64,000 nt of DNA from an uncultured Methylomonas sp. (GTDB taxonomy: Bacteria > Pseudomonadota > Gammaproteobacteria > Methylococcales > Methylomonadaceae). Under the pieces are notes generated by a model. That model was not told where the DNA came from. It did no database searches and worked only from the letters and a program-made list of their open reading frames with translations. The stretch lies in contig CAKZJE010000117.1 of assembly GCA_936941155.1 (NCBI GenBank), positions 1 to 64,000 on the forward strand. Direction: 5' to 3'. This document shows positions 1 through 64,000 of this stretch, piece after piece. Each line of letters starts with the position of its first letter. Position 1 is the first letter of the stretch. A program made the translations under genes and the position numbers.

Positions 1-72
1 AATTAGGATTTGATTTGGATAAGTTTTGATAACACCTTAAAATACTGTTTTTGCTCAAAGATTTTTAATACT

Positions 73-1941
73 GTGAAATACCAAAAAACATTTGATGTGA
101 TTGTCGTCGGCGGTGGTCACGCAGGCACAGAAGCCGCATTAGCCGCAGCACGGATGGGTGCGGCGACGTTATTGCTGACCCAAAATATTGATACGTTAGG
201 ACAAATGAGCTGCAACCCCGCGATTGGTGGCATCGGCAAAGGGCATTTAGTCAAGGAAGTTGACGCGTTAGGCGGTGTCATGGCAAAAGCCATTGACCTG
301 GCGGGCATTCAATTTCGAGTTCTGAATGCCAGCAAAGGCCCTGCGGTGCAAGCCACCCGTGCGCAAGCCGACCGTGCTTTATATAAACAAGCCGTGCGGC
401 ATATTCTGGAAAACCAACCCAATTTATCGCTGTTTCAACAAACGGTTTCCGATTTAATTGTCGAAGGCGACCGCGTCGTTGGCGTAAACACGCAAATGGG
501 TTTGTCATTTTCCGCAGGCGCAGTGATTTTAACCACAGGTACTTTTTTAGGCGGCAAAATTCATATCGGCTTAGAGAATTACAGCGGCGGACGCGCAGGC
601 GATCCGGCTTCCATTGCGTTAGCCGATAGATTACGCGAATTACCGTTTCAAGTGGATCGTTTAAAAACCGGCACACCACCGCGCATTGACGGCAACACCA
701 TTGATTACAGCAAATTGGATGTGCAACACGGCGATACGCCATTGCCCGTCTTTTCTTTCATGGGCAATCGCGAACAACATCCGCGCCAAATTCCTTGCTA
801 CATTACCCGCACTAACAGCCATACTCACGATATTATTCGCTCCGGTTTAGACCGATCGCCGATGTACTCTGGGATTATCGAAGGCATCGGGCCGCGTTAT
901 TGCCCTTCGATTGAAGATAAAGTGGTGCGTTTTGCCGAGCGCGATTCGCATCAAATTTTTGTGGAGCCCGAAGGTTTAAATACTACCGAAATTTATCCGA
1001 ATGGCATTTCCACCAGCTTGCCCTTTGATATTCAAATTCGCTTAGTGCAATCCATGCTGGGTTTTGAAAATGCGCAAATTATTCGTCCCGGTTACGCGAT
1101 TGAATACGATTATTTTAATCCGATTGATTTGAAATCTTCGTTAGAAACCAAGCACATGAACGGGCTGTTTTTTGCCGGACAAATCAATGGCACGACAGGT
1201 TATGAAGAGGCAGCGGCGCAAGGCTTAATCGCCGGATTAAATGCCGTGCGCTTGGTGCGTGGGCAAGAAAGTTGGTGTCCGCGCCGCGATGAGGCGTATA
1301 TCGGCGTGATGATTGATGATTTAATCACCTGCGGCACGCGCGAACCTTATCGAATGTTCACCAGCCGCGCCGAATATCGGTTGTTATTGCGTGAAGATAA
1401 TGCGGATTTGCGTTTGACTGAAAAAGGGCGTGAACTCGGCTTGGTGGATGATGCACGTTGGCACGCTTTTGAACATAAACGTAATGAAATCGCTAAGTTA
1501 CAAAGCAGTTTGAAAAAACAATGGGTGCGCGTGGATAGCGAACAAGCCTTAAAAGTGGAAGAGATTTGGGGTAAAAAACTGCAAAAAGAAGCCAGTTTAA
1601 TGGATTTATTGCGTCGCCCTGAAGTGGATGTTGACACCTTGATGACGTTTGCGGAAGAAGAAAATATTGCGCCGGAAGTCGCTGAGCAAGTCGCCATTCA
1701 AGTGAAATATGCAGGCTATATTGAACGGCAACAAACCGAAATCAATCGCGCCAGTCGTTATGATCATTATCCGCTCACGATTGGTTTTGATTACAGCACC
1801 GTGCCGGGTATGTCGAATGAAGTGAAAGAAAAATTGCAAAAACATCAGCCAGAAACGTTGGGGCAAGCCTCGCGGATTCCAGGGATGACACCTGCCGCTG
1901 TTTCTTTATTATTAGTGTATTTAAAAAATAAAAATGGATAA
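73..1941 (+). CDS. mnmG: tRNA uridine-5-carboxymethylaminomethyl modification enzyme MnmG (GidA)
   Basis: MnmG is the FAD- and NADH-dependent partner of MnmE; the complex installs the (carboxymethyl)aminomethyl group on wobble U34 of certain tRNAs in the cytoplasm. The protein opens with the dinucleotide-binding signature [15 protein letters not shown], then [16 protein letters not shown], and later [14 protein letters not shown], all hallmarks of the family. The open frame extends upstream to base 10, but those 21 residues have no counterpart in MnmG. I chose the GTG at 73, giving 622 residues, close to the usual 620-630. No strong ribosome binding site is visible before it. The stop overlaps the start of rsmG by 8 bases, the classic mnmG-rsmG pairing. 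Identification is secure; only the start is inferred. Confidence 0.96.
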
Positions 1942-2572
1942 TTGCCGAAATATTTTAATTGATGGAATTCAGTTTCTGAAACTGAGTAACGACATAGAAA
2001 AGCTGGAGTTGTTACTGCATTTTCTCAACCTGATTGAGAAGTGGAATAAAGCCTACAATCTCACCGCGATTCGTGACAAAGAAGAAATGGCGCGGCTGCA
2101 TATTCTTGATAGTTTGGCGATTTTGCCACACTTGCACGGCAAACGTTTGATTGACATCGGCACTGGCGCGGGTTTGCCGGGGATTCCGTTAGCGATTTTT
2201 CGCCCTGATATGGAATTTGTTTTAGTCGATAGTAATGCGAAAAAAACGCGGTTTGTGCAGCAAGCAATTTTGGAATTGAAATTGAAAAATGTCAGCGTGT
2301 TGCATAGCCGCGTTGAAGATTATCAACCGACACAAGGATTTGATAGCGTGACGTGTCGGGCTTTTGCCAGCATGAGCGACATTCTGAAACTCACCGCGCA
2401 TTTATTCGCGGAGGATGGGTTGCTTCTTGCGATGAAAGGGCAACAGCTCGATGAAGAATTAGCACAGATAAATCAACCTTATCAGATTGTGCCGATTATT
2501 GTGCCGAATGTAGATGCAGAAAGGTGTTTAGTTTGTATTTCTGCGAATAATAAAAATAACGTAGTTATTTAG
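1934..2572 (+). CDS. rsmG: 16S rRNA (guanine-527 N7)-methyltransferase RsmG (GidB)
   Basis: RsmG uses S-adenosylmethionine to methylate N7 of G527 in 16S rRNA. The 212-residue length fits the family. The methyltransferase glycine-rich motif [17 protein letters not shown] lies near residues 70-86 and is followed by the acidic FVLVDSN that closes strand 2; VTCRAFASM fits the conserved core. The ATG overlaps the end of mnmG by 8 bases, so the two are probably translationally coupled. In many gammaproteobacteria parA/parB follow; here an intergenic palindromic repeat and hisC follow instead. Confidence 0.95.
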
Positions 2573-2580
2573 CCTTCATG

Positions 2581-2689
2581 GTCTGAATCATGATTTTCAG
2601 GCATAAAGATTAACAGGAGAATACTTTCCGTATTTTTCTCGTGTTTATCATCTTGTCAATTCTAAAATCTTGTAAATCTTGATTCAGAC
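2581..2689. repeat. 109-bp imperfect palindromic repeat with GTCTGAATCA ends
   Basis: The intergenic stretch after rsmG begins with GTCTGAATCATGATTT (2581-2596) and ends with its near-perfect inverse AAATCTTGATTCAGAC (2674-2689), 15 of 16 bases matching. Weaker complementarity continues inward for about 20 more bases on each side. This resembles palindromic intergenic repeats with GTCTGAATCA-type ends that I recall from Thiotrichales and cyanobacterial genomes. No reading frame is present. It could fold into a long hairpin in RNA and might terminate or stabilise the mnmG-rsmG transcript. Confidence 0.7.
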
Positions 2690-2771
2690 AACAAAATCAC
2701 ATCCGATTATTTTTTAACTTAGCTTTGTTGCTGCAAGCCTAAGTCATCATTTTTTATAAATCTTAATATTT

Positions 2772-3857
2772 ATGACAAACAATTTTATTTCCGATTTATT
2801 TCGCCCTGAAGTTTTAAAACTTTCCGCTTACAAAGTTGCTGATGCAACTGGATTTATCAAATTAGACGCAATGGAAAATCCTTATCAATGGCCAGCAGAA
2901 ATCACCGAGCAATGGTTAGATGTTTTAAAAAAATGCGCATTAAATCGTTATCCAGACCCGGCGGCATCTGAATTAAACGCGCTGTTAAAACAAGTGAATC
3001 ACATTCCTGAGCAATTTTCGGTGCTGCTCGGCAATGGTTCTGATGAAATTATTCAATTATTGTTGATGGCATTGCCGCCTGATGCTTGCGTGTTAGCTCC
3101 TGAACCTAGTTTTGTGATGTACAAACAAATCAGTGTGAGTTTAGGATTGAACTATCACAGCATTCCTTTGCAAGCGGATGACTTTAGTTTGAATCTGCCT
3201 GCGATGCTTGAATCTATTAAGAGTTTACAGCCCGCAGTGATTTTTTTAGCGTATCCCAATAATCCGACTGCCAACTTATTTGCGGTTGCAGATATTAAAC
3301 AAATTTTGGAAGCTGCCTCTGGATTAGTGGTGATTGATGAAGCTTACGCGCCGTTTGCTGATGCGACTTTTATGGGGGAATTGGCGAATTATCAGAATCT
3401 GCTGGTGATGCGCACGTTGTCTAAACTCGGTTTAGCAGGGTTGCGCTTAGGTTTTATTGCAGGACACGCAGAGGTTATCGAACAATTAGATAAAATTCGC
3501 CTGCCTTATAACATTAATATTTTAACGCAAGCCAGTTGTGTATTTGCTTTGTCGCAACCGAATTTATTTACGCCACAAACTGAAACTATTTGTCAGCAGC
3601 GTGCAGAGTTATTGGCTAACTTAAACAGTTTAGCGGGAATTACCGCTTATCCAAGCGCGGCAAATTTCATTCTATTTCGCACACCCGCAGGACAAGCGGA
3701 TTCAATCTTTGCAGGATTAAAACAACATGGGGTTTTGATTAAAAATTTATCGCCACAACAAGGCTTATTAAGCGACTGTTTGCGGGTTACGGTCGGAAAA
3801 CCAGAAGAAAACTTAGCGTTTTTTAATGCGTTAGTAGAAATTCTGAAAACAAAATAA
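2772..3857 (+). CDS. hisC: histidinol-phosphate aminotransferase, stand-alone copy (HisC1 type)
   Basis: This is a 361-residue fold-type I PLP enzyme that should convert imidazole acetol phosphate and glutamate to histidinol phosphate. Supporting motifs are the LDAMENPYQWP substrate loop near residue 32, LNRYPDP near residue 57, LGNGSDEIIQLLL, AYPNNPTANLF, VIDEAYAPFA, and RTLSKLGLAGLRLGF with the PLP lysine. It is the first of two HisC homologues here. The other (42963-44069) lies in the aromatic supraoperon and differs clearly in sequence. No other his gene is nearby. Its N-terminal substrate loop is of the gammaproteobacterial HisC1 kind, so it is the better candidate for histidine synthesis, while the other copy may favour aromatic substrates; that division is inference. 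Confidence 0.85.
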   Translation: MTNNFISDLFRPEVLKLSAYKVADATGFIKLDAMENPYQWPAEITEQWLDVLKKCALNRYPDPAASELNALLKQVNHIPEQFSVLLGNGSDEIIQLLLMALPPDACVLAPEPSFVMYKQISVSLGLNYHSIPLQADDFSLNLPAMLESIKSLQPAVIFLAYPNNPTANLFAVADIKQILEAASGLVVIDEAYAPFADATFMGELANYQNLLVMRTLSKLGLAGLRLGFIAGHAEVIEQLDKIRLPYNINILTQASCVFALSQPNLFTPQTETICQQRAELLANLNSLAGITAYPSAANFILFRTPAGQADSIFAGLKQHGVLIKNLSPQQGLLSDCLRVTVGKPEENLAFFNALVEILKTK

Positions 3858-3882
3858 AAACCAAGTGTATTAGGTGGTTTTT
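3856..3882 (+). terminator. weak stem-loop after hisC
   Basis: AAAAACCA (3856-3863) is perfectly complementary to TGGTTTTT (3875-3882) across an 11-base loop, and the right arm ends in a T run. The stem starts inside the hisC stop codon. With only three G-C pairs it is a weak intrinsic terminator at best. Confidence 0.4.
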
Positions 3883-4028
3883 GCCTTGAAATTTGGGGCT
3901 GTCAGCTTTTTATCATTAAAGCGCAATAAGCACTTCAAATACTGTCAAAGGTAGTGGTATATTGACACTACGGCTAGCACCATAGCCAGAATAATAAAAA
4001 AAAACCTCTAAACTCAGGAGAGTTTCCG

Positions 4029-4625
4029 ATGATACATGAAGACGTTAATACGTCAAAACGCCAGTTTTTAACCACAGCGTTATCCGTAGTGGGAGCTGTT
4101 GGTGCTGGTTATTTGGCTGTTCCTTTTCTTTCACAGATGCAGCCCAGCGCGAAAGCAATGGCGGCGGGCGCACCTGTGGAGGTTGATATTAGTAAAATGG
4201 AAGAAGGGCAGTTGTTAAGAGTTGCATGGCGAGGCAAACCCGTTTGGATTCTTAATCGAACCCCAGAGGCTTTAAAAACCTTGTCTGCGGTAGAAAGTCA
4301 ATTGGCAGATCCGAGCTCTGATGAATCTGTGCAACCTACTTCTAGCAAAAATGCTGTTCGTTCTATTAAACCTGAGGTTTTTATTGCCGTAGGTTTGTGC
4401 ACGCATTTAGGTTGCTCGCCTACATTTCGTCCAGAAATTGCGCCACATGATTTAGGTGCTGATTGGCAAGGTGGCTTTTTTTGTCCTTGTCATGGCTCAA
4501 AGTTTGACTTAGCGGGGCGCGTTTATCGTGGTGTTCCTGCGCCGACTAATTTGGATGTTCCACCGTATCGTTATATTACTGATACACAAATTATTATTGG
4601 CGAAGAAGAGGAGAAAACAGCATGA
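4029..4625 (+). CDS. petA: ubiquinol-cytochrome c reductase Rieske iron-sulfur subunit
   Basis: This is the Rieske subunit of the cytochrome bc1 complex, which passes electrons from ubiquinol at the Qo site to cytochrome c1 on the periplasmic side. The 2Fe-2S ligands are in CTHLGC (C124, H126, with the disulfide cysteine C129) and CPCHGSKF (C152, H155, with C154). The N terminus SKRQFLTTA followed by a hydrophobic stretch (about residues 14-34) looks like an uncleaved Tat-type signal anchor with Lys-Arg in place of Arg-Arg. An AGGAGA ribosome site lies 8 bases before the ATG. The stop overlaps the petB start in ATGA. The 198-residue length is normal. It heads the petABC operon. Confidence 0.96.
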   Translation: MIHEDVNTSKRQFLTTALSVVGAVGAGYLAVPFLSQMQPSAKAMAAGAPVEVDISKMEEGQLLRVAWRGKPVWILNRTPEALKTLSAVESQLADPSSDESVQPTSSKNAVRSIKPEVFIAVGLCTHLGCSPTFRPEIAPHDLGADWQGGFFCPCHGSKFDLAGRVYRGVPAPTNLDVPPYRYITDTQIIIGEEEEKTA

Positions 4626-6022
4626 AACCAACTCGTATAGAAGCATGTTGTAACTGGGTGGAAAAACGTTTCCCCATGTCCAAACTTTGGAACGATCACA
4701 TGGCGCAATATTACGCGCCGAAAAACTTCAACTTTTGGTATTTCTTTGGCTCATTAGCCTTATTGATTTTAGTCAACCAATTCATCACCGGCATTTTGTT
4801 GACGATGAATTACAAACCTGATGCAAAACTTGCGTTTGACTCCGTTGAATACATCATGCGTGATGTGGATTGGGGCTGGCTAGTGCGCTATATGCACTCG
4901 ACGGGAGCTTCAGCTTTTTTCATTGTGGTTTATCTGCACATGTTCAGAGGCTTGATTTATGGCTCATTTAAACAACCCAGAGAGCTAATTTGGACGTTTG
5001 GAATGCTGATTTTTGTCTGCTTAATGGCAGAAGCATTCATGGGCTATTTACTCCCTTGGGGACAAATGTCTTATTGGGGCGCACAAGTTATTATTTCGCT
5101 ATTCAGCGCGATTCCTGTCATTGGGGATGATTTATCGCTATGGATACGCGGTGATTATGTAATCTCTGATGCAACCTTAAACCGCTTTTTTGCTTTCCAC
5201 GTTATCGCTGTGCCTTTAGTGCTGATTATGTTGGTGTTTTTGCATATTGTGGCATTGCACGAAGTAGGATCTAACAATCCAGATGGTATTGAAATAAAAG
5301 AATCAAAAGATCCTTGGGGACATCCTGTTGATGGCATTCCTTTTCATCCGTACTACACGGTAAAAGATATTGTTGGCGTTGGCGTATTTATGTTTTTCTT
5401 CGCGACAATTATTTTTTATATGCCAGATATGGGCGGATACTTTTTAGAACACGCCAACTTTATTCCCGCAGATCCATTGAAAACGCCAGAGCACATTGCG
5501 CCGGTTTGGTATTTCACGCCGTTCTACGCAATTTTAAGAGCTGTGCCTGATAAATTTGCTGGCGTTATTGCGATGGGCGGCGCAATTGTTGTGCTGTTTA
5601 TGCTGCCTTGGTTAGATCGTAGCCCCGTTAAATCGGTGCGCTATCGCGGCGGTATTTTCAAAAAAGCCTTAGTGTTTTTTGTGATTAGCTTTTTAGCGTT
5701 AGGTTATTTAGGTACACAACCTGCAACTTATGGCGCGGTGATTGCGGCGCGGATTTTTACTGCGATTTATTTTGGCTTCTTTTTATTAATGCCAATTTAT
5801 ACACGTTGGGAGAAAACCAAGCCTGTACCAAAAAGTTTAACGCATACGCCATCACTGGAAGAGCGAATTCCTGCAATAAAAGCAACGCTTGCAGAAATGG
5901 TTGTTACAACTGAGGTAACAACAACCGATGGACGTACCACTAGCCAAATCAAACCGAATCCAGCCGGAATTAAAGCCGTGTTAATTCGATTTGCTAAAAA
6001 CCTAAAAGCCAGTTTGGAGTAA
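4622..6022 (+). CDS. petB: ubiquinol-cytochrome c reductase cytochrome b subunit
   Basis: Cytochrome b is the membrane core of the bc1 complex and carries hemes bL and bH plus the Qo and Qi quinone sites. The heme ligand histidines are visible as two pairs with canonical spacing: H92/H106 in helix B and H193/H208 in helix D. The Qo-site loop reads PVWY (residues 294-297), where mitochondria have PEWY. Eight or so hydrophobic helices span residues 40-400. At 466 residues it carries a polar C-terminal tail of roughly 60 residues that the short cytochrome b forms lack. It overlaps petA by 4 bases and is followed 2 bases later by petC. Confidence 0.96.
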   Translation: MKPTRIEACCNWVEKRFPMSKLWNDHMAQYYAPKNFNFWYFFGSLALLILVNQFITGILLTMNYKPDAKLAFDSVEYIMRDVDWGWLVRYMHSTGASAFFIVVYLHMFRGLIYGSFKQPRELIWTFGMLIFVCLMAEAFMGYLLPWGQMSYWGAQVIISLFSAIPVIGDDLSLWIRGDYVISDATLNRFFAFHVIAVPLVLIMLVFLHIVALHEVGSNNPDGIEIKESKDPWGHPVDGIPFHPYYTVKDIVGVGVFMFFFATIIFYMPDMGGYFLEHANFIPADPLKTPEHIAPVWYFTPFYAILRAVPDKFAGVIAMGGAIVVLFMLPWLDRSPVKSVRYRGGIFKKALVFFVISFLALGYLGTQPATYGAVIAARIFTAIYFGFFLLMPIYTRWEKTKPVPKSLTHTPSLEERIPAIKATLAEMVVTTEVTTTDGRTTSQIKPNPAGIKAVLIRFAKNLKASLE

Positions 6023-6024
6023 TT

Positions 6025-6750
6025 ATGAAAAAGTTTATTATTCTTCTATTACTACTACTTCCGCTTAGCGTTTTTGCCAGTGAAAGTGTTCATTTGCAAG
6101 ATGCCGATATTGATTTATCTGACAATGCTTCATTAGAAAGAGGTGCAAAAACCTTTGTAACTTATTGTTTAGGTTGTCATTCTGCTAAACATATTCGGTA
6201 TAAAAGAATTGCCATTGATTTAAAAATTTCTGATGAAGAAGTTTTAAAAGAAATTGCTCCGGTTGGTGCGGCAATTTATGACCAAATGCACTCTGCCATG
6301 AATGGACATGATGCAAACAAATGGTTTGGTACTGAGCCACCCGATTTATCCTTGATTGCCCGTTCTCGTGGGGCAGATTGGCTGTATAGCTATTTGAAAG
6401 GCTTTTATGTGGATAAATCTAAGCCGCTTGGCGTAAACAACGTTGTGTTTGAAGATGTGGGAATGCCAAATATGTTGTGGCAATTGCAAGGTTTGCAAAC
6501 TCCTGTGTACAAAAATACCGCAGAGGGAGAGGCAAAAGTCATTGAAAAACTGGAAATTGAACAGCCCGGCACGATGTCGCCTGAAGAGTTTGATAAAACA
6601 GTGAATGACTTGGTGAATTTCTTGGTTTACGTTGGAGAGCCTGTGCAACTCGAAAGAGAACGCCTTGGAAAATATGTGTTATTTTTCTTAGCCATGTTTT
6701 TGGTGATTGCATATTTGCTGAAAAAAGAATATTGGAAAGATATTCATTAA
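6025..6750 (+). CDS. petC: ubiquinol-cytochrome c reductase cytochrome c1
   Basis: Cytochrome c1 accepts electrons from the Rieske protein and hands them to a soluble c-type cytochrome in the periplasm. A signal peptide with a run of leucines occupies residues 1-19. The covalent heme motif CLGCH is at 48-52. An axial methionine is probably in the GMPNMLW segment. A single C-terminal helix (about residues 213-235) anchors it to the membrane, ending in KKEYWKDIH. At 241 residues it is of normal length. It is the last gene of petABC and is followed by two strong terminators. Confidence 0.95.
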   Translation: MKKFIILLLLLLPLSVFASESVHLQDADIDLSDNASLERGAKTFVTYCLGCHSAKHIRYKRIAIDLKISDEEVLKEIAPVGAAIYDQMHSAMNGHDANKWFGTEPPDLSLIARSRGADWLYSYLKGFYVDKSKPLGVNNVVFEDVGMPNMLWQLQGLQTPVYKNTAEGEAKVIEKLEIEQPGTMSPEEFDKTVNDLVNFLVYVGEPVQLERERLGKYVLFFLAMFLVIAYLLKKEYWKDIH

Positions 6751-6758
6751 TCAGATTG

Positions 6759-6785
6759 GAGACGTTGTATAACAGCGTCTCTTTT
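6759..6785 (+). terminator. intrinsic terminator of the petABC operon
   Basis: GAGACGTTGT (6759-6768) pairs with ACAGCGTCTC (6772-6781), with one T-G wobble, over a three-base ATA loop, and is followed directly by TTTT. It lies 8 bases beyond the petC stop. Confidence 0.85.
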
Positions 6786-6815
6786 GAAGCTTAATTCAGT
6801 TAAGTTTTTGACAAT

Positions 6816-6854
6816 AAAAAACCTCCGCAGTTTTAAAAACTCGGAGGTTTTTTT
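6816..6854. terminator. bidirectional terminator between convergent petC and hpnO
   Basis: AAAAAACCTCCG (6816-6827) is a perfect inverse of CGGAGGTTTTTT (6842-6853). The loop carries a further short AGTT/AACT dyad. The A run on one side and T run on the other let it work for petABC on the plus strand and for the aminotransferase gene on the minus strand. Confidence 0.9.
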
Positions 6855-6885
6855 GTAACTATCGAAAAATAGAATAATTTGACGA

Positions 6886-8274
6886 CTATTTTTTCTTGTT
6901 TTTTATGGCGTGGCTAGCCAAATTTTTCCCTAAATCCCAAATTGAACCCGGAACTTGGTGTGTATCAGCAATCACTTTATCAAACGAATCAATAATATAA
7001 TCGCGGTCTTTTTCAGATAGATTTAACGGCGGCAACAATTTCACCACGTTCATGCCGTGTCCTGCTACTTGCGTCAAAATATGATATTCCTTGAATAATG
7101 GAATCGTCACCATTTGGCAGAATAGCCCTTTATTCGCTGCTTCCAACATCGCCCACGCTGCTTTTAAAGTTAGGCTTTTTGGCGATTGAAATTCAATCGC
7201 AATCATCATGCCTTTGCCACGCGCTTCTTTCAAAAACTCATATTTTGGAGCTAAAGCGTTAATGCCGCTGATGATTTGATTGCCAATCAACGCACTGTTT
7301 TCGACAGATTTTTCTGCCCGCATCACTTCCAAAGTCGCCAGACCTGCTGCCATCGCCATATTGTTTTTGGAAAAAGTTGAGCCATGTACTACGGCTCTGT
7401 CCATGCGATTAAATACGGTGTCCATGATTTTTGTAGTCATCGCCACGCCGCCAACCGGAACAAATCCGCCGGAGAGAGCTTTCGCCATACAAATCATATC
7501 CGGTTGCACATTCCAATGTTCGATTGCCCAAAATTTGCCCGTGCGCCCTAAACCGGTTTGCACTTCATCCGCGACAAACAATGTGCCGTATTTTTTACAC
7601 AGTTTTTCCACTTCCGGCAGATAAATATCATCCGGCACATTCACGCCTTTGCCTTGAATCGGCTCGACAATAAACGCCGCGACATCTTTGTTTTTCAGCG
7701 CGTGTTCCAAGGCTTCCAAATCATTAAACGGTACAGAACTGCAACCGGGTAACAATGAACCAAAGCCTTCGCGGAAAATTTCTTCGCCGTTTAACGACAA
7801 TGAACCCATCGTTAAACCGTGATAACCGTGTTCGCAGAATACAATTTTGTCGCGTTTTGTGGTGTAGCGGGCAAATTTAATCGCCGCTTCCACCGCTTCG
7901 GTGCCGGAATTGCAGAAAAACATTTTGTCTAAATTTTCTGGCGTGGTTTTCAAAATTTCTTTCGCCAATAAGCCGCTGAGTAAAGAAACATCCATTTGTA
8001 CCAAGTTTGGCAATTCTAAATTGAGGGTTTCTGTCAGGGCTTTTACAATCGTTGGATGATTGCGACCGACGGCGAACACGCCAAAGCCGCTGAGTAAGTC
8101 CAGATATTCGTTGCCTGCATCGTCGTACAAATATTGTCCGATGGCGCGTTTGTAAGTGCGGTCATAACCGATGGTTTGTAACACGCGCACCATTTGGTTG
8201 TTTAGGTGTTTTTCGTGCAGGGTAAATTTGTCTTCGCCGTGTTGAGAAAAAAGGTCGGCTATGCTGAATGTCAT
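6886..8274 (-). CDS. hpnO: class-III PLP aminotransferase, probable HpnO (aminobacteriohopanetriol synthesis)
   Basis: The 462-residue protein is a fold-type I class-III aminotransferase. It shows the CNSGTEAVEAAIK phosphate-binding segment (121-133), the FVADEVQTG motif with D236 for the PLP ring nitrogen, and the Schiff-base lysine K265 in MAKALSGGF. Related enzymes include ornithine and acetylornithine aminotransferases. The long N-terminal region before the PLP core, and the neighbourhood of hpnG, shc, squalene synthase and hpnH, make HpnO the best call. HpnO transaminates the hopanoid side chain to give 35-aminobacteriohopanetriol. The specificity is inferred from context; an ornithine-type enzyme cannot be excluded. 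The gene is transcribed leftward into a shared terminator and is separated from hpnG by a Uma2 gene and a Septu-like pair. Confidence 0.7.
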   Translation of the reverse strand: MTFSIADLFSQHGEDKFTLHEKHLNNQMVRVLQTIGYDRTYKRAIGQYLYDDAGNEYLDLLSGFGVFAVGRNHPTIVKALTETLNLELPNLVQMDVSLLSGLLAKEILKTTPENLDKMFFCNSGTEAVEAAIKFARYTTKRDKIVFCEHGYHGLTMGSLSLNGEEIFREGFGSLLPGCSSVPFNDLEALEHALKNKDVAAFIVEPIQGKGVNVPDDIYLPEVEKLCKKYGTLFVADEVQTGLGRTGKFWAIEHWNVQPDMICMAKALSGGFVPVGGVAMTTKIMDTVFNRMDRAVVHGSTFSKNNMAMAAGLATLEVMRAEKSVENSALIGNQIISGINALAPKYEFLKEARGKGMMIAIEFQSPKSLTLKAAWAMLEAANKGLFCQMVTIPLFKEYHILTQVAGHGMNVVKLLPPLNLSEKDRDYIIDSFDKVIADTHQVPGSIWDLGKNLASHAIKNKKK

Positions 8275-8370
8275 TAGGATTACCTCAGGTTAAATAATAA
8301 AAATGAATTTTTTGTCACACGATAAATTCATTTTAAAGTTTTGTTGTCTGGTTTGTGGCGATTTACAGAG

Positions 8371-9054
8371 CTAAATTTGACCGCCTGCTCTATGGATGGG
8401 TTGCATGCTTGCATCGAAACAGGCTTGGCTTGTGCCTTTGAATTCTTGAATTAGTAGATAACGCATGTTTATATCATCAGCAAAGACGGTCATCCAAACT
8501 GACCAGAAACCTTTTGCTTTTGCGAGTCGAATAATGGTGTTTTTCATTTCTTCGCTGGAATTACTCTTAAAATCTTCTTTAACGCTTAAAGCATCATCCC
8601 ACGCTTCGTTACGCTCTTTCCAGCGTCTATCTTTTTTGCTAAGTTTTGGATGTAATGGTTCACGATCAATACCTGTTAATTCCAGTGTATTTTTAGCTAT
8701 TTGTTGTTGAAAATCAGTTAAAGAGGTTGATATTTGCGGAGCGCGGTTTTGTTCATAGTAAAAAGCACGAAAAGGATTATCACTATCTGCCCAAAAATAA
8801 TTGTTTAGATTGTTGTCATCAATATTTTTATCTTTTTTAACACTATTGCAAGAATTACAAGCTAATAGAAAATTATCCCATGCTAATTCCAAGCCGTTAG
8901 GTAAACTTTTTGGTTGAATATGTTCAACGGCAGGGGTTGGAATACGCATTTCACAATAAGAACAATACGCGCCTAATTGGTTAATTAAATCATCTCTTGC
9001 ATCACCATACTCTTTAAAGAGTTTAAGATTAACGCCGCGTTCTATCGGTCTCAT
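8371..9054 (-). CDS. ptuB: HNH endonuclease, PtuB-like (Septu-type defence)
   Basis: This 227-residue protein has an N-terminal zinc-stabilised HNH fold: C31-S-Y-C34, the catalytic-type VEHIQPKS (H45), then W59DNFLLACNSCN with C66 and C69. This is the arrangement of the HNH family found with retrons and in Septu systems. Its start overlaps the stop of the upstream ATPase gene by 4 bases (ATGA), so the two are translationally coupled. In Septu, the ATPase PtuA and nuclease PtuB together give phage defence, with PtuB as the effector. Function here is inferred from pairing and motifs. The C-terminal 130 residues have no motif I recognise. Confidence 0.72.
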   Translation of the reverse strand: MRPIERGVNLKLFKEYGDARDDLINQLGAYCSYCEMRIPTPAVEHIQPKSLPNGLELAWDNFLLACNSCNSVKKDKNIDDNNLNNYFWADSDNPFRAFYYEQNRAPQISTSLTDFQQQIAKNTLELTGIDREPLHPKLSKKDRRWKERNEAWDDALSVKEDFKSNSSEEMKNTIIRLAKAKGFWSVWMTVFADDINMRYLLIQEFKGTSQACFDASMQPIHRAGGQI

Positions 9055-10355
9055 TTTTCATTATTCTCTTCGACAGCCAAACGCTTTATTTTTAAAAATG
9101 CTTGATAAGCGGGGTCGTCACTGTAAGGAAATAACAACTCATCCAAACGTTGTTTTAACCGCTGTTTTTCTTCTTCACTAGCAGGCGGAATTTGTTTTAA
9201 CACACCATAATATTCTTTGGCAGCTTGTTCCATTGCTAAAAATCGGCGACTTTGTGCTGCAATTGGATAACCTTGTAAATCTTCAACTATGTCTTCTGGG
9301 CTTTTGCTAGTAATTTCTAACGGTTGATTTTTTTCTAAATCCCATAATAAACAATCTTTTTTCTGATAAATCGATTGAATAATAAATGGTGAATGGGTGC
9401 TGGCAACAAATTGCACTTTCGGGAAAGTATTTAATAAACGTTCAACGACAATCCCTTGCCATTTAGGATGCAGATGCAAATCTATTTCATCAATTAAAAC
9501 GATGCCTTCGGTTTGTTTGATGACATCTTTTTCTAATTGTGGATTTAACGTTGCCATGCGATAAGCAATATCGGCAACCATGCCTATCATATTGCGGTAG
9601 CCATCGCTTAATAAATGAAACGGCATAGCAAGTAATTCTTCTCGAATAATTATTTCAACAACTAACTCATCTAAATCCATATCCCAGAAAGCTTTTTTAG
9701 CATCAGGAATCATATCAACAATAGCTTCACGCACAGCCTCTAATACATGGCGGCGTTCTTGTTTTTGCAAAGCGGCTAATTCTTGAGTTTTAAACCAACG
9801 AAATAAACGCTCCAAACTAAATGCGGTATTTAAACAGTCTTCATAGCCAAGTAAACGTGAACCAGGGGGTAATGTCTCAACATCAGAAGACGTTTTTTTC
9901 CATAATCTATCAGTCCCATAATAAACAATAACAGGAAAAAAAATACTTGGGTTAGATTTTTCCTTAATTAATTGATTTGTTAATTGAAAGAAAGCATTGT
10001 TATGAATCAGTCCGTGAGGATTTTGTGCATATTTAAATCTAGCCCATTGGATTTCTGTATTGTTGACAATACCTTTTGCCATAATCCCTGCTTGTTTACT
10101 CCTTTCTTTAATTGGTGATTGCCCCATGATTTGAAAATCACACAACACATCATCATAAGAAAAACTGTATTTTTCATTAGCTTTAATTTCAGGAATTTTT
10201 AATAGAAAACTTCCTGTAGCAATCACAATAGCATCCAAAATAGCAGTTTTACCACTACCATTATCTCCAATAAGCAAAGTAAAACGTTTGGCAAGTTCTA
10301 ACTCGTAGAATTCAAAACAACGAAAGTTACGAAGCTCTAATTTATTTATTTTCAC
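9051..10355 (-). CDS. ptuA: AAA/ABC-type ATPase, PtuA-like (Septu-type defence)
   Basis: This is a 434-residue RecF/SMC-like ATPase. Walker A is GDNGSGKT (30-37) right after the LRNFRCF strand typical of these proteins. The signature-like segment is LSDGYRNMIGM. Walker B is VLIDEIDLHLHP, followed by the H-loop ASTHSPFI. The start is a GTG with an AAAAGGA ribosome site that overlaps the stop of the preceding Uma2 gene, so all three genes are probably cotranscribed. Coupled to an HNH nuclease gene, it matches the two-gene Septu layout. OLD-family or other ATPase/nuclease pairs are alternatives, but the HNH partner favours Septu. It sits between hpnG and hpnO. Confidence 0.75.
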   Translation of the reverse strand: MKINKLELRNFRCFEFYELELAKRFTLLIGDNGSGKTAILDAIVIATGSFLLKIPEIKANEKYSFSYDDVLCDFQIMGQSPIKERSKQAGIMAKGIVNNTEIQWARFKYAQNPHGLIHNNAFFQLTNQLIKEKSNPSIFFPVIVYYGTDRLWKKTSSDVETLPPGSRLLGYEDCLNTAFSLERLFRWFKTQELAALQKQERRHVLEAVREAIVDMIPDAKKAFWDMDLDELVVEIIIREELLAMPFHLLSDGYRNMIGMVADIAYRMATLNPQLEKDVIKQTEGIVLIDEIDLHLHPKWQGIVVERLLNTFPKVQFVASTHSPFIIQSIYQKKDCLLWDLEKNQPLEITSKSPEDIVEDLQGYPIAAQSRRFLAMEQAAKEYYGVLKQIPPASEEEKQRLKQRLDELLFPYSDDPAYQAFLKIKRLAVEENNEK

Positions 10356-10366
10356 AACAATTCCTT

Positions 10367-10936
10367 TTAATAATCAAACAACCCACTCCAATCCACATTC
10401 ACCGAATCAACTAACAACGGCTGAATGCTCTCACCTGCTTTTGGGCGCAAATGCAAACGGTAATAATCACTTTCCGGCTGTTGATAAATATCCAAACGTT
10501 GCTCTTTCAGATTAAACAACCACACTTCTGGAATTTGATGACTGGCATAGTGAGGTAATTTAATCGTCCGGTCATAATGCAATGAAGAATCAGCCACTTC
10601 GATAAGTAACAATACATCCTCAGCCGTTGGCAAAGATTGCATATAATCATCAGAACGCGGTTTTAAAATCGCAATATCCGGCTGTGGTTCAGATAGCTCA
10701 CTCAAATAAATGGGATTTTGTACGGTGACAATCGCTTGTTCGCCCAGTTTATTGATGAGTAACCGACTTAAACGAGTGACAAGTCCTGCGTGAAAACTAC
10801 CTATCGGTGGCATATCAAAAATTTCTCCGTTAATGAGTTCGATGTGCTGATCTTCAGTAAAAATGCCCGCTTCTGCCATGCGGTGATAATCATGGACGCT
10901 CAGTAAATGATGAGAAATTGCAAGTTGTGCTGACAT
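10367..10936 (-). CDS. Uma2 family (PD-(D/E)XK) nuclease-like protein, copy 1
   Basis: Uma2 proteins are restriction-endonuclease-fold proteins of unknown physiological role, strongly expanded in cyanobacteria and some gammaproteobacteria. Here the family core is visible: HYRMAEAGIFTEDQHIELINGEI near the N terminus, PQPDIAIL, VLLLIEVADSS with the catalytic-type glutamate, and the HYASHQIPEVWLFN C-terminal segment. The 189-residue length is typical. It lies 14 bases after hpnG and 11 bases before the PtuA-like gene, all on one strand, so it may belong to either cassette. It is one of four Uma2 genes in the window. Confidence 0.85.
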   Translation of the reverse strand: MSAQLAISHHLLSVHDYHRMAEAGIFTEDQHIELINGEIFDMPPIGSFHAGLVTRLSRLLINKLGEQAIVTVQNPIYLSELSEPQPDIAILKPRSDDYMQSLPTAEDVLLLIEVADSSLHYDRTIKLPHYASHQIPEVWLFNLKEQRLDIYQQPESDYYRLHLRPKAGESIQPLLVDSVNVDWSGLFDY

Positions 10937-10950
10937 GATGCGAAAAACTG

Positions 10951-11652
10951 TTAATTGCTAAAGTCGATAATTGTATCAAGCTGAGTTGCAACGTGTTTTA
11001 AAGTTTTTTTCGCGGCACTGAAATGCAAGCCTAACTTGATAAGTGAGGGTAATTCGGAAGGATGAAGCAAAAGATATTTTAATAACGGCGAGATAAGCAC
11101 TTTGCCTGTATCACTCATGGCAACACTAACGGCTTTCGGCAAATCCATTGTCACAGGGTCAGCAATCGCGCGAATGGCTAAAAACGGCAGATTTTTTTCT
11201 TGCGCAACTTTGGCAATCGCGACACTTTCCATGTCTAAAACAATCGCGTTTGTTTTTGTGTGAAGTTGTTTTTTATCACTACTTAAAGCCACAATCTGTA
11301 AACTTTCTAGTAACGTACCTGTGTGAACAGACAAAGATTTTGCAAGACTGTTTTTAACCTGTGCGTGCCAAGCAGAATCAATAGTGATTTGAACGTGCAG
11401 CGCATCAAGCAGTGAATCAGCTAGAGTTAAATCACCGGATTTTAACTCAGGATTTAACGCCGCAGCACAGCCCCAACTGATTAAATGCGTTGCTCCATTT
11501 GAAACCAACGTTTCAGCGGCTTTTCGGGCATTTTCAGCTCCTGCGCCTGAACATATCACCAACACTGAGTTTAACGCACTTGGCGGAATTTTTTTTGAGG
11601 TTAAGGTCGGTAACTCTTCGGGTAAGGCGACAACAATTCCTAATAAAGACAT
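10951..11652 (-). CDS. hpnG: hopanoid-associated phosphorylase HpnG (adenosylhopane nucleosidase)
   Basis: HpnG removes adenine from adenosylhopane to yield ribosylhopane, the step after HpnH in making extended bacteriohopanepolyols. The 233-residue protein is a nucleoside-phosphorylase-fold protein. It opens with LGIVVALPEEL, has the ICSGAGAENA glycine motif and ISWGCAAALNPELKSGDL, and carries the active-site segment VLDMESVAIA near residues 142-151 that nucleosidases use to bind the ribose. Hopanoid genes on both sides support HpnG over a methylthioadenosine nucleosidase. It starts 3 bases after the stop of the upstream Uma2 gene. Confidence 0.85.
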   Translation of the reverse strand: MSLLGIVVALPEELPTLTSKKIPPSALNSVLVICSGAGAENARKAAETLVSNGATHLISWGCAAALNPELKSGDLTLADSLLDALHVQITIDSAWHAQVKNSLAKSLSVHTGTLLESLQIVALSSDKKQLHTKTNAIVLDMESVAIAKVAQEKNLPFLAIRAIADPVTMDLPKAVSVAMSDTGKVLISPLLKYLLLHPSELPSLIKLGLHFSAAKKTLKHVATQLDTIIDFSN

Positions 11653-11655
11653 TTT

Positions 11656-12246
11656 TTAACTCATGGCAGAAGGTGATAAATCAACCCGATCGTAAATATC
11701 GCTTAACGCTAAAGTTAGATCAGGATTTGTTAATTTTAAAGTCGCTTCGATTTGATTGAGTTCGGTCAATAACCATTCAAACGGCGCAATTTTTTTAAAA
11801 TGCTCCACCTGAATATTGTCTTGATTAATCAAAATATAATGCTGCAAACTTTCTAAGGTTCGATATTGTTGAAATTTATCGCCGCGATCATAATCTTTGG
11901 TTGAATTGGATAAAACCTCAATAATCACCAACGGGTTTAAAAGAATATCTTTGCGATTTTCATAATACTGCGGCTGTCCTTCAATAATCATCACATCGGG
12001 ATATTTAAAACTATTGCATTGCGGAATCCATAATTTAACGTCCGCCATATAAACACGGTAATTTTGTTTTTTTAATGCACTATTTAATTCAACATAAACA
12101 TTTCCTGAAATTTGATTATGATTAATTGAGCCGCCTGCCATAGTGAAAATTTCTCCGTTGCAATATTCGCTTCTTTCCTTTGCTGCATCTTCAAGCAGCA
12201 AATAGTCTTCTACGCTGAGATAGTGAATGTTTGATTTTGGTTGCAT
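11656..12246 (-). CDS. Uma2 family nuclease-like protein, copy 2
   Basis: This is a 196-residue Uma2 protein. Family features seen are the N-terminal YLSVEDYLLLEDAAKERSE, the YCNGEIFTMAGGS segment, FKYPDVMIIEG, PLVIIEVLSNST with the catalytic-type glutamate, and LQHYILINQD. It is followed 3 bases later by hpnG and preceded by the shc terminator, so it probably heads the transcript that carries hpnG. It is clearly a different subgroup from copy 1, with a longer N terminus and the EVLSNST motif, so it is not a recent tandem duplicate. Confidence 0.87.
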   Translation of the reverse strand: MQPKSNIHYLSVEDYLLLEDAAKERSEYCNGEIFTMAGGSINHNQISGNVYVELNSALKKQNYRVYMADVKLWIPQCNSFKYPDVMIIEGQPQYYENRKDILLNPLVIIEVLSNSTKDYDRGDKFQQYRTLESLQHYILINQDNIQVEHFKKIAPFEWLLTELNQIEATLKLTNPDLTLALSDIYDRVDLSPSAMS

Positions 12247-12290
12247 GATTCAGATTCGTAATGAAGTCAATTTGAGCCTCATCATAAAAC

Positions 12291-12327
12291 AAAAACCGCC
12301 TATTGCAAAAACAACAGACGGTTTTTT
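12291..12327 (-). terminator. intrinsic terminator downstream of shc
   Basis: AAAAACCGCCTATTG (12291-12305) pairs with CAACAGACGGTTTTTT (12312-12327) with two internal mismatches. Read on the minus strand it follows the shc stop by about 25 bases and ends in GGCGGTTTTTG. It separates the squalene synthase-shc unit from the Uma2-hpnG unit. Confidence 0.8.
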
Positions 12328-12352
12328 AAGGAGAAATAATGGTGTGTGAACG

Positions 12353-14308
12353 TTATTTTTTCGCTAATTCATTGCGATAACGTGCGAGTGCCCACAGTGG
12401 GAAAAACTTATCGTAACCGTGATATTTCAAATAAAACACTTTTGGAAAACCGGGTGCGGTGTAAGACGGATCATTCCAAACGCCGTCGGCTTGTTGTTTA
12501 CGCAGCAAATAGTCAACGCCAGCTTTCACTTCCGCGCTATGCGCTTCACCAGCCACGCATAAAGCAATCACAGCCCAAGCAGTTTGAAACGCGGTGCTGG
12601 TTTGATAATGATTACTGAAATCTTCTTCATAATAACTTCTGTTATCTTCACCCCAACCGCCATCAGTGTTTTGGACACTTTTCAGCCAGTTTGCCGCTTT
12701 TGCATACAATGGATCGGTTTTAGGAATGTCGGTTTGTTCCAATCCTAATAACACTGACCAAGTGCCATAAACATAATTAGTGCCCCAACGTCCAAACCAA
12801 GAGCCATTTTCTTCCTGCTCAGAACGCACATATTCAATCGTGTGTTTTAACGCGGGTAAATATTCGTCATGGTCTTTTGCCACTCGTGCCATTAACATTG
12901 CACAACGCACACTCACGTCAACCGTTGGTGGATCTAATAACGCACCGTGATCTGCAAACGGAATTTCGTTTAAATAATAATAAGTGTTGTCAGGGTCGAA
13001 TGCGCCATAACCACCGTTGGAAGCTTGCATTCCGACAATCCAGCGCGTGGCACGGTGAATAGATTCATCTAAACCATCAATGCCCGATTCTGCCATCGCA
13101 AACGCCACCACCGCCGTGTCGTCCACATCAGGATAATGTGGATTGGCAAATTGGAACGCCCAACCGCCACCTTCAAGCCCTGGGCGATGCACTTGCCAAT
13201 CGCCGGGTTCGTCAGACAATTGATTGGCTTTTAACCAGTCATAAGCACGCGTCAAGCTTGGACGATTGCCGATTTTATCCGCTTCTTGCAATGCCAAAAC
13301 CGTCAATGCAGTGTCCCAAACTGGCGATAAACAAGGTTGACAATAAGCTTCCTCGTCTTTAATTACCAACAGTTTATCAATGGCTTTGCGAGCTGTGACC
13401 ACATGCGGCGCGTCTATCGAATCACCTAATAATAATAAAGCTTCATAGGCATAAACCATCGCTGGAAAAATCGCCCCTAAACCATCTTCGCCATTTAAAC
13501 GCTCAATAATCCAAGCTTTCGCTTTTTCAATCGCGCGTTGGTGCATACTGTCTGGAATCAAAGGACGCGTTGCTAAACCAATTTTATCCAACGCTAAAAA
13601 GCATTTATTTAATAGCGTGCGCTCAGGGAAATAATGTTTTTCTTGGTCAGGATGAATAATAAACAGCTCTAACACATCGACCTTGTGAGGATTTTTCGCT
13701 TTCGCTTTTAACGTGCAAAGAATAAACAGCGGTACCATCACCGTTCGTGACCAATAAGAAACTTTGTCCAAATGGAACGGAAACCATTTGGGAAACAACA
13801 TAATTTCCACTGGAATATACGGCACGCCGCGCCAAGGTAATTGTTCAAAAATCGCCAGCGCAATGCGGGTGAATACGTTGGCTTTTGCCGCGCCACCTTG
13901 ACTTAAAATGTAATCACGCAATTTTGCCATGTGTGGGGCGTTAATATCATCGCCTGCCATTTTCAGGGCGTAATACACTTTCACGCTACAGCTTAAATCA
14001 CCTTCACCGCCAGTGAATAACGGATAACTGCCGTCTGCTGATTGATTGCGGCGTAAATAGTTGGCAATTTTTTCTTGCAATGCTAAATCAATCTCTGCCA
14101 AATAGTGCATCATCATGATGTATTCAGACGGGATGGTGCAATCGGCTTCCAGCTCAAATAGCCAATAGCCTTCGGCTTGTTGCAGATTTAATAAATGGTC
14201 TTGCGCTTTCGCAATGGCTTTATCAAGATTAAATGATTTGCTGCGGATAGTGGTTGCGCTGCTGTGCGCTTGACTCATATTCATCTGAGTATCTGTTTCG
14301 GTAAACAT
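12353..14308 (-). CDS. shc: squalene-hopene cyclase
   Basis: This enzyme (HpnF) cyclises squalene to hopene and diplopterol at the inner membrane. The 651-residue length fits. The catalytic acid motif DVDDTA is at residues 394-399. Several QW repeats are visible, including LLNLQQAEGYW, GMQASNGGYGAFD, SEQEENGSWFGRWG, VQNTDGGWGED and KQQADGVWN. The ATG has an AAGGA ribosome site 7 bases upstream. It starts 12 bases after squalene synthase, forming the core hopanoid operon, and ends at an intrinsic terminator. Confidence 0.96.
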   Translation of the reverse strand: MFTETDTQMNMSQAHSSATTIRSKSFNLDKAIAKAQDHLLNLQQAEGYWLFELEADCTIPSEYIMMMHYLAEIDLALQEKIANYLRRNQSADGSYPLFTGGEGDLSCSVKVYYALKMAGDDINAPHMAKLRDYILSQGGAAKANVFTRIALAIFEQLPWRGVPYIPVEIMLFPKWFPFHLDKVSYWSRTVMVPLFILCTLKAKAKNPHKVDVLELFIIHPDQEKHYFPERTLLNKCFLALDKIGLATRPLIPDSMHQRAIEKAKAWIIERLNGEDGLGAIFPAMVYAYEALLLLGDSIDAPHVVTARKAIDKLLVIKDEEAYCQPCLSPVWDTALTVLALQEADKIGNRPSLTRAYDWLKANQLSDEPGDWQVHRPGLEGGGWAFQFANPHYPDVDDTAVVAFAMAESGIDGLDESIHRATRWIVGMQASNGGYGAFDPDNTYYYLNEIPFADHGALLDPPTVDVSVRCAMLMARVAKDHDEYLPALKHTIEYVRSEQEENGSWFGRWGTNYVYGTWSVLLGLEQTDIPKTDPLYAKAANWLKSVQNTDGGWGEDNRSYYEEDFSNHYQTSTAFQTAWAVIALCVAGEAHSAEVKAGVDYLLRKQQADGVWNDPSYTAPGFPKVFYLKYHGYDKFFPLWALARYRNELAKK

Positions 14309-14320
14309 GATGAATCCTTA

Positions 14321-15418
14321 TTATTCTAATGTAGGTTTAAAGGGAGAAAGAGAGTATTGCCAATCTGGGGTTTTGAGTTCTTGACTTACTTGCTTAAAAA
14401 TCAAAGATAATAAAAAGTCACTCCGCACAGTGATTTTTGTTGTTAGGATTGTAGCTTTGACACTGTTGCGGGTAATTTTGACTTGGGCAGATTGGTTAAA
14501 ACTTAAGTTTTGTTTGATTTTTTTCAGGGTTAAAACCGCCATTCCTAAAGCCCACAGGCAAAAATTACGGATGCCGGTTTCGTGGCTTGGAATCAGCAAG
14601 GTATAACGTAAGGCGTTTTCTAAGTGTTGATGCGCAATGCTCACTAGATGAGTTAAGCCTTGGCGAAATTCTTCAGAATCTGTTTCTGGGGTTAAGTTTT
14701 TCAGCTCAAACCCTGTTTCGGTAAAAATATCTTGTGGCAACCAGCTCACTCCGCGCTGCGCATCATCCCAAATATCTTTGAGAATATTGGTCATTTGCAA
14801 GCCTTGTCCAAAAGAAACCGAGAGTGTGAGCAACTCATCTTTATGCACGGCAATTTCTGGCGAATAATGACAGAACAATTTCGCTAGCATTTCACCTACA
14901 CAACCTGCAACGTAATAACAATAGTTATCCATGTCTGCCATGGTGTTAAGACCTGCATGTAAATCCAACGCCTGAAAGACTGGCATTCCTTTTGCCATCA
15001 CTTCCACGCACTCGGCTAACGCGGCAATTTGTGCTTTATCTAAAGTATGCGTAATAGCGATGACTCGTGGAGTCAATTTAATCAACGTGTGTTCTGCTGG
15101 AATCGTTTGGTCTGACAACAACGGGGCAAGTTGTTCGCTAAAGTCTTGCGCTAATTGACCGGTTTTTACAACATCAATAAATGCACTACAAAAAAACTTT
15201 TTTTGTTCAGCAGACAGCGAAACTTCATCTTCTACAGTATCCACAATTCGACACAGTAAATAAGCATTGGCAACGGCTGGAAACAGTGCGGGTGGCAATT
15301 GAGGAATAGTTAATGCAAACGTGCGAGAAACACCCTCAAGCAGAATAGCTTGCAATTCGTTATCAGGCAGATTAACGAGCGATTCTGGATTAGTAATGGA
15401 AATCGGTGATTCTGTCAT
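14321..15418 (-). CDS. sqs: squalene synthase (farnesyl-diphosphate farnesyltransferase)
   Basis: The 365-residue protein joins two farnesyl diphosphates to presqualene diphosphate and reduces it to squalene for the adjacent cyclase. The two Asp-rich motifs that bind diphosphate through Mg2+ are visible as DTVEDE (near residue 60) and NILKDIWDD (near residue 210). SRTFALTIPQLP and YCYYVAGCVGEM are typical of the ERG9-type single-enzyme family. A one-enzyme route would explain why no hpnC, hpnD or hpnE is seen here, though those could lie elsewhere. The C terminus (from about residue 320) is basic and poorly conserved rather than a clear membrane anchor. It is divergent from hpnH. Confidence 0.85.
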   Translation of the reverse strand: MTESPISITNPESLVNLPDNELQAILLEGVSRTFALTIPQLPPALFPAVANAYLLCRIVDTVEDEVSLSAEQKKFFCSAFIDVVKTGQLAQDFSEQLAPLLSDQTIPAEHTLIKLTPRVIAITHTLDKAQIAALAECVEVMAKGMPVFQALDLHAGLNTMADMDNYCYYVAGCVGEMLAKLFCHYSPEIAVHKDELLTLSVSFGQGLQMTNILKDIWDDAQRGVSWLPQDIFTETGFELKNLTPETDSEEFRQGLTHLVSIAHQHLENALRYTLLIPSHETGIRNFCLWALGMAVLTLKKIKQNLSFNQSAQVKITRNSVKATILTTKITVRSDFLLSLIFKQVSQELKTPDWQYSLSPFKPTLE

Positions 15419-16011
15419 GGTATGTGAGCGTTAGGAATTTACAAAAAACGATCTTCAATATGTGGCGAAATCGCGACTTACAAAGGCAAGCACGGAGTTC
15501 TAATAGGGTTAATAATAGACTGTTTGTTGGTATTTTGCAAAGAGATGTTGTTTTATTGCGAAAAATGCAAAAAGCTTATTCGTGTCTTGATAAAAAGTCG
15601 TTCAAAAATCTTTAGTTTTTTTTAAACGGCTTAGCAGGCTTTATATTTAATAAGGGTTTTGCGATTTCTTTGCGGGTAAATATTAAAAATATGACTTGCT
15701 TTAGCAAACAATACCGTTGTTGTTTTTGTTGTGTATTAACAGCTAAAAAAGCAAGAGATTAAGAAGAGTTTGCGAGAATACAACATGAATAACTGGAGTC
15801 AACTTTAAAAAGAGAGTATGCTAATACGCATGTAAGTTATTGTATTACAAGTATCATTATTTTTGTGTGATTAGGATAAACAGGCATAAACAAGCAAGTT
15901 GTTGTTTTGTAGTGAATTTCATATTTTGTTGTTACTGAACAACACAAAAAAGCTAGCATTGGTATATAAAATTTTTATTTGATAAGTTTTTTAGGTTTGG
16001 AGGATTGTCCA
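15419..16011. other. 593-bp divergent regulatory region between squalene synthase and hpnH
   Basis: No convincing gene lies in this AT-rich stretch; one 69-codon frame (15406-15615) overlaps the squalene synthase start and lacks any recognisable feature. It must carry promoters for both directions. The only clear dyad is at 15927-15944. A TATATA-like box (15963-15968) lies 44 bases before the hpnH start, but I see no good -35 element. Confidence 0.6.
15927..15944. promoter_or_regulatory. operator-like dyad upstream of hpnH
   Basis: TGTTGTT (15927-15933) and AACAACA (15938-15944) form a perfect dyad with a four-base spacer, 68 bases upstream of the hpnH start codon. It could be a repressor or activator site, or a small hairpin. 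No regulator gene lies next to it. Confidence 0.35.
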
Positions 16012-17115
16012 GTGAGTGTTCCGTTACGTCAGCAGTTGAGTGTAGCTAGTTATTTAATTAAACAAAAACTAAAAGGGGTTAAGCGTTATCCCTTAGTTTT
16101 AATGTTAGAGCCTTTGTTTAAGTGTAATCTTGCTTGCGCAGGGTGTGGCAAAATTGATTATCCTGATGAAATTTTAAATAAACGCCTATCTGTTGAAGAA
16201 TGCTTGGCAGCAGTTGATGAATGTGGTGCTCCGATGGTGTCTATTCCAGGAGGCGAGCCGCTGATTCATAAAGAAATGCCGCAGATTGTGGAAGGCATTA
16301 TTGCCAGAAAAAAATTCGTTTATTTGTGTACTAATGCTTTATTGCTCAAAAAACGCATTGATGATTACAAACCATCGCCTTATTTAACGTTTTCAATTCA
16401 TTTAGATGGTTTGAAAGATCGCCACGATACGTCAGTATGCCAAGAAGGTGTTTTTGATATTGCTGTTGATGCGATTAAATTGGCATTAGGCAAAGGTTTT
16501 AGAGTGAATATTAACTGCACTTTATTCCAAGGCGAAGATGCAAAAGAAGTCTCTGAGTTTCTTGATTACGCAATGGAGCTAGGCGTTGAAGGTATTACAA
16601 TTGCGCCCGGATTTAGTTATGAACATGCACCAAATCAAGATGTGTTCATAAAAAGCCGCGACGTAAAAGATTTGTTCCGAGGCATTTTTAAAATTGGTAA
16701 AAATCGCAAATGGAAATTAAATCATTCTTCTTTATATCTGGATTTTTTAGCGGGTAATCAAGCTTACGATTGTACGCCTTGGGGCAATCCAACTCGTAAC
16801 GTGTTTGGCTGGCAAAAACCTTGTTATTTATTAGCTGATGAAGGTAATGCGGCAACTTTTCAAGAGTTGCTTGATTCAACGCCTTGGGACAAATACGGCA
16901 CAGTCAACAACCCTAAATGCGCAAACTGTATGGCGCATTGCGGATACGAAGCAACAGCGGTTGAAGATATGTTGAAGCATCCTTTAAAAGGTTTATTAGT
17001 TTCTTTACGCGGCCCAAAAACGGAAGGTTCAATGGTAGAAGTACAAACAGCACAGCCGCAACCGGAACAAAAATATTCTGCTTTAACGGATATTCCAGTG
17101 AGAACGGAACTGTAA
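16012..17115 (+). CDS. hpnH: adenosyl-hopene transferase HpnH (radical SAM)
   Basis: HpnH is a radical SAM enzyme that adds the 5'-deoxyadenosyl radical to diploptene to form adenosylhopane, the first step to C35 hopanoids. The 4Fe-4S ligands are C38, C42 and C45 in CNLACAGC, preceded by YPLVLMLEPLFK, a conserved HpnH stretch. SIPGGEPLIH supplies the SAM-binding GGE. A C-terminal cysteine cluster (CANCMAHCGYE) is also typical. The frame is open further upstream, but I chose the GTG at 16012 because GGAGG lies 8 bases before it and the product then starts VSVPLRQQ, as in relatives (367 residues). Confidence 0.95.
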   Translation: MSVPLRQQLSVASYLIKQKLKGVKRYPLVLMLEPLFKCNLACAGCGKIDYPDEILNKRLSVEECLAAVDECGAPMVSIPGGEPLIHKEMPQIVEGIIARKKFVYLCTNALLLKKRIDDYKPSPYLTFSIHLDGLKDRHDTSVCQEGVFDIAVDAIKLALGKGFRVNINCTLFQGEDAKEVSEFLDYAMELGVEGITIAPGFSYEHAPNQDVFIKSRDVKDLFRGIFKIGKNRKWKLNHSSLYLDFLAGNQAYDCTPWGNPTRNVFGWQKPCYLLADEGNAATFQELLDSTPWDKYGTVNNPKCANCMAHCGYEATAVEDMLKHPLKGLLVSLRGPKTEGSMVEVQTAQPQPEQKYSALTDIPVRTEL

Positions 17116-17136
17116 TCTGCTTTTTCTCAATCAATC

Positions 17137-17150
17137 TCACACCGGTGTGA
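17137..17150. promoter_or_regulatory. 14-bp perfect palindrome after hpnH
   Basis: TCACACCGGTGTGA is a perfect palindrome 22 bases past the hpnH stop. It lacks a loop, so it suits a dimeric DNA-binding protein rather than a terminator. It is about 240 bases upstream of hpnM. Function unknown. Confidence 0.35.
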
Positions 17151-17177
17151 TTGGCATTAAATTAAGTTATCTCCTAG

Positions 17178-17201
17178 GGTAGGCAAGTTTTTTTGCCTAC
17201 C
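17178..17201. terminator. stem-loop between hpnH and hpnM
   Basis: GGTAGGCAA (17178-17186) is perfectly inverse to TTGCCTACC (17193-17201) around a short GTTTTT loop. There is no T run after the stem on the plus strand, so termination of hpnH here is possible but not certain. Confidence 0.5.
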
Positions 17202-17389
17202 TCAAAAAAGACTCTTTTAAGCTCATTTAAAAAAAATTTTCAGCAAGTTTTAGTTTAGAAATGCAAAGGGAAAAACCTATTAGCATTACGATTATCTTGT
17301 TGAAAAAAAGATAAAATCTTAACTTAATCGCCCTGCACACTCTGTGTAAGAGCCCTAACAATATACACAGTGTTATTCAGAGGTTTTTG

Positions 17390-18010
17390 ATGTTTCATAT
17401 CTTAAAAAATAAAAGCATAGCCACTTTTGTTTGTTTGTTTTTATTGAGTATCTGCTTTAGCAATGCCCATGCACAAGAAGAAACTGCTAAACAAGTGGTC
17501 GAAAGTTTTCAAACAGAGCTTATCTCTGTAATGAAACAAGGTAAAGAATTAGGTTTTAAAGGGCGTTATGATAAACTGAGCGTCGCAATTGCCAAAAGTC
17601 ACGATTTAACTAAAATCGCCCGAGTTGTGGTAGGCAAAGAATGGGCAAAACTATCCGAGGAACAACAACAAAAACTTGTTGATGTTTTTAGTCAGTTGAG
17701 CATCGCGTCATACGCATATAACTTTAAAAGTTTTTCTGGCGAATCCTTTAAATTTGCCTCTGAAGAAGAAACTATGCGTGGTGGAGCTGTTATTCACGCT
17801 TATTTATTAATACCCGGCGACAAAGATGTTAAGTTTGACTATATGTTGAAGAAAAAAGGCGAAAGCTGGCGGATTATCAATATTATTGCCAACGGGGTCA
17901 GTGATTTAGCTTTAAAAAGGTCAGAATATACCAGCATTTTAGAGCGTGACGGGTTTGAGGCTTTGATTACCAAAATTAATGAGAAAATTGATAATTACTC
18001 GAAACAATAG
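17390..18010 (+). CDS. hpnM: MlaC-like periplasmic protein HpnM (hopanoid-associated)
   Basis: MlaC/Ttg2D-family proteins ferry phospholipids across the periplasm between the outer and inner membranes; the HpnM branch is linked to hopanoids. A signal peptide ends near residue 30 (FSNAHAQ). The family core follows: YDKLSVAIAKSHDLTKIARVVVGKEW and the C-terminal SWRIINIIANGVSDLALKRSEY, where the invariant DL and R of MlaC lie. I chose the ATG at 17390 with AGAGG upstream, rather than a TTG one codon earlier, giving 206 residues. It lies between hpnH and mlaA, which supports a role in hopanoid or phospholipid trafficking. Confidence 0.88.
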   Translation: MFHILKNKSIATFVCLFLLSICFSNAHAQEETAKQVVESFQTELISVMKQGKELGFKGRYDKLSVAIAKSHDLTKIARVVVGKEWAKLSEEQQQKLVDVFSQLSIASYAYNFKSFSGESFKFASEEETMRGGAVIHAYLLIPGDKDVKFDYMLKKKGESWRIINIIANGVSDLALKRSEYTSILERDGFEALITKINEKIDNYSKQ

Positions 18011-18026
18011 TTTTTAGGTTACACAG

Positions 18027-18956
18027 ATGTATTACACAGCAAAAAAAAATAAATTCCTAAAGGTATGCTCGATCTTATGCTGCTCAACTGCGTTGTTTTT
18101 AACAGGATGTGCCACAACAGGAACGACAGCAACCAGCGGAACTGCTAAAACCAGTGAAGTTGATCCTTATGAAGATTTCAATCGTAACATGTTCAGCTTT
18201 AACAAAGCACTTGATGATTACGTTGCAAACCCTATTGTTGACGCTTATTCTTGGGTTACGCCAAGCTTTGTGCAAACAGGTATTGGCAATTTTTTTAGCA
18301 ATTTAAAAGACGTTAATGTGGTTTTGAATGACCTCATGCAAGCTAAATTTATGCAAGGTGGCGAAGATTTTGGACGCTTTCTGTTAAATAGCTCAATTGG
18401 CTTAGGCGGTTTGTTTGATATTGCAACGGATGCAGGCTTAGTCAAACATGAAGAAGATTTTGATCAAACCTTTGCAACGTGGGGCATTCCACAAGGGCCT
18501 TATTTGGTTTTGCCTGTGTTAGGGCCAACAACAGGTCGTGGTATTCCTGGCGGTATTCTTGATGTCGCAGCAAATCCTGCAAGCTATGTCGGAAAACCCA
18601 TTCAGATGTTAGCGTTATTGAATGAACGCGCCAATGCCGATAGCTCTATAAAAATCGTTGATGAAGCGGCTTTAGATCCTTATGTTTTTACCAGAGAAGG
18701 ATTTTTACAACGGCGTAACCATTTGATTACAGATGGAAAATCTGATTTGCTTGAAGAGTCTTTAGATACAGATGAGACAAGTGACAAAAAGAAAGTCACT
18801 GTTACGTTAGATTCATCGAATAAAAAAGAACCAAATAAAAAAGAATTTAAACAAGCAGTGGATGGCTTCACTGAGACTGAAAAGTCTTTTAATGCTACCA
18901 GCCAAGTTTTGAAAGCGGCTTCTGAAAAGTTAGAAAAACTCCCTAAATCTAAATAA
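18027..18956 (+). CDS. mlaA: MlaA (VacJ) family outer-membrane lipoprotein
   Basis: MlaA extracts misplaced phospholipids from the outer leaflet of the outer membrane and passes them to MlaC. The N terminus is a lipoprotein signal with lipobox LTGC, the lipidated cysteine being C28. The conserved MlaA core is obvious: DPYEDFNRNMFSFNKALDDY, then NFFSNLKDVNVVLNDLMQ, RFLLNSSIGLGGLFD, and GIPQGPYLVLPVLGP. A charged Lys/Ser/Thr-rich tail of about 80 residues (from 230 on) is longer than in E. coli MlaA. It lies 16 bases after hpnM, so the two form a lipid-transport pair next to hopanoid genes. Confidence 0.93.
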   Translation: MYYTAKKNKFLKVCSILCCSTALFLTGCATTGTTATSGTAKTSEVDPYEDFNRNMFSFNKALDDYVANPIVDAYSWVTPSFVQTGIGNFFSNLKDVNVVLNDLMQAKFMQGGEDFGRFLLNSSIGLGGLFDIATDAGLVKHEEDFDQTFATWGIPQGPYLVLPVLGPTTGRGIPGGILDVAANPASYVGKPIQMLALLNERANADSSIKIVDEAALDPYVFTREGFLQRRNHLITDGKSDLLEESLDTDETSDKKKVTVTLDSSNKKEPNKKEFKQAVDGFTETEKSFNATSQVLKAASEKLEKLPKSK

Positions 18957-18966
18957 GCTAAAAACT

Positions 18967-19000
18967 TTTCCTTCCCATGCTCTACTGCGTGGGAAGGAAA
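18967..19000. terminator. bidirectional stem-loop between mlaA and the TPR gene
   Basis: TTTCCTTCCCATGC (18967-18980) pairs with GCGTGGGAAGGAAA (18987-19000) through 14 base pairs with one G-T wobble and a six-base loop. It sits between the convergent ends of mlaA and the TPR gene. T runs are short on both sides. Confidence 0.75.
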
Positions 19001-19008
19001 GCAATAAA

Positions 19009-20400
19009 TTAACGCTTTAATTCAATTAATAAATTTTTTGCAGATTCTTTTTCTGAAAAGTTCTGTTCAGATTTTGCCAGTCCTTCCAATATTTCAATCG
19101 CCTTTTTCTTATTGCCAGTTTTTGCATAGCCATCAGCTAAATGAAACTGAATATCTCCTGCTTTAGGCACGACTGCTGCTGCTTTTTCTAAAACGACTAA
19201 ACCTTCTTTGGCATTGCCTTGCTTGACTAAAATATAACCATAAGTATCAGCAATTGTAGGTTCATTAGGAGCTTTCAAATACGCTTTTTTTGCAAGTGCT
19301 ACTGCCTGTGGATTTTTGCTTTTTACATACAAAATTGCCAAGTTATTCAAAGCAATAATATTGTCAGCATCAATCGCTAACATCGCTTTATAATGTTGTT
19401 CTGCCAGTTTAAGATCATTTTTTTGGATGTATAAATTGGCTACTTTCAGATGAATTGCCAAACTTTTAGGCGTTTTTGCACTTTCTTGTTCCAGCAAAAC
19501 GAGGGCCTCTGAAAGCTGTTTTTGAGCGATCATTAAATCAACTAAAGCAAACAAGACTCTTTCATTCGGTTGTGCTTTGTAAATTTGCCGATAAACTTCA
19601 ATGGCCTCATCACGTTTTTGCTCAGATAAATAAATATCGCCTTTTAACAATTTACCGGTGATTAAATTTGGAAATTGTTTATCTATTTTTTCAGCCAGCT
19701 CCATCGCCTCGGTATTGTTTTTCAATTTAATTAAATAAGCGGCTTTGGTAGTCAGGGCATCGGGATTATCAGGTGATAACTCTGCTGCTTCATTTAATAA
19801 TTTCATCACATCTTCTTGTTTATCGGTTTGCTCCATCAATAGTTTTGCTAAAAAGAGTCGATTGCCAACTTCTTTTGGGTTTTGAGCAATTTGTGCTGCT
19901 AAGGCTTTTTCTGCGGCGGATTTGTTGTTGTTTAAAATCTGTGTTTCTGCTAATAAACTAATGGCTAAACTATTATTTGGATAACGTTGACTAATCTCCT
20001 CAGCTAAAGGAAGAATTTTAGCGGCTTGTTTAGTCGCTGCATAAACTTGCCCTAAGATTTTAAAAACTTCTACTTCTGCTTGTTCAGAACCTTTTGCCTT
20101 TTGTAGAGCCAATACTAAAATTCGCTCCATTTCTTTTAAGTCTTTTTGCTTATTGGCAACGTCAGCTAAGATTAGATAAGCTCCAATCGCTTTATCATCT
20201 TGTGCAATTAGTTTGCTCGCTAGTATTTTTGCTTCAGCAAGCTTATTTTGCTTCATTAAATTTAGCATTTGTTGATACGCTGTTTTTGTATCAGTTTGCA
20301 CCTGCTGAGGTTGAGTGCTCGATTGAGATGGCGCAGCGGCTAATACAGATGGGGACAGTAAAAGACATAATGCGATGTTTTTAATTCTTTGGTTTTTCAT
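19009..20400 (-). CDS. periplasmic tetratricopeptide-repeat protein
   Basis: This 463-residue protein begins with a signal peptide (basic MKNQRIKN, hydrophobic core, ALA-type end near residue 23). The rest is a chain of TPR-like helix pairs about 34 residues apart, with recurring A-x-x-L-A and L-x-x-Y patterns. Recognisable repeats include AIGAYLILADVANKQKDLKE and NIIALNNLAILYVKSKNPQA. Such proteins scaffold envelope or exopolysaccharide assembly, but no partner is identifiable. It is downstream of fimV on the same strand, separated by a terminator. Confidence 0.8.
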   Translation of the reverse strand: MKNQRIKNIALCLLLSPSVLAAAPSQSSTQPQQVQTDTKTAYQQMLNLMKQNKLAEAKILASKLIAQDDKAIGAYLILADVANKQKDLKEMERILVLALQKAKGSEQAEVEVFKILGQVYAATKQAAKILPLAEEISQRYPNNSLAISLLAETQILNNNKSAAEKALAAQIAQNPKEVGNRLFLAKLLMEQTDKQEDVMKLLNEAAELSPDNPDALTTKAAYLIKLKNNTEAMELAEKIDKQFPNLITGKLLKGDIYLSEQKRDEAIEVYRQIYKAQPNERVLFALVDLMIAQKQLSEALVLLEQESAKTPKSLAIHLKVANLYIQKNDLKLAEQHYKAMLAIDADNIIALNNLAILYVKSKNPQAVALAKKAYLKAPNEPTIADTYGYILVKQGNAKEGLVVLEKAAAVVPKAGDIQFHLADGYAKTGNKKKAIEILEGLAKSEQNFSEKESAKNLLIELKR

Positions 20401-20463
20401 GGTTGATGTCTAAAAGTGAACTAAGGACGAGCTATTCTAGTTTGCTCATTGAAAAAACAATAT

Positions 20464-20501
20464 AAAAAAACCGCGCTTAAGATTTCCTAAGGGCGGTTTT
20501 T
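20464..20501 (-). terminator. intrinsic terminator downstream of fimV
   Basis: The arms AAAAACCGC (20466-20474) and GCGGTTTTT (20493-20501) are perfect inverses, with further CTTA/TAAG pairing inside after one mismatch. On the minus strand the hairpin follows the fimV stop by about 90 bases and ends in a seven-T run. Confidence 0.85.
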
Positions 20502-20591
20502 CTGTTTTACTTATACAGACTTTGCATTGCAATGTTGCTATGTTGCTATGTTTTATTTCTACTGTATTCAGTATTATACGAGCAAGGAGTG

Positions 20592-23500
20592 CTACGATAA
20601 GCTATCGAGAATTCCTTGAGCGACTACTTTTTGCTCATTAGTTCCTTCTTTTAGCACCTTTTCAGCCATAGCCCTTGCAGCCTCTAAATCACCCATATCA
20701 ATAAAAGCCATTGCTAAATCTAATTTGGTTTCCAAAACATCCATATTATCTAAATCAGCAAATTCGCTATCTTGAGCAGAGCCTCCGACATTAAATTCAA
20801 AGGTTTTACTTGGAGTATCTAAATCATTGATGTTATCTGTGTCAGTGCTGTCAAAAGCTGATAAATCAAACACAATGTCTTCGCCTGCATCATGCGGCTT
20901 TTCAGATTCTGACGGTAAGCCAAATTCAGCATTAAAAGCAGATAAATCAAACTCTACCTCTTCTGGCTCTGCATTACTTGTGGAAGAGTCTGCATCGTCA
21001 AATGCAGACAAGTCAAACTCGACTTCTGCTTCTGCGTTCGTTGAGGAAGTTTCATCAAATGCAGACAAATCAAACTCTTCTACTGCTGCTTTTGTTGTGT
21101 TTGCAGGCTCTGCGTCAAATGCAGACAAGTCAAACTCGGCTTCTTCTGGTTCTGCATTCGCTGAAGGTTCAGTATCAAAAGCAGATAAATCAAATTCTTC
21201 TGTTGTCGTTTCTATTTCTCCCTTGCTAGAAGATTCAGTATCAAATACGGATAAATCAAATTCTTGTGCTGCATTATTTGAGTTGTCCGTTTCAGCAGCC
21301 GGATCTTCGTCAAACATGGATAAATCAAAGTCTACATTGCTTGCAGGAGCTTTTACTTCTTTTTCGGCAACAGTTTCAACAGCAGGCTCTTTGTCAAACA
21401 TAGATACATCAAAATCCACATTGTTTGTAGGAGCTTCTACTTCTTTTTCAGTAACAGTTTCAGCAGCAGGTTCTTCGTCAAACATGGATAAATCAAAATC
21501 CATATTATTCGCAGGAGGCTCTGGTTCTTTTACAGGAACTGCTTTAGGTGGTTCTGGGTCAAACATGGATAAATCAACACCATTATCATCTGCTACATTT
21601 TTTTCCAAGGTAGCTTTTGTGTCTATATCATCTGTTTGAAAAGTTGCTTTTTTGTTTTCAGATTCTTCCGTGTTATCAAAAGTAGACAAATCTTCATCGA
21701 AGTTGTTATCAGCGATTTGTTTTAATTCTTCTACTTCAGCGTCATTAATACCTTGGCTTTCGGCTGTATTTTCATCTTCATCTGGAACAATTAACAAGGG
21801 CGAGTTTGGAATAATTTCATGTCCCATTTCTGCCACTTTTGACCAGAAAGAGCGATTCGACCTTTTTCCTGCATCCGCTAATTCACGCACATACTCTTCA
21901 AAGCCTTTCGCATTGCCATTTACACAAAAGATTTCTAATAATTTAAATTTACATTCATCGCGATCTGGTAAATCAACAATTGCTTGACGAATTAACTCTT
22001 CAGCTTGCTGATAACGTCCATAAGCTAAATAAACATCGGCTTCAGAGATAGGATCGACTTCATCTTGGTCAACTTCAAACGCATCAAAATCGTTGTCATC
22101 ACTTAAAAATGAACTTTCACCACCAAACATAAAAGACGAATTGTCGTCTATTCCAGCAACAGAGAATTCATCTTCATCTTCTGGCAGATTAATTTCACTG
22201 TTTTCAGAGAACATGCTTTCTACTTCAGTTGACTTTTCAACTTTACGTTTGCGCCAAAATAACCAGCCTAACAATCCAACAGCAAAAACGCCACCACTCG
22301 CAACAGCCAAAGTATAGGGGTCTGAAAGCAAGTCTTCTTCAACAGCAATAGGCTCAGGAGCAATAACCCTAGGTTTACGAGGTGCAACATGAGCAGCCAT
22401 CGCAGCAGGAGGAGGTCCAGAGACTTGAGGTGTTGTTGCTGCTCTCGCTTTTAAGTCAGCAGTAGCTTTAGCTGCATCTGCTTCAGCCTTTGCTTTTAAG
22501 ACGGCATCTTCTTTTGCTTTTAAATCTGCCGCAGCTTTAAGTTTTGCTTCGGCTTCCGCTTTTGCTTTTAAATCTGCCGCAGCTTTGAGTTTTGCTTCAG
22601 CCTCAGCTTTTGCTTTTAAATCTGCGGCTGCTTTAAGTTTTGCTTCGGCTTCAGATTTTGCTTTTAAATCTGTTTCAGCTTTAAGTTTTGCTTCGGCTTC
22701 AGCTTTTGCTTTTAAATCCGCAGCAGCTTTAAGTTTTGCCTCAGCTTCGGTTTTAGCCTTTGCGTCCGCTTCTGCTTTCGCTTTTAACTCAGCTGCAGTT
22801 TTTCCTTTAGCGGCTTCTGAGTCTGCCTTTGCTTTTAATTCAGCATCCGTTTTAGCTTTTAATTCTGCTGTGGTTTTGGCTTTAGCATCCGTTTCTGTTT
22901 TTGCTTTTAACTCAGCTGCGGATTTTCCTTTAGCGGCTTCTGCGTCTGCTTTTGCTTTTAATTCAGCATCCGTTTTAGCTTTTAAATCTGCGGCGGCTTT
23001 AGCATCTGCCTCTGCTTTTGATTTTTGCTCAGCATCCGCTTTCGCTGTTTCAGCATCAGATTTTGCTTTTAATTGCGCAACTTTTGCGTCTGTTTCTTTT
23101 TGAGTTTTTAATAACGCTTCATCTTTTGTTGTTTTTGTTTTTTCAGAGTCACTCGTTTTAGCTTTTAAGCTTTTTTCGAGAGCTGCTAATTGTTTATCTT
23201 TTAAAGCCAATATTTCTTTCATAGTGGCTATTTGGTCTTGCATTTTCTTTAATTGAATCTGCAAGTCTTGATTCGCATCGCTTAGTTTATTAGCACTTTC
23301 TTGTTCTGCTAGTTTTGCTTCAGCAGAGATAGGAGATGCCTCATAAGTTTTCGCAATTTTATGTTCATGTGGCGGCCTTAAAGTAAGCTTAGTTGCTGCT
23401 CTTTTTGCTCGGAATTGTTTTTTTGCGGTTTTCTCAAATTCTTTTTTAGGAGTCGATGTAACTTTTTTCCAAGTTTTGTGCGGTTTTGCTATAGCCGCAT

Positions 23501-24776
23501 TTTTGCTGGGTTCACTCGATTCTGTTTTGAGAATAGATTCTTTAGAAGGAATTTTTAATACCTGATCTGCCCGCAAAGAATCCATATTGTCATCGTAAAA
23601 AGCCTCTGGATTTGCTTTGTAGATGGCTAACATCATTTGCTCAACAGAAATATCTGAATCAGCATTTACTTCTTTGGCAATTCGATAAAGATTTATTTTC
23701 TTTTTAGTAGGCCCATACTCTTTAGTAATTTTTATAGAATCAGCAGGTGTAGATGCTGCTACTTTTACGGCACTATCACCATCTTTATCAGTTTCTTTTT
23801 TAACTTCAGCAGGTGCTTCTTTCTTGATTTCAACAGGAGCTTCTTTTTTGACTTCAGCAACGACTGTTTTAGGTTTTTCTGAGGCAGCAGAAACGGCTAG
23901 ATTTTGTGGAGCTTTCTTTTGTGCAACAGTGTCAGTGTGAACTTTTGCTGGTTTTTTGGCAGCGGTGGTTTCTTTGGTTGTTTTTGTAGTACTTACGATC
24001 CGATCTTGCGCTTTAACAGCTCCATCTTTATCTATAACAGAATCTACAGCGGCAGATGCGACTTTAGTTTTTTCCAGAGCAATCGGTTTTGCAACGACTG
24101 TAAGCTGTTTTTCTTCTGCAATAACCGTTGTTTTGGCAGGCTCTATTCTTAACGCATCTATTTTGGCTGCTGGCGATGTTTTTTCAATTGTAGTGTTTGC
24201 ATTTACAATTTCTGTTGTTGCTTTAACAGCAGGCACAGCAACAGCTGCTTTTACAGCTTCTTCTTTGGCTTCAACGTGCTTAGTGACAACAGGCTCAATT
24301 ACTTTTTTTGTAGAAACAGTTTTTTCTTCTGAGGCAGTAGAACGGCTGCTTTTTTTGTAAGAAGAGGCTGTAGATTGAGGGTAACTCGAAGGAGGATCAA
24401 CCAAAACAGTAAACTCGCGGACAAGTCTGCCATTAGGCCAAGTCACCTCAAGAAGTAAATCTAAAAACGGCTCTTTTAGAACTTCTGTTGACGTTAATTT
24501 AATAACCACTGAGCCATTTGCTTTCACTTCAGGTTTAAACTTTATTTTGGAAAGAAAATAACTCCATGGCACACCCTGTGCGTCAAAAACTTCAGGTGCT
24601 GCAAGTCTGACTTTTATGTCAGACGCATCTTCATTTCCCGAAACGACCAAAGCAATTTCTGCCTTTAAGTTCTGATTAAGGGCAGAATGCAATTTAATAT
24701 CGCCAATCCCTAACGAATGACCACTGGCAGGAACCAGTAGTGATACAGCCGCTAAAGCTTTAGTTAAATTGCGCAC
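20592..24776 (-). CDS. fimV: FimV-type polar hub / pilus assembly protein
   Basis: FimV is an inner-membrane protein with a periplasmic peptidoglycan-binding part and a cytoplasmic TPR part; it organises the cell pole and supports type IV pilus function. In order: signal peptide; conserved FimV N domain ([19 protein letters not shown]); a LysM-like segment around residues 345-410; a coiled coil; a very long Ala/Lys/Glu repeat tract (roughly 520-790); one transmembrane helix near 818-838; an acidic cytoplasmic part with about twelve DLSxFD motifs (about 1029-1305); and the C-terminal FimV TPR-like domain ([17 protein letters not shown]). I chose the GTG at 24776 with AAGGAG upstream, trimming 20 residues. 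At 1394 residues it is longer than the roughly 900 known in Pseudomonas. Its place downstream of asd is conserved in gammaproteobacteria. Confidence 0.93.
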
Positions 24777-24846
24777 TTTGCTCTCCTTCAAAATTGTTAC
24801 CACAGTCTCGTACCGTGCATAGTCAAATATACTCACTAATCTTAGA

Positions 24847-25869
24847 CTAGATGTAATTTTTTACCAGTTCTTCTGCAATTTGAACGCTGTTTAATGCAGC
24901 ACCTTTACGCACATTATCAGCAACAACCCATAAATCAATTCCTTTTGGGTGAGAAATATCTTCGCGAATTCTGCCGACAAACGTGGCATCTTGCCCTGCG
25001 GATTCTGTGACAGCTGTGGGGTAGCTGCCGTTGACGCGCTCGTCCATTAACTGCACTCCAGGTGCATTGCGTAGTAAATCTCGCACCTGTTCTGCCGTAA
25101 TTTTATCTCTAGTTTCAATATGCACTGCTTCAGAATGTCCAAAGAAAACCGGCACACGCACGGCAGTTGCATTTACTTTAATATTAGCATCGCCCATGAT
25201 TTTTTGGGTTTCCCACACCATTTTCATTTCTTCTTTGGTGTAACCATTTTCCATAAACACATCAATTTGTGGCAACACGTTAAAGGCGATTTGCTTTGGA
25301 TACACTTCCGCTTTAATCGGTTTCATATTTAACAAATTCATGGTTTGCGTGGCTAATTCTTCAATCGCTTCTTTGCCTGTACCAGAAACGGCTTGATAAG
25401 TGCAAACATTAATTCGTTCTATGCCCACTGCATCGTAAATTGGTTTTAATGCCACTAACATTTGAATTGTAGAGCAATTTGGATTAGCAATAATGCCACG
25501 ATTTTTATAATCAGCGATTTTCTCAGGATTCACTTCTGGCACGACTAACGGAATATCATCGTCATAGCGAAACTGTGAAGTATTGTCGATCACAATACAG
25601 CCAGCAGCAGCGGCTTTAGGTGCATATATTTCTGAAACAGAAGCTCCGGGTGAAAACAACCCAATTTGCGCTTTAGAAAAATCAAATGTTTCTAAATCTT
25701 CCACTTTTAAAGTTGCGCCTTTGAAAGTTAGGCGTTTGCCAACTGAACGACTGCTCGCCAGTGCGTAAACTTTTCCAACAGGAAAATTACGTTCTTCCAA
25801 AATTGACAGCATGGCTTCGCCCACTGCGCCCGTTGCGCCAACTACGGCGACATCGTAAGTTTTACTCAT
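24847..25869 (-). CDS. asd: aspartate-semialdehyde dehydrogenase
   Basis: Asd reduces aspartyl phosphate to aspartate semialdehyde with NADPH, feeding lysine, threonine, methionine and diaminopimelate synthesis. The nucleotide-binding GATGAVGE is at residues 11-18. The catalytic cysteine C132 sits in [10 protein letters not shown]. The 340-residue length and overall pattern match the non-enterobacterial Asd type. The start overlaps the leuB stop by 4 bases, so leuB-asd are coupled, the order seen in Pseudomonas and relatives. fimV follows 70 bases later. Confidence 0.96.
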
Positions 25870-26957
25870 ACAACTGCTCCAGTCTGTAACGCAGCAACCA
25901 CTGCATCACCCATTTGTGAAGTGCTGACTTTAGTCATGCCTTCGGAAAAAATATCGGCGGTACGCACATTGGCATCCAACGCACTATTCACAGCAGCTTC
26001 AATCCGCTCTGCTGCTTCGGTTAAATTAAAGGTATAACGTAACATCATGGCAGCGGAAAGAATTGTTGCTATTGGATTAGCAATTCCCTTGCCAGCAATA
26101 TCCGGCGCAGAACCATGAATCGGTTCATACATGCCTTTGCCATTTGCATCCAGTGACGCAGAAGGCAGCATCCCAATCGAACCCGTCAGCATTGCCGCAG
26201 CATCCGATAACACATCACCAAATAAATTTGAAGTGACCATCACATCAAACTGTTTTGGCGCGCGCACTAATTGCATGGCGGCGTTATCAACATACATGTG
26301 CGATAGCTGAACATCAGGATATTCTTTATTGAGGTCGGTCATTACTTCACGCCACAATTCAGTGCATTCCAAAACATTGGCTTTATCCACTGAGCAGAGT
26401 TTTTTATTACGTTTTTGCGCAATTTTAAAAGCCGAACGTCCGATACGACGAATTTCTGACTCGCTATAAACGGCGGTGTTAAAGCCTTGCCGCTCGCCGT
26501 TTTCTAAAATCCGAATTCCGCGTGGCTGACCAAAATAAATCCCGCCGGTTAATTCGCGCACAATCATTAAATCTAAACCAGAAACCAATTCAGGTTTTAA
26601 ACTGGAAGCATCGGCTAATTGTGGATATAAAATCGCTGGACGCAAATTGGAAAACAATCCCAAAACCGAACGCAATCCTAATAAGCCTTTTTCTGGGCGC
26701 ACGGAAATATCCAATGATTCCCATTTTTTGCCACCGACTGCGCCGAGTAAAATCGCGTCCGCGCTTTTCACTAAATCAATGGTTTGTTGTGGAAACGGGG
26801 TTTCATACACATCATAAGCCGCGCCGCCGATGAGTCCGTTTTCAAATTCCAAACCTAAATTCATTTGGCTATTCAAAACGTTTAAAACTTTAATCGCTTC
26901 CGCCATTATTTCAGGGCCGATACCGTCGCCTGCTAATACTGCAATTTTTTTTGTCAT
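25866..26957 (-). CDS. leuB: 3-isopropylmalate dehydrogenase
   Basis: LeuB oxidises and decarboxylates 3-isopropylmalate to 2-oxoisocaproate with NAD+, the third step of leucine synthesis. Motifs: [13 protein letters not shown] at the N terminus, [10 protein letters not shown], the substrate-binding [10 protein letters not shown], the metal-binding [17 protein letters not shown], and the NAD-binding [14 protein letters not shown]. At 363 residues it is of normal length. It is coupled to asd. Its upstream flank holds a leftover leuD 3' end 26 bases away, showing that leuD once abutted leuB directly. Confidence 0.97.
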
Positions 26958-26983
26958 TTATTCAAAACCTTCTATTTAAAATC

Positions 26984-27037
26984 TTATGCCGCAAACAACC
27001 AAGGCGCACGTTTTGTCCGTTCGGTTCTGCTTTAACT
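26984..27037 (-). pseudogene. leuD: remnant of a second leuD 3' end
   Basis: Read on the minus strand, this stretch encodes TERTKRAPWLFAA followed by TAA. It aligns with the C terminus of the intact leuD product, [12 protein letters not shown]. The DNA shares blocks such as AACCAAGG and GCACGTTTTG with 27998-28018, and several differences are synonymous (GCA/GCG for Ala, TTA/TTG for Leu). Homology fades at about 27037, six bases before the end of the putative toxin gene. The fragment ends 26 bases before leuB. It looks like the original leuD end, displaced when new DNA carrying a leuD end plus the Panacea pair arrived. Confidence 0.8.
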
Positions 27038-27042
27038 ACCAA

Positions 27043-27477
27043 TTATGTATGTTTCTTTAATGATGGAGATACTCTGTGTTCTGGGTCATACCAAAACAGT
27101 TTTGCTATATTTCCATGTTTGATAGCAATAAATCTTGGTTTTCCTCCTAAATGAAACGAAAACAAGTTTTCTGCCTCATCATCTAAAGCTAATTCTGTGA
27201 GTCTATCTATAGCTTCTTTGGATAACCTGCCCGTATCCGACAATGAATGATGCTGTTTTCCAGTAATTTCATTCCAACTCATGCTGTCAAAATCATGTAA
27301 TTTGCTGATTATAGTCAGTTCTTCATTTTGACCTTTAGGCCATTTAAATATACCGCCTTTATCCGTTGTAGAAAAACGCCAAACAGGTTTGTCATCTGTT
27401 GTTTTTTCTACAGTTCTTACCGTTTTTGTGTCAGGTTTATTGACTGCACTTTTAGCTACTTTCTTATTTTTACTCAT
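27043..27477 (-). CDS. putative toxin partner of a Panacea (DUF4065) antitoxin
   Basis: This 144-residue protein has a basic, lysine-rich N terminus (to about residue 30) and then a compact domain with WRFSTTDKGGIFKWP, FDSMSWNEITGKQHH and a C-terminal FWYDPEHRVSPSLKKHT. I do not recognise a named toxin fold, but the pattern is a conserved one. It overlaps the upstream DUF4065 gene by 4 bases. In Panacea systems the DUF4065 protein neutralises many unrelated toxins encoded next to it, so this is the likely toxin. The order antitoxin then toxin fits. It is inserted between leuD and leuB. Confidence 0.6.
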   Translation of the reverse strand: MSKNKKVAKSAVNKPDTKTVRTVEKTTDDKPVWRFSTTDKGGIFKWPKGQNEELTIISKLHDFDSMSWNEITGKQHHSLSDTGRLSKEAIDRLTELALDDEAENLFSFHLGGKPRFIAIKHGNIAKLFWYDPEHRVSPSLKKHT

Positions 27478-27917
27478 GTTAATGAACTATAATATTCCAT
27501 CATAGAATTAAGCGTTATTTCATTAAAACCTCGTTCTAAATCACCTAAACCTTTTCTTGCCTCTATCCAAGGAGCTTCTGAATGAGTCTGATCGCTTAAC
27601 CATTGTGCTGATTTATCTCCATAAGCTTTTAATACAACTTCAATTGTCTCTTTTTGGTCTTTGTTTAGTTTGCCTTTAGCAAATTCAGCAAAATTGTCTG
27701 CTTGAACTTGGAATTGACCTCTATGTTTATCATATAAATCCCTACAAACAGGACCATTTGACCAAGCTTCAATTTGGCTATTAAAAATAGGCTTGTCATC
27801 CCATACTAATGACCAGGCTTGACAGTAATAAACAAGTTTTTGCAGTTTCATTGCTGACATTGTGCCTTTTTTATCAAGTATATATGTAGCCACATCAAAA
27901 ACATTTACGTTATTCAT
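27474..27917 (-). CDS. panA: Panacea-domain (DUF4065, GepA/SocA-like) antitoxin
   Basis: The 147-residue protein shows the DUF4065 pattern: DVATYILDKKGTMSAMKLQKLVYY near the start, WSLVWDDKPIFNSQIEAW, then NGPVCRDLY, and a C-terminal LSDQTHSEAPWIEARKG. Panacea proteins act as antitoxins or proteolytic adaptors and pair with diverse toxins. The frame is open to 27950, but I chose the ATG at 27917, which is preceded by AAGGAG at a good distance. It overlaps the downstream toxin-like gene by 4 bases. It lies 72 bases beyond the leuD stop, co-directional with the leucine genes. Confidence 0.8.
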   Translation of the reverse strand: MNNVNVFDVATYILDKKGTMSAMKLQKLVYYCQAWSLVWDDKPIFNSQIEAWSNGPVCRDLYDKHRGQFQVQADNFAEFAKGKLNKDQKETIEVVLKAYGDKSAQWLSDQTHSEAPWIEARKGLGDLERGFNEITLNSMMEYYSSLT

Positions 27918-27989
27918 AATCATCTCCTTTTTAGCAACTCTTCTAAACAAAAAAGCAAATCGTCTGAAATATAGTGCGGTTATGATTCA

Positions 27990-28622
27990 TTAAACAAATA
28001 ACCAAGGTGCACGTTTTGCTCGCTCAGTTTCATACGCTTTAATTGTATCGGCTTCTTGCAAAGTTAAGGCAATATCATCTAAGCCGTTTAATAAACGATG
28101 TTTTCTATTGGCATCTATCGCAAACGCTATCGCTAAACCGTCTGGTGTAGTGATGGTTTGCGCGGCTAAATCAATCGTCAATTGATAACCATCAGCGATT
28201 TGTTTGAACAGCGAATCAACTACATCAGCACTTAATACAATTGGCAATAAGCCATTTTTGAAACAGTTATTGTAGAAAATATCGGCAAAACTCGGTGCAA
28301 TAATCGCTCGGAAGCCATAATCTTCTAAAGCCCAAGGCGCGTGTTCGCGTGAAGAGCCACAGCCAAAATTTTCGCGGGTTAATAAAATTTCCGCACCTTT
28401 ATATTGTGCTTGATTCAAGACGAAATCTTTGTTTAACGGGCGATTCGTGCAATCCATTTCCGGTTCGCCGCGATCTAAATAACGCCATTCGTCAAATAAA
28501 AATACGCCAAATCCAACGCGACGAATGGATTTTAAAAATTGTTTGGGAATAATGGCATCGGTATCAACGTTGGCTCTGTCTAAAGGCACAACTTTTGAGG
28601 TTAAGGTAGTAAAAGCTCGCAT
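27990..28622 (-). CDS. leuD: 3-isopropylmalate dehydratase small subunit
   Basis: LeuD forms the swivelling domain of isopropylmalate isomerase with LeuC. Motifs are [22 protein letters not shown] at the N terminus, [30 protein letters not shown] and [17 protein letters not shown]. It has 210 residues. Leucine operons normally run leuC-leuD-leuB with tight spacing. Here leuD is cut off from leuC by a DUF4365 cassette and from leuB by a Panacea pair, so it may need its own promoter; a TTGACA lies upstream at about 28669-28674, without a well-spaced -10. A second leuD 3' end survives near leuB. Confidence 0.96.
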
Positions 28623-28733
28623 TTTATTTATATTAAAAAATAGTGGTTTTATAGATTTACAATTTCTGTCAATTAAAGACTGTTTTTATATTTCAATCTC
28701 AATTTAGCTTTAAAGTTTTTATAATATGCTTAG

Positions 28734-29867
28734 CTATTCGGATACAACATGAAAGTTATCAGGATAATCAATAATAGAAGACCTACCTTCTTTTTCGATA
28801 CTTCCTTTACACTCTATAGGTAATCCATCTTTATGAGCATTAATAGCAGTATTGTAATCTTGCTCATGGAGTTTTATTTTTATTTTTCTTTTTTTACCAA
28901 AGTCATCAAAATTTAAGATAGTAATAACACCATCACCTTCTTGTTTTTCCCTGTGTAAAGCAATAATATAACCTTCTGCAAAGAAATCTTCTGGGTTTCT
29001 TTCGTAAAACTTATTTGATGCCTCTTTAATATAAGGCATCATGTTACTATCAAATAATAAATGTGTTTTTGTTGAAGGTTTATTAATCAATTCATTATAA
29101 AACCATGAAACATTTATTTCTGTTTGTTGGTAGCCTTGTTCATTTAATTCACCTGTAACAGCATCACATAGCAAAGCACTCACACCTTGAGAAACTACCT
29201 CTTCAAAAGATTCGAAGTAAAAGCGACCTCTTTTTATAGTTTCATTTGCAACATAATGTAGAGCATCAAGAGCCTCTAACATAGTAATGATAGATTGTCT
29301 TTCAAAGGGGTCTATATCAATTTGCTTTTGTTTTATTGCAATTGGTGAAATAACTTTTGTAATAAAACTTCCTCTTTCTGTTTGTCCTAATCTTAATGTT
29401 TTACTATATTCAGCTACTTGGCTATATTTTCTAGCTGGAAATAGAGCTTTTTTCTCAACAGTAGCACAAGCCCCCGCAATTACTAAACTTTTTGCTCTTT
29501 GAATTACAGATACTCCATATTCAAAAGGCAAAGAACTAGAGGTTTTATTCATCGGGTCAAATGTTCTTACCCTTATAACATCGCCAAGTGTCAATGTATC
29601 AATATCTTCGAGTAACTCTAATTGAGAACGACTTTCAGCAATAGCTAATGTTTTTATTGTTCTACTCATTGCATGAGAAAAATCACCTAAATTATAATCT
29701 TCTGGCAACCATATTCTGTATTTTTGTCCTTCTGCATTTAATTCCCAAATTGAAAATGTTTTATCAACTTGCTTAGCGCATTTCCAATCTTTAGATAGTA
29801 AATAACTTCGCAAATCTTTAGGAGATAAGGCATTGAATATTTTATCGTCAGTAATTTCAACTTTCAT
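28734..29867 (-). CDS. uncharacterised protein coupled to a DUF4365 protein (candidate defence gene)
   Basis: I do not recognise a named family for this 377-residue soluble protein. Its N-terminal 80 residues look like a small alpha/beta domain (DWKCAKQVDKTFSIWELN, then KYRIWLPEDY). An I-x-x-L-A-x-x-E-x-R-S segment follows, with LLEDIDTLTLGDVIRVR. The middle is helical (LEALDALHYVANETIKRG), and the C terminus has beta-rich KKRKIKIKL. No nuclease or ATPase signature is evident. It overlaps the DUF4365 gene by 4 bases. The segment is visibly more AT-rich than leuC, suggesting acquisition. A recognition or regulatory partner of the nuclease-like protein is plausible but unproven. Confidence 0.6.
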   Translation of the reverse strand: MKVEITDDKIFNALSPKDLRSYLLSKDWKCAKQVDKTFSIWELNAEGQKYRIWLPEDYNLGDFSHAMSRTIKTLAIAESRSQLELLEDIDTLTLGDVIRVRTFDPMNKTSSSLPFEYGVSVIQRAKSLVIAGACATVEKKALFPARKYSQVAEYSKTLRLGQTERGSFITKVISPIAIKQKQIDIDPFERQSIITMLEALDALHYVANETIKRGRFYFESFEEVVSQGVSALLCDAVTGELNEQGYQQTEINVSWFYNELINKPSTKTHLLFDSNMMPYIKEASNKFYERNPEDFFAEGYIIALHREKQEGDGVITILNFDDFGKKRKIKIKLHEQDYNTAINAHKDGLPIECKGSIEKEGRSSIIDYPDNFHVVSE

Positions 29868-30373
29868 AATTCCTCCCCGTTTGCTAGTTTATTCATTAAG
29901 TTTCTAAGCGTTTCAATCGTTATTATTTGTGAGGTAGGTATCTTTATTGAAACAGTTGTAGTATTTGAAGTATCCGGCATTCCTTTTAAAGACACCCAAT
30001 AAGCAAGATGATTTAGAGTAATTGAATTTTCATTCTGTTGTATCCAGTGTTCGCAATTTTCAGGAGTATGTACAACAATCAATATCCTAGGATTCATGCA
30101 ATGTCTGCGTAAATCATTATAGTTTTTTAAAGATAAAGGATAAGTCAGATATTCGCCATCTGGATGATGTGCATATGTGCATTTTAATTGAACTCTTAAA
30201 CTTTCAAAGAGAGGGAATGTCTTATCATCCCCTCGTTGCATAATTGAACAATCAACACTATCTTCATCTAGTCTTATTTCTTCTAATGAATATCCTGCCA
30301 CAGTAGAAATTGCATGAACATAAGCAATACTAAACTGTTGTTGCAAGCTCGTTTTTGAGAAATGAAAACTCAT
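29864..30373 (-). CDS. DUF4365 protein, predicted PD-(D/E)XK-like nuclease
   Basis: The 169-residue protein matches the DUF4365 pattern: FSIAYVHAISTVAGYSLEE with an early acidic residue, then DEDSVDCSI, then LRVQLKCTY. The D followed by Q-x-K is the layout of a restriction-endonuclease-like active site, with Gln in place of the usual Glu. YPLSLKNYNDLR, PRILIVVHTPENCEHW and HLAYWVSLKGMP complete the family look. It precedes and overlaps the 377-residue gene. Both sit between leuC and leuD on the operon strand, 32 bases after leuC. Catalysis is inferred from fold only. Confidence 0.68.
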   Translation of the reverse strand: MSFHFSKTSLQQQFSIAYVHAISTVAGYSLEEIRLDEDSVDCSIMQRGDDKTFPLFESLRVQLKCTYAHHPDGEYLTYPLSLKNYNDLRRHCMNPRILIVVHTPENCEHWIQQNENSITLNHLAYWVSLKGMPDTSNTTTVSIKIPTSQIITIETLRNLMNKLANGEEL

Positions 30374-30405
30374 TAGTTATCCTAAGTTTATGCTACTCTG
30401 TAATT

Positions 30406-31809
30406 CTATATGCTTCTTGCATCCACAAACCGCCCCGCAATCGCCGCTGCTGCTGCCATAGCCGGACTGACTAAATGTGTACGACCACCATAACCTTGCC
30501 GCCCTTCAAAATTGCGATTAGAAGTCGAAGCACAACGTTCACCGACTTCCAGCCTATCAGCATTCATTGCCAAGCACATGGAACAACCCGGATCGCGCCA
30601 TTCAAATCCTGCTTCGATAAAAATTTTATCCAAACCTTCTTGTTCGGCTTGCAACTTCACTAAACCAGAACCCGGCACAATTAACACTTGTTTCACATTT
30701 GCCGCTTTGGTTTTGCCTTTCGCCACTTCTGCTGCCGCGCGTAAATCTTCAATCCGCGAATTGGTACAAGAGCCGATAAACACTTTGTCAATCGCAATAT
30801 CGGTAATCGCTTGCCCAGCTTCTAAGCCCATATATTCCAAAGCACGAACCATGCTGTCACGTTTAATGCTATCGCTTTCATCAGCAGGGTTGGGTACATA
30901 GCCATCAACCGCAACGACTAATTCAGGCGAAGTTCCCCAAGTGACTTGCGGTTTAATATCCGCAGCATCCAACTCAACCACTTTATCGAACTTGGCATCA
31001 GCATCAGAATGCAGTTTTTGCCATGCACGTTCTGCCATAAACCAATGTTCACCATTTGGAGAAAAAGGACGGTCTCGGTAATAATCAATAGTCACATCAT
31101 CAACCGCAATCAAACCAGTCCGCGCTCCGGCTTCAATCGCCATATTGCAAACAGTCATCCGTCCTTCCATCGACAAGGCAGCAATCGCTTCGCCTGCAAA
31201 CTCAATCGCATAGCCGTTGCCGCCTGCGGTGCCGATTTTGCCAATAATCGCTAATACGATGTCTTTTGCTGTCACGCCGGCGGATACATGACCGTTGACT
31301 TTTATCAGCAAGTTTTTGGATTTTTTCTGCACCAAACATTGCGTCGCTAAAGCGTGTTCAACTTCCGATGTGCCAATGCCAAACGCTAACGCGCCGGATG
31401 CGCCATGCGTGGAAGTGTGCGAATCACCGCAAACAACGGTCATACCCGGTAAAGTTGCGCCTTGTTCGGGCCCTATGACATGCACAATCCCTTGCCGTAC
31501 GTCGCCCATATCAAATTCGGTAATGCCAAATTCTGCGCAGTTTTTATCCAAAGTTTCCACTTGCAATTTCGCAATCGGATCAGTAATCCCTTTGTCTCTA
31601 TCAATCGTCGGCACATTGTGGTCTGCCACCGCTAGATTTCGCGCTTGTCGCCAAGGTTGTCTGCCTGCTAACCGCAAACCATCAAATGCTTGCGGCGATG
31701 TCACTTCATGCACCAATTGCCGATCAATATAAATCAACGCCGAGCCATCTTCTTGGGTAGTGACAACGTGGTCTTGCCACAATTTATCGTATAAAGTTTG
31801 TCCTGCCAT
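30406..31809 (-). CDS. leuC: 3-isopropylmalate dehydratase large subunit
   Basis: LeuC is the aconitase-like catalytic subunit that isomerises 2-isopropylmalate to 3-isopropylmalate using a 4Fe-4S cluster. The cluster ligands are C348 ([13 protein letters not shown]), C409 and C412 ([11 protein letters not shown]). Other family features are DHNVPT near residue 63 and [12 protein letters not shown] near 127. The 467-residue length is standard. Its ATG overlaps the stop of the upstream Uma2 gene (TAATG), so it is probably translated from that transcript. The partner leuD is 1.8 kb downstream beyond the DUF4365 cassette. Confidence 0.97.
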
Positions 31810-32426
31810 TATATTTCCTGTTCAATTTTAACGTGAGGGTTGGCTAAAAACTGCTGCATGTCTTCATTATTGACTTGATAATACACATCCGCCACCGCAA
31901 CCGTTAAGCCTATCGAATCAAAAGTGATGTTTTCACCCTGATAATAAAAGCTTGATTGCCAACCTTCTTTTCTTCTAAAGACTTCGATTTCACAAAAATC
32001 CTGTTCAATCAACACATATTCTTCTAAAGTCGGAATATTTTGATACGACAGCCGTTTTAACATTTTGTCGCGTTGCCGTGTAGATTTTGAAAGCACTTCA
32101 ATAATTAAAACGGGTTGCGTTTTATAATAAGCATTTTCATTGTCTTTCTGACACACCACCATGACATCAGGATAAAAAGCCTTGCGATGGGTGATTTTCA
32201 CTTTCATGTCATTGATATAAGCAAAACACGGCAACTGATTTGCTCGAATATAAGTCATCAACACAAATAACAGGTTGGTGGAAATTTTATTATGATTATC
32301 ACTTGCCCCCGCCATTGCGAATAATTCGCCATCAATATATTCATGCTTGATTTCGGCATCCTGTTCTGCAAGCAGATAGTCTTCCATCGTTAACAAAGAT
32401 TTTGATTGCTCAAATTGTGCTGACAT
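31809..32426 (-). CDS. Uma2 family nuclease-like protein, copy 3
   Basis: A 205-residue Uma2 protein, with [20 protein letters not shown] at the N terminus, [38 protein letters not shown] with the catalytic-type glutamate, and [10 protein letters not shown]. It is close in layout to copy 2 (11656-12246). The stop codon shares a base with the leuC start, so leuC translation may depend on it. A 28-base palindrome separates it from adk. Role unknown. Confidence 0.88.
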
Positions 32427-32438
32427 GAAGTTTCTCCA

Positions 32439-32466
32439 GTAGAGACGTAAAATTTTACGTCTCTAC
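32439..32466. repeat. 28-bp perfect palindrome, GTAGAGACG family, copy 1
   Basis: GTAGAGACGTAAAA followed by its exact inverse TTTTACGTCTCTAC forms a perfect 28-base palindrome between the adk stop and the Uma2 start. A closely similar palindrome sits inside the CHAT gene at 60503-60530. It resembles small dispersed palindromes common in cyanobacteria and large sulfur bacteria. As RNA it would form a hairpin with an AT-rich tip. Confidence 0.8.
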
Positions 32467-32475
32467 AATCAATCG

Positions 32476-33138
<663 letters not shown>

Positions 33139-33262
33139 TTACTCCTGCGTTAAGTAAGAAGTAATAAAAAGCGATTAACAAAATTGTCTATTCTATCCCA
33201 AATGCATCGAATTTAGTTAGACTTTAGGAAAAAATAATGCTAGTCGGGAAAAAGCGGCATGA

Positions 33263-34093
33263 TTAAAACAAAGCGGCAATATCTGCTTCTCTAAAATAGT
33301 ATTTTTCACTGCAAAACTCGCAATTCACTTCAATATTGCCACGCTCTAACAAAATTTCACTTAATTCTGCTTTACCAAAGGTGCGTAATGTATTGGAGAT
33401 TTTTTCCCGTGAACAAGAACAGCTAAATTCCACTGTTTCTGCCGGATAAATCCTAACGTGTTCTTCATTAAATAATCGGTACAGCACATCTTCGCAATCC
33501 AAATTGAGTAATTCCGCTTCAGTAATAGTGCTGGCTAAGGTTTCAATGCGTTCCCAATCAGCTTCGTAACCGACTTGCGCAGGCAGTTCTTGCAACAATA
33601 AACCGACTGCATGAGTTTGATTTGCAAATAACCATAAGCGCGTTTGCAGTTGCTCAGATTGCATAAAATAAGTGTGCAGCATTTCTGCCAGAGAGTTTCC
33701 TTCTAATGCGACAACCCCTTGATAAGGCGCGGCATTTTCAGATTCCACTGTCAACACCAAACGTCCTTGCCCCATCATTTCAGGCAACGTGTGGGTCGTC
33801 ACTTCGCTGTTATAACGCACTAAGCCTCTAATTTTGTGATCATGGCTACAGTGCGCGACTAAACTGTGTAATGAGCCATCACCTTGTGCTTGCAGAATCA
33901 TTGTTCCTTCAAATTTAATGGTCGCAGACAGTAATACCACCGCCGCTAATGCTTGCCCTAGCTGACTTTCTACGGCTGAATTTAAGTTTTGATGATGTTT
34001 TGTGGCTTGCCAGCTGTCTTGCAAACGCACCCATTCACCGCGCACACCGACTTCTTCAAATAAAAAACGTCGTAAACAATCTTGCTCTTTCAT
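33263..34093 (-). CDS. hslO: redox-regulated chaperone Hsp33
   Basis: Hsp33 is a cytoplasmic holdase switched on by oxidation. Its zinc-binding redox switch is complete: C225 and C227 (SCSC) plus C258 and C261 (CEFC). The N-terminal domain shows the family segments LGQALAAVVLLSATIKFEGTM and SLHSLVAHCSHDHKIRGLVRY. At 276 residues it is slightly shorter than the E. coli protein. It is divergent from msrA, another oxidative-damage gene, with 78 bases between them. Confidence 0.95.
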   Translation of the reverse strand: MKEQDCLRRFLFEEVGVRGEWVRLQDSWQATKHHQNLNSAVESQLGQALAAVVLLSATIKFEGTMILQAQGDGSLHSLVAHCSHDHKIRGLVRYNSEVTTHTLPEMMGQGRLVLTVESENAAPYQGVVALEGNSLAEMLHTYFMQSEQLQTRLWLFANQTHAVGLLLQELPAQVGYEADWERIETLASTITEAELLNLDCEDVLYRLFNEEHVRIYPAETVEFSCSCSREKISNTLRTFGKAELSEILLERGNIEVNCEFCSEKYYFREADIAALF

Positions 34094-34171
34094 AGTTTCT
34101 TGTATCTAAAATAACCAATCACATTATAAACTTAGCACCTAACAACCTTTATCGCTGTCAGGAGCAACCTT

Positions 34172-34801
34172 ATGTTTTCTACCACGCAAAAAAATATTTT
34201 TCTTTCGCCAGAATCTGCATTAACAGGACGCAGCACGCCCATGCCACACGCAGATAAACATTTTGTCTCTGGCAATTCTATCACACCGCCGTTTTCTGAA
34301 TTGTTACAACAAGCATGGTTTGGGCTTGGATGTTTTTGGGGAGCTGAACGTAAATTTTGGCAACAAACAGGTGTTTTTAATACCGCAGTGGGCTATGCAG
34401 GCGGCTATACGCCTAATCCGACTTACGATGAATTATGCACAGGAAAAACAGGGCACGCTGAAGTAGTTCAAGTGGTGTTTGATCCTGAGAGGATCAGCTA
34501 TCAACAATTGCTGGAGTTATTTTGGCAATCACACAATCCAACGCAAGGCATGAGGCAAGGCAATGATGTTGGCACACAATACCGATCCGTTATTTATACA
34601 CAGTCGCAAGAACAACAACTTGCGGCAATCGCATCAAAAGCACATTATCAAGCTAAATTACATGCGGCGGGATTGGGTGAAATTACGACGGAAATTTGTC
34701 CCGCTCCCATTTTTTATTATGCAGAAACGTATCATCAGCAATATTTGGCAAAAAATCCGAATGGCTATTGCGGATTAGGTGGTGTTGGGGTTGCGTTTTA
34801 A
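34172..34801 (+). CDS. msrA: peptide methionine sulfoxide reductase MsrA
   Basis: MsrA reduces the S-epimer of methionine sulfoxide in proteins. The catalytic cysteine C54 is in [37 protein letters not shown] and the C-terminal [11 protein letters not shown] carrying a resolving cysteine complete the family. At 209 residues it has the roughly 45-residue N-terminal extension seen in E. coli MsrA. An AGGAG site precedes the ATG. No MsrB domain is fused. Confidence 0.96.
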
Positions 34802-34810
34802 ATTTCAAAT

Positions 34811-34858
34811 TGTAGGTTTGGATTTATCCGAACAATGCGAATTTGTCGCACCTACAAA
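34811..34858. repeat. short palindromic repeat after msrA
   Basis: The outer arms TTGTAGGT and ACCTACAA are exact inverses 48 bases apart, and the inside carries GGATTTATCCGAACAATGCG with weaker complementarity. It resembles the TTGTAGG-bounded intergenic repeats common in Thiotrichales and cyanobacteria. It starts 10 bases after the msrA stop and could act as its terminator. Confidence 0.55.
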
Positions 34859-34910
34859 AAATATCCATACTTTGAACGCTATGTTTGATTACATATTAAA
34901 AATCAAAATC

Positions 34911-35021
34911 AGAAAATTTTTTCAAGACGACCAGTCGTCTTAAAAAATTTCTGCAACTTAAACTTATACTTGAGTCGCTTTCGTAGCTACGATTTAGTGT
35001 TTTGAGTGTAAAGTGCGTTAC
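34911..35021. repeat. dispersed ~105-bp repeat, copy A (upstream of gyrA)
   Basis: This AT-rich stretch aligns along most of its length with 59915-60017. Shared blocks in order: ACGACC(A/G)GTCGTCTTAAAAA, a TGC(G)..AACTT segment, a TAGCTA-centred palindrome, and TGTAAAGTGCGT. Here the two internal palindromes are AAGACGAC/GTCGTCTT and TCGTAGCTACGA. Between them, the 34802-35247 gap holds no gene; the rest of it contains the gyrA promoter and leader. Confidence 0.75.
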
Positions 35022-35090
35022 ATATATCAAAAGTACAGACTTCCATTTTTTTTCAATTACAAATCACTCTTGCAAGGCACACTCAGTTTT

Positions 35091-35121
35091 TTGCCATTCA
35101 CAAGCCATAATTTGGTATAAT
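35091..35121 (+). promoter_or_regulatory. candidate sigma-70 promoter for gyrA
   Basis: TATAAT (35116-35121) is preceded by TGG, an extended -10, with TTGCCA (35091-35096) 19 bases upstream. A transcript from here would have a leader of about 120 bases before the gyrA ATG. Confidence 0.5.
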
Positions 35122-35247
35122 TAGAGAGTTTATTAAAACCTTTTACCCCACCACTGTTATAAGGATTTTTACGCCGTGTTGGGGGTTTAAATAAAGGAAT
35201 TCCCTTGAATCTAAGGACTGTTCGATTTTCATAACGCTCACGGAATT

Positions 35248-37881
35248 ATGTCAGACTTCGCAAAAGAAATTATCCCCGTCAATCTCGAAGACGAGATGAA
35301 ACAATCCTACCTTGATTATGCGATGAGCGTCATCATCGGTCGGGCTCTTCCAGATGTTCGTGATGGCTTAAAACCTGTACACCGCCGCGTGTTATATGCC
35401 ATGCACGAAGAAGGCAATGATTGGAACAAAGCCTATAAAAAATCCGCCCGTATCGTCGGTAACGTGATGGGGAAATATCACCCGCACGGCGATATGGCGA
35501 TTTATGACACGATGGTGCGAATGGCGCAAACCTTTTCGATGCGTTATGTGTTGATTGACGGACAAGGAAACTTTGGTTCCGTTGATGGTGATCCTCCAGC
35601 CGCGCAACGTTATACCGAGGTGCGCTTGGCAAAAATCTCGCATGATTTATTAGCTGATATTGATAAAGAAACCGTTGATTTTGTTCCAAACTATGACGAA
35701 TCTGAATCAGAACCCAGCGTTTTGCCGACCCGCATTCCAACGTTATTGATTAACGGCTCATCGGGTATCGCTGTTGGGATGGCGACCAATATTCCGCCGC
35801 ATAATTTATCAGAAGTCGTCTCAGCGTGTTTAGCTTTGATTGATAATCCTGAGCTGACCATTCCTGAATTGATGCACTACATTCCGGGCCCTGATTTCCC
35901 CACCGCAGGATTTATCAACGGCTCATCAGGTATTTATGATGCGTATGGCACAGGACGCGGCAAAATTTATTTACGGGCGCGTTGTCATTTTGAAGAATTT
36001 GGCGAACAAGGTCGACAAGCGATTATCACTACCGAATTACCGTATCAAGTCAACAAAGCCACGCTGCAAATCAAAATTGCCGATTTGGTGAAAGAAGGCA
36101 AACTGGAGGGCATTTCGGGGATTCGTGATGAATCCGATAAAGACGGAATGCGCTTGGTGATTGAACTCAAACGCGGCGAAGTTCCCGAAGTCGTGTTGAA
36201 CAATCTCTACAAACAAACGCAACTGCAAACCGTGTTCGGCTTGAATATGGTCGCCATTTCCAATGGTCGTCCGTATTGCATGAATTTAAAAGACATTCTG
36301 GTCGCTTTCATCAATCATCGCCGCGAAATTGTCACCCGCAGAACCATTTATTTGCTGCGCAAAGCGCGTGACAGAGCGCATATCTTAGAAGGTTTGGCGG
36401 TCGCACTGTCGAATATTGACGAAATGATTGCCTTGATTAAAAGTTCAAAAACTTCTGCTGAGGCAAAAGAAGGCTTGTTGGCACAAACCTGGAATACAGG
36501 ATTAGTCGCTAAGTTATTAGAAAATGCCGATGCAGACCGCTCGCGTCCTGATGATTTGCCTGCGGAATTTGGCATTCATGGCGGCAGTTACAAACTTTCT
36601 GAAATCCAAGCGCAAGCGATTTTAGAATTGCGTTTGCATCGTTTAACTGGATTAGAGCAAGATAAATTACTGGCGGAATATCAGCAATTATTGGAATTGA
36701 TTGATGGTTATTTGGCGATTCTGGCAAGCGATGTCCGTTTGATGGAAGTGATTAAGGAAGAATTGGAACTTATTAAAGCCGAATACAGCGACAAACGCCG
36801 CACGGAAATTATCCAAGATTATTCTAACTTGTCCGCCGAAGATTTAATTACCGAAGAAGATATGGTCGTCACCATGTCGCATGAAGGTTATGTGAAATCG
36901 CAACCGTTGACCGATTACAAAGCGCAACGGCGCGGCGGACGCGGCAAATCAGCGACCGCGACCAAAGAAGAAGATTTTATTGATAAGCTGATTATTGCCA
37001 ACACCCACGACACGATTTTGTGTTTCTCCTCCGCTGGCAAAGTCTATTGGCTGAAAGTCTATGAATTGCCTGTAGGAAGTCGTGGCGCGCGCGGCAAACC
37101 GTTTGTTAATTTGTTGCCCTTGGAAGCAGGCGAAAAAATCAACGCCATGCTGACGGTGCGCGAATACAGCGATGACAAGTTTATTTTCATGGCAACTTCT
37201 GCGGGAACTGTGAAGAAAACCCCATTGAAAGAATTTGAACGGCAACGCACTACTGGCAAAATTGCGATAGATTTACACGAAGGCGATACGCTGGTCGGTG
37301 TGGCGGTGACGGATGGACAACAAAATGTGATGTTGTTCAGCAGTGATGGCAAAGCGATTTGTTTCAACGAAACCGATGTGCGCTCGATGGGGCGTTCTGC
37401 GGCAGGTGTGCGCGGGATTCGCTTGCGAGAAAGCGATAAAGTCATCGCGCTGATTATTTCCAGCGAAGGCACAGTGTTAAGCATTACTGAAAATGGTTTT
37501 GGCAAACGCACGCTGGTGGAAAAATTCAATCCGCAAGGGCGCGGCGGTCAAGGCGTGATTGCGATTCAAACCTCGGAACGCAACGGGCAAGTGGTTGGTA
37601 CGTTGTTGGTGAATGATACCGATGAAATTATGCTAATTACCGATGGCGGCATTTTGGTCAGAACGCGGGTGGCGGAAATTTCTGTGGTGGGTCGAAATGC
37701 GCAGGGAGTCACGATTATTCGTTTGGATAAAGGCGAGAAAGTGGTTGGTGTAGATAGGTTAGATGGTTTGGCTGAGGAAGAAAGTGATGCTTTAGATGAT
37801 GCCGTTACTGATGATGTAAATGCAGAATCTGATGCAGTGCTAGATTTAGATAATAAAACGCCTGATGATGAAATTCAGTGA
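35248..37881 (+). CDS. gyrA: DNA gyrase subunit A
   Basis: GyrA cuts and rejoins DNA during negative supercoiling, together with GyrB. The active-site tyrosine is Y122 in [10 protein letters not shown]. The GyrA box QRRGGRGKS is present in the C-terminal beta-pinwheel. The 877-residue length is normal. In the quinolone-contact loop [10 protein letters not shown], residue 83 (E. coli numbering coincides) is Met, where E. coli has Ser; D87 is retained. The C terminus ends in a long acidic tail. It heads the conserved gyrA-serC-pheA-hisC-tyrA-aroA-cmk-rpsA order, although accessory genes separate it from serC. Confidence 0.98.
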
Positions 37882-37967
37882 TCGTCGTTAAGTGAAGACT
37901 TCTAATTCGGTTAGGAAGTAAATTTAAAAATCAGAATCGTTAGTGTAATTATTAAAGGCAATTCAAT

Positions 37968-39053
37968 ATGACAAGCAAAGAAATAAAAAAACTTGAAGAA
38001 GATCAACAATATGAATCTGACTCTAACGATTTACCACCTTCTGATATTGTAGCTTTCAACGAATTAAGATCTTGTGCAGACCTTTTGAGACTTTATAATT
38101 CAGAACAACCTGACGGCACAAGGCAACTAGATATTCAACCTAACTTCCAGCGAGATGTTGTTTGGTCAAAGCCTGACCAAACAAGATTTATTGATAGCTT
38201 AACAAAGCAATTGCCCATCCCAAGTATGTGCATAAGTCTGGATTACAAAACAGACAAACGCTTAGTCATTGATGGTTTGCAACGAATGCAGACTATTATA
38301 AATTTCTTATCAAATGATGAATGGAAGCTTTCTGAATTAAATGATATAGATGAAAGATTGTCAGGAAAGACAGTTCATACTATCAAAACAAAATCAAAAG
38401 ATGTTTATGACCGTGTGCAAAACGTGATGATTCCTATAACGGTCATAAGATGCGATTATTCAAAACCACAACATAATGAATATCTTTTTACAATATTTCG
38501 TAGATTAAACTCTGGTGGTGTAAAACTAAATAATCAAGAAATTAGAAACTGTATTTTTAGTGGTTCTTTAAATGCTTTATTAAAAGAACTGGCTAAATCA
38601 AACGAAACAAAAAAACTCTTTGGAGTTAAAACTAGGTTTGCTAACGAGGAAATAATACTTCGTTTTTTTGCTTTTAATGAAAACTTATCTATTTATAGAG
38701 GTAGTCTCTCTAAGTTTTTAAACGATTATATGAGCGAAAATAGAAGCCTAGCACAATATAAAATTCAATCACATCAGGATTTATATTTAACAACAACTAA
38801 GATCATTTATGAAAAAATATTTGATAAGTCTTCAGCATCATCTTACGGTAAAACATTTCTTGAAGGACTGCTATATGGAGTTTCTCAAAACATTGAAAAA
38901 CTTAAAAATGAAAGTGATGATAAATTAAAAACTCTTTTTCAAAATTTTAAAAGTTTGCCTGAATATAGTGTTGAAAGCTTGAAAGAAGGTCTTTCAGCTC
39001 AAGATAAAGTTATGAAGCGTTTATCAGCATCTAAAACATGTTTTGGTCAATAA
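37968..39053 (+). CDS. DUF262 (GmrS-like N-terminal domain) protein
   Basis: The 361-residue protein has the DUF262 signature: IQPNFQRDVVW (56-66), FIDSLTKQLPIPSMCI, and LVIDGLQRMQTI, where IDGLQR (101-106) is the ParB/Srx-like nucleotide-handling motif, usually DGQQR. LFTIFRRLNSGGVKLNNQE also fits. DUF262 is the N-terminal half of the type IV restriction enzyme GmrSD, but the DUF1524 nuclease half is missing. Instead, a HEPN protein is encoded 2 bases downstream. It lies 86 bases after gyrA on the same strand and is AT-rich compared with gyrA. A defence or toxin-antitoxin role is inferred. Confidence 0.78.
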   Translation: MTSKEIKKLEEDQQYESDSNDLPPSDIVAFNELRSCADLLRLYNSEQPDGTRQLDIQPNFQRDVVWSKPDQTRFIDSLTKQLPIPSMCISLDYKTDKRLVIDGLQRMQTIINFLSNDEWKLSELNDIDERLSGKTVHTIKTKSKDVYDRVQNVMIPITVIRCDYSKPQHNEYLFTIFRRLNSGGVKLNNQEIRNCIFSGSLNALLKELAKSNETKKLFGVKTRFANEEIILRFFAFNENLSIYRGSLSKFLNDYMSENRSLAQYKIQSHQDLYLTTTKIIYEKIFDKSSASSYGKTFLEGLLYGVSQNIEKLKNESDDKLKTLFQNFKSLPEYSVESLKEGLSAQDKVMKRLSASKTCFGQ

Positions 39054-39055
39054 AT

Positions 39056-39556
39056 ATGAAACCAAAAGAGCCAATAGATGACTTATTAAAAGAGCTTCAA
39101 AAGCTTTATGATAGTGATACGAATATTAATCATCAAACTTATTATTCAAAACTTGCGTTGCTAGAATTATCTGGCTGGTTAGAAGACGTTTTAGATGAAA
39201 TAATTTTAACTTATGGACGTTCTAAATTAGCAGAACCTAAAAATATCGAAAAATTAGAAAAAGAAATAGTTAAGAAAACTTATGGTTGTGACTATAAACT
39301 ACACTTTAGAGAGATGTTAATTCAAGTGATAGGTATAACAAATGTTGAAAAGTTAGAAGATACTTTAAAAAACATGGGAAATTTTCAAACTCTTGTTGAT
39401 CAATTAAGTTCTATTTACAACGCTAGAAACTCAGCAGCGCACACATCTATTGCAGGTACAATGAAAACATATCAAGCTCCCTCATCAATGAGAACATATT
39501 TAAGATCATTACATCCTATTTTAGAAATGGTTGAAATCGAACTAAATAAAATATAG
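39056..39556 (+). CDS. HEPN-domain protein, putative ribonuclease partner of DUF262
   Basis: This 166-residue, mostly helical protein carries RNSAAH (R124-H129), the Rx4H catalytic motif of HEPN ribonucleases, within a helix SSIYNARNSAAHTS. The N-terminal helix YYSKLALLELSGWLEDVLDE resembles the RiboL-PSP/MAE_28990 type of HEPN protein often linked to restriction-like genes. The frame could start at 39038, overlapping the upstream gene; I chose the ATG at 39056, 2 bases after that gene's stop. It probably acts with the DUF262 protein, as effector or toxin. Function is inferred. Confidence 0.72.
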   Translation: MKPKEPIDDLLKELQKLYDSDTNINHQTYYSKLALLELSGWLEDVLDEIILTYGRSKLAEPKNIEKLEKEIVKKTYGCDYKLHFREMLIQVIGITNVEKLEDTLKNMGNFQTLVDQLSSIYNARNSAAHTSIAGTMKTYQAPSSMRTYLRSLHPILEMVEIELNKI

Positions 39557-39695
39557 CACAATAGCAATTTCTTTAGCTTGAATGTTCTGTCTTTATCAGA
39601 GATAAACATTATGCTAATCCAACAAATTAGTTTTCAAGAATGTCTCTTTAAATTTCTCCAAAATTACAGATGAGAGACAACCCACATTTATATTT

Positions 39696-40145
39696 ATGAT
39701 ATTCAACACCCCCTCAGACACACTTGAAGTGTCTGCTGCCATCCGCGATGCCGTCGCGCCCGTATTTTTATTAACCGGCATTGGTTCATTTCTAGGCGTT
39801 ATCGTCAACCGCTTAGGGCGTGCCATTGACCGCGCACGGCATTTAAACGCCTTAAACGTCGAACAACGCAAAAAATACCTCGAAGAACTCGACATTATCG
39901 GGCAACGAACCACTTGGATGCGCTGGTCGGTAGGCTTATTCATCTTTGCCGGACTGTGCATTTCGCTATCCATTGCGCTGATATTCATCGCTGTAGCCAG
40001 CAAAATCAATTTATCCAATTACGTTTTAAGCACCTTTATTACCGCGATGTTTTCGTTAATTTTTGGTATTCTGTGCTTTCTTAGAGAAATTATTTTAGCA
40101 ACGCGCGAAGTGATTACGAGGCATCGGCAAGACCTACACGAATGA
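39696..40145 (+). CDS. DUF2721 family membrane protein
   Basis: The 149-residue protein has a hydrophobic N-terminal segment (APVFLLTGIGSFLGVIV), a polar loop rich in Arg and Lys (NRLGRAIDRARHLNAL), then two strong transmembrane helices (about 77-98 and 108-127). This is the layout of DUF2721 proteins, which have no known function. It lies between the HEPN gene and serC. Its base composition is closer to the housekeeping genes than to the HEPN pair. Confidence 0.7.
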   Translation: MIFNTPSDTLEVSAAIRDAVAPVFLLTGIGSFLGVIVNRLGRAIDRARHLNALNVEQRKKYLEELDIIGQRTTWMRWSVGLFIFAGLCISLSIALIFIAVASKINLSNYVLSTFITAMFSLIFGILCFLREIILATREVITRHRQDLHE

Positions 40146-40248
40146 ATGATGTGAAAAAGTTAAAAATCCATCAATTCATTTAATTGCATTCCTTTTTCAC
40201 TCGTTTTCTAAATGTAAACGAGACAAACAAAACCTAACGGAGAAAATA

Positions 40249-41328
40249 ATGAGCAGAGTTTTTAATTTCAGTGCCGGGCCGTCCATGTTGCCGGAATCCG
40301 TGTTGCAACAAGCCCAAGCTGAAATGTTAGATTGGCAAGGCAGCGGCATGTCGGTGATGGAAATGAGCCATCGCGGTGCGGAATTTATGTCTATCGCTGA
40401 ACAAATGAAACAGGATTTGATTGAATTAATGGCGATTCCTGCCAATTATAAAGTGTTGTTTTTACAAGGCGGCGCGACCGGACAATTTTCCTTTATTCCA
40501 CAAAACATTCTGCGCGGCAAAACTAAAGCGTGTTATGTCAATACGGGCGCGTGGTCAACCAAAGCAATTCAAGATGCGGGCGCGTATTGCGATGTGCTTG
40601 TTTCAGCAACGTCTGAAAGCAGTAAATTTACGACGATTCCAGCTATCGCTGATTGGGCGATTGATCAAGATGCCGCCTATTTGCATTACACCAGCAACGA
40701 AACCATTCACGGTGTGGAATTTCAGGAAACACCCGATTCAAAAGGCTTGCCGCTGGTTTCTGATATGTCTTCTAATATTTTGTCACGTCCAGTGGATGTG
40801 AGTCAGTACGGGATTATTTACGCCGGTTCGCAAAAAAATATGGGGCCTGCGGGCGTGACAGTCGTTATTGTGCGTGATGATTTGTGCGGCGATGTAATGA
40901 AAGGTTTGCCGGATGCGTTCAATTACGCGGTGCAAGCAAAAAATGATTCGATGTTGAATACGCCCGCATCTTATAGTTGGTATTTGGTCGGCTTGGTGTT
41001 GCAATGGCTGAAACAACAAGGCGGCGTGGCTGCGATTGAACAACATAATATTGCCAAAGCTGCACGTTTATATGCAGCGGTAGATAATTCGGCATTGTAT
41101 TCAAATCCTGTTGAAATAGCTTATCGCTCACGGATGAATGTGCCGTTTGTGTTGTCGGATGCTGGTTTAGATAAAGCCTTTTTAGCGGGTGCAGAAAAAG
41201 CCGGACTCACTTCATTAAAAGGTCATCGTTCAGTCGGTGGAATGCGTGCCAGTATTTACAACGCGATGCCAGATGCAGCAATCACTGCGCTGATTGACTA
41301 CATGGCAGAATTCGAACGCACTCATTAA
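40249..41328 (+). CDS. serC: phosphoserine aminotransferase
   Basis: SerC makes phosphoserine from 3-phosphohydroxypyruvate and also acts in pyridoxal phosphate synthesis. Motifs: FNFSAGPSMLPESVLQQAQ at the start, MSVMEMSHRG, LFLQGGATGQFSF, and the PLP lysine in IYAGSQKNMGPAGV. The 359-residue length is standard and a GGAG site precedes the ATG. It belongs to the gyrA-serC-pheA supraoperon. Confidence 0.97.
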   Translation: MSRVFNFSAGPSMLPESVLQQAQAEMLDWQGSGMSVMEMSHRGAEFMSIAEQMKQDLIELMAIPANYKVLFLQGGATGQFSFIPQNILRGKTKACYVNTGAWSTKAIQDAGAYCDVLVSATSESSKFTTIPAIADWAIDQDAAYLHYTSNETIHGVEFQETPDSKGLPLVSDMSSNILSRPVDVSQYGIIYAGSQKNMGPAGVTVVIVRDDLCGDVMKGLPDAFNYAVQAKNDSMLNTPASYSWYLVGLVLQWLKQQGGVAAIEQHNIAKAARLYAAVDNSALYSNPVEIAYRSRMNVPFVLSDAGLDKAFLAGAEKAGLTSLKGHRSVGGMRASIYNAMPDAAITALIDYMAEFERTH

Positions 41329-41409
41329 TCAGTATCCGTTTTATCGGGTTAGTTTCGGCTAATCCGATGAATTCGCATTCAATTGACAGGCAATATTTTA
41401 GGCACACGC

Positions 41410-41763
41410 ATGAAAAGAGATTGGGATTTGATACGGCAAACTTTATTGGCTGTGGAAGCCGCAGACGACGAAGAACGCATCAGCGATAATGATATTGAGG
41501 GCTGCACTCCTGAAAATTTTAACCATAATACTGTTTTGTTAACCGAGGCGGGATTGGTTCATGCGATGATACTCCCAAATCTTAAAACTACGATGGTTGG
41601 CAGTTTGACGTGGGAAGGACACGAGTTTCTTGATTCCATTCGCGATGATGTGACGTGGGATAACATCAAAAGGGTTGCCAAAGAAAAAAATATTGCACTG
41701 TCTTTTGCTTCGATTAAAGCTATCGAAAATCATTTCCTCCGCACAATCATTGCCTCGTTGTAA
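41410..41763 (+). CDS. DUF2513 family protein
   Basis: The 117-residue protein begins MKRDWDLIRQTLLAVE, the hallmark of DUF2513, and continues with NHNTVLLTEAGLVHAM and SLTWEGHEFLDSIRDD, suggesting a winged-helix-like fold. DUF2513 proteins are common in phages and accessory islands and have no established function. The frame opens at 41383, but the ATG at 41410 matches the family start. It is inserted between serC and pheA, which are adjacent in most relatives. Confidence 0.75.
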   Translation: MKRDWDLIRQTLLAVEAADDEERISDNDIEGCTPENFNHNTVLLTEAGLVHAMILPNLKTTMVGSLTWEGHEFLDSIRDDVTWDNIKRVAKEKNIALSFASIKAIENHFLRTIIASL

Positions 41764-41804
41764 GTAGATTAGTTGTTTAAGCTAACATAAAAGGACACTA
41801 CACT

Positions 41805-42893
41805 ATGTCATCCATCATTCCGCTTTCTGAATTACGCGAACAAATCGACTCTATCGACCAACAAATTTTGGCATTGCTGAATCAACGAGCCAACTGTGCT
41901 TTGGAAGTTGCCAGAACCAAACTCGCGCAAGGTGAATCCGGCACATTTTATCGTCCAGACCGTGAAGCCTTGGTGTTGCGCCGTATAAAGGAACTCAATC
42001 AAGACGGCGTGTTACCTGATGAAACGGTGATGCGCTTTTTTCGTGAGATTATGTCGGCTTGTTTGGCGTTGGAAAAACCGCTAGAAGTCGCATTTTTAGG
42101 GCCTGAAGGCACATTTACCCAGCAAGCAGCATTTAAACATTTTGGTCATGCGGTTAAAACCGTGCCTGTTGCGAATATTAACGAAATTTTTAGCACCGTC
42201 GAAAGTGGTCACTGCCAATTTGGTGTCGTACCTGTCGAAAACTCCACTGAAGGTGTCATTACTCACACTTTAGACAGATTTTTGGCTTCTCCGTTGCATA
42301 TTTGTGGCGAAGTGGAAATTCGCGTGCATCAAAATTTGATCGGCTTAACGGATGATTTGAGTAAAATCACTGAAGTTTATTCGCATCAACAATCATTAGC
42401 GCAATGTCGGCAATGGTTGGATGCGAACTTGCCACACGCCAAACGTACTGCGGTGTCGAGCAATGCAGAAGCGGCAAAAATGGCTGCGGAAAATCCTGAA
42501 AAAGCCGCGATTGCTGGTAAAGTTGCTGCGGAGTTATATCAGCTTACCTTGTTGGAAAAAAATATCGAGGACGAACCGAACAACACCACGCGCTTTATTA
42601 TCATTGGTCAGCAGCAACCCAGTTCCACCGGACTCGATAAAACCTCATTAGTCGTTTCAACGGGCAATCAATCCGGCGCATTGCACAAAATTTTGCAACC
42701 GTTCGCCCAACACGGCATCAGCATGACGCATATTGAATCGCGCCCCTCACGGCAAGGTTTGTGGGATTATGTATTTTTCATTGATATTGATGGACATAAA
42801 GACGATGAATCGGTCGCGCAAGCGTTGGAAATTCTCAGCACCAATGTCACTATGTTAAAAATTTTAGGCTCGTATCCAAAAGCGGTGATTTGA
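41805..42893 (+). CDS. pheA: bifunctional chorismate mutase / prephenate dehydratase
   Basis: This P-protein converts chorismate to prephenate and then to phenylpyruvate. Residues 1-90 form the AroQ chorismate mutase (LREQIDSIDQQILALLNQRA). The dehydratase starts near 94 (VAFLGPEGTFTQQAA) and includes VPVENSTEGVI and the catalytic-type NNTTRFIIIG. The C-terminal ACT domain (KTSLVVSTGNQSGALHKIL, then HIESRPSRQGLWDYVFFID) gives phenylalanine feedback control. It has 362 residues and an AGGAC ribosome site. Confidence 0.97.
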   Translation: MSSIIPLSELREQIDSIDQQILALLNQRANCALEVARTKLAQGESGTFYRPDREALVLRRIKELNQDGVLPDETVMRFFREIMSACLALEKPLEVAFLGPEGTFTQQAAFKHFGHAVKTVPVANINEIFSTVESGHCQFGVVPVENSTEGVITHTLDRFLASPLHICGEVEIRVHQNLIGLTDDLSKITEVYSHQQSLAQCRQWLDANLPHAKRTAVSSNAEAAKMAAENPEKAAIAGKVAAELYQLTLLEKNIEDEPNNTTRFIIIGQQQPSSTGLDKTSLVVSTGNQSGALHKILQPFAQHGISMTHIESRPSRQGLWDYVFFIDIDGHKDDESVAQALEILSTNVTMLKILGSYPKAVI

Positions 42894-42962
42894 TTTTCCA
42901 TTTTCACCAACAACCGTCTTTTTAAACAATCCGAACTTTAACCTCTAATTTTGTGCCTCAAC

Positions 42963-44069
42963 ATGTCTAACTGCGATTCATTATTTAACCTCGCCTTATC
43001 GGGCGTGCAAAAACTTATTCCTTACGTTCCTGGAAAACCCATTGAAGAATTACAACGCGAATTGGGTTTAACCGAAGTGATTAAATTAGCTTCAAATGAA
43101 AATCCATTAGGTGTCAGTCCAAAAGCTTTAGCGGCAATTCATAAGGCATTGCCAGAACTAACTCTTTATCCTGATGGCAGCGGTTTTAAATTGAAAAATG
43201 CTTTGGCAAATAAACTCAATATTGAAACCAATCAAATTACTTTAGGCAATGGCTCTAATGAAATATTGGAATTAGTGGCACGAACTTTTGTAAATCCTGA
43301 TTTAAACGTAGTGTTTTCTCAACATGCCTTTGCGGTTTATCCCATTGTGACGCAAGCGGTAGGCGCGACAGCGAATATTGTGCCTGCGATTAATTATGGG
43401 CATGATTTAAACGGTATGTTAAATGCGGTGAATGAAAAAACGCGCGTTGTTTTTATTGCCAATCCCAATAATCCGACTGGCACATTATTAGAATCAGCGG
43501 AATTGAAAGCGTTTATTGCGGCATTACCAAAAACCGTAATTTGTGTTTTGGATGAAGCTTATTTTGAATATATGGCGGATGATAAAAAATCCGATTCGAT
43601 TAATTGGATTAAAGAATATCCGAATTTAATTGTGAGTCGCACTTTTTCTAAAGCGTATGGTTTAGCGGGATTGCGAGTGGGTTATAGCATTTCCAATCCG
43701 ATTATTGCCGATTTATTGAATCGGGTCAGACAGCCTTTTAATAATAATAGTTTGGCATTAACGGCGGCGGAAGCGGCTTTAGAGGATAGTGATTATTTGC
43801 AAAAAACAATTGCAACCAATAATAGCGGTATGATGCAATTAACGAATGTGTTTGCACAATTAGGTTTGCAATGGATTCCCTCAGCGGCGAATTTTGTGTC
43901 AGTGGATTTAAATCGTGTAGCGATGCCGATTTATCAAGCGTTATTGCAAAAAGGTGTGATTGTGCGTCCGGTGGCGAATTATGAAATGCCGAATCATTTG
44001 CGGATTAGTATTGGTACGGAATATGAGAATCAAAAGTTTATTGATGCGTTAGCGCAAGTGTTGAATTGA
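42963..44069 (+). CDS. hisC: HisC2-type histidinol-phosphate / aromatic aminotransferase
   Basis: This 368-residue PLP enzyme begins like the Pseudomonas supraoperon HisC (GVQKLIPYVPGKPIEELQRE) and shows KLASNENPLG, LYPDGSGFKLK, LGNGSNEILELVARTF, NPNNPTGTLL, CVLDEAYFEY and SRTFSKAYGLAGLRVGY with the PLP lysine. Set between pheA and tyrA, it probably transaminates aromatic keto acids as well as, or instead of, the histidine intermediate. The frame opens at a TTG (42951), but the ATG at 42963 is preferred. The PARIS-like ariA gene starts 1 base after its stop. Confidence 0.92.
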   Translation: MSNCDSLFNLALSGVQKLIPYVPGKPIEELQRELGLTEVIKLASNENPLGVSPKALAAIHKALPELTLYPDGSGFKLKNALANKLNIETNQITLGNGSNEILELVARTFVNPDLNVVFSQHAFAVYPIVTQAVGATANIVPAINYGHDLNGMLNAVNEKTRVVFIANPNNPTGTLLESAELKAFIAALPKTVICVLDEAYFEYMADDKKSDSINWIKEYPNLIVSRTFSKAYGLAGLRVGYSISNPIIADLLNRVRQPFNNNSLALTAAEAALEDSDYLQKTIATNNSGMMQLTNVFAQLGLQWIPSAANFVSVDLNRVAMPIYQALLQKGVIVRPVANYEMPNHLRISIGTEYENQKFIDALAQVLN

Positions 44070-44070
44070 A

Positions 44071-45012
44071 ATGATTGAAGAACCCGTTAAATACATTACA
44101 AAAGTTGAAATTTCTGGTCTTTGGGGGAGATATGATATTGGGTGGAATTTACACCCTGATGTGAATGTTTTAGCGGGAATTAATGGCAGTGGGAAAACAA
44201 CCATTCTAAAACTTTTGTCATTAACATCATCTGAATTAGATTCAAAAGTAACAGGAATTCTTAAATTAACTTTTAATAATAACCAGATATTTCAACAAAC
44301 ACCAATACCAGCAACGATTCAAAAAGAAAGTATCTCCAATAGTGGCAAGCGACAAGTTTCAGTAGACTTTGCTTTTAAAATATTACTAGCCCCTTATGAA
44401 GCGACTTTTATCAACACATTCGATACTGAATTAAAACCTTCGGAAGCTGTACAGAAACTTTCTGATGACCGCGTTAAATCAGAATTAGACTGGGAGCTTT
44501 ATCAATTACAGGAAAAATATAAAGACTATCAAATAAATATTGCAAGAAAAAAAGAAACAGTATTTAAGGATAATAGAGGTAATCCTTTTTATGATAATGT
44601 CGTTATAGAATTTAGAAGGCTTAGTTATCCACAAGAAAGGCTTTTAGAAATTATTGATGAGTTATTTTTAGAAACAGGAAAAAAAGTTAATCGTGATAAA
44701 AATGAACTAGAGTTTTTATTAGGCGATAAAGAAATTAACGCTTATCAATTATCATCTGGTGAAAAACAGCTTTTAGTTATTTTATTAACAGTTTTAGTTC
44801 AAGATAATAAACCAGCTATTTTATTAATGGATGAGCCGGAAATATCTTTGCATATTGAATGGCAGCGCAAATTGATTAAATATGTTCGTGAATTAAATCC
44901 AAATGTACAACTGATTATTGCTACGCATTCACCAGATATTATTATCAAAGGTTGGCTTGATAAAGTCGCTAATATCGAAGATATTATTGTTAAGGATAAC
45001 GCAGTAGCATGA
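44071..45012 (+). CDS. ariA: AAA ATPase, AriA-like (PARIS-type defence)
   Basis: A 313-residue ABC/AAA_15-type ATPase with VEISGLWGRYDIGW, Walker A GINGSGKT (36-43), the signature YQLSSGEKQLLVILL, Walker B ILLMDEPEISLHIEWQ and the H-loop IIATHSPDIII. It overlaps the downstream DUF4435 gene by 4 bases. An ATPase coupled to a DUF4435/TOPRIM-like protein is the layout of PARIS, where AriA senses phage anti-restriction proteins and releases the AriB nuclease. The start codon is 1 base after the hisC stop, so it probably rides on the host operon. No target region for a trigger protein can be judged by eye. Confidence 0.75.
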   Translation: MIEEPVKYITKVEISGLWGRYDIGWNLHPDVNVLAGINGSGKTTILKLLSLTSSELDSKVTGILKLTFNNNQIFQQTPIPATIQKESISNSGKRQVSVDFAFKILLAPYEATFINTFDTELKPSEAVQKLSDDRVKSELDWELYQLQEKYKDYQINIARKKETVFKDNRGNPFYDNVVIEFRRLSYPQERLLEIIDELFLETGKKVNRDKNELEFLLGDKEINAYQLSSGEKQLLVILLTVLVQDNKPAILLMDEPEISLHIEWQRKLIKYVRELNPNVQLIIATHSPDIIIKGWLDKVANIEDIIVKDNAVA

Positions 45013-46025
45013 CAAAACATCCTTTTTCACAATATATTTCCTCTGAACGAGAAGAAGGCATTGCTACACTTTCGGCTAAAAAAAATCCTACAAAGGTATT
45101 TGTTTATGTAGAAGATATTACCGATGTCGGCTTTTGGTATGGTATTTTAAGTCCTTATGAAAAATCAAATAATATTAAGTTTGATATTTCGCCTCCTTAT
45201 TCAGAAAATAATCTCACAACTGGAAAAGACCAGTTAATAAAATTATTTCCAAATACAGATAAATATTTCATTATTTGCTTAGATAGCGATTATGATTATC
45301 TTTTACAATCAGAGCTTGCTCAGACAGTTAAAAACAATCCTTATATTTTCCAAACTTATGCTTATGCAGTGGAAAATTTAAAATGCTATGCAGAAAGTCT
45401 GAATTCCCTTTGCGTCAAAGCCACAAACAATACAGACGAAATCGTTGATTTGTCTTATTTATTACTTGAATACTCTAAAATTATCTATCCTTTGCTAGTT
45501 TGGAATCTATATTATTACGCTGAAAAAAACCATGCGCATTTTTCAATCAGTGACTTTTGCAAAATTGTTACATTAGATTCGCTTACAACTGTTAATTACG
45601 CATCAGAATTAACCAGTTTAAAATCTTCGGTTGACTCTAAATTAAGCACTTTCCCTGTTAATGTAACTTTGGAAAATTTTACTAGCCAACTAAATAATCT
45701 AGGTTTAAATGAAACGAATTCGTATTTATTTATGAATGGTCATGCGCTTTATGATTTTATGGCAAAGTTTCTGATAAAAATTTGTGATACATTAAAAGCT
45801 AGTTATATTTCTGAAATTGAAAAAATAGCAAAAACTGATGAAGAATTGCGTAATAAGAAAGGTCATTACTACAATGCAATAAAAGCAACGCCAATTACTT
45901 TTCTTTTGGCAAATAATGAAAAATTTACTGACTGCTTTATCTTCAAAGAAAAAATAAAAAAAGATATTGAAAGTTATTTAGCCACTTTTAAACATAAACA
46001 ACTAACTCAGGGAATGAATTCATAA
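45009..46025 (+). CDS. ariB: DUF4435 TOPRIM-like effector, AriB-like (PARIS-type defence)
   Basis: The 338-residue protein carries TOPRIM-like acidic residues: E35 in VFVYVEDITDVGFW, and D92/D94 in IICLDSDYDYL. This matches DUF4435, the effector family of PARIS, where AriB cleaves host tRNA once freed by AriA. The C-terminal 200 residues are mainly helical. It overlaps ariA by 4 bases at the start and tyrA by 1 base at the stop (TAATG). So it is threaded into the aromatic operon without a gap. The trigger and the RNA target are unknown here. Confidence 0.75.
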   Translation: MTKHPFSQYISSEREEGIATLSAKKNPTKVFVYVEDITDVGFWYGILSPYEKSNNIKFDISPPYSENNLTTGKDQLIKLFPNTDKYFIICLDSDYDYLLQSELAQTVKNNPYIFQTYAYAVENLKCYAESLNSLCVKATNNTDEIVDLSYLLLEYSKIIYPLLVWNLYYYAEKNHAHFSISDFCKIVTLDSLTTVNYASELTSLKSSVDSKLSTFPVNVTLENFTSQLNNLGLNETNSYLFMNGHALYDFMAKFLIKICDTLKASYISEIEKIAKTDEELRNKKGHYYNAIKATPITFLLANNEKFTDCFIFKEKIKKDIESYLATFKHKQLTQGMNS

Positions 46026-46906
46026 TGTTTAATAAACTCTGCATTATCGGAGTCGGTTTAATCGGTGGCTCTATCGCAAAAACAGCCCGACAAAATCACT
46101 TAACAAAAAACATTGTCGGTTTTGGACGCGAGCAAGACGAAGAAAATTTAACAGCTGCCAAAGAATTTGGCGTAATTGATGAATATTATTTAAACCTCGC
46201 CGATGCTGTTTTAGAGGCGGATTGCGTCATCATTGCCACGCCTGTTGCCAGCTTTCAGACGATTTTTCAAACCTTAAAACAAAATAATCTTTGGTCAGAA
46301 AAAACCATTTACACCGACGTTGGCAGCACCAAAGGTAATATTATCGCCGCTGCTGAACAGGTTTTCGGCTTTGTCCCTGACAATTTTGTCCCCGCGCATC
46401 CCATCGCTGGCGCAGAACAAAGCGGCGTACACGCTGCCATCGTGGATTTATACCTCAACAAACGCTTAATTATTACCCCCGTCAGCAATACCAACCCCGA
46501 AGCTGTGCAAAAAATCCAAAATTTTTGGGAAGGCTTGGGCGCAATCGTTTCCATCATGGACGCACAGCAGCATGACAAAGTGTTAGCCGCCACTAGCCAT
46601 TTGCCGCATTTATTGGCGTTCGCTTTAACAGATATGCTCGGACATCAAGACGAAGAAAGCGAAATTTTCAAATACGCAGCGGGCGGTTTTCGGGATTTTA
46701 CCCGCATTGCCTCCAGCGACCCAACTATGTGGGCGGACATTTGCAGCGCGAACAAAGATGCTATTTTGCCGTTAATCGAGCAATTGCAGTCAGAATTGGC
46801 TAAAATACAAGGTTTGCTGATGAATGACGATTACAAAGTACTTTTTGCAACGTTTACTTATGCTAAATCGGCGCGACAACGGTTTTTAGATCAGTTTAAA
46901 CAATGA
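46025..46906 (+). CDS. tyrA: prephenate / arogenate dehydrogenase
   Basis: TyrA oxidatively decarboxylates prephenate or arogenate on the way to tyrosine. The NAD-binding motif IIGVGLIGGSIAKTAR is at the N terminus. YTDVGSTKGNII, FVPAHPIAGAEQSGV and the catalytic region AATSHLPHLLAFAL follow. At 293 residues it is the single-domain form, not fused to aroA as in Pseudomonas. Its ATG shares a base with the ariB stop. Confidence 0.96.
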   Translation: MFNKLCIIGVGLIGGSIAKTARQNHLTKNIVGFGREQDEENLTAAKEFGVIDEYYLNLADAVLEADCVIIATPVASFQTIFQTLKQNNLWSEKTIYTDVGSTKGNIIAAAEQVFGFVPDNFVPAHPIAGAEQSGVHAAIVDLYLNKRLIITPVSNTNPEAVQKIQNFWEGLGAIVSIMDAQQHDKVLAATSHLPHLLAFALTDMLGHQDEESEIFKYAAGGFRDFTRIASSDPTMWADICSANKDAILPLIEQLQSELAKIQGLLMNDDYKVLFATFTYAKSARQRFLDQFKQ

Positions 46907-46942
46907 TTATTTTCAAAATAATTGTACGCGGGAGTTTATAAA

Positions 46943-47401
46943 ATGCTTGAAAATACTCAATTTGAAGAAAATCAGGATAAAAAAATGCCTTCATTAAATC
47001 ACAGTTTTATTTGTGCCGAATTGATGCGGCAATTTTTGCAGGATGAAACATTACAGCCCTTGCCTGAATTAACGTTAGATATTGAAAATGGCTTAACGCC
47101 GGATATTTGCGTTTATAAAAAAGAAAATGTGCATCCAAATTTTTTTGAAGATACATTGAAAATGAAAGAACTGCCGTTATTAGCGGTTGAGGTTATTTCT
47201 TCAAGTCAAAATATTGCTTCAATGTTGGATAAAGCGAGTCTTTTATTAAAGGCTGGAATTGAAAATATATGGACTGTTGAACCGTATAGTCATAGCGTTT
47301 TCGTGGTCAATAAAACAGGAAAAAAATTATTCCACGAAGCGATTGTTGAATCCGATGGCATTAAAATGGATTTTAATAAAGTCTTTTCCAGTCTGCGTTA
47401 G
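46943..47401 (+). CDS. Uma2-like nuclease family protein, copy 4 (short form)
   Basis: The 152-residue protein has the Uma2 core in short form: SLNHSFICAELMRQFLQDE, GLTPDICVYKKE and LLAVEVISSSQNI with the catalytic-type glutamate, then IENIWTVEPYSHSVFVV. It lacks the N-terminal VEDYLLLE extension of copies 2 and 3. I chose the ATG at 46943, with GGGAG upstream, over a TTG at 46922. It is inserted between tyrA and aroA. Confidence 0.8.
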   Translation: MLENTQFEENQDKKMPSLNHSFICAELMRQFLQDETLQPLPELTLDIENGLTPDICVYKKENVHPNFFEDTLKMKELPLLAVEVISSSQNIASMLDKASLLLKAGIENIWTVEPYSHSVFVVNKTGKKLFHEAIVESDGIKMDFNKVFSSLR

Positions 47402-47449
47402 CATAAAAATAGTTTCTATATTAAAAAATCAATAACTTAAATTTATATC

Positions 47450-48760
47450 ATGTCTGAATCAATTACCTTTAAAGTTCAACCCGGCGGCAGTTTAAACGGC
47501 ACAGTCAGAGTGCCTGGCGATAAATCCATGTCTCACCGTTCTATTATGCTTGGCTCTTTGGCAGAAGGCGTGACGCATGTGACGGGGTTTCTCAATGCCG
47601 AAGACGCGATTTCAACGTTGGAAGCTTTCCGCGCGATGGGCGTGCAAATCGAAGGCCCAAAAAACGGCGAAGTCACGATTCACGGCGTTGGTAAACACGG
47701 CTTGAAAGCTCCGAAAGAGCCGTTGTATTTAGGCAATTCCGGTACTTCGATGCGTTTATTAAGCGGTTTATTGGCAGGGCAAGATTTTGACAGCACGTTG
47801 ACGGGGGATAAATCGTTATCGGGTCGCCCGATGCGCCGTGTGACACAACCATTGGCTTTAATGGGCGCGAAAATTGAAACGCAAGAAAACGGCACTGCTC
47901 CGCTGCATATTAAAGGTACAAAAAATTTAAAAGGCATTGATTACATCATGCCAATCGCCAGTGCGCAGGTGAAATCCTGTTTATTGTTGGCGGGGATGTA
48001 CGCTTCTGGCGAAACGACTGTCACTGAACCTGCACCAACCCGCGATCATACAGAAAGAATGTTGAACGGTTTTGGTTATCCTGTGCAACGCGAAGGCAGC
48101 AAAGCCAGCATTGACAGCAATGGCAAACTCACTGCCACCAATATTGACGTACCGAGCGATATTTCTTCCGCTGCGTTTTTCTTAGTCGGAGCTTCAATCG
48201 CGCCAAACTCTGATGTGACATTACAACACGTTGGGATTAATCCAACTCGTACTGGTATTATTGATATTTTGCGTTTGATGGGCGCGAATATTGAAGTTTT
48301 AAATCCGCGTGAAGTCGGTGGCGAGCCAGTAGCGGATTTGCGCGTGACTTCCAGCGAATTACACGGCATTCATATTCCTGAAGAGTTAGTGCCGTTAGCG
48401 ATTGATGAATTTCCGGTGTTATTTGTTGCCGCATCCTGTGCCACAGGTGAAACTGTTTTAACGGGCGCGGAAGAGTTGAGAGTAAAAGAATCTGACCGGA
48501 TTCAAGTGATGGCAGATGGTTTGCAAATTTTAGGGATTGATGCGCAACCAACCAAAGACGGCATGATTATTCAAGGCGGACAGTTAGGCGGCGGTGAAGT
48601 TGTGTCTCACGGCGATCACCGAATTGCGATGTCATTTTCAATTGCGGGTTTAAGAGCCGCTGCACCTATTACGATTCATGATTGTGCCAACGTAAATACT
48701 TCTTTTCCTGAATTCCGAGACCTTGCGAAACAGCTCGGTTTGCAACTGACTTTCAAATAA
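47450..48760 (+). CDS. aroA: 3-phosphoshikimate 1-carboxyvinyltransferase (EPSP synthase)
   Basis: AroA joins phosphoenolpyruvate to shikimate 3-phosphate. Motifs: VPGDKSMSHRSIMLGSLAEG, YLGNSGTSMRLLSGLLAGQ, LSGRPMRRV, and near the end VVSHGDHRIAMSF. The pattern, including GNSGTSMR rather than GNAGTAMR, is that of the class II enzymes found in Pseudomonas. It has 436 residues and shares a base with the cmk start (TAATG). Confidence 0.97.
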   Translation: MSESITFKVQPGGSLNGTVRVPGDKSMSHRSIMLGSLAEGVTHVTGFLNAEDAISTLEAFRAMGVQIEGPKNGEVTIHGVGKHGLKAPKEPLYLGNSGTSMRLLSGLLAGQDFDSTLTGDKSLSGRPMRRVTQPLALMGAKIETQENGTAPLHIKGTKNLKGIDYIMPIASAQVKSCLLLAGMYASGETTVTEPAPTRDHTERMLNGFGYPVQREGSKASIDSNGKLTATNIDVPSDISSAAFFLVGASIAPNSDVTLQHVGINPTRTGIIDILRLMGANIEVLNPREVGGEPVADLRVTSSELHGIHIPEELVPLAIDEFPVLFVAASCATGETVLTGAEELRVKESDRIQVMADGLQILGIDAQPTKDGMIIQGGQLGGGEVVSHGDHRIAMSFSIAGLRAAAPITIHDCANVNTSFPEFRDLAKQLGLQLTFK

Positions 48761-49416
48761 TGACTATTCCTGTATTAACCATAGATGGCCCAAGCGGTGC
48801 AGGCAAAGGCACGGTCAGTCGTGCGGTTGCGAAACAATTAGGCTGGAATTATTTAGACAGCGGCTCGATTTATCGTTCGCTAGCGATTGCGATTTTAGAG
48901 CAAAAAATCGCTTTAGCAGACGTTTGTGCCATTACCAAAGTAGCACAAGCGATGCAACTGAAGTTTGAATGTGGTGATGAGTTAGTTGTGTTGTTAAATG
49001 ATGTTGATATTACAGCACAATTAGTCACCGAAACCGTAGGAAATACCGCATCAGTGATTGCGGCCTATCCTGATGTGCGAGATGCATTATTGCAAAAACA
49101 AAAAGACTTTAAAAAAGCTCCCGGCTTAGTAGCGGATGGTCGTGATATGGGAACTGTTGTTTTTCCTGATGCTGCAAATAAGGTTTTTCTAACTGCGAGT
49201 AGCGAAGAACGTGCAAAAAGAAGATATAAACAGTTGATTGAGAAAGGAATATCTGCTAACCTTGATGGGATAACCAAAGAGATTGAAGCGCGTGATAAGC
49301 GTGATAGTGAGCGAAAAACAGCTCCCTTAATTGCAGCAGATGACGCGCTGACGATTGATTCTTCTGATTTACCAATTAATCAGGTAATAGAAGCGGTTTT
49401 AAACCTAGTCCGCTAG
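48760..49416 (+). CDS. cmk: cytidylate kinase
   Basis: Cmk phosphorylates CMP and dCMP. The P-loop is TIDGPSGAGKGTVSR (5-19). YLDSGSIYRSLAI, VADGRDMGTVVFPDA and the arginine-rich RDKRDSERKTAPL are diagnostic. It has 218 residues. It precedes rpsA, the standard order. Confidence 0.97.
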   Translation: MTIPVLTIDGPSGAGKGTVSRAVAKQLGWNYLDSGSIYRSLAIAILEQKIALADVCAITKVAQAMQLKFECGDELVVLLNDVDITAQLVTETVGNTASVIAAYPDVRDALLQKQKDFKKAPGLVADGRDMGTVVFPDAANKVFLTASSEERAKRRYKQLIEKGISANLDGITKEIEARDKRDSERKTAPLIAADDALTIDSSDLPINQVIEAVLNLVR

Positions 49417-49517
49417 AGGACTTTTTACTGTTGCTTAATACTAAATTTTAAGCAATTTTTTTAACTTTGAGAAATTAAAGGCTTGTTTGAGTTTTGACAA
49501 GCTTGGGAAAGAAAACA

Positions 49518-51182
49518 ATGAGCGAAAGCTTTGCTGCGTTATTTGAAGAGAGTTTAGCCAAGACCGAAATGCGTCCTGGTGCTATTTTGATGGGAACAGT
49601 AATCGACATCGAAAACGATATGATTATTGTCAGCACCCAATCAAAATCAGAAGGTGTGATTCCAAAATGGCAGTTTTTAAATGCTGATGGTGACTTAGAG
49701 GTTAATATCGGTGATGTCATTGAAGTTGCATTGGATTTATTTGAAGATGGATTAGGGGCAACCTTACTGTCCCGTGATAAAGCTAAGAAAAACAAAGCAT
49801 GGACTGAATTGGAACGTGCATTTGAATCAGGCTCAACCATTATTGGTCGTATCACAGGAAAAGTACGCGGCGGTTTCATTGTGGCAGTTGACGCATTACG
49901 CGCTTTCTTGCCTGGCTCATTAGTTGATGTTCGCCCAATTAGAGACACAACTTTCTTAGAAAACCGTGATCTTGAATTCAAAGTCATTAAAATCGATCAA
50001 AAACGCAATAACGTTGTGTTATCACGCCGTGCTGTAGTTGAAAAAGAATACAGCGTTGAACGTGACGAATTGATGAAAACTTTAGAAGATGGTTCAATCG
50101 TAACAGGTATTGTTAAAAACTTAACTGATTACGGTGCGTTCATTGACTTAGGTGGTATTGACGGTTTGTTACACATCACTGATATGGCATGGCGTAGAGT
50201 GCGTCATCCTTCTGAGTGTGTGGAAATTGGTCAAGAAATCCAAGTTAAAGTATTGAAATTTGACAAAGAAAAAACTCGTGTTTCATTAGGTATGAAACAA
50301 ATGGGTGAAGATCCTTGGCAAAACATTGCCCGTCGTTACCCAGCAGGCACGCGCGTATTCGGTAAAGTGAATAACTTAACAGATTACGGTTGCTTCGTTG
50401 AAATCGAAGAAGGTGTGGAAGGCTTAGTTCACGTTTCAGAAATGGACTGGACTAACAAAAACGTTAATCCTTCTAAAGTTGTGCAATTAGGCGATGAAGT
50501 TGAAGTTATGGTCTTAGAAATCGATGAAGAACGTCGTCGTATTTCTTTAGGCATGAAACAATGTCGCTCTAATCCATGGGATGAGTTTGCAGCAACGCAT
50601 AATAAAGGCGACAAAATCAGCGGTAAAATCAAATCTATCACTGATTTCGGTATTTTCATCGGCTTAGACGGTGGTATCGATGGCTTAGTCCACATGTCAG
50701 ACATTTCTTGGAATGAAAACGACGAAGAAGCGATTCGCGAATTCAAAAAAGGCGACGAAGTTGAAACTGTGATTTTAGCTGTTGACCCAGAGCGTGAGCG
50801 TATTTCTTTAGGGATTAAACAACTGGAACAAGACCCTTTCCAAAACTATATCGCTGTGCATGAAAAAGGCGGCTTAGTGAAAGGTATTGTGAAAGAAGTG
50901 GATGCCAAAGGTGCAGTGATTACTTTAGCGGATAACGTTGAAGGTTATTTACGCGCTTCAGAAATCCAACGTGACCGTGTTGAAGATGCGCGTACTTTGT
51001 TAAAAGAAGGCGATGAAATTGAATGTAAATTTGTTGGCGTAGATAAGAAAAGTAAATCTATTTCTTTGTCTGTGAAAGCGAAAGACCAAGAAGAAGAATC
51101 TAATGCAATTAAAGATTATTCTAAACAAGGTACTGGCACAGCAACATTAGGTGATATTTTTAAACAACAGATGGACAAATAA
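49518..51182 (+). CDS. rpsA: 30S ribosomal protein S1
   Basis: S1 binds mRNA and helps the 30S subunit to initiate. Six S1 domains are present, with the repeating YGAF/GCFV..GLVH pattern such as [19 protein letters not shown] and [20 protein letters not shown]. The frame extends to 49494, but the ATG at 49518 gives [13 protein letters not shown], as in other S1 proteins, and 554 residues. It is between cmk and ihfB. Two stem-loops follow. Confidence 0.98.
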
Positions 51183-51233
51183 AAATCTCACTGTAGACGC
51201 ACAAAAAAACAAAAGTGCTTTCTATTGAGTTGT

Positions 51234-51263
51234 GACTGGTGCGCAAAATATTACGCACCAGTC
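51234..51263 (+). terminator. stem-loop after rpsA
   Basis: GACTGGTGCG (51234-51243) and CGCACCAGTC (51254-51263) form a perfect 10-bp stem followed by CAATTTTTC. This is a good intrinsic terminator for the supraoperon. Confidence 0.8.
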
Positions 51264-51312
51264 CAATTTTTCTCAGAAGACGTTTTTACATTTAAAAAAA
51301 CGGTTATATAAA

Positions 51313-51350
51313 AAAAATCAGCCAGCGGAAATTAGCCGTTGCTGATTTTT
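51313..51350 (+). terminator. second stem-loop between rpsA and ihfB
   Basis: AAAAATCAGC (51313-51322) is inverse to GCTGATTTTT (51341-51350), with an inner CGG/CCG pairing, then ATTTTTT. It ends only 22 bases before the ihfB start, so it may also attenuate ihfB. Confidence 0.7.
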
Positions 51351-51372
51351 ATTTTTTCTCACAGGGTAAAAA

Positions 51373-51678
51373 GTGACTAAATCAGAATTAATTGAAGTGC
51401 TGGCAAAACAGCAACCTCATTTGGCTCTTAAAGATGTTGAACAAGTGGTAAAGTGCATTTTAGAACAAATGAGCCAGTCATTGGCCAGCGGTGATAGAAT
51501 TGAGATTAGAGGGTTTGGTAGTTTTTCATTACATTATCGCCCTCCACGCATGGGTAGAAACCCCAAAACAGGTGGCTCTGTAGCATTATCATCCAAACAT
51601 GTTCCTCACTTTAAGCCGGGTAAGGAATTACGCGAACGAGTTGATGAGTCGCGCGAAAAATACCCCATCACTGAATAA
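51373..51678 (+). CDS. ihfB: integration host factor beta subunit
   Basis: IhfB pairs with IhfA to bend DNA. The 101-residue protein starts [17 protein letters not shown] and has [21 protein letters not shown], the beta-arm with the intercalating proline, then [14 protein letters not shown]. The start is a GTG with AGGG upstream. The rpsA-ihfB order is conserved in gammaproteobacteria. Confidence 0.96.
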
Positions 51679-51937
51679 ATAATAATTCAACGCAATATTC
51701 AAACGATATATGTTTTGTTATTGCGTTGTTTTAACTGTTTAACTCTTTATTAACCTAATCAACATTCTATTTTTTTAGAAATTTAACAGCACATTGTTTA
51801 ATGCGATTAGGTAAACATCAACAAATCCTGCTACTTTATAAAACAAAATTTATTTCAGTAGAATTAGGATTTACACACTAACGCCAATATTAATCTATAA
51901 TTATTTTGTGTTTCGACTAACTTTATTGCGAGTTTTT

Positions 51938-54193
51938 ATGGCGGCGGTAATAGACAAAAAAAAATGGGGGATGCGAGAAATTATTTCAGCAGGCTTTTTA
52001 TTTTTTGGCCTGTTTTTCTTAATGACCTTGCTTACCTTTAGTCAAGAAGATGGTGGCTGGACTCACAGCGGTATTTCAGCTATTCCGAAAAACGCAGGAG
52101 GTATTGCAGGTGCATGGATTTCCGACCTCGTTTTTAGTTTATTTGGTTTTGAAGCCTATTTATTTCCGCTTATTGTTGTTTGGTACGGCTATTTGTTTTA
52201 TCAACAAGGGCAACGCCGTGATAGTGGCTTAAAGCTTGCTTTTCGTTGGCTGGGATTATTTATTACCTTTGTTGCGGGAACGGTGATTTTTTATCTACAC
52301 GTTCCAAGGCTGATGATTGAGTTTCCGAATGGTAGCGGTGGAATATTAGGGCAAGAAGCAGGCGATGCTTTGCTATTGCTGTTCACTGAATCAAATACTA
52401 CCATCCTAAGTGTGAGTGTCTTCATGCTAGGATTATCTTTTTTTGTGGGCTTTTCATGGTTTGCTTTGATAGATCGGATAGGTCAATATACCCTGTGGCT
52501 GATTACATCAACTCTGCAACTAGCGTTCACTGGAAAGGTTGCACCGCTAAAACAAACTGAACCAGTTAAAAAAAAAAACGCTTCTACTAAACCTAAGATA
52601 AATACCCCAAGTCAGAAAGAAAAACCAAAAAAAATTGTCACACCTGTTTTTGATAAGCTGAAAAAAACCACAGCTAAAAGACCGGAGGTGATTGTTTATC
52701 CCAAAATTCTCCCCAGTTTATCCCTGTTAGACAAACGCACTATCAACGTTAAAGGCTATAGCCAATCTGATTTAGAAAAAATGTCAGTCTTGGTGGAAAG
52801 CGTGCTCAGTGATTTTAATGTCAGTGTTAAAGTTGTCGCAATTTATCCAGGGCCTGTGATTACCCGCTTTGAACTTGAACTTGCACCCGGCGTAAAAGTC
52901 AGCCGTATTAGTGGACTTGCTAAAGACATTGCGCGTGGTTTATCTGTCACTCGTGTTCGCGTGGTTGATATTATTCAAGGTAAATCTGTAATTGGCTTAG
53001 AAATTCCCAATCGTGAACGCGAAATGGTGTCTTTAAGCGAATTAATCGTTTCTAGCATTTTTTCTGATGCGCAATCTCCTCTGACACTTGCGTTAGGCAA
53101 AGACATTTCTGGTGTGCCTGTGGTGGCGGATTTAGCGAAAATGCCGCATGTATTGGTTGCAGGCACAACAGGTTCAGGAAAATCAGTCGCTATCAATACC
53201 ATGATTTTGAGCATGTTGTATAAAGCCACGCCTGAGCAAATACGGATGATTATGATCGATCCAAAAATGTTGGAGCTTTCGGTTTATGAAGGAATTCCAC
53301 ATTTATTAACTCCGGTTGTTACAGATATGAAGGAAGCCAGCAATGCGTTACGCTGGGCAGTGGCAGAAATGGAGCGGCGTTATAAACTGATGTCAAAAAT
53401 GGGTGTGAGAAACTTAGCTGGATTTAACCAATTAATTCTCGACAACCAAGCACAAGGCAAATTTATTCCAGATCCATTGTTTCAAGCAACTGACGATGAT
53501 GGCGAAGTCCCGAGTCTTGATGTGTTGCCGCATATCGTGATTGTGATAGACGAATTAGCCGATATGATGATGATTGTGGGCAAAAAAGTTGAAGAGTTGA
53601 TTGCTCGATTAGCGCAAAAAGCCAGAGCTTCAGGAATTCATCTGATTTTAGCCACCCAACGACCTTCTGTTGATGTGCTAACAGGCTTAATTAAAGCCAA
53701 TATTCCGACTCGGATTTCCTTTCAAGTTTCCTCACGAATTGACTCGCGTACTATTTTAGACCAAGGCGGTGCGGAGGCTTTATTAGGTAACGGCGACATG
53801 CTGTATTTACCTTCAGGAACCAGTATCCCCATCCGTGCGCACGGTGCATTTGTGGATGACCATGAAGTGCATCGCGTGGTGGATTTTTTGAAAAAAACCG
53901 CACCAACCAATTATTTAACTGATATTCTGCAAGAAACCAGCGATGCCAGCATGGGGTTTAGTCTCTCAGGTGGCGGCGGTGGCGATAGCGGTGTTGATGC
54001 CATGTACGATCAAGCGGTCGCTTTTGTCGTGCAAAGTCGCAAAGCCTCTATTTCCAGTGTGCAACGCCGCTTTAAAATCGGCTATAACCGCGCTGCGCGG
54101 ATTATTGAAGAGATGGAAACTGCGGGTATTGTCAGTGCGCCTGAGCACAATGGCTCTCGTACCGTACTCGCGCCAGCTTTAGCAGAAGATTAG
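51938..54193 (+). CDS. ftsK: DNA translocase FtsK
   Basis: FtsK anchors at the division septum and pumps DNA toward dif for chromosome dimer resolution. Four transmembrane helices lie in residues 10-190. A short basic linker (about 190-260) follows. The motor carries Walker [15 protein letters not shown] and Walker [14 protein letters not shown]. The C-terminal gamma winged helix ([24 protein letters not shown]) would read KOPS sites. I chose the ATG at 51938 over an upstream GTG, giving 751 residues; this is the short-linker form. No lolA or leucine-responsive regulator lies beside it. Confidence 0.96.
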
Positions 54194-54229
54194 CTTAAAT
54201 TTCTTTTCACTTTTGACCCCTTGATTCTT

Positions 54230-55111
54230 ATGAAACAAAAAATCACGAAAGCAGTTTTTCCAGTTGCAGGTTTAGGCACGCGCTTTTTACCAGCAACTAA
54301 AGCCAGCCCAAAAGAAATGTTGCCGATTGTCGATAAACCTTTGATTCAATACGCAGTGGAAGAAGCAATTGCAGCGGGTATTGATACGATGGTTTTTATT
54401 ACAGGACGCAATAAAAACTCAATTCAAGATCATTTTGATAAAGCGTATGAATTAGAAAACGAATTAAAACAAAAAGGAAAATACGAAACCTTAGATTTTT
54501 TAAAAAAATTAATTCCACCTTATGTTTCGTGTATTTTTATCCGTCAATCGGAAGCGTTAGGTTTAGGTCATGCGGTTTTATGTGCAAAACCTATTGTGGG
54601 TGATGAGCCTTTTGCGGTTATTTTGGCAGATGATTTAGTCGAAGATGGCAGTCGTGGTTGCACCAAACAATTAGTCGATTTGTTTGAAATAGAGCAATCT
54701 AGCATTGTTGCAGTTGAAGATGTTGCGCCAGAAGACACTGATAAATATGGCATTGTGGCCATTGAGCAAAAATCCCATAGCGTCGGCAAAGTGATTTCAA
54801 TTGTTGAAAAACCCAAAACAGAAGATGCTCCTTCCAATCTTGGCGTTATTGGACGCTATGTATTAACCTCGAAAATTTTTGAACACCTAACTCATTTGGG
54901 CAAAGGCGCGGGCGGTGAAATTCAATTAACCGATGCGATTGCACGATTATTAGCAGATGAACAAGTGCTCACTTACCGATTTGAAGGTACGCGCTACGAC
55001 TGCGGTTCAAAATTAGGCTATTTAATTGCTAACGTAGAACACGGTTTATTACACGAAGAGCTAAGAGACGATTTTCAAGAGTATTTAAAAACACTTGTAG
55101 GAAAGTTTTAA
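54230..55111 (+). CDS. galU: UTP-glucose-1-phosphate uridylyltransferase
   Basis: GalU makes UDP-glucose for polysaccharide and lipopolysaccharide synthesis. The nucleotide-binding FPVAGLGTRFLPATKASPKE is at the start, followed by PIVDKPLIQYAVEEA and EALGLGHAVLCAKP. I chose the ATG at 54230 over a TTG at 54221 (293 residues). It lies 36 bases after ftsK. Confidence 0.96.
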   Translation: MKQKITKAVFPVAGLGTRFLPATKASPKEMLPIVDKPLIQYAVEEAIAAGIDTMVFITGRNKNSIQDHFDKAYELENELKQKGKYETLDFLKKLIPPYVSCIFIRQSEALGLGHAVLCAKPIVGDEPFAVILADDLVEDGSRGCTKQLVDLFEIEQSSIVAVEDVAPEDTDKYGIVAIEQKSHSVGKVISIVEKPKTEDAPSNLGVIGRYVLTSKIFEHLTHLGKGAGGEIQLTDAIARLLADEQVLTYRFEGTRYDCGSKLGYLIANVEHGLLHEELRDDFQEYLKTLVGKF

Positions 55112-55179
55112 TAGCCAACACCACTAAGAAACGAGTACAAATCAACTTAGGCAAGTTTATTCTTAAAATCGCTGAGGTC

Positions 55180-55212
55180 ACGACTGGCAGTCCTTTAAGG
55201 ACTGCCAGTCGT
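55180..55212. repeat. 33-bp perfect hairpin palindrome between galU and yajQ
   Basis: ACGACTGGCAGTCCTT (55180-55195) and AAGGACTGCCAGTCGT (55197-55212) are exact inverses around one T. The element sits alone in a 241-base gap otherwise without a gene. It lacks a T run, so it fits a dispersed palindromic repeat better than a terminator. The ACGAC...GTCGT core resembles the palindrome of the 105-bp repeat. Confidence 0.8.
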
Positions 55213-55352
55213 AAAGTTGCCAAGTTTATTTCATGCGCATTCCTAAGTAACTTCGCAAAACTTTAAAGATCGGAGAGTTGCAAGCAATCGCGACTCTTCG
55301 TTAATTTTGATACCTGAAAACAAATTCCATTTTTACGACTGACAAAACTGAA

Positions 55353-55835
55353 ATGCCCTCATTTGATATTATTTCTGAATTTGATAAACACGAAGCCCAT
55401 AATGCTATCGATCAAGCTAACAAAGAAGTGAGCACCCGCTTTGATTTTAAAGGCGCGGCGGCTACTTATGAACTCAATGACGATAAAATTATCATGCGCA
55501 CGGAAACCGACTTTCAATTAAAGCAAATGTTGGATATTTTGCGAATGAAGCTTGCGAAACGAGGCATTGATGTCGGTTGTTTAGATGCCAGTGAAGCTGA
55601 TGTGAAATATAAGTCCGCCACGCAAACCATTACCTTAAAACAAGGCGTTGATTCAACCTTAGCCAAACAAATTGTTAAGCTTATTAAAGATAAAAAATTA
55701 AAAGTACAAGCGGCAATTCAAGGTGAAAAAGTGCGTGTGACCGGAAAAAAACGCGATGACTTGCAGGAAGTGATTCAAATGCTGCGCTCAGAAGAGCTAG
55801 ATATGCCGCTGCAATTTGATAATTTTAGAGATTAA
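55353..55835 (+). CDS. yajQ: YajQ family nucleotide-binding protein
   Basis: The 160-residue protein matches the YajQ/UPF0234 family: MPSFDIISEFDKHEAHNAID, VSTRFDFKGA and the C-terminal LQEVIQMLRSEELDMPLQF. YajQ homologues bind nucleotides or nucleic acid; in some bacteria one is a cyclic-di-GMP effector. No pathway link is visible here. Confidence 0.94.
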   Translation: MPSFDIISEFDKHEAHNAIDQANKEVSTRFDFKGAAATYELNDDKIIMRTETDFQLKQMLDILRMKLAKRGIDVGCLDASEADVKYKSATQTITLKQGVDSTLAKQIVKLIKDKKLKVQAAIQGEKVRVTGKKRDDLQEVIQMLRSEELDMPLQFDNFRD

Positions 55836-55848
55836 CTTGAACCAAGCT

Positions 55849-55885
55849 AGAGACCTTTTCAGTTTATAAAGCCTGAAAGGTCTCT
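55849..55885. terminator. bidirectional terminator between yajQ and the receiver-like gene
   Basis: AGAGACCTTT (55849-55858) and AAAGGTCTCT (55876-55885) pair perfectly, with CAG/CTG extending the stem after one bulged T. It separates convergent genes. Confidence 0.85.
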
Positions 55886-55890
55886 GTTAT

Positions 55891-56274
55891 TTAAGCAGCC
55901 AAGTTATTTTCTAAGGTTTTTTCTGAAGAAGTGATGAAAAACTGCACCACTTTTACAATCGTTGAGTGCTCGGTTGAATTAAGCAAAGCCGCACTTGCGC
56001 CTAAATTGAGAATGGCGCGTAGATAAATCTGATTAGCGGAAACCGCTAAAATAAAAGTTTTTTGAGAAAATTCTCTAATTTCTTTAATAATCTCAAAGCC
56101 ATCTTTGTGTGGCATTGCAACATTCATAATCACTGCACGCGGTTTGTGCTGAAAAAACAAATCTGTTGCCATTAAACTATTGGTTGTGGTGATGACTTTG
56201 TAACCGTGCATTTCAAAAGCATTCTGCAACTCCGCCAAAAACATCACATCTTGATTAACAATTAATATCGACAT
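55891..56274 (-). CDS. stand-alone degenerate receiver (CheY-like) domain protein
   Basis: The 127-residue protein has the receiver fold: ILIVNQDVMFLAELQNAF, then AVIMNVAMPHKDGFEIIKEI, and ILAVSA with S79. Key residues have changed. The phosphoacceptor aspartate is N51 in VIMNVAMP, the first acidic residue is N7, and the lysine of the C-terminal LxKP motif is replaced (LLNST, N99). It should not take a phosphate in the normal way. Such pseudo-receivers act by protein contacts. No kinase is adjacent; the metalloprotease-like gene is upstream on the same strand. Confidence 0.85.
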   Translation of the reverse strand: MSILIVNQDVMFLAELQNAFEMHGYKVITTTNSLMATDLFFQHKPRAVIMNVAMPHKDGFEIIKEIREFSQKTFILAVSANQIYLRAILNLGASAALLNSTEHSTIVKVVQFFITSSEKTLENNLAA

Positions 56275-56361
56275 ATCCGTATTCCTTGCTAGGGTGAAAG
56301 CTATTTAATCTAATGGATTGATTTTACAGCGTTTTTGTTACGCAGAGATGACAAAATAGGT

Positions 56362-57024
56362 TTAAACACCCACAGCATCAATCACTGCAAAAACCTCTTC
56401 ACAGCTAATGGTTTGTTTTTTACAGGTTAAAATAAAACGTGCGACTGCTTCTACTGCTTTCCATGTTTTTGGATGAGCAATAAATTCAAAGGTTTGTATT
56501 AACAAATCACTGAGTTTTTGTTTTTGCTGCTGAACATCTGACGAAACACAATACAAATACTCATCAATTTTTTGCAAATCAGACGCGCTGCCATAATTGC
56601 TTAACGCATCAATGTTGAGCAAATAAGCATTCATTTCTTCATTATCGGCTAAGCTGACATAATTTGCCTCTGCAACAGAGCCTGCGAGTAAATTGACCAT
56701 ATCGGCTTCTAACGCGTTTTGATAATCAGCTTTTTCGCTAGGCGACATATAGTTTTCACTGTCGAGAAACGTCAAAATAAGATTTTGAATCAAACAACCG
56801 CCTTCAACTTTTGCAGCAACATTGTCACCTAATGAAAAAATTGGCATTTTTGCGCAGTCAGCATTATTTTTGAGTCTGATTTGAAAATAAATAGGAGGAA
56901 GTTGCTGTTGTTTGTTGTATAAATAAATGGCGGTGGCGTGACCTGCTTCATGGTAAGCAATGCGTTTATTGAGATCTTCAGAGTTAAGATTTACAAAATC
57001 ATTCGCTTGATAATTTCTTTGCAT
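56362..57024 (-). CDS. FtsH/M41-like HEAGH metalloprotease-domain protein
   Basis: The 220-residue protein carries HEAGHATAIYLY near residue 26, the zinc-binding HExxH of M41 peptidases. The LLAGSVAEA segment near 134 resembles the M41 helix that follows. There is no AAA domain and no membrane segment, so it is not FtsH itself. The ATG at 57024 is preferred over a GTG at 57033 because TAGGTG lies just before it. A strong intrinsic terminator ends only 15 bases upstream of the start, which suggests controlled readthrough. Substrate unknown. Confidence 0.72.
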   Translation of the reverse strand: MQRNYQANDFVNLNSEDLNKRIAYHEAGHATAIYLYNKQQQLPPIYFQIRLKNNADCAKMPIFSLGDNVAAKVEGGCLIQNLILTFLDSENYMSPSEKADYQNALEADMVNLLAGSVAEANYVSLADNEEMNAYLLNIDALSNYGSASDLQKIDEYLYCVSSDVQQQKQKLSDLLIQTFEFIAHPKTWKAVEAVARFILTCKKQTISCEEVFAVIDAVGV

Positions 57025-57038
57025 GATACGCACCTACT

Positions 57039-57066
57039 AAAAAAAATGCGGCCATAAAGACCGCAT
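57039..57066 (-). terminator. intrinsic terminator immediately upstream of the HEAGH gene
   Basis: On the minus strand ATGCGG and CCGCAT (57066-57061 and 57051-57046) form a stem followed by an eight-T run that ends at 57039. The next gene's ribosome site follows at once. Placed there it can act as an attenuator. Confidence 0.75.
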
Positions 57067-57351
57067 AAGAGGAAGGATTCTTACTCTTTTTCTGTTAAAA
57101 AAACAGAACGCATACAAGAGCGAAACAGAGTTTACGGAATGGTCAACACATTGAAAATGTGGCATATTGCCGCGCGACAATATGCCGCTGAAATTGGCAT
57201 AAAGTGTGCGCTGTATAGTAGGTTGTGAATATGAAAAGCAAGTAAAAACAATGGTTTATTTGTAAGTTGACCATAAAAAGTGTGTGATATAACCTAGTAA
57301 ATAGGGCATATCCCTTATTTTTAGCTCAGCGAAGAAAATTTCAGGTTGTGA
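57067..57351 (-). promoter_or_regulatory. structured leader / intergenic region between ackA and the HEAGH gene
   Basis: No gene is seen. On the minus strand it holds a TTGCTT...CTATAC promoter-like pair near 57232-57204, then dyads GGCATATTG/CAATATGCC (57161-57186), CACATT/AATGTG (57147-57161) and TTCTGTT/AACAGAA (57090-57108), and finally the intrinsic terminator. The layout suggests a leader that could switch folds, or a small RNA. Confidence 0.45.
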
Positions 57352-58569
57352 CTATTTATTTGCGAGATGAATTTGTTGCGCAACAGTGACGGCAGCAATG
57401 GCAATTGCTAACTCTTCTTGGGTGGGAATCACTAACACAGCAACCGCTGTTTCTGCCTGATGAATTTTTCCGTCAGAAGTCGCTGGCTGCGCATTTTTTT
57501 CGCTATCAATCTTAATTCCTAAGATTTCCAGATTCTTGCAACAATCTATCCGCAATTGCGCATCATGCTCGCCAATCCCGCCACTGAACACAATCGCATC
57601 AACTTTTCCTAACGCCGCATAATACGCGCCGATATATTTTTTAATCCGATAAGCAAACATTTTCCGCGCTAATTGTGCTTGATAATCGCCAGTCGCTGCA
57701 CGCTCCGCCACAGTGCGCATATCATTGCTGCCACAAATCCCTTTTAAACCACTGTTTTTGTTTAATAACTGGCTGATTTCTGCCAATGACCAGCCTTTTG
57801 TTTGATGCAGATAATCGTAAATCATCGGATCAATATCGCCGCTGCGTGTTCCCATCATCAAACCTTCTAACGGCGTAAGTCCCATCGAAGTATCAATACT
57901 TACGCCTTTTTCAATGGCACAAGCACTCGCGCCGTTGCCTAAATGCAAAGTAATGAGGTTGATTTCAGGCAACGGTTTATTCAGTAATAATGCCGCTTGC
58001 TGGGCTAAATAACGATGTGAAGTGCCGTGAAAGCCGTAGCGACGTAATTTCAATTCGCTATACAAATTTTCAGGAACAGGATAACGATAAGCATAGTCTG
58101 GCAAAGTTTGATGAAAAGCAGTATCAAAAACAGCCACTTGTGGTGTGTGTGTTGCCAATTGCATGGCGACTTCAATACCGAGCAAATTTGCAGGATTGTG
58201 CAGCGGTGCGAGTGGAATCATTGCGGTAATTTGCTGGATAACTTCCGCTGTCAACAGCGTGGGTTGAGTAAATAATTCCCCGCCATGCACAATTCGATGT
58301 CCAATACAAAATAACTCATTAAAATCAGCAAGACAGCCGGAGTTAAGCAAAATATCACGAATACAATTTAATCCATACTGGTGATTGGGAATGTTGAGTT
58401 GTTGCTTCCCGTGTTGTTCTGCAAGCGTGGAGGAAACATGATAGCTGTGTTGCCCAAGCGGTTCACCGATTTGTTCCAGCAAGCCAGACAGCAATAAAGT
58501 TTGTTCAGGAAACTTAAACAGCGCGTATTTAATGGAAGAACTGCCAGAATTTAAAACTAATATTTTCAT
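57352..58569 (-). CDS. ackA: acetate kinase
   Basis: AckA interconverts acetate + ATP and acetyl phosphate. Motifs: ILVLNSGSSSIKYALFKF, HRIVHGG, the catalytic DTAFHQTLP, YGFHGTSHRYL, LHLGNGASACAI and FSGGIGEH. It has 405 residues. No phosphotransacetylase gene is adjacent, so acetyl phosphate must come from elsewhere. Confidence 0.97.
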   Translation of the reverse strand: MKILVLNSGSSSIKYALFKFPEQTLLLSGLLEQIGEPLGQHSYHVSSTLAEQHGKQQLNIPNHQYGLNCIRDILLNSGCLADFNELFCIGHRIVHGGELFTQPTLLTAEVIQQITAMIPLAPLHNPANLLGIEVAMQLATHTPQVAVFDTAFHQTLPDYAYRYPVPENLYSELKLRRYGFHGTSHRYLAQQAALLLNKPLPEINLITLHLGNGASACAIEKGVSIDTSMGLTPLEGLMMGTRSGDIDPMIYDYLHQTKGWSLAEISQLLNKNSGLKGICGSNDMRTVAERAATGDYQAQLARKMFAYRIKKYIGAYYAALGKVDAIVFSGGIGEHDAQLRIDCCKNLEILGIKIDSEKNAQPATSDGKIHQAETAVAVLVIPTQEELAIAIAAVTVAQQIHLANK

Positions 58570-58701
58570 CGGTGAGTTTTTGAGGTTTGTAAAAACTGCG
58601 AAAACAGGAGTAAAAACAGACTTTTTACTCCATGTCAGAAAGGATTAAATTGCGGATTTCAGACTCTGCAATGGGTTTTGCGATGAAACAGAGAATCAAA
58701 C

Positions 58702-59721
58702 CTAGACTTCATCCAAGCGCACAACGCGACCTTGTGCAGCAGATTGCAATGCTGCAACAATAGTTCGGCAATTACTTTTAGCGTCCGATAAAGAAAGCTG
58801 CGGCGCGGTATCACTTAAGACAGCATTGCTAAAATGGGCAATTTCTAACTCAAAATGATTTGCAACCGGCAATCTTTCTTCGCATTGTTGCCCCGCTTCT
58901 GTCCACCATGAAATAACCGGCACGTCACCGGGCAACTGCCAAACAACATGACATTTAATGCCGCCTTTTGTGCCGACAATTTCATATTCGCAACGCCGCG
59001 CCCGTTCAAAACTAAAATCAAAATGCGCAAATTTTCCATCGCCAAAATCTAAAATGCCGCTGCTTGCAATGTCCGCGCCGCTTTCAACGTATTTGGCGAG
59101 GGTTGTGACGGCAATGGGGTCTTGTTGAAAAAATAGGCGCAGCGAATGAATGGCATAACAGCCAATATCCCACATTGCGCCGCCGCCATGCTCAACGCTG
59201 TCGGCTAGGCGATAAAGGCGGGCAGGGCGCATCATAAAAGAATAACTAGCTCGCACCGAGCGCACTTCGCCAATTACGCCGCTGTTGATAATTTCTAAAA
59301 CGCGGGTATGTTGCGGATGAAAACGATACATAAAACCTTCCATCACTTTCACATGATGCTGTTGCGCCGCGTGTTCAATCGCTTCAATGTCTGCGACAGT
59401 CAACGCCATCGGTTTTTCGCATAATACATGCTTGCCTGCTGCAATCGCGCGTAATGTCCATGCGGCATGTTCTTGATTTGCAACAGGAATATAGATTGCA
59501 TCAATATTGTCGGCATTGATTAAATCATCCAAAGAATCATAGATTTTCACGCCTTGTTGCTGTGGAGCGTATTTTGCCAAGGTTTCTGCTGCCGCACCGG
59601 GGCGACGACTGGCAATGCCAACCAATTCTGCATTTTCCGCACCTACAATGGCGGGCATTAGGCGTTCATTAATCCGAGCCGCACCTAAAATTCCCCAACG
59701 AAGTTTTGTTTTGTTTGTCAT
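58702..59721 (-). CDS. Gfo/Idh/MocA family NAD(P)-dependent oxidoreductase
   Basis: The 339-residue protein has an N-terminal Rossmann fold (RWGILGAARINERLMPAI), the family signature HVLCEKPMALT with the catalytic-type lysine, and FMYRFHPQHTRV. These enzymes oxidise or reduce sugars or cyclitols, or trans-dihydrodiols; the substrate cannot be told from sequence alone. It stands alone between ackA and the CHAT gene. Confidence 0.88.
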   Translation of the reverse strand: MTNKTKLRWGILGAARINERLMPAIVGAENAELVGIASRRPGAAAETLAKYAPQQQGVKIYDSLDDLINADNIDAIYIPVANQEHAAWTLRAIAAGKHVLCEKPMALTVADIEAIEHAAQQHHVKVMEGFMYRFHPQHTRVLEIINSGVIGEVRSVRASYSFMMRPARLYRLADSVEHGGGAMWDIGCYAIHSLRLFFQQDPIAVTTLAKYVESGADIASSGILDFGDGKFAHFDFSFERARRCEYEIVGTKGGIKCHVVWQLPGDVPVISWWTEAGQQCEERLPVANHFELEIAHFSNAVLSDTAPQLSLSDAKSNCRTIVAALQSAAQGRVVRLDEV

Positions 59722-59876
59722 TGCCTGTCCCCAGTTTTTAAATTGTGAATTAAGACTAAGTTTATTTGGGTTTGTTGTTAAAAAAACTTAATGCCGAAGC
59801 GCATTTTAGCTGATATTGAATCAGCAGTGTGTTTGCGTGACGCATCAGCATTTGATGGCGAAATTATTCTTTAAAT

Positions 59877-60017
59877 GTTACGCAAAATCTATTAAGGGTT
59901 GGTGACACAATCTCCTGAAATTTATAAAACGACCGGTCGTCTTAAAAATTTTTTGCGTAACTTTCATTTGAATTGCTTTTCTAGCTAGGATGAGTATTTT
60001 CTGTGTAAAGTGCGTAA
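59877..60017. repeat. dispersed ~105-bp repeat, copy B, with GTTACGCA ends
   Basis: Positions 59915-60017 align with copy A (34911-35021): ACGACCGGTCGTCTTAAAAA, TTGCGTAACTTT, CTAGCTAG and TGTGTAAAGTGCGT. On this side the element may extend to 59877, where GTTACGCAAAA mirrors TTTTGCGTAAC (59951-59961) and the GTGCGTAAC end (60009-60017). It fills most of the 302-base gap between the oxidoreductase and CHAT genes and ends 7 bases from the CHAT stop. It looks like a small non-autonomous mobile element. Confidence 0.7.
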
Positions 60018-60023
60018 CCTCAG

Positions 60024-62897
60024 TTATTCTTTGCCTATCATCACAAACCCCGCCCAATAGTACGGATTGCTGTATTGTTTGTATTTTGCATCGTGCATAA
60101 ATTCATTTTGCGTGGCTTGAATGGCTTGTTGCGCAGGTTCGCCATTTAAAAAGTGTTCGTAGAATCGTTGCATGAAGATGCCTGTTGATTCATCCGCCAC
60201 TGACCATAAAGTGGATAGCACCGCTTTTGCGCCTGCTTCCTGAAATGCACGATTCAAGCTATACACGCCTTCGCCGATTTTGACATCGCCTTTGCCTGTG
60301 TCGCAGGCGGATAAAGTGACTAAATCTGTGCCTGCCAAGTCGAGATTTAATACTTCTAACGCGGTTAAAATCCCGTCTGTGCCATCGTTTTGTTTGATGC
60401 CTTTTACGCCGAAGTTGGCATTGGCAAAGGCTAAACCGGAACGGGTTAAGGGATTTTCGATTTTGCCAACGGGTAAAGATTCGTTGCTGAGTGATACTGA
60501 ACGTAGAGACGCAAGATTTTGCGTCTCTACAGGTTTGCTGTCTTCCAAAAAGAAGCCGTGTGTGGAAAGGTGCAGTATTTTCGGTGCAGTTAAAGCGTTA
60601 ATGGCTTGTTCTGTGGCCTGGGCTTTTAGAAATAATTTGGCAGCAGGTTCGGGCTGTTTTTTGATGAATAATTTATCAATTTGTTGCCCTTCGTTTAACG
60701 CATTCGGTAATGAGTCGAAATGAATGTTTTTGAGTTCGGTTGCGCCAGCGGTGTTGCCTGCTTTGATGATAGCAGTGTCATCGCCATAATCGGGTGCGGC
60801 AAAAATGGCGGCTGCGCTGGCTTTGCCTTCTAACGGCGGTAATACAATGTCTCTGGCAGAACTTAAGGTGATGAGTTGCCATTTTTCGGCTAGGTATTTG
60901 CCGTCTGGGTCTTGTAAGGCTTTGAAAGGCAATAGGTGTAAATCGCCATCGGGAATTAAGTAAACGGTTTTTTTGTTTTGCAGATAGGGTGTTAAAGGCT
61001 GCCAGAGTTTTTCGTATAAGGTTTGTGCGGTTTGGGTGATGGTTTTTTCGCGATTGTTGGCGTTTTCTTTGGTGGGGACAATGCTAGATTGATAGGTTTT
61101 TATGGCGGCGGCAATGGGGGCAAATTCACCGAGTTTAATTAATTTGATGCCGTTTTGTTTGTCGGCGATGAGGGCGATGATTTGGTCAGTTTTATCTTTT
61201 TCTGTCTTTAAATCGACTTCTTTGTAAACCAGAAAATCAATTACAGATTGTTCATCACTAAGTTTTTCTAGCACTTGTTCAGGTGTAACTTCTGTTTTAC
61301 TACGTTTAAAACCTGAGACTTTTTGACTTAACTGCATTTCTTGATTATTGCTTTTTTCTTCCAAATCCTGAATTATTTTTTTATCCTCTTTGCCAGAAAG
61401 AACTAGATTCGATAATTGCGCTTTCAGAGCACTAAATTCTTGCATCTTTTTTTGAATAACAGAGTCTGAACTTTGTTTAGCTAAGATACTGGCTTCTGAA
61501 GCAATGCGTAATAACAAACCTTTACGCGAAAGGGAAAAATATAAGGCTTCTTCGGGAGTGTCGTGAAAACTGTAGAAACTTAGGTAAAAGTCTCGATTAT
61601 ATTCTTCTTGTTTTAGATAAGACTGGCGTGTTTTTTCACCAGATCCCCATAACCAGCGTTCTAAGGATTGATTCATTATCCGCAAACTTCTCTGTAACAA
61701 AGGATCGGCTTTGCTGTGGTCACCCATTGCAATATATAGCTTTGCTAACTCGTTTAAACCTATGGTAAGACCAGGATGGTTTTGTCCTAACATTTTCTCA
61801 TCAATTGCCAAACCTTTTAAGAACAAAGGTTCGGACTCTGCATATTTTCCTTGTTTTTTATAAATCGAAGCTAAACTTTCTAAACTGGTAGCAACATCAG
61901 GATTGTTTTGTCCTAAAGCTTTTTCTCTAATTGCTAAGCTTCTTTTCAACAACGGTTCGGCTTGTGCATATTTTTCCTGTTTGTAATAGAACCTCGCTAA
62001 ATTATGCAAAGTGCTTGCAACATTTGGGTGGTCTTTGCCTAAAGCTTTTTCTCTAATTCTTAAGCTTCTTTGCAACAATGGTTCTGCTTGTGCGTATTTG
62101 TGCTGGGATTGATAAAGCTCTGCTAAATTGTTTAAACTGGTGGCGACGAGTGGATGGTTATTACCTAAAGTTTTTTCCCAAATTGCCAAACTTCTTAGAT
62201 AGTAGGATTCGGCTTGTTCATACTTACCTTGTGTACGATAAAGTGCAGCTAAATTATGTAAACTGAGAGCAACATCTGAGTGGTCTTTGCCTAAAGCTTT
62301 TTCTCTAATCGCTAAACTTCTTAGGAAGTAGGGTTCGGCTTGTTCATACTTGCCTTGTGTATCATAGATATCTGATAAATTATTTAAGCTGGTGGCAACT
62401 TTGGGGTGGTCTTTACCTAAAGATTTCTCTTTAATTGCCAAACTTCTTAAGTGCAGGGATTCTGCTTGTTCATACTTGGCTTGATCCTTATAAAGCGAGG
62501 CTAAATTGTTTAAGGTGGTGGCAACGGAGGAATGATCCTTGCAAAAGGCTTTTTCTCTAATGGCTAAACTGCGTTGAAACAAAGGTTCAGCTTCAGCATA
62601 TCTGCCTTGTGCTTGATAAACGCCTGCTAAATTACTTAAACTTCGGGCAACATCGCGGTCATCTTTGCCTAATGTTTTTTCCCGAATCGCTAAGCTCCGT
62701 TGTAATAAAGATTCGGCTTCGGCATACTTACCTGCTTTATATAATGCCATTCCTGCTTGATTCAAAAGAAAAGCATCATCAGCTTTTAACGCAAAGTTTT
62801 TTTGCATTTCAAGCAACTTAGCATCTGCATCTTCAGCATTCGCCGCATTAACCCCGAATACCATTAAAAATGCCAACAACGGAATTATTTTTTTCAT
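60024..62897 (-). CDS. secreted TPR-CHAT domain protein
   Basis: The 957-residue protein starts with a signal peptide (MKKIIPLLAFLMVFGVNAANA). Nine 42-residue kinesin-light-chain-type TPRs follow (about residues 30-430), each like LNNLAxLYxxQGKYxxAE with RSLAIREKALG. The C-terminal CHAT caspase-like peptidase (about 640-957) has the catalytic pair: H in LHLSTHGFF and C in LSACDTGKGDV. I chose the ATG at 62897 over a TTG at 62912. CHAT proteases cut specific partner proteins, as in Craspase and gasdermin systems. The signal peptide points to an envelope role. A 28-base palindrome is embedded in frame within the CHAT domain. Confidence 0.9.
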   Translation of the reverse strand: MKKIIPLLAFLMVFGVNAANAEDADAKLLEMQKNFALKADDAFLLNQAGMALYKAGKYAEAESLLQRSLAIREKTLGKDDRDVARSLSNLAGVYQAQGRYAEAEPLFQRSLAIREKAFCKDHSSVATTLNNLASLYKDQAKYEQAESLHLRSLAIKEKSLGKDHPKVATSLNNLSDIYDTQGKYEQAEPYFLRSLAIREKALGKDHSDVALSLHNLAALYRTQGKYEQAESYYLRSLAIWEKTLGNNHPLVATSLNNLAELYQSQHKYAQAEPLLQRSLRIREKALGKDHPNVASTLHNLARFYYKQEKYAQAEPLLKRSLAIREKALGQNNPDVATSLESLASIYKKQGKYAESEPLFLKGLAIDEKMLGQNHPGLTIGLNELAKLYIAMGDHSKADPLLQRSLRIMNQSLERWLWGSGEKTRQSYLKQEEYNRDFYLSFYSFHDTPEEALYFSLSRKGLLLRIASEASILAKQSSDSVIQKKMQEFSALKAQLSNLVLSGKEDKKIIQDLEEKSNNQEMQLSQKVSGFKRSKTEVTPEQVLEKLSDEQSVIDFLVYKEVDLKTEKDKTDQIIALIADKQNGIKLIKLGEFAPIAAAIKTYQSSIVPTKENANNREKTITQTAQTLYEKLWQPLTPYLQNKKTVYLIPDGDLHLLPFKALQDPDGKYLAEKWQLITLSSARDIVLPPLEGKASAAAIFAAPDYGDDTAIIKAGNTAGATELKNIHFDSLPNALNEGQQIDKLFIKKQPEPAAKLFLKAQATEQAINALTAPKILHLSTHGFFLEDSKPVETQNLASLRSVSLSNESLPVGKIENPLTRSGLAFANANFGVKGIKQNDGTDGILTALEVLNLDLAGTDLVTLSACDTGKGDVKIGEGVYSLNRAFQEAGAKAVLSTLWSVADESTGIFMQRFYEHFLNGEPAQQAIQATQNEFMHDAKYKQYSNPYYWAGFVMIGKE
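60503..60530. repeat. 28-bp palindrome, GTAGAGACG family, copy 2, inside the CHAT coding sequence
   Basis: GTAGAGACGCAAGA and TTTTGCGTCTCTAC are inverses with one mismatch, and the element matches 32439-32466 at most positions. It is translated in the CHAT gene as roughly VETQNLASLR, between FFLEDSKP and VSLSNESLPVG. It keeps the frame, so the repeat adds a peptide loop. Confidence 0.8.
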
Positions 62898-62980
62898 TGC
62901 CCGTTTCCCCAATTAATTTAGCGTCAAACTCTCAATTTCAAGCTCAGTTAAACCCGTAGTTTTTGCCAAAATTCGCTCCA

Positions 62981-63616
62981 TTATTTACCACAACTACCGT
63001 CATCTGTCACAACTGCTATCGTAGGCTGCATATCTTTTGAAAGCTCAATTTCATCCGTCATCAATTCAAGCACACCATAACGCTGCCATAACAAAATATT
63101 ACTTTCTTTATCAAACACAACCACCAACACTTTATCTTTACAATTTTTTAAATCCTTCGTATCAATTGGCAAACGCTTTTTTTGATTATTTTGTGTTATT
63201 GGTATCGCAGGTAAATAATGAATTCCTCTAAACGGCGGCAATAAACTCTGCTTATTTTCTGAAAACTGCAACGCACTTTTAGTATCCGCTAAATATTCAG
63301 TTGAAATAGGCTTGCCATCTTTTAAAATCAAAAACTTCAAATCTTTACTAAATGGCAAAACCTTATTCCAAACCCAATCACTACCAATTTTTAAAATAGC
63401 ATCCTCTCGAATAATTTTATTATTATCTAAAACCCGCAACTTTAAATCAGCGTTTTTTGGAAAATTTTTAAAATCATCTTGGTCAAACTCAACCAAAGTT
63501 TTTAAATCGTGACCAACAGAGACTTTATTAAAACCGTAAATTAATTCGGCATGAGCAAAATTAACCAAACAGAAAATAATTAATCCAAGGGTTGTTTGAT
63601 AGCGTAAGTTTCGCAT
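62981..63616 (-). CDS. secreted protein of unknown function
   Basis: The 211-residue protein has a signal peptide (LGLIIFCLVNFAHAEL, cut near residue 24) and then a beta-rich, lysine-rich body. No family motif is recognised. A GGAGAG site lies before the ATG. Two cysteines occur in the mature part (NCKDK and SCGK). It lies 84 bases upstream of the CHAT gene on the same strand and may be a partner or substrate of it; that is only positional inference. Confidence 0.6.
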   Translation of the reverse strand: MRNLRYQTTLGLIIFCLVNFAHAELIYGFNKVSVGHDLKTLVEFDQDDFKNFPKNADLKLRVLDNNKIIREDAILKIGSDWVWNKVLPFSKDLKFLILKDGKPISTEYLADTKSALQFSENKQSLLPPFRGIHYLPAIPITQNNQKKRLPIDTKDLKNCKDKVLVVVFDKESNILLWQRYGVLELMTDEIELSKDMQPTIAVVTDDGSCGK

Positions 63617-63993
63617 GGTTTAAACTCTCCATTACTGCAATTTGAAAAAGGCGAACTGGTAAAAACTTGTTCCAGATGAACAACGGAAGCTTGTGGAATA
63701 TAACTGATTTGAAAAAAATTAACTCGGTCGTAAATAATCAAACTCTCTTGCGATTTAGCTAATAAAAACACACCGTCTTTATGCAGAATTATTTCTTGGG
63801 CTTTCTCATTTTTTTCCATATAACTCAAAGAAACAACCGGATACTGATAATTTGTTCCCAAAATACCATAATTAAATGGAATTAAAATCACTTGTGCGGA
63901 CGTAAAAGAAAATATTAACCATTTTCCTAATATATTCTGATGATTAATAATCAATATAATCGCTGTGACAGATATAATTAAAATTATCAACAT
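63580..63993 (-). CDS. membrane-anchored protein of unknown function, probably cut by the window edge
   Basis: The visible 137 codons begin with very hydrophobic residues (LIILIISVTAIILII, then WLIFSFTSAQVILIPF), and a polar C-terminal part of about 90 residues follows. The first visible ATG is 7 bases from the window end, so more upstream sequence likely belongs to it. Its 3' end overlaps the next gene by 37 bases. Not recognised. Confidence 0.5.
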   Translation of the reverse strand: MLIILIISVTAIILIINHQNILGKWLIFSFTSAQVILIPFNYGILGTNYQYPVVSLSYMEKNEKAQEIILHKDGVFLLAKSQESLIIYDRVNFFQISYIPQASVVHLEQVFTSSPFSNCSNGEFKPCETYAIKQPLD

Positions 63994-64000
63994 CAGCGCG

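What the first reader, a model, noticed from the sequence alone, without database searches (positions are those of the whole stretch)
28734..30373. DUF4365 nuclease-like protein coupled to an uncharacterised 377-residue protein between leuC and leuD: candidate undescribed defence system
Seen: two AT-rich genes overlapping by 4 bases; the first has a D...QxK restriction-fold layout, the second has no recognisable catalytic motif but a well-formed N-terminal domain with an LAxxExRS..DVIRVR segment. They break a leuC-leuD order that is normally tight. Inference: the second protein may recognise or gate the target and the DUF4365 protein may cut. I know of no described system with this composition.
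Basis: partly seen in the sequence, partly recalled or inferred. Interest (0 to 1): 0.7.

Follow-up and report, generated by a model that had tools for sequence, protein, structure and literature searches.

The report
Two-gene phage-defence candidate inside leucine operon
Two overlapping genes wedged between two leucine-synthesis genes are a member of an already catalogued but untested phage-defence candidate, a DNA-cutting enzyme plus an unknown partner; the surprise is that this bacterium, and unrelated ones, slot such systems into the middle of everyday gene clusters.

Summary
In detail: two AT-rich minus-strand genes with a 4-base overlap sit between leuC and leuD. The system is not undescribed. 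Both proteins match the two halves of PADLOC's candidate system PDC-M02 over full length (E 1.5e-56 and 5.9e-93). No paper in the searched library names it.

New here: (1) The first protein is a stand-alone DUF4365 nuclease; its model matches the DREN nuclease domain of SPARDA (Z 13.3), with D41/Q62/K64 conserved. (2) The partner ends in an SSB-like OB-fold; residues 1-289 have no assigned fold. (3) Of 65 partner genes, 60 have the nuclease gene just upstream, 57 with the same 4-base overlap; the two families' distances correlate (r 0.85). (4) Pairs sit in core-operon junctions: leuC|leuD in two branches of the tree, murC|murB, cysS|cimA, sufS|sufU, pqqB|pqqC. (5) A same-genus genome carries PD-T4-2, an experimentally tested system, at the same leuC|leuD junction. 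The window also holds PD-T4-2, PARIS and Septu among core genes.

Most likely the partner senses infection and licenses the nuclease. Context supports defence; the gating mechanism is inference. No experiment or complex prediction was available.

The parts
29864..30373 (-). M02A: stand-alone DUF4365 / DREN-type PD-(D/E)XK nuclease, 169 aa
   Evidence: Pfam DUF4365 E 1e-23, 84.4 bits over cut-off 24.3; PADLOC PDC-M02A E 1.5e-56; AF2 pLDDT 91.5; SPARDA DREN Z 13.3
28734..29867 (-). M02B: 377-aa partner, predicted sensor/gate
   Evidence: PADLOC PDC-M02B E 5.9e-93, residues 1-376; no Pfam family above cut-off; AF2 pLDDT 90.8
29864..29867 (-). ATGA stop/start overlap (translational coupling)
   Evidence: sequence; a 4-base NTGA overlap in 57 of 60 pairs
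30182..30190 (-). Q62-x-K64 motif of M02A
   Evidence: Q 56/57, K 56/57; a Q62A/K64A double mutant served as the inactive enzyme in a DUF4365-APAZ protein (PMC10810196, passages)
30251..30268 (-). D36 and D41 of M02A (acidic motif)
   Evidence: D36 56/57, D41 57/57
29367..29393 (-). RLGQTERGS motif of M02B (residues 159-167)
   Evidence: T163, G166, S167 57/57; E164 55/57; function unknown
28737..29000 (-). C-terminal OB-fold of M02B (residues 290-377)
   Evidence: Foldseek and VIA-align matches to SSB/PriB OB-folds, Z 8.4-10.0 in the listed rows
30406..31809 (-). leuC, upstream operon gene
   Evidence: relatives' matches
27990..28622 (-). leuD, downstream operon gene
   Evidence: relatives' matches

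Best explanation
The pair is a member of candidate defence system PDC-M02. M02A is a DREN-type (DUF4365) effector nuclease with no targeting domain of its own. M02B is co-translated with it, binds it, and keeps it idle until M02B meets an infection signal, probably phage nucleic acid contacted through its C-terminal OB-fold. M02A then degrades DNA (possibly RNA too) with little sequence specificity, clearing the phage or stopping the infected cell. In outline this is what the short-Argonaute half does for the DREN half of SPARDA. Shown here: family membership, fold and active-site residues of M02A, OB-fold of M02B, gene coupling, correlated divergence, defence-type setting. Inferred: complex formation, trigger, gating, outcome. 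Promoter-like sites in the region are no more frequent than in shuffles, so the pair is most simply read from the leu operon (inference).
For: PDC-M02A/B full-length matches. M02A model: top PDB hits are SPARDA DREN chains, Foldseek E 1.7e-5, Z 13.3 over 138 residues. D41 57/57, Q62 and K64 56/57. A DUF4365-APAZ protein with its Argonaute degrades DNA nonspecifically once the guide finds target (PMC10810196, passages). OB-fold at 290-377. 60 of 65 partner genes linked, 57 of 60 by a 4-base overlap; Mantel r 0.85, 0 of 2000 permutations. PD-T4-2 at the same leuC|leuD junction in a same-genus genome, E 1.9e-142 and 8.5e-52; deleting PD-T4-2 raised T4 plaquing (PMC9519451, one passage). PARIS, PD-T4-2 and Septu in the same window. 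A restriction gene within 103 bases of the pair in 6 of 38 genome-contig loci. Pair also on plasmids and in a prophage, where both genes match my two profiles.
Against: No phage test of any PDC-M02 pair was found. Five of 65 M02B genes have no DUF4365 gene in front: L002 (inside a type I R-M operon), L040, L059 (IS fragment upstream), L063 (at a record end) and a duplicate in L031; so M02B can stand without M02A. An OB-fold is common and does not prove ssDNA binding. The near-versus-far neighbourhood comparison was modest and not a clean test. DUF4365 also occurs without M02B: 4 of 7 class genomes, M02B sought there with one PADLOC model. In 101 relatives M02B is rare (6 genomes, this one included).
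Confidence: 0.6

Rival explanations
1. Restriction-like system: M02B recognises a sequence or a modified base in incoming DNA and M02A cuts there, without killing the cell (type IV-like).
For: Weak sequence similarity of the M02A profile to EcoRV (E 0.032); pairs beside hsdS or hsdR (L021, L033, L052, L058) and M02B alone between hsdS and hsdR (L103).
Against: No methyltransferase travels with the pair in the window; the closest structural matches are the SPARDA DREN domains, with restriction enzymes lower (DpnI Z 5.9, EcoRV Z 3.8). No base-recognition fold was identified in M02B, but residues 1-289 are barely tested.
Confidence: 0.2
2. Plain toxin-antitoxin or addiction module: M02A is the toxin, M02B the antitoxin, kept for its own sake on mobile DNA.
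For: Tight two-gene overlap; plasmid and prophage carriage; M02A ORF in pieces while M02B is open in L030 and L047.
Against: M02B is large (about 380 aa) and conserved along its length; both halves are broken in L054, and M02B alone is broken or short in L050 and L067, so decay does not always spare the supposed antitoxin; M02B persists without M02A in L002 and L040.
Confidence: 0.17
3. The pair serves leucine synthesis or its regulation.
For: It lies between leuC and leuD in the window and in an alphaproteobacterial MAG (L023).
Against: 89 of 92 genomes have no insert above 300 bases there; other pairs lie in murC|murB, cysS|cimA, sufS|sufU and pqqB|pqqC, or in R-M operons.
Confidence: 0.03

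Closest known systems
PDC-M02 (PADLOC-DB 2.0.0 candidate system)
   Same: Both genes match over full length, same pairing.
   Different: Nothing found that separates it; no published test found in the searches made.
SPARDA (short prokaryotic Argonaute with DREN/DUF4365-APAZ)
   Same: Same effector nuclease fold and QxK residues; two-gene effector-plus-sensor layout.
   Different: No Argonaute and no APAZ part: M02A is the nuclease alone, and no Argonaute family is among the 18 Pfam families that any of 41 M02B proteins matched at E <= 1.
PD-T4-2
   Same: Two-gene defence unit sitting at the same leuC|leuD junction in a same-genus genome.
   Different: Different families: GmrSD_N above its cut-off, and a HEPN_RiboL-PSP match below its cut-off.
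Type I restriction-modification operons
   Same: Some M02 pairs and a solitary M02B are embedded in them.
   Different: M02A and M02B match no Hsd family, and in the 38 genome-contig loci only 4 have a type I gene directly beside them by family search.

Membership tests
PDC-M02 | Gene A matching PDC-M02A profiles over full length | tested here: met
   E 1.5e-56, residues 7-168, profile 3-164 of 165
PDC-M02 | Gene B matching PDC-M02B profiles over full length | tested here: met
   E 5.9e-93, residues 1-376, profile 1-375 of 380
PDC-M02 | A and B adjacent | tested here: met
   4-base overlap
PDC-M02 | Protects against phage | not testable with these tools
   No paper naming PDC-M02 in the library; validation pending for most PDCs (PMC12988326, passages)
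DUF4365 / DREN nuclease | Pfam PF14280 above gathering score | tested here: met
   84.4 bits against 24.3
DUF4365 / DREN nuclease | PD-(D/E)XK-type fold with D and QxK residues | tested here: met
   Z 13.3, rmsd 3.4, 138 aligned to 9qbq_C; D41 57/57, Q62 56/57, K64 56/57
SPARDA | APAZ domain fused to the DREN domain | tested here: not met
   The 169-aa protein is filled by the nuclease domain (model residues 6-166 aligned)
SPARDA | Short Argonaute gene beside it | tested here: not met
   Neighbours are leuC, M02B, leuD; no Argonaute family among the Pfam matches of M02B homologues
Type II toxin-antitoxin | M02A toxic alone, neutralised by M02B | not testable with these tools
   needs expression

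The most novel reading that the evidence does not exclude
Defence systems, M02 among them, use core operons as their home: single systems enter tight junctions between essential or metabolic genes, are read with those genes, and so form a dispersed immune repertoire with no island. In this 64-kb window Septu, PARIS, PD-T4-2 and M02 all sit among core genes, PARIS one base after hisC and overlapping tyrA by one base; leuC|leuD has been entered by M02 in two branches of the tree and by PD-T4-2 or an AbiL-like ATPase in relatives. That the systems are there is shown; that co-expression or protection from loss selects for it is the novel claim, and no control for accessory genes in general was run.
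Probability: 0.3. Interest if true: 0.75.

Novelty: new member of a known kind. Interest (0 to 1): 0.55.

Why it matters
It ties a catalogued but untested candidate to a known effector nuclease fold, names the residues to mutate, and gives diverse pairs to test. More broadly, if defence systems habitually enter core operons, searches restricted to defence islands miss them, and the leuC|leuD, hisC|tyrA and gyrA|serC junctions become places to look for new ones.

Tried and rejected
Metabolic role for the pair: rejected (no insert above 300 bases in 89 of 92 genomes; 9 of the 101 searched genomes were not counted because the two genes were not both found on one contig, among them G036 and G058 of G010's genus). 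SPARDA membership: rejected (no Argonaute or APAZ). Alternative upstream effectors for M02B: the 110-aa ORF before M02B in L059 reads by eye like part of an IS6-type transposase; L063 starts 189 bases from the record's end and cannot be judged; L031's second copy is a near-identical duplicate without its own nuclease gene. Only L002 and L040 remain as clear cases of M02B without DUF4365. L040's upstream fragment looks like HsdS by eye but had no Pfam match.

Near-versus-far comparison of neighbours (make-up checked). Near set: 241 proteins counted, a random 150 printed, 98 of those used plus two added by hand after I had seen them (HsdR of L021, leuD of L023); the 52 left out were viral and plasmid loci and seven others from GTDB loci. 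Far set: 89 of 101. The answers list only the first 25 of 102 and 95 families. Near: ResIII 4, Methylase_S 3, HSDR_N 2 (one of them hand-added), N6_Mtase 2, DEAD 2; far: DEAD 2, ResIII 2, N6_Mtase 1, BrxL_ATPase 1. Not a clean test; I rest nothing on it. No control was run for how often other accessory gene pairs enter core operons, so 'M02 prefers operons' is not shown.

Fold of M02B residues 1-289: not found. A sequence search of the PDB with the M02B profile gave nothing at E <= 1. Pfam matches of single M02B proteins at E <= 1 were scattered (best 0.0045); none was used.

Literature, judged from listings except where a passage is cited: PDC-M02 (0 papers), other PDC names (13 papers), DUF4365 (10 papers), phage defence candidate with PADLOC (4 papers), DREN with OB-fold (88 papers, 15 listed), leuC/leuD with phage defence (6 papers), defence in housekeeping operons (0 and 4 papers). 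None of the listed titles and abstract openings reports a test of this pair or this junction. bioRxiv and most subscription papers are not held.

Full report
WHAT IS THERE. The minus-strand genes 29864-30373 (169 aa, M02A) and 28734-29867 (377 aa, M02B) overlap by ATGA and lie 32 bases after leuC and 111 bases before leuD. G+C is 30-33% against 43-50% over leuC. Promoter-like and terminator-like sites in 26900-32600 are no more frequent than in shuffles (16 against 17.5; 3 against 3.9).

IDENTITY. M02A is DUF4365 (E 1e-23). PADLOC assigns M02A to PDC-M02A (1.5e-56) and M02B to PDC-M02B (5.9e-93), both full length. This is therefore a catalogued candidate system, not an undescribed composition. 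'PDC-M02' occurs in 0 papers of the library; [quoted passage not shown]

HOMOLOGUES. Loci came from relatives (6 of 101 genomes, this one included), a class sample (3 of 369, this one included), IMG/VR (7 loci), GTDB contigs (38 loci), and plasmids (14 records, of which I fetched 11). From these and the window I kept 65 M02B genes of at least 250 aa after dropping four duplicate loci (L001, L009, L010, L020) and shorter hits, among them L054 and L067. Of the 65, 60 have a match to my iterated M02A profile just upstream on the same strand (in L030 and L047 only as pieces of a broken frame); 57 of the 60 show a 4-base NTGA overlap, 1 a 1-base overlap, 2 neither. All were found through M02B, so the linkage is not built in. 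Over 57 pairs the distance matrices agree (Mantel r 0.85, 0 of 2000 permutations as high), at median identities of 35% (A) and 27% (B); shared host history can also raise such a correlation. The reverse linkage is looser: 7 of 369 class genomes hold DUF4365, 3 of those M02B by one PADLOC model.

STRUCTURE. M02A: pLDDT 91.5. The best PDB matches are the DREN domains of SPARDA complexes (Foldseek E 1.7e-5; Z 13.3, rmsd 3.4, 138 aligned); the next group is Holliday-junction resolvases (Z up to 8.9). D41 is kept in 57 of 57, D36, Q62 and K64 in 56 of 57. In the DUF4365-APAZ protein of Thermocrispum a Q62A/K64A mutant served as the inactive enzyme, and the complex cleaved DNA nonspecifically after target recognition (PMC10810196, passages). 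M02B: pLDDT 90.8; residues 290-377 form an OB-fold like SSB and PriB (listed Z 8.4-10.0). Many unrelated OB-folds tie at this level, so the match says fold, not ligand. Among the most conserved stretches is RLGQTExGS at 159-167, with W28, P55 and D62 also in 57 of 57; their roles are unknown.

OPERON CONTEXT. leuC and leuD lie a median 28 bases apart in the 92 of 101 genomes where the gap could be measured. Three exceed 300 bases: this genome (1786), G001 of the same genus (2269) and G010 of the same family (5293). G001 carries PD-T4-2_A and B (1.9e-142, 8.5e-52) plus a 198-aa PD-(D/E)XK protein (6.4e-48) there; G010 carries an AbiLi/PDC-M38A-like ATPase (1.5e-54), other ORFs and a similar 198-aa protein. 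Deleting PD-T4-2 from its native strain raised T4 plaquing (PMC9519451, one passage). In an alphaproteobacterial MAG (L023) an M02 pair sits between leuC and leuD with overlaps on both sides. In a FastTree, midpoint-rooted M02B tree 38 tips lie under the common ancestor of it and the window gene (support 0.87; deeper nodes 0.63-0.84), so the two insertions look independent. Other junctions, with flanks named by NCBIfam: murC|murB (L051), cysS|cimA (L028), sufS-like|sufU (L004; L003 likewise by eye, while L005 shows only the sufS side), and pqqB|pqqC (this genome's second pair, with 136 and 214 bases of spacing). Restriction genes directly beside the pair: L021 and L033 (HsdR), L052 and L058 (HsdS), L039 (type III), L031 (Mrr), i.e. 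6 of 38 GTDB loci. In G084 an M02B without M02A lies in the order HsdM-HsdS-PIN-M02B-HsdR.

THE REST OF THE WINDOW. PADLOC also finds PARIS (AriA 7.6e-59, AriB 2.8e-42) between hisC and tyrA, PD-T4-2 (2.7e-153, 7.6e-53) between gyrA and serC, and Septu (PtuA 1.2e-121, PtuB 1.9e-78) between a hopanoid-type cluster and a class III aminotransferase gene (names of these flanking genes are mine from the translations). hisC and tyrA are adjacent in 27 of 30 loci; PARIS lies before tyrA in G000 and G010, and G001 shows neither hisC nor PARIS. Aligned gyrA ends within 192 bases of serC in 22 of 30 loci; of the other 8, one is this genome, one has a 902-base gap (G011), and in the rest gyrA was not seen, some at contig ends. 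So the genome holds several defence systems, each alone in a core-gene junction. PD-T4-2_A relatives are common here (27 of 101 genomes). That PARIS and Septu are validated systems is recalled, not from a call.

MECHANISM. Shown: fixed gene order with overlap, a nuclease fold with conserved active-site residues, an OB-fold partner, correlated divergence, and company of known systems. Inferred: binding, silence at rest, trigger and outcome. The solitary M02B copies near R-M genes suggest to me that M02B does the recognising and can lend it to other nucleases; two cases, one supported only by eye, are thin evidence.

LIMITS. No complex could be predicted, residues 1-289 of M02B remain without a fold, no control measures how often accessory genes in general enter core operons, and the near-far neighbourhood comparison is not clean (see Tried and rejected).

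Noticed in passing
window 44071-46025 (+): PARIS-like pair (AriA, AriB) one base after hisC and overlapping tyrA by one base; a homologous pair (64% and 53% identical) sits before tyrA in G010.
   Followed up: partly
window 37968-39556 (+): PD-T4-2 A and B between gyrA and serC; the same system is at leuC|leuD in G001 of the same genus.
   Followed up: partly
window 8371-10355 (-): Septu pair (PtuA, PtuB; 4-base overlap) between hopanoid-type genes and a class III aminotransferase gene.
   Followed up: partly
window 27043-27950 (-): SocA/Panacea-domain protein plus a 144-aa partner (4-base overlap) between leuD and leuB; the same-genus genome G002 has only a short gap there.
   Followed up: no
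window 31809-32426, 46922-47401, 10367-10936, 11656-12246: Four PDC-S03-like genes (the first also Pfam Uma2), each between core-type genes: before leuC, tyrA|aroA, two in the hopanoid-type cluster.
   Followed up: no
L103 (G084): M02B without M02A inside a type I R-M operon, next to a PIN-domain gene.
   Followed up: partly
L030, L047: DUF4365 ORF in pieces while the M02B frame stays open.
   Followed up: no
L107 (G462) 8225-9475: A SIR2-domain gene 13 bases downstream of an M02 pair.
   Followed up: no
L116 398-2160: A Mycobacterium abscessus prophage carries the overlapping pair as its first two genes (both match my profiles), near WXG-motif and polymorphic-toxin genes.
   Followed up: partly
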